A stretch of DNA of 21,635 nucleotides from a virus: positions 1-21,635 of the IMG/VR virus record IMGVR_UViG_3300043409_000447. One strand, written 5' to 3'. A program made the translations under genes and the position numbers. Positions 1 to 21,635 of this stretch are shown here, piece after piece. The notes beneath the pieces are model-generated. The model made no database searches, was not told where the DNA came from, and was given only the letters and a program-made list of their open reading frames with translations. Each line of letters begins with the position of its first letter. Positions within the stretch are counted from its first letter, which is position 1.

Positions 1-127
1 GAAAGTATAAACTTTCATCATAAAAAGCAAAACAAGGTTCATCAAATCCAAGTTGCTTTAACGCTAAAGCAAGTTCGTAGGGTACAAATTCTTTGTTCAT
101 CTCTGTTTGTTGTTTATTGTTTGTCAT
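1..127 (-). CDS. small phage protein of unknown function (3' end outside window)
   Basis: I read this from the sequence: an ATG at 127 opens MTNNKQQTEMNKEFVPYE, followed by LALALKQLGFDEPCFAFYD, and the frame runs off the left edge, so 42 codons are visible. The 'EFVPYELAL.LK.LGFDEPCF' start recalls a short protein that is frequent in Bacteroidota phages and has no known function. The ATG at 127 overlaps the stop of the upstream gene (ATGA), which favours coupling. A second in-frame ATG at 100 gives MNKEFVPYE, the form I remember for the family, so the first nine codons may act only as an A-rich initiation region. They are encoded by a 24-base repeat that also begins the next gene upstream. 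Function unknown. Confidence 0.7.
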   Translation of the reverse strand, partial: MTNNKQQTEMNKEFVPYELALALKQLGFDEPCFAFYDESLYF

Positions 128-448
128 TGCTCACCTCCTCCGTAGGTTAATGGTACTTCAATTACCTGCACTCCGCAATGGTCTGCGTTATCCCATAAAG
201 TAGAATCATCACAATTTAGAATCTCTAATAGATGCCTTGCTTCTTCTTCCGTTGTTTCTTTGGTATTGTAGATGATAAGGGTTCTTTTTTTACCAACGGG
301 TGCTAAATTCATAAGATGTTTCTTAATTATTGATTCGTGAAATTTTTCTGGGTAATTTTTAAGGTAATCTTTAATCGCATCAGCGGTGTTTATTAGTTGT
401 TCTTCTGTGTATAGTTTCATTGCCGTTTGTTGTTTATTGTTTGTCATT
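105..448. repeat. 24-bp perfect direct repeat covering two gene starts (105-128 and 425-448)
   Basis: Positions 105-128 and 425-448 are identical. Read on the minus strand, each copy begins just before an ATGA overlap and encodes MTNNKQQT; each is followed within three bases by a second in-frame ATG. The flanking genes are otherwise unrelated, so the repeat belongs to the start region and not to a gene duplication. The A-rich strand (ACAAACAATAAACAACAAAC) resembles the A-rich leaders used for initiation in Bacteroidota. Confidence 0.85.
124..447 (-). CDS. hypothetical phage protein, 107 aa
   Basis: The product is an acidic, soluble 107-residue protein without signal peptide or membrane segment. 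Residues 11-50 look helical (KLYTEEQLINTADAIKDYL), followed by a strand-rich part (KRTLIIYN) and an acidic helix. The start at 447 overlaps the upstream stop as ATGA; an internal ATG at 420 (MKLYTEEQL) is an equally good start, since the first nine residues (MTNNKQQTA) come from the 24-base repeat shared with the gene to the left. I recognise the style of small early-region Flavobacterium-phage proteins but cannot assign a function. Confidence 0.7.
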   Translation of the reverse strand: MTNNKQQTAMKLYTEEQLINTADAIKDYLKNYPEKFHESIIKKHLMNLAPVGKKRTLIIYNTKETTEEEARHLLEILNCDDSTLWDNADHCGVQVIEVPLTYGGGEQ

Positions 449-695
449 TGCGTTTGCGTTTTGGTTTCTGCTCATCATCGGCAAGTTGTGCCAACTCCAA
501 TGCTTTTTGGTCTGCCCATATCAAAAGTGAGAACACCGACTCAATCACACAAGTTGAGCAGTTGGGAACATTGCGACCAAATATCTCACGATGTACATTT
601 TGAAGTTGTGCGGATTGCTCAGGCGTTAATTGGAACACGAGTGTCTTTTTGTAGATCTCGTATGCCGGGCGAAGTGACTGGATGAATTCTATCAT
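444..695 (-). CDS. hypothetical phage protein with paired cysteines, 83 aa
   Basis: This 83-residue protein has a helical N-terminal half (MIEFIQSLRPAYEIYKK, then LTPEQSAQLQNVHREIFGR), a central VPNCSTCVIES segment with a CxxC pair, and a basic tail (KPKRKRK). CxxC plus the basic tail could mean metal or nucleic-acid binding, but only one cysteine pair is present. Similar small 'NCSTC' proteins occur in Bacteroidota phages, without known function. It starts at 695 in an ATGA overlap with the membrane-protein gene upstream and ends in an ATGA overlap with the next gene. Confidence 0.7.
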   Translation of the reverse strand: MIEFIQSLRPAYEIYKKTLVFQLTPEQSAQLQNVHREIFGRNVPNCSTCVIESVFSLLIWADQKALELAQLADDEQKPKRKRK

Positions 696-946
696 ATTTT
701 TGTTTCAAGGAGTGCAACAATTACGGTTGCGATGGATGCGTACAAGATACCAACAAATCCGTAGGTGTATATAAAAAAAGACAATCCAAGCCACCACGAC
801 AAACAAAAAGCACAGTCAAGTGGTTTCATTCGTTTCCACTTGGAGTAGTCGCTTCCGTAGAGATAGCGTTTCAACAAGTCAGCTGGTTTGCCGAAGTTGA
901 CGATGATGATGCTTAGACAAGCAATTCCAATTATTTCGTTGTACAT
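692..946 (-). CDS. small two-helix membrane protein with CxxC motif, 84 aa
   Basis: The chosen start is ATG at 946 (MYNEIIGIAC); the open frame extends further upstream but only through the sigma-like gene. Residues about 4-18 form one hydrophobic segment (IIGIACLSIIIVNF) and residues about 50-80 form one or two more (WWLGLSFFIYTYGF, ILYASIATVIVALL). Between them lies KPLDCAFCLSWWLG, a P-x-D-C-x-x-C-x-x-WW-G motif that recurs in small phage membrane proteins annotated as DUF1360-like or hypothetical. The role is unknown. It overlaps the upstream gene by 16 bases and the downstream one by ATGA. Confidence 0.7.
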   Translation of the reverse strand: MYNEIIGIACLSIIIVNFGKPADLLKRYLYGSDYSKWKRMKPLDCAFCLSWWLGLSFFIYTYGFVGILYASIATVIVALLETKI

Positions 947-1440
947 CTTTCTTTCATTAGTTTTACTACACGCAGAATCTCCCTGACTGAAATATCCGTT
1001 TGACGATGGATTGCCCTTGCTGACATTCCACTGCACCACAACTTGAATAACTCACGTTCATAGAAATATGCTGATTCAGTTACCTGGTTTATTTTGTTGA
1101 TTCGGTTTGACTCAATTTGTTCTTCTTGCTCTCGCTCAACGAATAGGTCGGGTTCTTCGGGGAAGTCCAGCTCATACACATCGTAGTGGTCATAGATGCG
1201 AGATCCACCGAAGGGATGCCTGTTGCCGTTGATACAAAGGTACAAAGTGCGGATTGCCCAAAACTGGAGATATCCCTCTCGGTGCAACTTCTCAACATAG
1301 TCATCAGGTTTTTCAAGGATGGTTAAAAAAAAATATTGGTATAGTTCGTTGGCAAGTTCGTTGTTCTTAGCGATGTTCTTCGTTGCTTTCCTCAGCCATT
1401 CGGCTTTGGATAACTCCAATATGATGTCCGTTTTTGTCAA
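931..1440 (-). CDS. RNA polymerase sigma-70-like phage protein, 169 aa
   Basis: The layout is that of a short two-domain sigma factor. Residues about 10-75 are a region-2-like helical block (ELANELYQYFFLTIL...GYLQFWAIRTLYLCINGN). Then come an acidic linker (DFPEEPDLFVEREQEEQ) and a C-terminal region-4-like helix-turn-helix (LFKLWCSGMSARAIHRQTD, ISVREILRVVKLMKER). Such proteins are common in Flavobacterium and related phages and are usually annotated as sigma-like. If active it would redirect host RNA polymerase to phage promoters; this is inference. The start is TTG at 1440, chosen because it overlaps the TGA of the 49-aa gene upstream (TTGA), a coupling arrangement seen throughout the window. 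It could instead be a generic HTH protein. Confidence 0.6.
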   Translation of the reverse strand: MTKTDIILELSKAEWLRKATKNIAKNNELANELYQYFFLTILEKPDDYVEKLHREGYLQFWAIRTLYLCINGNRHPFGGSRIYDHYDVYELDFPEEPDLFVEREQEEQIESNRINKINQVTESAYFYERELFKLWCSGMSARAIHRQTDISVREILRVVKLMKERCTTK

Positions 1441-1586
1441 ACTTTCTTTTCAATAATGCAAATATAACCATCTTTTTCGTATTTCTTCTTGATGCGTAAC
1501 GCTTCCTCCTCAGATTGGACTATACTGATTGACGAGCTTAGACCTTTCGTGCAAATGCAAACCCAGTAAGGATAAAGATTCGACAT
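1437..1586 (-). CDS. 49-aa hypothetical protein
   Basis: Translating the gap between the DnaA-like and sigma-like genes gives a clean 49-residue protein, MSNLYPYWVCICTKGL then SSSISIVQSEEEALRIKKKY then EKDGYICIIEKKV. It reads as a compact strand-strand-helix-strand domain, with an amphipathic helix EEEALRIKKKYEKDG, unlike random sequence. Its stop (TGA, 1437-1439) overlaps the TTG start of the sigma-like gene. The ATG at 1586 means a 77-base out-of-frame overlap with the DnaA-like gene upstream; a later start cannot be excluded. Function unknown. Confidence 0.6.
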   Translation of the reverse strand: MSNLYPYWVCICTKGLSSSISIVQSEEEALRIKKKYEKDGYICIIEKKV

Positions 1587-1986
1587 ATAATTTGTTGGTT
1601 GTTCGGTCATATTCTACAAGAGATTCATAAACTTGCACGGAGTTGATGATGGTTGAGTGATCACGGTGAAGAATCTTGCCGATGGAAAGATAGGTCATCT
1701 TCAAATGCTTTCTACATAAATAGCAAAACAAGTGCCGAGCATCCATAATGTTTTGAGTGCGAACCTTATCGATGATTGCATCAGGTGTGACATCGTACAC
1801 GATTGCAACCACTCGCATCGCTTCAGTCCACTCGGCATCTATCTCGTTGATCTTGCATCTTGGATTGATGATTTCGTCTTTGAGTTTCTTGACCTCATCA
1901 ATTCGTTTTTGATTCAGTTCGGCAACAACTCCTTTGAGCCGTTTGACTTCTTGTTTTAGTAGGTGGGTTTCCTGGTAGTGGTTCAT
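1510..1986 (-). CDS. DnaA domain IV-like DNA-binding protein, 158 aa
   Basis: The C-terminal 100 residues match the helix-turn-helix domain IV of the replication initiator DnaA. They contain VYDVTPDAIIDKVRTQNIMD, ARHLFCYLCRKH, and then YLSIGKILHRDHSTIINSV, in which RDHSTI (108-113) corresponds to the GRDHSTV signature that contacts the DnaA box. The ATPase domain of DnaA is absent. Residues about 7-45 are a charged coiled coil that could mediate dimers. The start at 1986 was chosen because it overlaps the methyltransferase stop as ATGA; the open frame upstream lies within that gene. Lying next to the helicase and DUF6291 genes, it probably binds a phage origin or host DnaA boxes; whether it activates or represses is not visible. 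Confidence 0.8.
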   Translation of the reverse strand: MNHYQETHLLKQEVKRLKGVVAELNQKRIDEVKKLKDEIINPRCKINEIDAEWTEAMRVVAIVYDVTPDAIIDKVRTQNIMDARHLFCYLCRKHLKMTYLSIGKILHRDHSTIINSVQVYESLVEYDRTTNKLYVESLSLLGLHLHERSKLVNQYSPI

Positions 1987-3215
1987 AGTTCGTTGATGAT
2001 TTGAAATAATTGATAGGCAATTTGTGGCACTATTGCATTCCCATATCCTTTGATGGATTCCGCTCTCCACTTTGGAAAGGTAATTCCGTCCAGTTCGGTG
2101 GGAATCCCATCATCTCCGCCACAAATCGGGGATTGAGTTGGGAATTTTTCCCAATTTGCTGGGCTACAAAATTGTTTAAGTCCGTATGTCTTGGATATGT
2201 CGGATGTATTATTGTCGTACCTTGATTCTTGTCCGATGCCGTTGGTGTCGGTAGCATTCCGCTTCCTGCCATTGCGGATAAACCTGAACCCATTTGACTC
2301 TTTGGATTGTAAGTTTTCGATCCTTTGTGTCCTTCCGATGCTTGTGGTGTTGGCAGCATACCCATTGACATTGCTCGTGTTAATGTCACCGAGTGCATAC
2401 TCCCCTCCTTGACTTGTGTTGATTTCATCGTTGCCGTTGCGTTTGATGAATCCATTGCCGTTGGCGTAGGTAACATCCCCGATTCCACTACATCTCTCAA
2501 TTTCACACCCCACCTCACTCCCTCTTTGTTTGTTCTGAAATAATTGCCGTTTTCCATCTGCACATTCTTTACACATCCCCCTTCTGCATCCGCAGTTCTT
2601 GGTGTTGGTAGCATTCCCCTCATTGCTTGTTGCCCCAATCCGAGAATGAATGGACTGTTCCCCTTCTCCATTTGTTTCTGATTCCTGGCATCCACTTTCT
2701 CTATTGGTGCTTCGTCCATCATTGCCGTTGGCGTAGGCAATAAACCAGCATCGGTCTCTTCTATGCGGTGCGTTTTTGGCACAAGCTGGAATAATAAACG
2801 GCTGTACTTCGTACCCTTCATTTTCCAAGTCAAGGCACACCTGCTGGAATACCAGTCCGCCATCAATATTCGTGATACCAAAGACATTTTCAGCGATGAC
2901 GAATTTGGGTTTAATCTCTTGAATTGCTCGTAGCATTTCGCCCCACAAGTAGCGTTCATCATCCGTGCCTTTTCTTTTCCCGGCAAGGGAGAATGGTTGG
3001 CAGGGGAATCCTCCCGTAAGAATGTCAATTTTGTTTGCATATTTTTTGAAATCAGTTTTACAAATATCAATGTGACTATCCGCATCAGGGAAGTGATAGT
3101 CCAATACTTTTCGTGGAAATTCCATCCACTCGCAATGAAAGATGTTTTCCCATCCCATCCACTCCGCAGCGAGATCAAACCCACCTATTCCGCTAAACAA
3201 TGAACCGTGCCTCAT
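1983..3215 (-). CDS. DNA (cytosine-5-)-methyltransferase, 410 aa
   Basis: This is a C5-cytosine methyltransferase. Motif I is SLFSGIGGFDLA (S-adenosylmethionine binding, residues 5-16), motif IV is GGFPCQPFS with catalytic Cys72, motif VI is ENV (109-111), motif VIII is HRRDRCWFIA (151-160) and motif X is GNAIVP (392-397). Between 161 and about 350 lies a low-complexity stretch rich in N, T, G, D (for example YANGNDG, ATNTKN, TYANGNG, ATDTNGIG) where a target-recognition domain would normally sit. A conserved block (NWEKFPTQSP..GDDG.P..LDGITFPKW) precedes motif X. The stretch coincides with a long open +1 frame, reported separately. It probably protects phage DNA from host restriction; no partner nuclease is seen, so it looks like an orphan. 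It overlaps both neighbours by ATGA. Confidence 0.95.
   Translation of the reverse strand: MRHGSLFSGIGGFDLAAEWMGWENIFHCEWMEFPRKVLDYHFPDADSHIDICKTDFKKYANKIDILTGGFPCQPFSLAGKRKGTDDERYLWGEMLRAIQEIKPKFVIAENVFGITNIDGGLVFQQVCLDLENEGYEVQPFIIPACAKNAPHRRDRCWFIAYANGNDGRSTNRESGCQESETNGEGEQSIHSRIGATSNEGNATNTKNCGCRRGMCKECADGKRQLFQNKQRGSEVGCEIERCSGIGDVTYANGNGFIKRNGNDEINTSQGGEYALGDINTSNVNGYAANTTSIGRTQRIENLQSKESNGFRFIRNGRKRNATDTNGIGQESRYDNNTSDISKTYGLKQFCSPANWEKFPTQSPICGGDDGIPTELDGITFPKWRAESIKGYGNAIVPQIAYQLFQIINEL
2030..3184 (-). CDS. candidate overlapping gene in the +1 frame of the methyltransferase, up to 384 codons
   Basis: On the same strand, shifted +1, a frame stays open for 384 codons inside the methyltransferase gene. 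Its sequence looks like protein: WYSSRCALTWKMKGTKYSRL (111-130), LLFQLVPKTHRIEETDAGLL (130-149), five LPTP repeats at 149, 192, 238, 277 and 311 (for example GMLPTPTAMDSS), and the end LNPRFVAEMMGFPPNWTELP (350-369). The end resembles the 'LNP.WVEWLMGFP.GWT' tail I recall from other phage methyltransferases. I also recall similar sequences in alternate frames of phage Dcm-like genes, but cannot verify this here. The true start is unclear; ATGs at codons 76, 100, 108 and 122 are candidates, and frameshifting from the main frame is possible. It may be an extra protein or a target-recognition part. Confidence 0.45.
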   Translation of the reverse strand: MGLISLRSGWDGKTSFIASGWNFHEKYWTITSLMRIVTLIFVKLISKNMQTKLTFLREDSPANHSPLPGKEKARMMNATCGAKCYEQFKRLNPNSSSLKMSLVSRILMADWYSSRCALTWKMKGTKYSRLLFQLVPKTHRIEETDAGLLPTPTAMMDEAPIEKVDARNQKQMEKGNSPFILGLGQQAMRGMLPTPRTADAEGGCVKNVQMENGNYFRTNKEGVRWGVKLRDVVESGMLPTPTAMDSSNATATMKSTQVKEGSMHSVTLTRAMSMGMLPTPQASEGHKGSKTYNPKSQMGSGLSAMAGSGMLPTPTASDKNQGTTIIHPTYPRHTDLNNFVAQQIGKNSQLNPRFVAEMMGFPPNWTELPFQSGERNPSKDMGMQ

Positions 3216-4450
3216 AGTCTTTCTTCGTACATTGTGCGTTCACCGATGAATGTCGTTTTGATTGTGTAGCATTCACCGTGACGATTCTTTGCGATAATGA
3301 GTTCGGCTTCTTCTTGCTGGAGCTTCTCACCTGAATAGTATGCCGGGCGGAATGGGAACATCACGACATCCGCATCTTGCTCAATACTTCCACTCTCACG
3401 GATATCACTTAGCATAGGTCTCTTGTCCGCTCTCTCCTCACATTTGCGTGATAACTGAGCCAACACAATGACGGTGATGTTTAGTTCCTTAGAAAGCAAT
3501 TTAAGGTTTCGGGATATTTCTGCAATCTCTTGTTCCCGGTTTGTTTTTGTTCCTTTGATTAACTGGATGTAATCAATCACCAAAAGTTCAAGTCCGTGTT
3601 TGGCTTTGTGAATCTTGGCTTTTGATTTGATTTGTTGTATACTGCAATTCGGATCATCGTCAATGTAGAATTGCACCGTCTGATTGTTGGCTGAATTGAT
3701 AAGTTGCTGAACTTCAAACTCACGAAGGTTTGCATTGCGAATCTTCCAATTGGCAAGGTCGGTGATCAATGACAAGTATCTTTTGACAAGTTGCTCGTTG
3801 CTCATCTCCAGCGACAAGAACAATCCCTTACCACCAATCTTGGCAAAGTCATACATCAGCGACAAAGCGAGTGCAGTTTTACCTTGACCAGGTCTTGCAG
3901 CCATCACAATCAAATCACCATTGTTCCATCCACCCAATACCCGGTCAAGTCCTGCCCATCCCGTTTGTCTACCAGTGAGCTTGTCACCTCTTTGCACCGC
4001 CTCAATAATAGCATCGACGGTCTTGTTGGTAACTGTTGTAATTTGAACAGGATCGTTGATGGTTGTGAACTTGGTATTGTCAACCATCGTTTGAACATTG
4101 GTCAGAATCTCTTTCAAGTCCTCAGTCAAATCCAAGTTGCTGATGTTCTCAATGAATTGTTTCTTCAGGTACTTGTGTTCAAGTGCTGGAAGGTGACTGC
4201 TGATGTTTGGCATACCGTAGACATCTTGAGTCAAGCGACCGATGGCAACCATCTCAGCACGATTGAACTTCTTGCCTAAAGTCAGCACATCAATTTCATC
4301 GTTGTTGATGTACATCTCCAACATCACATCAAAGATTCTTTTGTTTAATGGTGTTTCAAACCATTGTGATTTGATTCTCGGCAACATTGCACGAGTTTGG
4401 TCGTAGAATAGTAGTTGACCAATAATGTAGTCCTCAAGTTCGCTCGTCAT
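3212..4450 (-). CDS. dnaB: DnaB-like replicative DNA helicase, 412 aa
   Basis: The protein has the two-part DnaB layout. Residues 1-100 are a helical N-terminal domain (ELEDYIIGQLLF, NKRIFDVMLEMY). A RecA-like ATPase follows with Walker A ARPGQGKT (185-192), the SLEMS glutamate (213-217), Walker B LLVIDY (289-294) and the C-terminal signature AQLSRKCEERADKRPMLSD, RESGSIEQDAD (331-361). The length is slightly short of cellular DnaB (about 450-470). It should form the hexameric helicase that unwinds phage DNA at the fork. The start at 4450 overlaps the DUF6291 gene by 17 bases, and the stop overlaps the methyltransferase start as ATGA, so the three are probably one translational unit. Confidence 0.95.
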   Translation of the reverse strand: MTSELEDYIIGQLLFYDQTRAMLPRIKSQWFETPLNKRIFDVMLEMYINNDEIDVLTLGKKFNRAEMVAIGRLTQDVYGMPNISSHLPALEHKYLKKQFIENISNLDLTEDLKEILTNVQTMVDNTKFTTINDPVQITTVTNKTVDAIIEAVQRGDKLTGRQTGWAGLDRVLGGWNNGDLIVMAARPGQGKTALALSLMYDFAKIGGKGLFLSLEMSNEQLVKRYLSLITDLANWKIRNANLREFEVQQLINSANNQTVQFYIDDDPNCSIQQIKSKAKIHKAKHGLELLVIDYIQLIKGTKTNREQEIAEISRNLKLLSKELNITVIVLAQLSRKCEERADKRPMLSDIRESGSIEQDADVVMFPFRPAYYSGEKLQQEEAELIIAKNRHGECYTIKTTFIGERTMYEERL

Positions 4451-5027
4451 ATTCTTGCAAGTTAAACACTTTTCGGTGGATAATTTGTGGAGTAGTCGTA
4501 TTATTTGAAAGATTATTGTTCTTCCAAGTCCGCACCGCTGCCCTCCAGTTCTTCATTTTGTTTTTACCAACTAACCATCCGTTTGATTCGTAGTAGTCAA
4601 ACCATTTTTCAGATACATCAGCCATTCCGATTTCAGTCATATAGGTTTTGATTTCAACAATGGATGGTTTGATAAAAACATCCTTCTTTACTTTTATATC
4701 TTTATCACTATCAATAACAATATCAATATCACTATCGGCATTTTTGGTATCATTTGGTATGCCACTTGATGCGGTCGCATCCCATCGCATACGAGCATTG
4801 TCAGAATTACGCTTCCTGATTGATTCGTATTTTTCCAAATCTCTCTTTAATGCTTGTCTAATTGGTTCAAATGCAATCTTGGTGATCACACTATCACTTT
4901 GTGGGTCTTGGTCGTTTACATAGCGTAGAATGTGCTTAAACAAATTACCAGCTTGTTCATCAGTTAATTGTTCTACGGTGTGAATAATATCACAATATAG
5001 AAGGAATGATTTTTTGTCGTTTGCCAT
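4434..5027 (-). CDS. DUF6291 replication-associated protein, 197 aa
   Basis: The start MANDKKSFLLYCDIIHTVEQ followed by LTDEQAGNLFKHILRYVND and AFEPIRQALKRDLEKYESIR is the DUF6291 family pattern, found in Bacteroidota phages next to DnaB-type helicases. A variable polar middle (about 80-118) leads to a C-terminal KWFDYYESNGWLVGK, MKNWRAAVRTW segment like the tail of phage replication-initiation or DnaD-like proteins. By position (immediately before the helicase) and layout I infer a helicase-loading or origin-recognition role. ATG at 5027 is chosen because it begins the conserved domain; upstream in-frame codons run into the structured leader. The start follows a hairpin and U-tract directly, so expression may depend on that RNA element. 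Confidence 0.8.
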   Translation of the reverse strand: MANDKKSFLLYCDIIHTVEQLTDEQAGNLFKHILRYVNDQDPQSDSVITKIAFEPIRQALKRDLEKYESIRKRNSDNARMRWDATASSGIPNDTKNADSDIDIVIDSDKDIKVKKDVFIKPSIVEIKTYMTEIGMADVSEKWFDYYESNGWLVGKNKMKNWRAAVRTWKNNNLSNNTTTPQIIHRKVFNLQEYDERT

Positions 5028-5083
5028 AAAATAAAAAACCCCTGAACAAATGATCAAGTACGAGTTGAACATTTGCCAGGAGT
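5028..5083 (-). terminator. intrinsic terminator or attenuator before the replication operon
   Basis: On the minus strand the stem ACTCCTG...CAGGGGT, with inner pairs CAAATG/CATTTG and TTCAA/TTGA, is followed at once by six T (5033-5038) and more T, then ATG at 5027. A terminator abutting a start codon, with no clear promoter between them, suggests regulated read-through. The stem has a small internal loop and an A.A mismatch, so it is not a strong terminator by inspection. Confidence 0.5.
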
Positions 5084-5129
5084 AAAGGTCTGATGATAGT
5101 TGTCTCGTACACAACTGAAATACCTTTGC
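5028..5129 (-). ncRNA. candidate structured RNA leader: two hairpins with complementary 7-base loops
   Basis: The leader of the DUF6291 gene can fold, in transcription order, as follows. An outer stem AAAGGT/ACCTTT (plus-strand 5122-5127 with 5084-5089) carries a 6-bp hairpin AGTTGT/ACAACT (5111-5116 with 5098-5103) with loop GTACGAG (5104-5110). A longer hairpin follows, with arms 5070-5083 and 5038-5052 extended by TCAA/TTGA, and loop CTCGTAC (5058-5064). The two 7-base loops are perfectly complementary, as in kissing-loop RNAs. Mismatched positions in the longer hairpin include a G.U that pairs only in the minus-strand transcript. No known riboswitch class is recognised. Seen: the pairing. 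Inferred: that it forms in RNA and regulates. Confidence 0.55.
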
Positions 5130-5140
5130 AATATACTACA

Positions 5141-5419
5141 TCAAACTGAATATCCCAAATCCTTTTTTACTTTGACTTGGTATCTTTGGCGTGACTGGTA
5201 GTTCTGCCCACGAAGATGTTCGTGATGCTCTTGGAGTTGAGCTCGTGTTCTTCGGATGGTTTCGGGTGATGGTAGTTGCTTGGCTTCAAACATCGTGAAG
5301 AAGTCATTGCCGTTGCACATCCCTTTATAGATCACCGTCATAAGTTTGAAATCACAATCCCTTGTTTCCGGCTTGTTAATCATTACTGCCGTTACCGTTG
5401 CTTTGATATACTTGTTCAT
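5141..5419 (-). CDS. conserved hypothetical phage protein, 92 aa
   Basis: The motifs NKPETRDCDF near the N-terminus, SPETIRRTRAQLQEHHEHLR in the middle and a basic end match a short protein family I recall from many Bacteroidota phages ('PETR..D......LPS.ETVRRTRQKLQE'). It is soluble, has no membrane segment and its function is unknown; the RRTR helix may bind nucleic acid. The start at 5419 has an ACTATG context and lies 44 bases inside the previous gene. The stop precedes the structured leader of the replication block, making this the last gene of its transcript if the hairpin there terminates. Confidence 0.75.
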   Translation of the reverse strand: MNKYIKATVTAVMINKPETRDCDFKLMTVIYKGMCNGNDFFTMFEAKQLPSPETIRRTRAQLQEHHEHLRGQNYQSRQRYQVKVKKDLGYSV

Positions 5420-5561
5420 AGTTGTAGTGTGGTTTTATTTTAGTGTATAAATACGCTGCTCTTTTTGGGTTAATGTTTAATCTCCATCCGATGTATTCCC
5501 AAGTGTGTCGCATATCCTCACGGAGAACTGCGATTGCCCAAATGAGTGCATACTCATCCAT
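5376..5561 (-). CDS. small HTH-like protein, 61 aa
   Basis: The chosen start is MDEYALIWAIAVLRED, whose ATG overlaps the upstream stop by eight bases (ATGGATGA). The protein is helical: ALIWAIAVLREDMRHTWEYI then GWRLNINPKRAAYLYTKIKP, which reads as a helix-turn-helix (TWEYIGWRLNINPKRAAYLY) similar to small phage or sigma-region-4 HTH proteins. The tail is Asn/Ser-rich. It overlaps the downstream gene by 44 bases. DNA binding is inferred from shape only. Confidence 0.6.
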   Translation of the reverse strand: MDEYALIWAIAVLREDMRHTWEYIGWRLNINPKRAAYLYTKIKPHYNYEQVYQSNGNGSND

Positions 5562-5742
5562 AGATTTCCTTCGCTTTGCTGAATCCGTCATTGTAGTGTT
5601 CCTGGCTTATGAATGGTTCGTACTGCGTTGCTTGTCGTTCTATGTCCATCAGGATTGATGTCGTGTAGATGTGTGACCTCAGCTCACCGCTTTGGACTTT
5701 TTCCCATAGCAACTCAAAGATAAATTCCGTTGTTGTTTTCAT
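5554..5742 (-). CDS. hypothetical phage protein, 62 aa
   Basis: The sequence is MKTTTEFIFELLWEKVQSGE then LRSHIYTTSILMDIERQATQ and a tail containing HYNDGFSKAKEIYG. It is helical and soluble, with a sequence pattern seen in short early-region phage proteins of unknown role. The start at 5742 overlaps the stop of the 45-aa gene upstream (ATGA), and its end overlaps the HTH-like gene by eight bases. Confidence 0.65.
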   Translation of the reverse strand: MKTTTEFIFELLWEKVQSGELRSHIYTTSILMDIERQATQYEPFISQEHYNDGFSKAKEIYG

Positions 5743-5876
5743 TGTCTATCTATAAAATTTGCGTAATCAATTGCATCTTGCTCATTCTCAAATGTGGCGA
5801 GTAGCTCTCCGGCATAATAAACTCGCCACTTTATTATGAAATTAATTGATGCTTTTACCACTAATGCTTTTATCAT
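5739..5876 (-). CDS. 45-aa hypothetical protein
   Basis: Hand translation of the gap left of the coiled-coil membrane protein gives MIKALVVKASINFIIKWRVY then YAGELLATFENEQDAIDYAN and FIDRQ. The pattern KWRVYYAGELLATFENEQDAIDYA (strand, turn, strand, acidic helix) resembles very short phage proteins with a 'WYVY..GELIATF..E.DA..YA' layout. The stop TGA (5739-5741) overlaps the next gene's ATG. The start at 5876 gives a 35-base overlap with the upstream gene; a shorter form starting near the KWRVYY block is possible. Function unknown. Confidence 0.6.
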   Translation of the reverse strand: MIKALVVKASINFIIKWRVYYAGELLATFENEQDAIDYANFIDRQ

Positions 5877-6108
5877 TTTTTGCCTTTTCAATTAAATTGT
5901 TTGCGTGTAGTTCCCAAGTTTTTGCCCGGTCATTTGCTTCTGCAATCTTTGATCTGATACTCAGATTCTCAGTTTGTAAATCCCAAATGTCACGGTTCAA
6001 CTTGTTCACTCGATCTTGTAGTTCTTCTTCCCTTGCTGAAAGTTCATTGACTTTGTACAAAGCGATGGTGAGAAACACACCCATTCCGATGATGATGATT
6101 GTTGTCAT
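5842..6108 (-). CDS. membrane-anchored coiled-coil protein, 88 aa
   Basis: Residues 2-19 (TTIIIIGMGVFLTIALYK) form a single N-terminal transmembrane segment. Residues about 22-75 are a continuous coiled coil (NELSAREEELQDRVNKLNRD and IWDLQTENLSIRSKIAEAND) followed by a polar tail. This is a typical small phage anchor protein; by layout it could be spanin-like, but it lies among early genes and not lysis genes, so that is weak. The start at 6108 overlaps the upstream stop as ATGA. Confidence 0.7.
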   Translation of the reverse strand: MTTIIIIGMGVFLTIALYKVNELSAREEELQDRVNKLNRDIWDLQTENLSIRSKIAEANDRAKTWELHANNLIEKAKNDKSISGKSIN

Positions 6109-6443
6109 AAGAATCTGAATTTAAAAATGTTTTGATTTTTGTTGTCATTTCTAATGATTTCCACAAGGTTGTGTTTGTCATACTGCCTTAGCATTGTGTA
6201 CAAATCTTTAACATAGTGTTCACGCATAATTTTTTGAAGCACTGGATGCTTTCGATCAATCCATTCGTTTCCAAATTCTCTTTGAACATAGTCAAGAAAA
6301 TTCCGAGTAGATGTGTGAATTTGAACATTTGGTTTGTTTGAAGGTGATGTTTCCGTAAAGTACCGATTCAAGATACTCCAAGCTTTCTTCAAGATTGCCA
6401 AATCACCTTCCGGCATTTGGTCAAATAATTGCATTTGATTCAT
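6105..6443 (-). CDS. hypothetical phage protein, 112 aa
   Basis: The start MNQMQLFDQMPEGDLAILKK at 6443 follows a run of A and the ACTATG context, seven bases after the upstream gene. The protein is basic and largely helical (AWSILNRYF, RNFLDYVQREFGNEW, VLQKIMREHYVKDLYTMLRQ), ending DNKNQNIFKFRFL. It has no membrane segment. The 'FGNEWIDRK.P' and 'MLRQYDKHNLVEII' parts suggest a winged-helix-like fold, but I cannot name a family. The open frame continues 44 codons upstream as arginine- and threonine-rich sequence that overlaps the next gene and is not likely translated. Confidence 0.65.
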   Translation of the reverse strand: MNQMQLFDQMPEGDLAILKKAWSILNRYFTETSPSNKPNVQIHTSTRNFLDYVQREFGNEWIDRKHPVLQKIMREHYVKDLYTMLRQYDKHNLVEIIRNDNKNQNIFKFRFL

Positions 6444-6450
6444 AGTTTTT

Positions 6451-6657
6451 TTATTTGTTTTTTCCTTTGTAAAATTTGTGTTTGTAGATTGTCTTGGTGT
6501 AGGTATCAAATTCGGGGATGTAGTTGTCCTTCTCAAATTGATACGGTGATGCCTCCGGCAACTTGTCAAAGTCATTGAAGTATTGTTTCAACTTCCAGTA
6601 CACGAACATCACCGCAATGGTGATGGGTGTGATTACGAGTAAGAATATTAAGTCCAT
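6451..6657 (-). CDS. small single-pass membrane protein, 68 aa
   Basis: Residues 2-20 (DLIFLLVITPITIAVMFVY) are a transmembrane helix at the N-terminus, followed by an aromatic and basic cytoplasmic or periplasmic tail (KLKQYFNDFDKLPEASPYQF ... YKHKFYKGKNK). No family is recognised. The ATG at 6657 has the AAACTATG context and lies three bases after the stop of the 56-aa gene upstream. Confidence 0.65.
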   Translation of the reverse strand: MDLIFLLVITPITIAVMFVYWKLKQYFNDFDKLPEASPYQFEKDNYIPEFDTYTKTIYKHKFYKGKNK

Positions 6658-6660
6658 AGT

Positions 6661-6831
6661 TTAGTTGTTGTATGTAAATTCCGTGTAGCCACCTTGAACA
6701 AACCATTGAGCTTGTTTTTTAGTATCAAACCCAATGGCAATTTCTTGGTCATCATTTAACCAAACAATTCCCCACCAATTACAAGTGTCAAATGATGTGC
6801 GATCTCTGTTGTCAATTACTTCGTGTTTCAT
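6661..6831 (-). CDS. 56-aa hypothetical protein
   Basis: Hand translation gives MKHEVIDNRDRTSFDTCNWW then GIVWLNDDQEIAIGFDTKKQ then AQWFVQGGYTEFTYNN and TAA. The strand-rich, tryptophan-rich pattern (NWWGIVWLNDDQEIAIGFDT then KKQAQWFV) is like the compact folds of other tiny phage proteins and resembles the 45-aa protein to the left in layout. It is the first gene after a promoter-like site (6839-6870), and its ATG lies seven bases after the -7 element, so the mRNA could be almost leaderless. Function unknown. Confidence 0.7.
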   Translation of the reverse strand: MKHEVIDNRDRTSFDTCNWWGIVWLNDDQEIAIGFDTKKQAQWFVQGGYTEFTYNN

Positions 6832-6838
6832 AGTGATT

Positions 6839-6870
6839 CAAACTAACAACCTTTCTTTCACAAATGCAAA
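6839..6870 (-). promoter_or_regulatory. candidate Bacteroidota-type promoter (TTTG-N20-TTAGTTTG)
   Basis: Read on the minus strand, TTTG (6867-6870) is separated by 20 bases from TTAGTTTG (6839-6846), one mismatch from the TAnnTTTG -7 box. It sits in the 72-base gap between the YqaJ gene and the 56-aa gene. An overlapping TAAATTTG (6867-6874) also matches the -7 box but lacks a -33 partner. The rest of the gap shows nothing I can name. Confidence 0.4.
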
Positions 6871-6903
6871 TTTATTTTACTATGTTCTTTGTGAATGAAC
6901 GAT

Positions 6904-7551
6904 TTATTTAGTGATTGACAAAAATAGTTCTCCAGCCGCAGCCAACTTCTCGTCAATGATTTCTTGAATGTCCTCCTCCAAAGTGATCAAAGTTTGCGTG
7001 AGCTTCTTTCCAATGGGCATTCGTGGATCATACGACAAGAACAACGCTTCCGTCATCTCCGTTGCAACCATACCCATCTGAACTTGCCAATAGTATTCCG
7101 GGCGTTTAGATTTGAGTTGCTCGTTATTGGTGATGAATGAGTTCTGAAGATGGTTGCCTGAATTAAAAGGACATTTGATTTCAATCAAGTGAGTTCCAAG
7201 TGCATCAGGTGAATACCCACCCCATTCTCCATAGGTGATGAAGGTGTATGTCTCCGCACCGTAGTATGTGTAGAAGTCATCGGTCTGCTGAGCAAAGTAG
7301 TGGAACGCTTCTTTCTCGTGTTCCTTGCCCCAATCCAAAGCACGACCATACATCTCTGCTCTTTGCCCGGTCAGATACTCCGCTGCCTTCTCAAAGATGA
7401 ATGTCTTTGCAGTTTCTGATAGGTACTCCGATTTGTTTTTCGGAGTTCCCATCAGCTTATGAATTTCGGATGCGGTGAATCGTGAACGCCTTAGATCTTG
7501 CCAATCGTCCTCGTTCAAATTAGTGTGAATTGTTGGAAGTTGAAGTTTCAT
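6904..7551 (-). CDS. YqaJ-like viral recombinase / lambda-type 5'-3' exonuclease, 215 aa
   Basis: The PD-(D/E)xK nuclease pattern is clear: RRSRFTASEIHKLMG (21-35), LDWGKEHEKEAFHYF with Glu77, GGYSPDALG with Asp116, LIEIKCP with Glu124 and Lys126, and YYWQVQMGM with Gln156/Gln158. This is the YqaJ/lambda exonuclease family, which resects double-strand ends to give 3' single strands for annealing. It directly follows the ERF single-strand annealing protein, with an ATGA overlap at its start, forming the usual two-gene recombination pair. It probably acts in phage recombination and concatemer repair. Confidence 0.93.
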   Translation of the reverse strand: MKLQLPTIHTNLNEDDWQDLRRSRFTASEIHKLMGTPKNKSEYLSETAKTFIFEKAAEYLTGQRAEMYGRALDWGKEHEKEAFHYFAQQTDDFYTYYGAETYTFITYGEWGGYSPDALGTHLIEIKCPFNSGNHLQNSFITNNEQLKSKRPEYYWQVQMGMVATEMTEALFLSYDPRMPIGKKLTQTLITLEEDIQEIIDEKLAAAGELFLSITK

Positions 7552-8087
7552 TTTTCGCCAATTAAAAGTTTCTGATTTGTTTCGCTCACTTCAAACTTAC
7601 TGGTGATGTCGGTCATCATTCCACCTGTCTGCAAGTGTTCAACTGCCTTTGCCCAACTCTTGTGCTTTGGCGTGAGTTCTTCTTTCTTGGGTGCTGACTG
7701 CCTTCCCATTGCTTTTTCACCATCATCATCATCGTCAATGTTTAGATTTAAGATTGAGCCGAGTGCATATCTCCGTGCATAGGTCATTGCACTTCCCATT
7801 GCTTGTGGATCGTTTTGTTTTGCAACCGGCATCACATAGGATGATTCCATCCACTCGCCTGATTCAGCGTGAACGATTAATGTCGTGAGGGCATTCCCAT
7901 CAGGGAACTGTGTGATTGCCAATCCGCATTCGCTCAATGGCTTTTGGATGGTGTCCAGTATGTTCGCCAAACTTGCATACTTTGATTTGAAAAAAGGATT
8001 GCTTGATTCCTTTCCGACCTTGCTCACCGTTGCTTGGAAGTTTACCAAAGCACCGGCAATGTTCTTGATTGATTCTGATTTGTTCAT
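7548..8087 (-). CDS. erf: ERF-family single-strand annealing protein, 179 aa
   Basis: ERF signatures are visible: NPFFKSKYASLANILDTIQK (30-49), PLSECGLAITQFP, and QAMGSAMTYARRYALGSILN (95-114), followed by an acidic run NIDDDDDGEKA. ERF proteins bind single-stranded DNA and anneal complementary strands, working with a 5'-3' exonuclease, here the YqaJ-like protein encoded next. The C-terminal part (about 130-179) is variable, as usual in the family. The start at 8087 is followed by a good family N-terminus (SESIKNIAGALVNFQ). There is a 12-base gap to the previous stop. Confidence 0.93.
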   Translation of the reverse strand: MNKSESIKNIAGALVNFQATVSKVGKESSNPFFKSKYASLANILDTIQKPLSECGLAITQFPDGNALTTLIVHAESGEWMESSYVMPVAKQNDPQAMGSAMTYARRYALGSILNLNIDDDDDGEKAMGRQSAPKKEELTPKHKSWAKAVEHLQTGGMMTDITSKFEVSETNQKLLIGEK

Positions 8088-8099
8088 AGAGTTTTTTGT

Positions 8100-8369
8100 T
8101 TATAAAAAGTTAGTTTGTTGTCCGAGCATAAATAATACAGTAAACTTGTCGGGTTCGTGATGAAAGAATGCCTCCGAGTTGATGCCATCAAATTCAGTTG
8201 CAACACAATCACCGAATCCAACTTGGCGAGAATTGACATAATTTCGCAACTCATCAAAGTGATTGTTGATCAGATAATTGTCAACGGCTTCAATTGTGTA
8301 GATGTATTTCTCTACCTGAACGATACCACGAACGGAAAGAATCCATCCGTTAATTGCCAACTCAATCAT
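8100..8369 (-). CDS. hypothetical phage protein, 89 aa
   Basis: The sequence begins MIELAINGWILSVRGIVQVE and continues with strands (YIYTIEAVDNYLINNHFD) and an FGDCVATEFDG segment. It is soluble and acidic, with one cysteine, and I do not recognise a family. The ATG at 8369 overlaps the HTH gene's stop by eight bases (ATGATTGA). Its place between the HTH protein and the recombination pair suggests an early function. Confidence 0.6.
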   Translation of the reverse strand: MIELAINGWILSVRGIVQVEKYIYTIEAVDNYLINNHFDELRNYVNSRQVGFGDCVATEFDGINSEAFFHHEPDKFTVLFMLGQQTNFL

Positions 8370-8547
8370 TGTTCACCTCCCTCAATGCAATCTCAATGAC
8401 GGCTTTTGCTTTTGGAGAAACGATGTTTCCCTCTACTAAATACTTTCTGACGGTGGGAAGTGACACTCCCGTTTTCCGTGCGACAATCTGATAAAGACCT
8501 TGTCTTCGTTTCAGTTTGATTGTTTCAATTGCTTTTGCGTAATCCAT
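8362..8547 (-). CDS. small helix-turn-helix regulator, 61 aa
   Basis: MDYAKAIETIKLKRRQGLYQ, IVARKTGVSLPTVRKYLVEG, then SPKAKAVIEIALREV: the QIVARKTGVSLPTVRKYLVEG part is a clear helix-turn-helix, and the later helix could mediate dimers. It is the first gene after the promoter at 8556-8587 and probably binds DNA there or nearby, either as an early repressor or as a Cro/anti-repressor type switch; the role is inferred from size and position. The start is taken as ATG 8547, since it lies eight bases after the -7 box; a GTG at 8556 would lie inside that box. Confidence 0.75.
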   Translation of the reverse strand: MDYAKAIETIKLKRRQGLYQIVARKTGVSLPTVRKYLVEGNIVSPKAKAVIEIALREVNND

Positions 8548-8555
8548 AACGAACA

Positions 8556-8587
8556 CAAAAGTAAAATAAACTTTTCAATAATGCAAA
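8556..8587 (-). promoter_or_regulatory. Bacteroidota-type promoter for the early operon (TTTG-N20-TACTTTTG)
   Basis: On the minus strand TTTG (8584-8587) and TACTTTTG (8556-8563, a perfect TAnnTTTG) are separated by exactly 20 bases, within the usual 19-21. The site lies in the only gap between the structural block and the early block. Transcription would begin a few bases before ATG 8547, giving an almost leaderless mRNA. Confidence 0.65.
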
Positions 8588-8601
8588 TAAAATTTACTTT
8601 T
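8557..8601. repeat. 9-bp inverted repeat flanking the promoter, candidate operator
   Basis: AAAAGTAAA (8557-8565) and TTTACTTTT (8593-8601) are perfect inverted copies, one overlapping the -7 box and the other upstream of the -33 box. A related TAAACTTTT lies at 8567-8575. Such paired arms around a promoter are a plausible operator for the small HTH protein encoded next, but the region is AT-rich, so chance cannot be ruled out. Confidence 0.4.
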
Positions 8602-8603
8602 AA

Positions 8604-9140
8604 TTAGATTTTTATGTCTTCCGAGAATATCAAATCCCCAAAACGAGCATTCAACTCGTTGACCAATTCCATCTGAATTGATTCCGTGAATGCCTTTTCC
8701 AAGAATGGTTGTGCCTTTGTTCCGCTTCGGTGAATCTTCTTGGCAATGGCTTTGGCAAGTGAATCGTATGTTTGACCTTCAGCCGGTTTGATACCTTTTT
8801 GTCTTATCCACTCTTTTAACGACTGCCATAAGTACGGAGTGCCTTCAATATGTCCTCCTCGTGTTGGCTTCCTTCCGTATTCAATGAACTCCCAATAATC
8901 CTCAGCCACAAGAATGGTGTTGATTGATGTCGGTGACTTGGTGATGTTTCCTGGTGCGAACGATTGGCGAAGTTTGGATGATGCGTTTGTTCCATTCGCA
9001 TCAAGATTCGCCTGAATCGGTGGGATGACTTTCTTGTTCCACCAATCAATAATGATCTGCTGAAGGAGTGAACCTTGAGATGCATCACCTAAATAAGTAT
9101 CAAGTGCATCAGGTAATTTGGATAAATCTATTTGAGCCAT
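8604..9140 (-). CDS. HK97 gp10-like head-tail/tail-completion protein, 178 aa
   Basis: The pattern of a helical N-terminus, then YWEFIEYGRKP (an 'E.G' strand), a glycine-rich insertion, and a final helix GTKAQPFLEKAFTESIQMEL is that of the HK97-gp10 family of head-tail or tail-completion proteins. In that family the 'QPFLEKAF' helix is near the C-terminus. The position at the end of the structural block, after the connector and tail-terminator candidate, fits. The start at 9140 overlaps the upstream gene by 13 bases. Confidence 0.75.
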   Translation of the reverse strand: MAQIDLSKLPDALDTYLGDASQGSLLQQIIIDWWNKKVIPPIQANLDANGTNASSKLRQSFAPGNITKSPTSINTILVAEDYWEFIEYGRKPTRGGHIEGTPYLWQSLKEWIRQKGIKPAEGQTYDSLAKAIAKKIHRSGTKAQPFLEKAFTESIQMELVNELNARFGDLIFSEDIKI

Positions 9141-9472
9141 CCTACAAGCGTTAAAACAAACAAACCTATACTTATACTCTTGAACAACTTCAAAGTGCGT
9201 GAGATGGCTTTATTTTGCTTCACAAGGACTTTGTTCTCATCCTTGAGATATCCGATGTTCAACTTTTGTTTGATGATGATAGAATCTTGCTGGTCAATGA
9301 TGATGGAATCCGCTTGGACAATCTTCATCAATTGCCCTACTTTCTGCCGTGCGATTGCACCTTTCACCAAGTAACTATTTGCCGAGCGTAGAGTCGCAGA
9401 ATCTATGGAGACGGATTGCCCCGTCAAGTCCGTCAGATGTAGCATCAAAAGTATCAAGAAATATCGTGTCAT
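9128..9472 (-). CDS. membrane/coiled-coil protein, 114 aa, overlapping its upstream neighbour
   Basis: ATG at 9472 (MTRYFLILLMLHLTDLTGQS) opens with a hydrophobic, signal-like segment. A TTG start six codons earlier is possible. Residues about 45-85 are a coiled coil (MKIVQADSIIIDQQDSIIIK, QKLNIGYLKDENKVLVKQNK), and the C-terminus has a second hydrophobic helix (SIGLFVLTLVGWL). There is no lipobox cysteine, so it is not a classic o-spanin. Similar short coiled-coil proteins occur in Bacteroidota phages. Its first 98 bases overlap the previous gene out of frame. A lysis or envelope role is a guess. Confidence 0.6.
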   Translation of the reverse strand: MTRYFLILLMLHLTDLTGQSVSIDSATLRSANSYLVKGAIARQKVGQLMKIVQADSIIIDQQDSIIIKQKLNIGYLKDENKVLVKQNKAISRTLKLFKSISIGLFVLTLVGWLK

Positions 9473-9668
9473 AGTGGTTGAGTTCTTCAATGAGCTTTAT
9501 TCTTTTTATCTTGGTGTGTTCAACGATTCGCTCGTGCATCTCTACATTCATCTGCGGTGGTACTGGTCGGTGTTCTTCTTCAAAGTTGAACATTGACCAA
9601 AGCACACTACACAGGAACAACGCAACTATTAGCCAAATAAGGAGTGAGAACTTGGAAGTTGATTGCAT
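9375..9668 (-). CDS. small membrane-anchored protein, 97 aa
   Basis: With the start at 9668 (MQSTSKFSLLIWLIVALFLC) the protein has one N-terminal transmembrane helix (residues about 7-26), then a polar, charged domain (NFEEEHRPVPPQMNVEMHER, IVEHTKIKRIKLIEELNHYD) ending DATSDGLDGAIRLHRFCDST. This is the layout of an inner-membrane spanin subunit, and the following gene starts inside it in another frame, as spanin pairs often do, but the partner lacks a lipobox. The start overlaps the preceding gene by 62 bases; earlier Met codons at 9695-9713 would lengthen the overlap. Confidence 0.55.
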   Translation of the reverse strand: MQSTSKFSLLIWLIVALFLCSVLWSMFNFEEEHRPVPPQMNVEMHERIVEHTKIKRIKLIEELNHYDTIFLDTFDATSDGLDGAIRLHRFCDSTLGK

Positions 9669-10047
9669 ATCCAGCAAGTATGTCAGTTTTCGCATCATAG
9701 AACGGAGTCGCATTTCCGTTGATGCTTAATTCAAAGTCACCATCCGATTGATTGTTGTTGTCAATCAACGCAAATATGTCAGCCATAATCTGAGCAGTAT
9801 CAGAAAGAACCTCAATCGTGTTAGATTCAGATTCAAAAACACGATCCATCACGAGCAAAGCAAAGTTGTATGTCATCAACTTCCCGGCTGACTGCAAATT
9901 AAATCCATCAGGATACAACCAAACCAAAGGATAAAACTCAACATTCTCCACCGTCAAATTAGATTGCTGACCAACACCAAACTTGCCGACCATCTTATGA
10001 CTTTCGGCTGCGGTCTGAATCTTTTTGATGATTTGGTTTAATGTCAT
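9607..10047 (-). CDS. putative tail-completion/terminator protein, 146 aa
   Basis: The protein mixes strands and helices: LTVENVEFYPLVWLYPDGFN, LMTYNFALLVMDRVFESESN and TIEVLSDTAQIMADIFALI, then DFELSINGNATPFYDAKTDI and AGYAINFQVLTPY. Proteins with this layout follow the DUF6712 connector in Bacteroidota siphoviruses and are usually annotated as tail terminator or neck proteins. I assign it by position and fold pattern, not by a diagnostic motif. The start at 10047 overlaps a tiny GTG-started frame that fills the gap to the connector gene. Confidence 0.6.
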   Translation of the reverse strand: MTLNQIIKKIQTAAESHKMVGKFGVGQQSNLTVENVEFYPLVWLYPDGFNLQSAGKLMTYNFALLVMDRVFESESNTIEVLSDTAQIMADIFALIDNNNQSDGDFELSINGNATPFYDAKTDILAGYAINFQVLTPYLANSCVVPV

Positions 10048-10091
10048 TTTTTAGGAATTTGAGAAGTTTGGCTTCGTTGTTTTTTTGCCAC
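10044..10091 (-). CDS. possible 15-aa linking peptide
   Basis: A GTG at 10089-10091, directly after the TAA of the connector gene and in the same frame, opens a 15-codon frame (V/M)AKKQRSQTSQIPKK whose TGA overlaps the ATG at 10047. It may only keep ribosomes coupled across the gap, or be noise. It is recorded because it fills this gap exactly. Confidence 0.25.
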   Translation of the reverse strand: MAKKQRSQTSQIPKK

Positions 10092-10658
10092 TTATTTGTC
10101 CTGGTCGGTGGGGAAGTCATAGTTGAAGAAACAATCGTCATATCTTAATGGTAAATAAATTCCACCGCTGAATGCAGTTGATTTCGGTCTGATGGTGTCA
10201 ATCGTGTTGCCGGGATTCAAGAATAACGGATAATCATTTGTATTGGTACGCAAGTAATCACGCAACCTATTTGCATAGTATTCAGCTTTGTCACGATAGC
10301 GACCTTCAATCAATGTCATCTCCTCAACGGATACTGCACGAGCATTGTCAGATTCACGAGATGCAACCGATTTATTCATCAACTTGAATGTCATTGGCAA
10401 CATCGCCTCAGTCAAAGTGTAATACTTCAAACAAGGTGCAATGTATGAATCCAAAAGAGTGACATTCAAGTTTGTCAATGTAGATGCAAACGCTTGTGTC
10501 TGCAACTGGTTGTAAATACCCGAACCAATCACATCACGGATGTAGATTTCCTGAGCTTCTTTGATTGCCGACTTCAGCAGTTTGTCGTCAACATTCTCAT
10601 TCAAAGGTGTGTTGTCCTTCAAATAGGTTGTTGATATGAAATATACAAAGTTTGTCAT
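10092..10658 (-). CDS. DUF6712-like head-tail connector protein, 188 aa
   Basis: From ATG 10658, MTNFVYFISTTYLKDNTPLN followed by ENVDDKLLKSAIKEAQEIYI and SGIYNQLQTQ matches the DUF6712 family ('LK..TP...NVDDK.L...I..AQ..YI...LG..LY'). This family is encoded right after the portal in Bacteroidota phages and is thought to be a head-tail connector. The later part has LDSYIAPCLKYYTLTEAMLP and a YRDKAEYYANRLRDYL helix. The start overlaps the portal stop by ATGA; the longer open frame upstream lies inside the portal gene and is not likely used. Confidence 0.8.
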   Translation of the reverse strand: MTNFVYFISTTYLKDNTPLNENVDDKLLKSAIKEAQEIYIRDVIGSGIYNQLQTQAFASTLTNLNVTLLDSYIAPCLKYYTLTEAMLPMTFKLMNKSVASRESDNARAVSVEEMTLIEGRYRDKAEYYANRLRDYLRTNTNDYPLFLNPGNTIDTIRPKSTAFSGGIYLPLRYDDCFFNYDFPTDQDK

Positions 10659-12541
10659 TTCTTGATCCTCCTTAACAATTGTTGCTGCCAAATGTGACGG
10701 CATTGTGGAACATTGACATCCCTCACGGGATCGTGATACCATCCACCTCGTCTTGACCAAACATCAATACCGGTCTGAGCCGACATTGCGTCAATATCCG
10801 CACGAGAATAAACACGATTGCTCCTATCTATTTGACGGCAGAAATCACGAGAGCCGGGTATAATCATTCCACCGCTGATTCCTGGTGCGACTGCATATTT
10901 GTAACGGACAACGATTTCGGTTTGTAGTTGACTGATTTCATCCAATCCTTTTGTTGTAACCTCAAGACCTTGATTGTATCCTTTGATTAACTTGGCATCG
11001 TTCAATTTTGCAATGGTATCAACCACAACTTGTGGATCAAGTTTGGTGATGTTGACAATATCGCCTATCTGCAAACCTTTGTTTTCCTTCAGCACATTCA
11101 AGATGGCTGATTCAATCGCAGATGCAAAGTCAAACTTCATCACTTCAAAGTTCTCAGCAGGTTCGCCGTACTTCATAAACACCGCCAAGTCACGCTCATC
11201 ATCCCATCCAAAAGGATTCTCCGATGCAAATGCAACGGGTGCTGATGACGATTCCAACAAATCACCGCCCTCTATCGGTGCAAGTCCAGCCAACTGACGC
11301 TTCTCGTTGATGGTCATATTTGACAAGACATTGTTTGCAACCAATGGACTCAAAGCGTTGATGGCATCGTTCAATGATGACTGCACTTTGACATTTGAAA
11401 GTGCTGGAAGTCCTAATTCTTGACGAGCTTCTTCGTTTGAAATCAAACCGGCAGTAAATAACGCTTGATAATCCAATCCGATTGGTGGTTTGTTAATTGT
11501 TTCTAAGCGAACTGGAGAGATGAACTCAAACAAGTAAGTCAAAGTATCGTCAATCTTTTGTTGACGGGGTTCAATGTATGATTGTTGGAACATCTCATAC
11601 GCTTCAATCATCTCACTACGACCACCCAATTGACCCTCTACACGCACTCCAAAGAGCATCGGTGAGTTCACCTTGTGTGCAACGAATATCTCTTGTTGTA
11701 CGGTCTTATTTAACAAATCAAATTGCTTGTCAAAGTCAGACGGTTGCAAGTTGCTGATCACCGACTCTTTCTCTTGTGGATCGTTGTATTGGATGATAAG
11801 TCCACCAGCATTGTCCGTGCCTTGATAATTCTCTTTGAATCGTCTTGCAGTTGAACGAGCTTCTTCAGGTGTTGGAATTCCCTTGAATAACTGGATATGC
11901 GTTTGTGCCGTGAATCCGTTCTTGATGCTATTCAAATAATAATTTGAAATCTCGGTGTCCACCTCAATGTATTTTAATGCACCGATGTAATCAGGCAAAG
12001 GATATTCACCTTGTCCGGGACGGTAGAATTGGCAATAATAAAGTGACTTTGATTCTCTTGTGGTTGTGTTGAATGGCTGATAGTGAACTTGCTCTGCCTT
12101 TCGGTCAGTCCAATCCTCGCAATACACATACTCACCTTCAAGTCCTTTGCGGATATTCTTGAAAGGGATGTGGTATATTTCAGCGATTGCCGTTTTTGCT
12201 TTGTTCCAAATTATCTCAAGGCAGTAGCCATTGAACAACTCAAGGTCGTATGCTATTTTTCCTTTGACTTGGTCAAGGGTTTCGTATGCGTTGATGGCTT
12301 TGATCTTGGCTTCGGCTTTTGCGATGTCAACGGTGTTTTGTCCAAATACTTTAGTGCCAACTCCAGATATATACGAAGCTTTTGAAGAAACGATTGCATT
12401 GTGTTTAGGGGATTTGTTAAATAGTTCAATTAAAAATTCGGGATAGAGATTGTCCGCTCCGAAAGTGACATATCCTTTTGCCTTATTCTCTTTGAATACT
12501 GGCAAGACATTGTCGTGAAAATTAATTCTTTGGAAGATCAT
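10655..12541 (-). CDS. portal protein with winged-helix-like and MuF-like C-terminal extension, 628 aa
   Basis: The first 370 residues read as a portal: FGADNLYPEFLIELFNKSPK, HNAIVSSKASYISGVG, DLELFNGYCLEIIWNK, IYHIPFKNIRKG, and FVAHKVNSPMLFGV then GGRSEMIEAYEMF, the pattern of portals in Bacteroidota phages. A helical clip/tail region follows. Residues about 475-537 look like a winged helix (LNVLKENKGLQIGDIVNITK then LDPQVVVDTIAKLNDAKLIK). Residues about 545-628 (GSRDFCRQIDRSNRVYSRAD, DVWSRRGGWYHDP, PQCRHIW) resemble the Cys/His-containing end of Mu gpF-type head-morphogenesis proteins, with Cys568, Cys614 and His616. The portal forms the dodecameric ring for DNA packaging. ATG 12541 is chosen; upstream in-frame codons run into the holin gene. 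Confidence 0.85.
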   Translation of the reverse strand: MIFQRINFHDNVLPVFKENKAKGYVTFGADNLYPEFLIELFNKSPKHNAIVSSKASYISGVGTKVFGQNTVDIAKAEAKIKAINAYETLDQVKGKIAYDLELFNGYCLEIIWNKAKTAIAEIYHIPFKNIRKGLEGEYVYCEDWTDRKAEQVHYQPFNTTTRESKSLYYCQFYRPGQGEYPLPDYIGALKYIEVDTEISNYYLNSIKNGFTAQTHIQLFKGIPTPEEARSTARRFKENYQGTDNAGGLIIQYNDPQEKESVISNLQPSDFDKQFDLLNKTVQQEIFVAHKVNSPMLFGVRVEGQLGGRSEMIEAYEMFQQSYIEPRQQKIDDTLTYLFEFISPVRLETINKPPIGLDYQALFTAGLISNEEARQELGLPALSNVKVQSSLNDAINALSPLVANNVLSNMTINEKRQLAGLAPIEGGDLLESSSAPVAFASENPFGWDDERDLAVFMKYGEPAENFEVMKFDFASAIESAILNVLKENKGLQIGDIVNITKLDPQVVVDTIAKLNDAKLIKGYNQGLEVTTKGLDEISQLQTEIVVRYKYAVAPGISGGMIIPGSRDFCRQIDRSNRVYSRADIDAMSAQTGIDVWSRRGGWYHDPVRDVNVPQCRHIWQQQLLRRIKK

Positions 12542-12557
12542 CTCTACTAAATAGCAA

Positions 12558-12779
12558 TCATTCCTTTTTGTTTGAGAACTTGTCAATAGATGTGAATCCA
12601 AGACAAGCAATCACGATAAATTCCACCGCACTCACCAACTCTGCAGAAGGTACGATGTCAGCAGGGCTGAGAGAATTATGAGCCATAGTGCCAAACAAAA
12701 CGAAAGCACCGATGATGCCAACGAATCTCTTTGATGATGCTTCTCCTTTGTCACCTTTGAAAAAATCTAAAAACTTCAT
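12558..12779 (-). CDS. holin-like two-helix membrane protein, 73 aa
   Basis: After a short charged start (MKFLDFFKGDKGEASSKRFV) come two hydrophobic helices, VGIIGAFVLFGTMAH and VSAVEFIVIACLGFTSI, separated by a loop with proline, ending DKFSNKKE. Size, two helices and a charged C-terminus fit a phage holin, and it directly follows the endolysin candidate with an ATGA overlap. It would form the membrane lesions that release or activate the lysin. Such proteins in Bacteroidota phages are commonly annotated as holin. Confidence 0.7.
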   Translation of the reverse strand: MKFLDFFKGDKGEASSKRFVGIIGAFVLFGTMAHNSLSPADIVPSAELVSAVEFIVIACLGFTSIDKFSNKKE

Positions 12780-13348
12780 ATTTCGTTTGAGTTTAATAAT
12801 GTATAGGTGAATGAGTTTCCGTGCAATGCTGCGGCTTTTTTAACGATGACCATAAACTCATCAAAGTCAGCGGACTTTTTGAACACTTGACATCCCTCAC
12901 TCCAGTTCTCTACATAGGTAGAATCCGCACCGGCTTTGTGGATGTTGATTCCGAACACACCCTCTTGAATTTTTGTTTCATCATAGATCATATCCTTGTT
13001 AGCATCACGGTAAACTTTGACATTCTTCGCTTGTTTCAATGCCTCATATTTGCCTTGATGCAAACCGATAGCGTGAGAACCACGATATTGACCAGCAACC
13101 AAACGAGCAACACCACCAGCGTTGTGAAATTCCTTCACGCCTTTTGTTCCTGGATCAGTTGTCGCTGCCCACTTTTTGAATACCCAAGCACCGTTGTGTT
13201 TGTAGCTCAAAGTGAGAAAATCATCAAATAGGTTTGCCACCTTGTTGCCGGTTGAACGAACACCGATGATGTTTAGGTTTAATTCTCCAGTTGAGAAATA
13301 TGCGAATCCCTTCTTGATCATCGCAGCTTCAATTTGTTCCCTTGTCAT
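12776..13348 (-). CDS. putative endolysin, L,D-transpeptidase-fold-like, 190 aa
   Basis: The C-terminal half has GVFGINIHKAG followed by STYVENWSEGCQVFKKSADF. A histidine in a strand followed later by S-x-G-C is reminiscent of the catalytic H...SxGC arrangement of YkuD-type L,D-transpeptidase folds. The N-terminal half has IIGVRSTGNKVANLFDDFLT and VFKKWAATTDPG, plausible for the same all-beta fold. Homologues I recall in Bacteroidota phages are hypothetical or peptidoglycan-active proteins. Lying next to the holin gene, a cell-wall-cleaving role is likely but not proven; there is no signal peptide, consistent with holin-dependent release. It overlaps both neighbours by ATGA. Confidence 0.6.
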   Translation of the reverse strand: MTREQIEAAMIKKGFAYFSTGELNLNIIGVRSTGNKVANLFDDFLTLSYKHNGAWVFKKWAATTDPGTKGVKEFHNAGGVARLVAGQYRGSHAIGLHQGKYEALKQAKNVKVYRDANKDMIYDETKIQEGVFGINIHKAGADSTYVENWSEGCQVFKKSADFDEFMVIVKKAAALHGNSFTYTLLNSNEI

Positions 13349-13464
13349 CTTCCTTGTTTATTGTATGGTTTGCTTGACTTGTGTTTGTTCTTGTGCTTGG
13401 TATGTCTGCGAAGTTTATTCTTTGGCTTCGCTCTGAATGTTGATGTGTTACTTGCCTTTGCCAT
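13345..13464 (-). CDS. 39-aa highly basic protein
   Basis: Hand translation gives MAKASNTSTFRAKPKNKLRR then HTKHKNKHKSSKPYNKQGR. It is extremely rich in Lys, Arg and His, and ends with a SSKPYNKQGR motif that resembles small basic proteins I recall from Bacteroidota phages (ending '..KSSKNYKK.YRGQGR'). It may bind nucleic acid; function unknown. Its ATG overlaps the upstream stop as TAATG, and its TGA overlaps the endolysin ATG, so it is a real link in the chain of coupled genes. Confidence 0.8.
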   Translation of the reverse strand: MAKASNTSTFRAKPKNKLRRHTKHKNKHKSSKPYNKQGR

Positions 13465-13883
13465 TAGTTAAATATGTATAAACGGAAGTACTCAAAGTCC
13501 TCTTTCCCACCTTCTTCAACATAGTTCAACCACGCATCGTATGCTTTGCCTGATAGTTGCAATGGCACTTCGCTTGTATCAAGTCCAGCACCAATCATCT
13601 TGACTGCATAGACCTCAACTTTCTTGGTCATCACATCAACCTTTTGTTCGGCAACGACAACGGCTTCTTTTAACGCTTCCTTTTCTGCAACCTTTGATTC
13701 AACCATCTTGTCATTCATCGTGTGAGCCATTTTAGTGACTTCTGCTGAACTTTCTACATTTTTTGATACCTTGTTAAGCAACGCATCAATTTCATCGATT
13801 GTAGGGGTTTGTTTTGCGTTTGCAATTGTGAACACATAACCCGTCATAAATAGGGCGGTGAAAACTAATAATGCCGTTCTCAT
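13464..13883 (-). CDS. exported coiled-coil protein, 139 aa
   Basis: Residues 1-23 are a classic signal peptide (MRTALLVFTALFMTGYVFTI, then ANAKQ, cleavage probably after ANA). The mature part is helical, with a coiled coil (VSKNVESSAEVTKMAHTMND, EKEALKEAVVVAEQKVDVMT), then a loop and the end AYDAWLNYVEEGGKEDFEYF. It has no lipobox. It lies among genes for lysis and membrane proteins and could be an envelope-acting accessory lysis protein; this is inference. The start at 13883 has the ACTATG context in an ATGA overlap. Confidence 0.7.
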   Translation of the reverse strand: MRTALLVFTALFMTGYVFTIANAKQTPTIDEIDALLNKVSKNVESSAEVTKMAHTMNDKMVESKVAEKEALKEAVVVAEQKVDVMTKKVEVYAVKMIGAGLDTSEVPLQLSGKAYDAWLNYVEEGGKEDFEYFRLYIFN

Positions 13884-14158
13884 AGTTTTTTCATTGTTTG
13901 CATTATACGGATTTCAGTCATAGCCGATGCCAAACAAGAATCGGATCGTTTCAATGCGTACGATAACTTGTCAATCTTGACATCCAACAATTCAATTTTT
14001 TGGTTTGCCTTTTCAATCTGCTCTTTATATCCCGAACGCAAGTCCATATACAAATAAGACACAGCCAACAACATACAAAAAGATACGGCAGCAATCGGGT
14101 TCTTCCGAAATTGGTCAAAGCTGACGGGCAAGGCATTGGGTTTTTTAACGGCGGTCAT
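13880..14158 (-). CDS. membrane-anchored coiled-coil protein, 92 aa
   Basis: From ATG 14158, MTAVKKPNALPVSFDQFRKN precedes a transmembrane helix (IAAVSFCMLLAVSYLYM) and a coiled coil (YKEQIEKANQKIELLDVKID, KLSYALKRSDSCLASAMTEI). The type II membrane topology with a periplasmic coiled coil is that of an inner-membrane spanin or a similar lysis/assembly accessory. It is followed by the exported coiled-coil protein with an ATGA overlap, so the two could be partners. The start overlaps the upstream TAA (TAATG). Confidence 0.7.
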   Translation of the reverse strand: MTAVKKPNALPVSFDQFRKNPIAAVSFCMLLAVSYLYMDLRSGYKEQIEKANQKIELLDVKIDKLSYALKRSDSCLASAMTEIRIMQTMKKL

Positions 14159-14538
14159 TATATTGTCGGTTTGGGTTCTGGTACGATGCAATAAGGAGAA
14201 TCGGGAAACTTCGCACAAAAGGTTTTAAGATAAAGCGAATCGTCCCCACTAAAAGTATGCACCCCACACGGATTTGGGAAAACCTCAAACGGGGCGAAAC
14301 TTGCGGGTGGTTCTGAATAGAATAGAATATCTACCGCCCACTTGTCGCTTTGCTTTGTGCAAACGGGTTTGTCATCTTCCGTTCCCCACTCTAAACAAAT
14401 AAAGCCAATTTCAACAACTGCGCAATTAACCCAAGTTGTCACGGTTTCCCCGTCGGGAGTGGTTGTGGTTTGTTGTATGTCTTTTTGGAGTGTTGCCCAT
14501 TGTGTAGGGGTGAACTCAAATTTAGAAAAGGTTTTCAT
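14158..14538 (-). CDS. hypothetical phage protein after the tail fibre, 126 aa
   Basis: The sequence opens MKTFSKFEFTPTQWATLQKD and has AVVEIGFICLEWGTEDDKPV, KWAVDILFYSEPP, FEVFPNPCGVHTFSGDDSLY and a C-terminal CAKFPDSPYCIVPEPKP. It is soluble, rich in aromatics and prolines, with five cysteines. Similar proteins are found directly behind tail fibres in Flavobacterium-type phages and may be fibre accessories or chaperones; the function is unknown. The start overlaps the tail-fibre stop by ATGA. Confidence 0.65.
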   Translation of the reverse strand: MKTFSKFEFTPTQWATLQKDIQQTTTTPDGETVTTWVNCAVVEIGFICLEWGTEDDKPVCTKQSDKWAVDILFYSEPPASFAPFEVFPNPCGVHTFSGDDSLYLKTFCAKFPDSPYCIVPEPKPTI

Positions 14539-16253
14539 AAGGTAGTGAGTGATGCAAGTTCTGCGTTTGTTAGGCGGGTGGGGAATAGGATGGCTTGGTT
14601 AATTGAATTACCAAATTGATAAATACCACCCAAAAAATCGCCAACTCTAAGAAGTGTACACGCTGGAATTGATGCGCTTGTATCGGTTGCTAATTGCGTT
14701 CCGTTATGGTATAAAACAATATCATTATTTGCATATCCGATTGCTAATTTATGGCGTGTATTTGCTGTTAACACAGTTCCACCATTGTATAAAAATTGTT
14801 GAGTTGATGAAGCCGCAATATATGCCTCTATTGTTCCACTTACTAAATTCAAATAAATAATGTCACCACCCGACCCCGTTGAAATTAACATAAGTAAATT
14901 ATTTGAATCATAAGAACCTTTGGCAATAAAGTCCACAAACATCGTTCCGCTCGTCTGCCCAATCAACGAACTTATCCCCGTCTTGCTACAAGCATCCGCC
15001 ACCCTTGTGGCACTTGCTGATGTGGTATTGATTAGACTGGTGACATACGAACTTTGTTCAGATTGAGCACCCCACAAATACAACCCACTCGTTCCGTTGC
15101 CCGCATATGCTTGTGCTCGTGTTGCACTTGTTGATGTTTGAATAGCAAAATAAACCAATGGCAAAGTAGCCGCGGCAAGTGTTGCCGTGATTGTACACCT
15201 ATACCAACCATTCCCCACCGCCGTAATTGTTGCCGTTGATGATGTTGGGTAAGCGACTCCATTTGTTAAATCAAAGTTGGCAAATGCATTGATGTTTGTA
15301 CTTCCGTTAAAAAGTAGTTGCAAAATGCTTCTTTCTCCTGCTTTTGCATAAACCGAAACGGTGTAATCCGCCGAGGCATAAGTTCCCGTATTTGAATAAA
15401 CATAGTGTGCTTGGTTTTGATTGTTTTCTACAATCTTATCCGCGTTTTGCGTTCCGTCGGGGCTTGTTATTTGATTGGCTGTTACACTTGCATCTTGCGT
15501 GTTCCATTGGTCAAACTGCTCTGAATAAGTCAAAACATTCGTACTCTGCTTCTCCAACAACAAACTAGGACACCCGCCCCCGCCATTTTGGTAGGTTAGG
15601 CGTGGTACATTTAATCTGTCGGTAGTGGGGAAATAGGGTTTGGTGGTTGAGCCGATGTTTAGTTGTGCGTTTTGAATATAAACATTACCCGCAACAGTAC
15701 AACCAAATCGAACATAATATGTCGTTGTCATTACGGCGGTAACTGAAATTCTGTACCAACCATTCCCAACGCTTTCAATTACACCGCTACCGCTTGTTAT
15801 TGTACCGTTTGACAAATTTACAATTACCCTTGGGGTTGGCGTTTGGTATATGTCAATAGCAAAAGAACTAACAGAACCCGCCTTCGCATAAATTGAAAAA
15901 GTTTGTGAACCTAACTGACTAATAACTTGGTAGGCGCCATAATCTCCATTCGCCCCGCTATCTGTAAATAAAACGGCATTTGTAGTCCCATCGTACCCCG
16001 TTTGCCCAGTTGTTACACCACTTCCAGCGGTATAATTCCAATCGCCACCACTTGTAGTAAAACTTTGACTTGAAACTAACAAATTCCACGGGCAAACCTC
16101 AACCAATCCCGCGCTATTTACTCGCGTTCCGTTGGATGCACGGGTGAATGACAAATCGCCGTTTCCGTTTGTGGGTATTTGAGAATAAACAACATCCTCT
16201 TTGTAGCCACTCGGAATCATCACGAGTGATGCTTGACTTAGTAGATTGCTCAT
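14535..16253 (-). CDS. tail fibre/adhesin with duplicated carbohydrate-binding-like domains, 572 aa
   Basis: The N-terminus has IPTNGNGDLSFTRASNGTRV and NSAGLVEV, a block typical of receptor-binding proteins of Bacteroidota phages. Two CBM-like beta-sandwich repeats follow at about 57-210 and 240-420. Each contains an S(I/V)YAKAG strand (residues 119 and 299) and a VGNGWYR strand (162 and 346), about 180 residues apart. The last part (about 425-572, FVDFIAKGSY, HKLAIGYANNDIVLYHNGT, LTNAELASL) looks like a LamG/concanavalin-type domain. It is predicted to recognise surface polysaccharide of the host and so to set host range. It overlaps the genes on both sides by ATGA. Confidence 0.85.
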   Translation of the reverse strand: MSNLLSQASLVMIPSGYKEDVVYSQIPTNGNGDLSFTRASNGTRVNSAGLVEVCPWNLLVSSQSFTTSGGDWNYTAGSGVTTGQTGYDGTTNAVLFTDSGANGDYGAYQVISQLGSQTFSIYAKAGSVSSFAIDIYQTPTPRVIVNLSNGTITSGSGVIESVGNGWYRISVTAVMTTTYYVRFGCTVAGNVYIQNAQLNIGSTTKPYFPTTDRLNVPRLTYQNGGGGCPSLLLEKQSTNVLTYSEQFDQWNTQDASVTANQITSPDGTQNADKIVENNQNQAHYVYSNTGTYASADYTVSVYAKAGERSILQLLFNGSTNINAFANFDLTNGVAYPTSSTATITAVGNGWYRCTITATLAAATLPLVYFAIQTSTSATRAQAYAGNGTSGLYLWGAQSEQSSYVTSLINTTSASATRVADACSKTGISSLIGQTSGTMFVDFIAKGSYDSNNLLMLISTGSGGDIIYLNLVSGTIEAYIAASSTQQFLYNGGTVLTANTRHKLAIGYANNDIVLYHNGTQLATDTSASIPACTLLRVGDFLGGIYQFGNSINQAILFPTRLTNAELASLTTL

Positions 16254-16396
16254 AAGTTGTTTAATTTATTAAGTAAACAAGAGATGCCCTCATAATAACC
16301 TCCGTCAGTTGTGATGCGTGATTTGTAACCTTGTACAATATCCCATCCCTGACCTTTGTATAGACGATTTCGAGTGCCAATTCCGATGCCTATCAT
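16250..16396 (-). CDS. 48-aa small structural-type protein
   Basis: Hand translation gives MIGIGIGTRNRLYKGQGWDI then VQGYKSRITTDGGYYEGISC and LLNKLNNL. The 'Y.SRI..DGG..EG..CL...L' pattern is common in short proteins and tail-protein ends of Bacteroidota phages. It lies one base after the stop of the upstream gene, and its TGA overlaps the tail-fibre ATG. It is probably a fibre-associated or structural protein; the specific role is unknown. Confidence 0.75.
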   Translation of the reverse strand: MIGIGIGTRNRLYKGQGWDIVQGYKSRITTDGGYYEGISCLLNKLNNL

Positions 16397-16397
16397 T

Positions 16398-16658
16398 TTA
16401 GTAGCCGATTACTGATCCTGAAGAGATAACGAATCCGGTGATTTTTGATGCTCCACCTGAAGGTAGATACGCTCCTTGCTGAAGTGTGATTCCACTCAAT
16501 CCACGAGCTGAAAGAACATTTGTTCCGTCTACTGAGAATGAAGTGAACACCGTGTCTTCTTGGACTACAAGTGCTGCATAACCTACTGATGTGACTGTAC
16601 CCGTGCCGTGATATTTGAATCCATCGCCACCAGCCAAAATGCTTGTTGAGTTGCTCAT
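16398..16658 (-). CDS. small structural protein, possibly decoration/fibre, 86 aa
   Basis: The sequence is beta-rich and glycine/serine-rich: MSNSTSILAGGDGFKYHGTG, TVFTSFSVDGTNVLSARGLS, GITLQQGAYLPSGGASKI, ending TGFVISSGSVIGY. The 'LSG.TL.QG.Y...G..I.GF..SSG.V..Y' ending recurs in small structural proteins of Bacteroidota phages placed before the tail fibre. A decoration or baseplate role is possible; no function is known. It overlaps the upstream gene by ATGA. Confidence 0.7.
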   Translation of the reverse strand: MSNSTSILAGGDGFKYHGTGTVTSVGYAALVVQEDTVFTSFSVDGTNVLSARGLSGITLQQGAYLPSGGASKITGFVISSGSVIGY

Positions 16659-16987
16659 ATTGTGTGTATTTTTTCTATTAAAGTTGGAGTGTATTGTGTC
16701 ACGCTTGATGTGGTTTCTACTTTTAAGATTCCGATTTCACAAAGTGTTCCACCGCTGGTGCTGACACTATACTCGTGTTCGCCTTCCAAGAGTGTACCGG
16801 TTGTTCCTTCAATGAATTGGAATTTGTTGTATCTCTCCGTTTGTGTGCTGACATCGGTCAAGGTTCTTGTTAGTACCGTTTCCGTTTGTCGGTGAGTGAA
16901 AGTAAAAACATACGATGCTGCACTTGCTTTCTCCGTCAAAGTCAAATACCAAAATTTGGTTTGAAGTTTATTAATTGTCAGCATCAA
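16655..16987 (-). CDS. structural-type phage protein, 110 aa
   Basis: A beta-rich protein: INKLQTKFWYLTLTEKA, SYVFTFTHRQTETVLTRTL, YNKFQFIEGTTGTLLEGEHE, YSVSTSGGTLCEIGILKVE. The pattern 'F.F.EG..G.LL.GE..Y.VY' is typical of a small Ig-like or baseplate-associated protein found in Bacteroidota phages. It is the first gene after the intrinsic terminator, so its expression depends on read-through or an unseen promoter. Start at 16987; the next codon is also ATG (16984). Confidence 0.65.
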   Translation of the reverse strand: MMLTINKLQTKFWYLTLTEKASAASYVFTFTHRQTETVLTRTLTDVSTQTERYNKFQFIEGTTGTLLEGEHEYSVSTSGGTLCEIGILKVETTSSVTQYTPTLIEKIHTI

Positions 16988-17017
16988 TACAAAATAGCGA
17001 GTTGAGTTTTATGTAAC

Positions 17018-17043
17018 AAAAAAGGGTGAGCAAATGCCCACCC
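17018..17043 (-). terminator. intrinsic terminator after the capsid/tail-tube genes
   Basis: On the minus strand GGGTGGGC (17036-17043) pairs with GCTCACCC (17024-17031) around the loop ATTT, with one G.U pair, and is followed by TTTTTT (17018-17023). This is a strong rho-independent terminator in the direction of the genes. It lies in the 80-base gap at 16988-17067; the rest of the gap shows no promoter I can defend. Confidence 0.85.
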
Positions 17044-17067
17044 CCTTTCTCTATGAATCAAGCAGAA

Positions 17068-17574
17068 TTAAATTCCCAATGTAGTCACCACCGAACCTTG
17101 CAAGATGAAAGGTGCTTCGGCTTCGATTGCAGATAGAGTTACTTCGTATCCAGTAGAATCACCCATTGCAGTACCCGTGTTGCTGACCATTGCAGTCACA
17201 TCACAACCCAAGTCCTTACCAGCCAACCAATATTCGTCATTGTTTGTTTTTACAATTGCATAGCAACGACCTTGTGCAAGGAGTTTCATCTCGTTGCGTT
17301 TGGTTGTTGACAATCTGCGAAGTTTGAACGCAATGTCAGCTTGGTTGAAAGATGTGCCGTTTTCAATTGAAACATTTGTAGTGTTTGTCAATGATCCGGT
17401 TGCTTTCGGTAGCTCGTAAGTGTATACATCACCGCTTACAACAGTTGTTGCAGTAACTACACCACTAACAACGGTAAACTTTGATGCAGTCCAACTGATT
17501 AGGTGGATGCTTTTTATTCCTCCGATTGCTTCTTTGCAATCTAAGGTAAATCCGGAAGTTAATAAACAAGCCAT
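17068..17574 (-). CDS. putative major tail tube protein, 168 aa
   Basis: The start MACLLTSGFTLDCKEAIGGI with KSIHLISW, then strands and a helix (AQGRCYAIVKTNNDEYWLAG, GYEVTLSAIEAEAPFIL), fits a protein widely found behind the major capsid gene in Bacteroidota phages and usually annotated as a tail or structural protein. The beta-rich fold with a helix and the likely high expression (just before a strong terminator, following the capsid gene by 11 bases) fit a tail tube. The assignment rests on position and pattern. Confidence 0.6.
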   Translation of the reverse strand: MACLLTSGFTLDCKEAIGGIKSIHLISWTASKFTVVSGVVTATTVVSGDVYTYELPKATGSLTNTTNVSIENGTSFNQADIAFKLRRLSTTKRNEMKLLAQGRCYAIVKTNNDEYWLAGKDLGCDVTAMVSNTGTAMGDSTGYEVTLSAIEAEAPFILQGSVVTTLGI

Positions 17575-17585
17575 CCTATCTCAAA

Positions 17586-18515
17586 TTAAAGGGTGAAATA
17601 AACAACTTCAGATGGGAATGCAACCTGCACACCATACTTGAAAGTCAAACGGAAACGAACTTCGTCAGAATCTTCAGAGTACCAAAGTTTTGCGATTTCC
17701 TCTTCGTTTGCAAGGTCAGTTCCTAAGAAGAAGTTAGACAATGAACCAGCGAACAATTTGTTTGTTCCGTTCAAACCACCAACGGCGATCAACTTCATAT
17801 TAGTTCCAGGATAAACCATTTCCATTTCAGTTGCAGCATCAGCCACATAGTGAAACAAATTGGCGTTCTTCAAATTAACCAACATCAACTTGTAAGCATC
17901 AACACCCAAGAAACAAACTAAGTCAGTTTTGGTTGCAACGGCAGCAGGGATGTTTGCATAGATTTGATCCAAGATGTCATCAATGTTTGCAGCAGTCACG
18001 GTTGTGAAAGTTGTTGGAGCAGCGTTTGCCAATGTTGGAGATGCAGCAGCGATGATCTTCATCAAACCATCAAAACGGCTTAAGTTAGGATTACCACTTG
18101 CAGTATCACCTTGCCAAAGAGCAGTTTCCAAAGTTTGTGCAATCACGGCTACCTTCTCGTTTCCAATCTGCTCCTCGAAAGGAATCATTGTTGGTGAACC
18201 GGGCATAATTTGTGTCTGCATCCACTTTGCTTCCAAAGTTTTAGGGCATAAAGTTTCTTCAACTTTCACAGCACCAACGGTGATGTTTCTTTGTGTGAAG
18301 GTAGTTGTACCACTTGGATTGTATCCGCAGCCATCGGCTTGAAAGAATACAGTTGAAGCGATAATGTTCAAGGCAGCAGATGACTTAACACCTACTTGCA
18401 CTTGGTTTGCAGCGTACATCGCAGCAGCAGTTTTACCGCTGAACAATGCTTTAACCAACAAATCTGTTGATTGTTCGTTGTTGTAATTAACGAGAGATCC
18501 GACTGAAAATGCCAT
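17586..18515 (-). CDS. major capsid protein, 309 aa
   Basis: The N-terminus MAFSVGSLVNYNNEQSTDLL then VKALFSGKTAAAMYAANQVQ is typical of major capsid proteins of Bacteroidota phages. LEAKWMQTQIMPGSPTMIPF, EEQIGNEKVAVIAQTLETAL and a late strand-rich part (NKLFAGSLSNFFLGTDLANE, VRFRLTFKYGVQVAFPSEVV) fit an HK97-type E-loop/P/A domain order. The gene follows the protease and scaffold, as expected. The start context is AAAACTATG. It would be the most abundant virion protein. Confidence 0.85.
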   Translation of the reverse strand: MAFSVGSLVNYNNEQSTDLLVKALFSGKTAAAMYAANQVQVGVKSSAALNIIASTVFFQADGCGYNPSGTTTFTQRNITVGAVKVEETLCPKTLEAKWMQTQIMPGSPTMIPFEEQIGNEKVAVIAQTLETALWQGDTASGNPNLSRFDGLMKIIAAASPTLANAAPTTFTTVTAANIDDILDQIYANIPAAVATKTDLVCFLGVDAYKLMLVNLKNANLFHYVADAATEMEMVYPGTNMKLIAVGGLNGTNKLFAGSLSNFFLGTDLANEEEIAKLWYSEDSDEVRFRLTFKYGVQVAFPSEVVYFTL

Positions 18516-18524
18516 AGTTTTAGT

Positions 18525-19058
18525 TTATTTATTTAGTGAGTTTTTTAATCTTTTTAATGCTTCAAACTGATCATTCTTCTTGTTTGAAACGGGAGTTTTT
18601 GTGGGTGCTTCTGAAGGCAAGTCAGCAACTTTCTCAATCAAGTCGATTGCTTTGCTCATTGCTTCTTTGTGTGTGTTGTTAGATGCAGTCAATGTTGCCA
18701 CCTTAGCAGTCAATTCAGCGATTGCAGTTTCCATCTTGGCAACTACTTCGTTGAATGCAGACACGGTTGCGAACTCTTCGGCTTCAACTTCAATTTCTAC
18801 TTCAGGTTCAACGATTTCAGTAACCATTCCACCAACGGTTGTCACCAACAATCCACCTTCAACTTCGTGAGTTGCATCGGGTGCTGGAATGTCACCTTCA
18901 GCAGTTTGAACGAAGATGGCAGTTCCGATTGCCAATTCACCTTCGTAAGTGATTACAGTTCCATCAGTCAATGTGGCGGTTGCCATCTCGACTTTGATTT
19001 CTTCGTCAGAGAATCCGAGCATTGTGCGGATTTCCTTGAGTGTTTCTTTTGCGTTCAT
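18525..19058 (-). CDS. capsid scaffold-like protein, 177 aa
   Basis: MNAKETLKEIRTMLGFSDEE begins a helical segment; a beta-rich middle (ATLTDGTVITYEGELAIGTA, EVEGGLLVTTVGGMVTEIVE) is followed by a very acidic stretch (PEVEIEVEAEEF), a coiled coil (FNEVVAKMETAIAELTAKVA) and a basic end (QFEALKRLKNSLNK). An acidic, coiled-coil protein with a basic C-terminal helix, located between protease and capsid genes, is the pattern of a scaffolding protein that guides procapsid assembly and is then removed. The start at 19058 follows an A-rich 39-base leader. Confidence 0.75.
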   Translation of the reverse strand: MNAKETLKEIRTMLGFSDEEIKVEMATATLTDGTVITYEGELAIGTAIFVQTAEGDIPAPDATHEVEGGLLVTTVGGMVTEIVEPEVEIEVEAEEFATVSAFNEVVAKMETAIAELTAKVATLTASNNTHKEAMSKAIDLIEKVADLPSEAPTKTPVSNKKNDQFEALKRLKNSLNK

Positions 19059-19097
19059 TTGTATATTAATTAGTTTTTTGTTGTAAGTGTTGCAATT

Positions 19098-20093
19098 TTA
19101 TTTACCATTCCATTTGGAAAGGATTGATTTCATTTGCTCAATCAGTTGTTCATCAGCATCAACCGGGAAGTCAAAAACACCCTCAACCGAGAATCCTTTG
19201 AACTCGCCTGACTTTACTTTTGCCCACACTTCATCGTTGTCGATTAGGTATGAAACAAACCAAGAACCATCGGCAACTTCTTCAAACCCCTTCGGTGGCA
19301 TCACGCCACGCTCTCGGTGAATGATGTATGATTCAAACAAGCTCACACCATCTGCAATCGGTGTGTTGTGATTTGTATTCACCGCATCATATTTGTTTCC
19401 TCTTGCCCACTTTTTCGCAATCTTGAAGATGCTCTCCTTGTCAAATACCACATAGTATTCACCACGAACATCATCCCTTCGGTAGATGGGTAAATCAGCA
19501 ATCATCGCTGCACCAGTAACGATTCGTTTCTCCTCATCCTGGATGGCAAATTTACTAGCTGACAATTTGCGTTCACTCCATCGCAACATCTCCTCACCAC
19601 CCCATAACAAATAGGAGATAGTTCCACAAGCGGTATCATCATCGGGGTTGTAGTATTCCTTCGCTCTTGATAGGTATGAATAAATCCTTTGAACGGTTTC
19701 ATCGGATATGGGTTCACCTTGTGCCAATTGTTGACCTCTCACCTTGCCGACTTGAGTTGCACACTTGTTGCCATTCTCCTCGTTCAAGCGGATACCTCTT
19801 TCGGCATTTGCTTTCGCACCTTCAGGATAGTCCGTGTAACTCTCAAATTTTGACTGATACATTGAATAACATATCGCAACGGCTTCTTCACTATCCTTGC
19901 CTTCTCCAATCAAGATTGGTATGCATCTTTGAACGAACTCTTCTTCACTTTCATTTGGATTCGGTTCAACAAACTGCTCTTCAAATGCAAGAAAGTCCTT
20001 TTGTATGGCTGGAGTTTCAACCAAAGAAACAAACTCAATGCCTGTTTCCTCGTCAAACTCGTTGATGTCTAATCGGTATACTGGTAACTTCAT
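19098..20093 (-). CDS. XkdF-like prohead protease with inserted domain, 331 aa
   Basis: The two ends carry the XkdF/prohead-protease pattern: PVYRLDINEF and GIEFVSLVETPAIQKDFLAF at the N-terminus; KRIVTGAAMIADLPIYRRDD, GEYYVVFDKESIFKIAKKWA, AVNTNHNTPI with His242, and SGEFKGFSVEGVFDF with Ser302 after residue 180. The two residues are candidates for the catalytic pair. Between about 50 and 178 is an insertion: FVQRCIPIL..EG..SEEAVAICYSMY (a Cys-pair motif common in phage capsid proteins) and YPEGAKANAERGIRLNEENG, GKVRGQQLAQGEPISDETVQ, RIYSYLSRA, WGGEEMLRWSERKL, a domain I recall from other phage head proteins. It should process scaffold and capsid during maturation. Confidence 0.8.
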   Translation of the reverse strand: MKLPVYRLDINEFDEETGIEFVSLVETPAIQKDFLAFEEQFVEPNPNESEEEFVQRCIPILIGEGKDSEEAVAICYSMYQSKFESYTDYPEGAKANAERGIRLNEENGNKCATQVGKVRGQQLAQGEPISDETVQRIYSYLSRAKEYYNPDDDTACGTISYLLWGGEEMLRWSERKLSASKFAIQDEEKRIVTGAAMIADLPIYRRDDVRGEYYVVFDKESIFKIAKKWARGNKYDAVNTNHNTPIADGVSLFESYIIHRERGVMPPKGFEEVADGSWFVSYLIDNDEVWAKVKSGEFKGFSVEGVFDFPVDADEQLIEQMKSILSKWNGK

Positions 20094-20108
20094 CTTTCTT
20101 AAATAGCA

Positions 20109-21635
20109 CTATTTGACAACGGATACTTTTCTCGTAGTATCCACACGATCGGTTGTTCTGCGGATGTCACCTTCAGTCACAAAAACCTTTGTATCAAATC
20201 CGCTTACTGTTGGAAGTGATGAGCTGATATTTGGTGCTGACATTGCTGGTGCATTGATACCCATTGCTCCTCCACCGCCACCACCTGACGCTTTGCCACC
20301 TGATAGAACTTGTTTTGCTTTTGCAACATTCGCCAAGATGCGAACAATCCCTTGTGCATAGTATGCTGCGGTGAATACGGGTGTTGCTGGTCCAAGTATT
20401 CCAGCAACTTTTGCGGATGCCTTTGCTGATTCAGCGTTTAACGAACTCACGGCAATTGCAGTATCAATGGCAATCTCCACAAGTGCGATTCCCTTTTGAA
20501 TGTTTTGACGCTTTTGGTCTTCCGCAGTTAAGATGTTATTTAATGCCGTCAATCCCTCAACTGTGCTTTGTGCAATTGAAAGTTTTGCATCTCTTATTTG
20601 TTGATCTGCCTTCAGGTTAAGAGCAATTCTTTGCCTATTAAATTCGGCTTCATTCGCCAATGATTTGTCACGATAGAGTGCGTCAATCTTTTGAATCTCT
20701 TCTTCGTTGCCTTTTGCAAGTGCTATTTGTTCGTCATAAACACGAGCAGCATCGGTCAGTGATTGAAGTTGATTCAAAGTTAATTTTTCATATTCATCTT
20801 TTGCATTGGCTAAACGCTTTTTGATTTTTTCATCTTCAACTTGATTCTCTAAATCTTGAAGTTTTTTCAAATGCTCTAATCTTTTATCTCTTGCTATTTT
20901 TGCTTGTTCCTCATTGTATTTCTTTTCCTCCGCATCAACAACCTTTTTCTTTTGAACTGACTCCTCATACAATTTGGCTTCTTCAGTCAGTTGATCAGCA
21001 GTCAATTTGATTCCAAGAGATCTCCTTTTTTCAATCAACGCAATGTCAGCATCTGCAATCTCCCTCCGCTTTTTGAATATCTCCAGTTCTTTGCCACCTT
21101 GAATTGATAGTATTTCAATTTGAGCTTGTAGTTCCGTTTTACTTTTATTAGTTGCTTTGGTGAAACTTTCCAATTGTCTTTCGGCTTCCGATGTTACTCC
21201 AATGAAATCGGTAAATCGTTGAAACAAATTGCCCATAATCTCCGCCACTTTTGAAAGACCAGGAATCGCATTGGTGATTGCGTTTGATACCTTTTCAAAA
21301 TTTGCCACAACATAACCCAAAGCGATTGCCAACAATCCAATTCCTGATGCTGCGATTGCACCTCTCAAAGTTGAGAATGCTTGTACAACTTTTCCTTTGA
21401 TTGTGTTTGCCAACGCTGAGAATTGTTGTTGAACTTTTCCCAATCCTTCAAGACCTTCAGCCAATGCCATTGCTCCTTGCAGTTTGACCATTGTCTTTTC
21501 CAAGTCCTTTGAATCGTTGCCGAACAAAGCCATCGCACCTTGTGCTGCTTGGAATCCACGAGCAACTCCCTGAACAACTGTGTTGATTTGGGCAAACTTA
21601 TCGGGATTGACGGCAGCGACACGATCATTGAAATC
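20109..21635 (-). CDS. tape measure protein (5' end outside window)
   Basis: The frame is open to the right edge, so the 508 codons seen are the C-terminal part. The visible start reads VNPDKFAQINTVVQGVARGF, QAAQGAMALFGNDSKDLEKT, MVKLQGAMALAEGLEGLGK, typical of tape measure proteins in Bacteroidota phages. Hydrophobic helices (SGIGLLAIALGYVVA and, later, QKGIALVEIAIDTAIAVSS and VAGILGPATPVFTAAYYAQG) flank a long charged coiled coil (about residues 150-330 of the visible part). A glycine-rich patch (SGGKASGGGGGGAMG) precedes the end. The protein sets tail length and helps DNA entry. It is unusual that it precedes the protease and capsid genes. Confidence 0.88.
   Translation of the reverse strand, partial: DFNDRVAAVNPDKFAQINTVVQGVARGFQAAQGAMALFGNDSKDLEKTMVKLQGAMALAEGLEGLGKVQQQFSALANTIKGKVVQAFSTLRGAIAASGIGLLAIALGYVVANFEKVSNAITNAIPGLSKVAEIMGNLFQRFTDFIGVTSEAERQLESFTKATNKSKTELQAQIEILSIQGGKELEIFKKRREIADADIALIEKRRSLGIKLTADQLTEEAKLYEESVQKKKVVDAEEKKYNEEQAKIARDKRLEHLKKLQDLENQVEDEKIKKRLANAKDEYEKLTLNQLQSLTDAARVYDEQIALAKGNEEEIQKIDALYRDKSLANEAEFNRQRIALNLKADQQIRDAKLSIAQSTVEGLTALNNILTAEDQKRQNIQKGIALVEIAIDTAIAVSSLNAESAKASAKVAGILGPATPVFTAAYYAQGIVRILANVAKAKQVLSGGKASGGGGGGAMGINAPAMSAPNISSSLPTVSGFDTKVFVTEGDIRRTTDRVDTTRKVSVVK

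Follow-up and report, generated by a model that had tools for sequence, protein, structure and literature searches.

The question raised by this locus is what two hairpins with exactly complementary loops are doing immediately ahead of a set of viral replication genes. The DNA analysed, called the window throughout, is an IMG/VR virus record of 21,635 bp, whose minus-strand genes include ERF, a YqaJ recombinase, DUF6291, a DnaB helicase and a C5 methyltransferase, among others. The hairpins occupy a leader gap of 113 bases (5028-5140), bounded by the DUF6291 start at 5027 and the stop of the upstream ORF at 5141, and the genes upstream are transcribed in the leader's direction. The genes behind the gap are as follows.

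4434-5027, minus strand: DUF6291 gene, probably encoding a replication initiator or primosomal protein (Pfam PF19808 and a weak primosomal PHROG match)
3212-4450, minus strand: DnaB-like replicative helicase gene
1983-3215, minus strand: C5 cytosine DNA methyltransferase gene

The methyltransferase gene is overlapped out of frame by a 384-aa open frame (2030-3184, minus strand), which carries repeated MLPTPTA-like motifs and has no Pfam match.

A preliminary description had placed in the 113-base gap two exactly complementary 7-base loops (on the plus strand, GTACGAG at 5058-5064 and CTCGTAC at 5104-5110), an AGTTGT/ACAACT stem and a longer hairpin, all of which are present in the sequence. 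Read as minus-strand RNA, the order is -33 TTTG, 20 nt, TATATTGC, hairpin I, linker, hairpin II, U6, AUUUU and AUG.

5156-5159, minus strand: TTTG, candidate -33 promoter element, 20 nt 5' of the -7 box (from sequence; the -33 assignment is putative)
5128-5135, minus strand: TATATTGC, candidate -7 promoter box (from sequence; in the same place in nearly all compiled leaders)
5098-5116, minus strand: hairpin I, AGUUGU / loop GUACGAG / ACAACU (sequence and folding; stem kept with compensatory change in the family)
5104-5110, minus strand: kissing loop I, GUACGAG
5083-5097, minus strand: linker between hairpins I and II, containing ACCUUU, whose pairing is unsupported
5039-5082, minus strand: hairpin II, the predicted terminator stem, CUCCUGGCAAAUGUUCAA / loop / UUGAUCAUUUGUUCAGGGG (folding and comparison)
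5058-5064, minus strand: kissing loop II, CUCGUAC, exactly complementary to loop I
5033-5038, minus strand: U6 tract of the predicted intrinsic terminator, followed by AUUUU and then AUG (from sequence)

The Bacteroidota promoter consensus is TTTG/TAnnTTTG (PMC7366714). The window's -7 box agrees with TAnnTTTG at 6 of 8 bases, the match being full in most relatives, where the box mostly reads TATATTTG; transcription of the window leader is predicted to start a few bases 3' of it. Two details of the earlier account need revision. The outer helix AAAGGT/ACCTTT is not conserved and is doubtful, because its 5' strand abuts the -7 box and may partly precede the start site, and because the relatives L078 and L114 break the pairing. 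The six U placed directly before the DUF6291 start are indeed present, but they do not adjoin the AUG, since five bases (AUUUU) intervene.

The minus-strand leader RNA folds at -28.9 kcal/mol (z = -4.5; equalled by 0 of 200 shuffles), while the plus-strand fold is weaker (-22.8, z = -3.3). The window holds a single pair of hairpins with exactly 7-nt, exactly complementary loops at most 80 nt apart, and 300 dinucleotide shuffles of it gave 33 such pairs on both strands, about 0.1 per window, in a count that required neither a T-run nor a gene gap. The window alone is therefore suggestive, not proof, and the decisive support for a putative kissing leader is comparative. The window matched no Rfam 15 covariance model at gathering score, in agreement with the preliminary description, whose author knew of no described class with this exact layout, and seven leader loci searched against Rfam 15 at E<=1 gave nothing relevant. 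In the searched open-access literature, with subscription journals outside its coverage, there was no paper on DUF6291 or on a kissing-hairpin leader layout.

The sources of the leaders were IMG/VR contigs and cultured phages of Flavobacterium, Olleya and Cellulophaga. A nucleotide search of the window leader against phage records returned chance-level matches only, so protein-anchored and covariance searches were needed, and relatives were reached through DUF6291 homologues in viral contigs and through pattern scans. The compiled set comprises 46 leaders with 38 distinct kissing pairs, every kiss being 6-9 bp, with a kiss-to-kiss spacing of 45-63 nt and a terminator 5' arm of 14-21 nt. Leaders within a class share ancestry and do not count as independent events, so the 38 distinct pairs give the better measure. 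In type 1 leaders the kissing loops are mostly exactly 7 nt, for example GUAAGAG/CUCUUAC, GUAGAAG/CUUCUAC, GUAGGAG/CUCCUAC, GUAGCAG/CUGCUAC, AUUGAGG/CCUCAAU, AUUGCGG/CCGCAAU, GUCGCAG/CUGCGAC and GGGGAAG/CUUCCCC, and outside the promoter and U tract there is no invariant unpaired core. In type 2 leaders the kiss is mostly 8 bp (GGUCUCAC/GUGAGACC, CGUCUGAC/GUCAGACG and GGCUGGAC/GUCCAGCC are examples); the linker AAAG-NN-RTTATTA is conserved in this type, and the terminator has an internal loop, UGAA/GGAU. This internal loop possibly forms tandem G-A pairs (L162:3880-3980 and relatives; L222:2132-2241). Compared with L162, the lillamy group has the two loop sequences exchanged between its hairpins.

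Comparison of these leaders carries the main finding. The 14 leaders of alignment A3 pair throughout the kissing helix (100%), and 6 of its 7 pairs are changed on both sides; all whole-structure measures lie above all 500 shuffles, and the signal is lost when the 3' partners are slid by 1-3 columns. The type 2 alignment has 7 of 8 kissing pairs changed on both sides. The kiss is Watson-Crick in 98/98 cells of A3, a biased figure, since it was largely through exact complementarity that rows entered A3. A permutation test free of this bias picked upstream regions by protein, took the terminator loop from the local fold and measured the longest upstream complement. In 32 of 43 clusters the leader's own upstream region held a complement of at least 6 nt, whereas mismatched combinations reached this length in 8.6% of cases, and the mean complement length was 6.35 against 4.02 (sd 0.13 under permutation). 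This upstream pairing belongs to the terminator loop (mean z -4.15), the arms being at about 0. Additionally, a model from which the kiss and the window's own class had been removed (R1, derived from A3) recovers the window leader at 36.6 bits, E = 1.1e-4. The nested helices contain 61 G-U cells against 1 A-C, so the fold has been selected as RNA in the leader's sense.

The preliminary description had stated that its reading would fall if related phages lacked covariation in the loops or stems; covariation was found in both. The compact structured RNA that it proposed, in which kissing hairpins accompany a terminator and the strand is that of the replication operon, is conserved among relatives. 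A hairpin with an adjoining U tract, the sequence signal of an intrinsic terminator, is kept with covariation, and the conserved, covarying complementarity of the two hairpin loops marks the element as a putative kissing-loop RNA. The loops diverge no faster than the stems, so that selection for loop specificity is unproven; for the same reason, loop hypervariability was rejected as proof of diversifying selection. The leader RNA is apparently an undescribed family of RNA elements present in many Bacteroidota phages, because the predicted loop-loop pairing outlasts complete sequence turnover. Among 395 cellular Bacteroidota genomes, models R1 and R2 each gave 0/395 in a weakly sensitive search that scored 10 candidates per genome; one single-cell genome carries a leader. 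DUF6291 genes in Flavobacterium, Sphingobacterium and Pedobacter genomes have no leader within 130 nt upstream, and no credible second leader copy occurs in complete or near-complete phage records.

Several cultured phages carry the leader. Among the Flavobacterium phages, lillamy and tooticki have GUGAGACG/CGUCUCAC, morran has GUGAGAAG/CUUCUCAC, mumin and snusmum have GUGGAACG/CGUUCCAC, elemoA_7-9A has UGAGAGC/GCUCUCA, elemoA_2-5C and 15-3D have GUGAGAUG/CAUCUCAC, and elemoE has GUGGAGG/CCUCCAC; Olleya phage Harreka_1 has GUGGUGG/CCACCAC, and Cellulophaga phages phi19:3 and phi13:2 have CUCUCACA/UGUGAGAG. Identical leaders are common to the genera Lillamyvirus and Muminvirus, and the near-identical elemo phages differ sharply at the stretch of tRNA and leader (L222:2080-2300; L228-L231; L232-L236). 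Between elemoA_7-9A and elemoA_15-3D this stretch is 72-79% identical, against 96-100% for the immediate downstream genes and 94-100% for genes farther upstream. The tRNA gene just ahead of the leader also differs between close elemo phages (L234:2770-2845 against L232:2765-2838), being annotated as tRNA-Ala in the former and tRNA-Met in the latter.

In most leaders the terminator lies near the start codon of the first gene of the replication operon. The genes found behind leaders include DUF6291 and two further replication-initiation proteins (PHROG 270), endonucleases of the GIY-YIG and NUMOD4-HNH kinds, and small unrelated ORFs ahead of primase or helicase genes. Because these downstream genes vary, non-homologous initiators among them, while the leader stays, what the RNA follows is the starting position of the replication operon, not any one gene. 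Its sequence context gives the leader the look of a joint at which modules are exchanged. Homing-endonuclease-like genes stand directly behind the leader, before the initiator or replacing it, at L006:3487-4011, L078:4176-4682, L075:880-1179 and L219:7428-7895, and the spot looks like a favoured insertion site for such genes.

As for function, the reading that we hold to be somewhat more probable than all others together is that the leader is a cis-acting transcription attenuator serving phage replication operons, and that the pairing of its two loops biases the terminator. Comparison at the sequence level establishes both hairpins, their covarying kissing complementarity and a terminator signal, and likewise the promoter box, the orientation in sense and the position ahead of replication genes; we infer a choice between termination and read-through, biased by the kiss. 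A dedicated promoter would start a transcript of about 100 nt, from which hairpin I would fold first and present its loop of 7-8 nt. The terminator hairpin would emerge later, and its exactly complementary loop would kiss loop I during transcription. RNA polymerase would then either halt at U6, freeing the leader as a small RNA, or continue into the initiator and helicase genes. RNA polymerase holds about 14 nt of RNA. The terminator arm (14-21 nt) is close to this length, and the loop would therefore emerge shortly before the terminator closes, which would give hairpin I the chance to catch it and so postpone termination. In the direction that is slightly favoured, loop I would seize the terminator loop before the 3' arm emerges, so that the delayed terminator gives read-through; occupation of loop I, for example by terminated leader RNAs accumulating with phage copies and kissing nascent leaders, would restore termination. 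The kiss could also be neutral for termination or favour it, because the terminator stem looks strong enough unaided. By linker-length arithmetic (about 11-16 nt), which is not a model, an intramolecular kiss with the full terminator is just possible. Counting against an attenuator, some phages have a small ORF or an endonuclease gene between leader and initiator.

A classical antiterminator was rejected, as neither terminator arm has an alternative upstream partner: against upstream sequence the two arms have mean z of 0.39 and 0.17, with values below -2 in 0/46 and 2/46 leaders. A separate antisense RNA was rejected because no promoter motif for it is enriched: an opposite-strand -7 motif, counted as a sequence motif only, lies at most 200 nt downstream in 3/46 leaders against 9.3 expected. 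Any RNA acting in trans is thus most likely the leader itself. The best surviving alternative, which we consider unlikely, is that the terminated RNA of about 100 nt is the main product and that its loops kiss those of further copies; copy-number feedback or exclusion of superinfection would result, with specificity encoded in the loop, as in plasmid incompatibility. Its own promoter and terminator bound a compact RNA, both complementary loops lie on a single molecule, and phages isolated on the same host have different loops; in plasmids, moreover, single-base changes in kissing loops alter compatibility (PMC10724649, PMC9458437). Against this, the loops do not outpace the stems in divergence, many phages of one host have identical leaders, and the conserved spacing is equally required by a contact in cis. 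A phage counterpart of plasmid incompatibility, in which leader RNA accumulates with genome copies, kisses nascent leaders of the same loop and shuts off the replication genes, would be an improbable outcome as well. If it were true, the loop sequence would set both copy-number feedback and interference among co-infecting or resident phages, and one self-complementary RNA would suffice without an antisense gene.

It is less probable still that the kiss stabilises a plain terminator, insulating the replication operon from upstream read-through with no switching, and that the conserved leader serves as a joint for exchanging modules. The codirectional upstream genes and the exchange of modules behind the leader fit such an insulator; however, a kissing partner is superfluous to a strong hairpin with U6-U8, the strict retention of complementarity across 38 different sequences speaks for a working role, and a promoter just 5' of an unregulated terminator ahead of its own genes would be pointless. 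We give little credence to a ligand- or protein-sensing riboswitch that uses the loop-loop contact for its fold in the purine-riboswitch style. Loop-loop contacts do organise known aptamers, and type 2 leaders have a common conserved linker and internal loop, but no helix runs round both hairpins, type 1 has no invariant unpaired core beyond promoter and U tract, and an Rfam match is absent. A single-stranded DNA or replication-origin element can hardly be credited at all, for although the leader adjoins replication initiator genes, it is framed by a promoter and a T-run, and the 61 G-U cells counted on the leader strand, with 1 A-C, indicate one-strand selection as RNA.

The RNA family is widespread in Bacteroidota phages and is placed before non-homologous replication genes, and these leader elements are probably switches controlling the timing of phage replication. 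The loop-loop contact, which has strong covariation, would involve the terminator itself. The leader offers a handle on replication timing or dosage in poorly known phages. The presence of the leader in cultured phages of Flavobacterium, Olleya and Cellulophaga, and of natural loop variants on a single host, makes attenuation and loop specificity testable at once. For RNA circuit design, a kissing loop that gates a terminator would be a simple orthogonal component.

Among known systems, the purine riboswitch (Rfam Purine) likewise has two hairpins with a loop-loop contact 5' of an expression platform. This comparison, made in the preliminary description, fails because no junction helix encloses both hairpins; the helix P0, where present, encloses hairpin I only, the terminator hairpin is itself the kissing partner, and Rfam gives no match. 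The kissing loops of ColE1 are 7 nt and fully complementary. The earlier likening to ColE1 holds for this loop geometry and goes no further, because the antisense promoter of such an arrangement was not found. ColE1 RNAI/RNAII and IncI/IncK RNAI share loop-loop kissing, replication control and loop variants with the leader (PMC9458437, PMC10724649), but theirs are sense and antisense RNAs from opposite strands, whereas in the leader one RNA carries both loops, with a terminator as the target. The CI RNA immunity of satellite phage P4 resembles the leader in concerning phage replication genes, in having complementary elements within one replication-gene leader, and in premature termination, which is predicted here (PMC4825925). 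In P4 the processed CI RNA pairs with seqA and seqC (PMC4825925), whereas the leader has a pair of short hairpin loops, of which one caps the terminator, and is not known to be processed. The pT181 and pIP501 attenuators are alike in having a replication-gene leader, kissing hairpins and a terminator that decides read-through (PMC3753616), a control that would apply here by analogy. A replication-gene leader and a terminator before the gene are found in both; pT181 uses a separate, counter-transcribed antisense RNA and an antiterminator sequence (PMC3753616), while here there is no antisense promoter found and no alternative pairing of the terminator arms. By the tests made on its sequence, the leader is not a pT181-type member. 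Both of its kissing loops lie in one RNA, one of them capping the terminator, and it is set apart from the textbook attenuators because the sole conserved link between hairpin I and the terminator is loop to loop.
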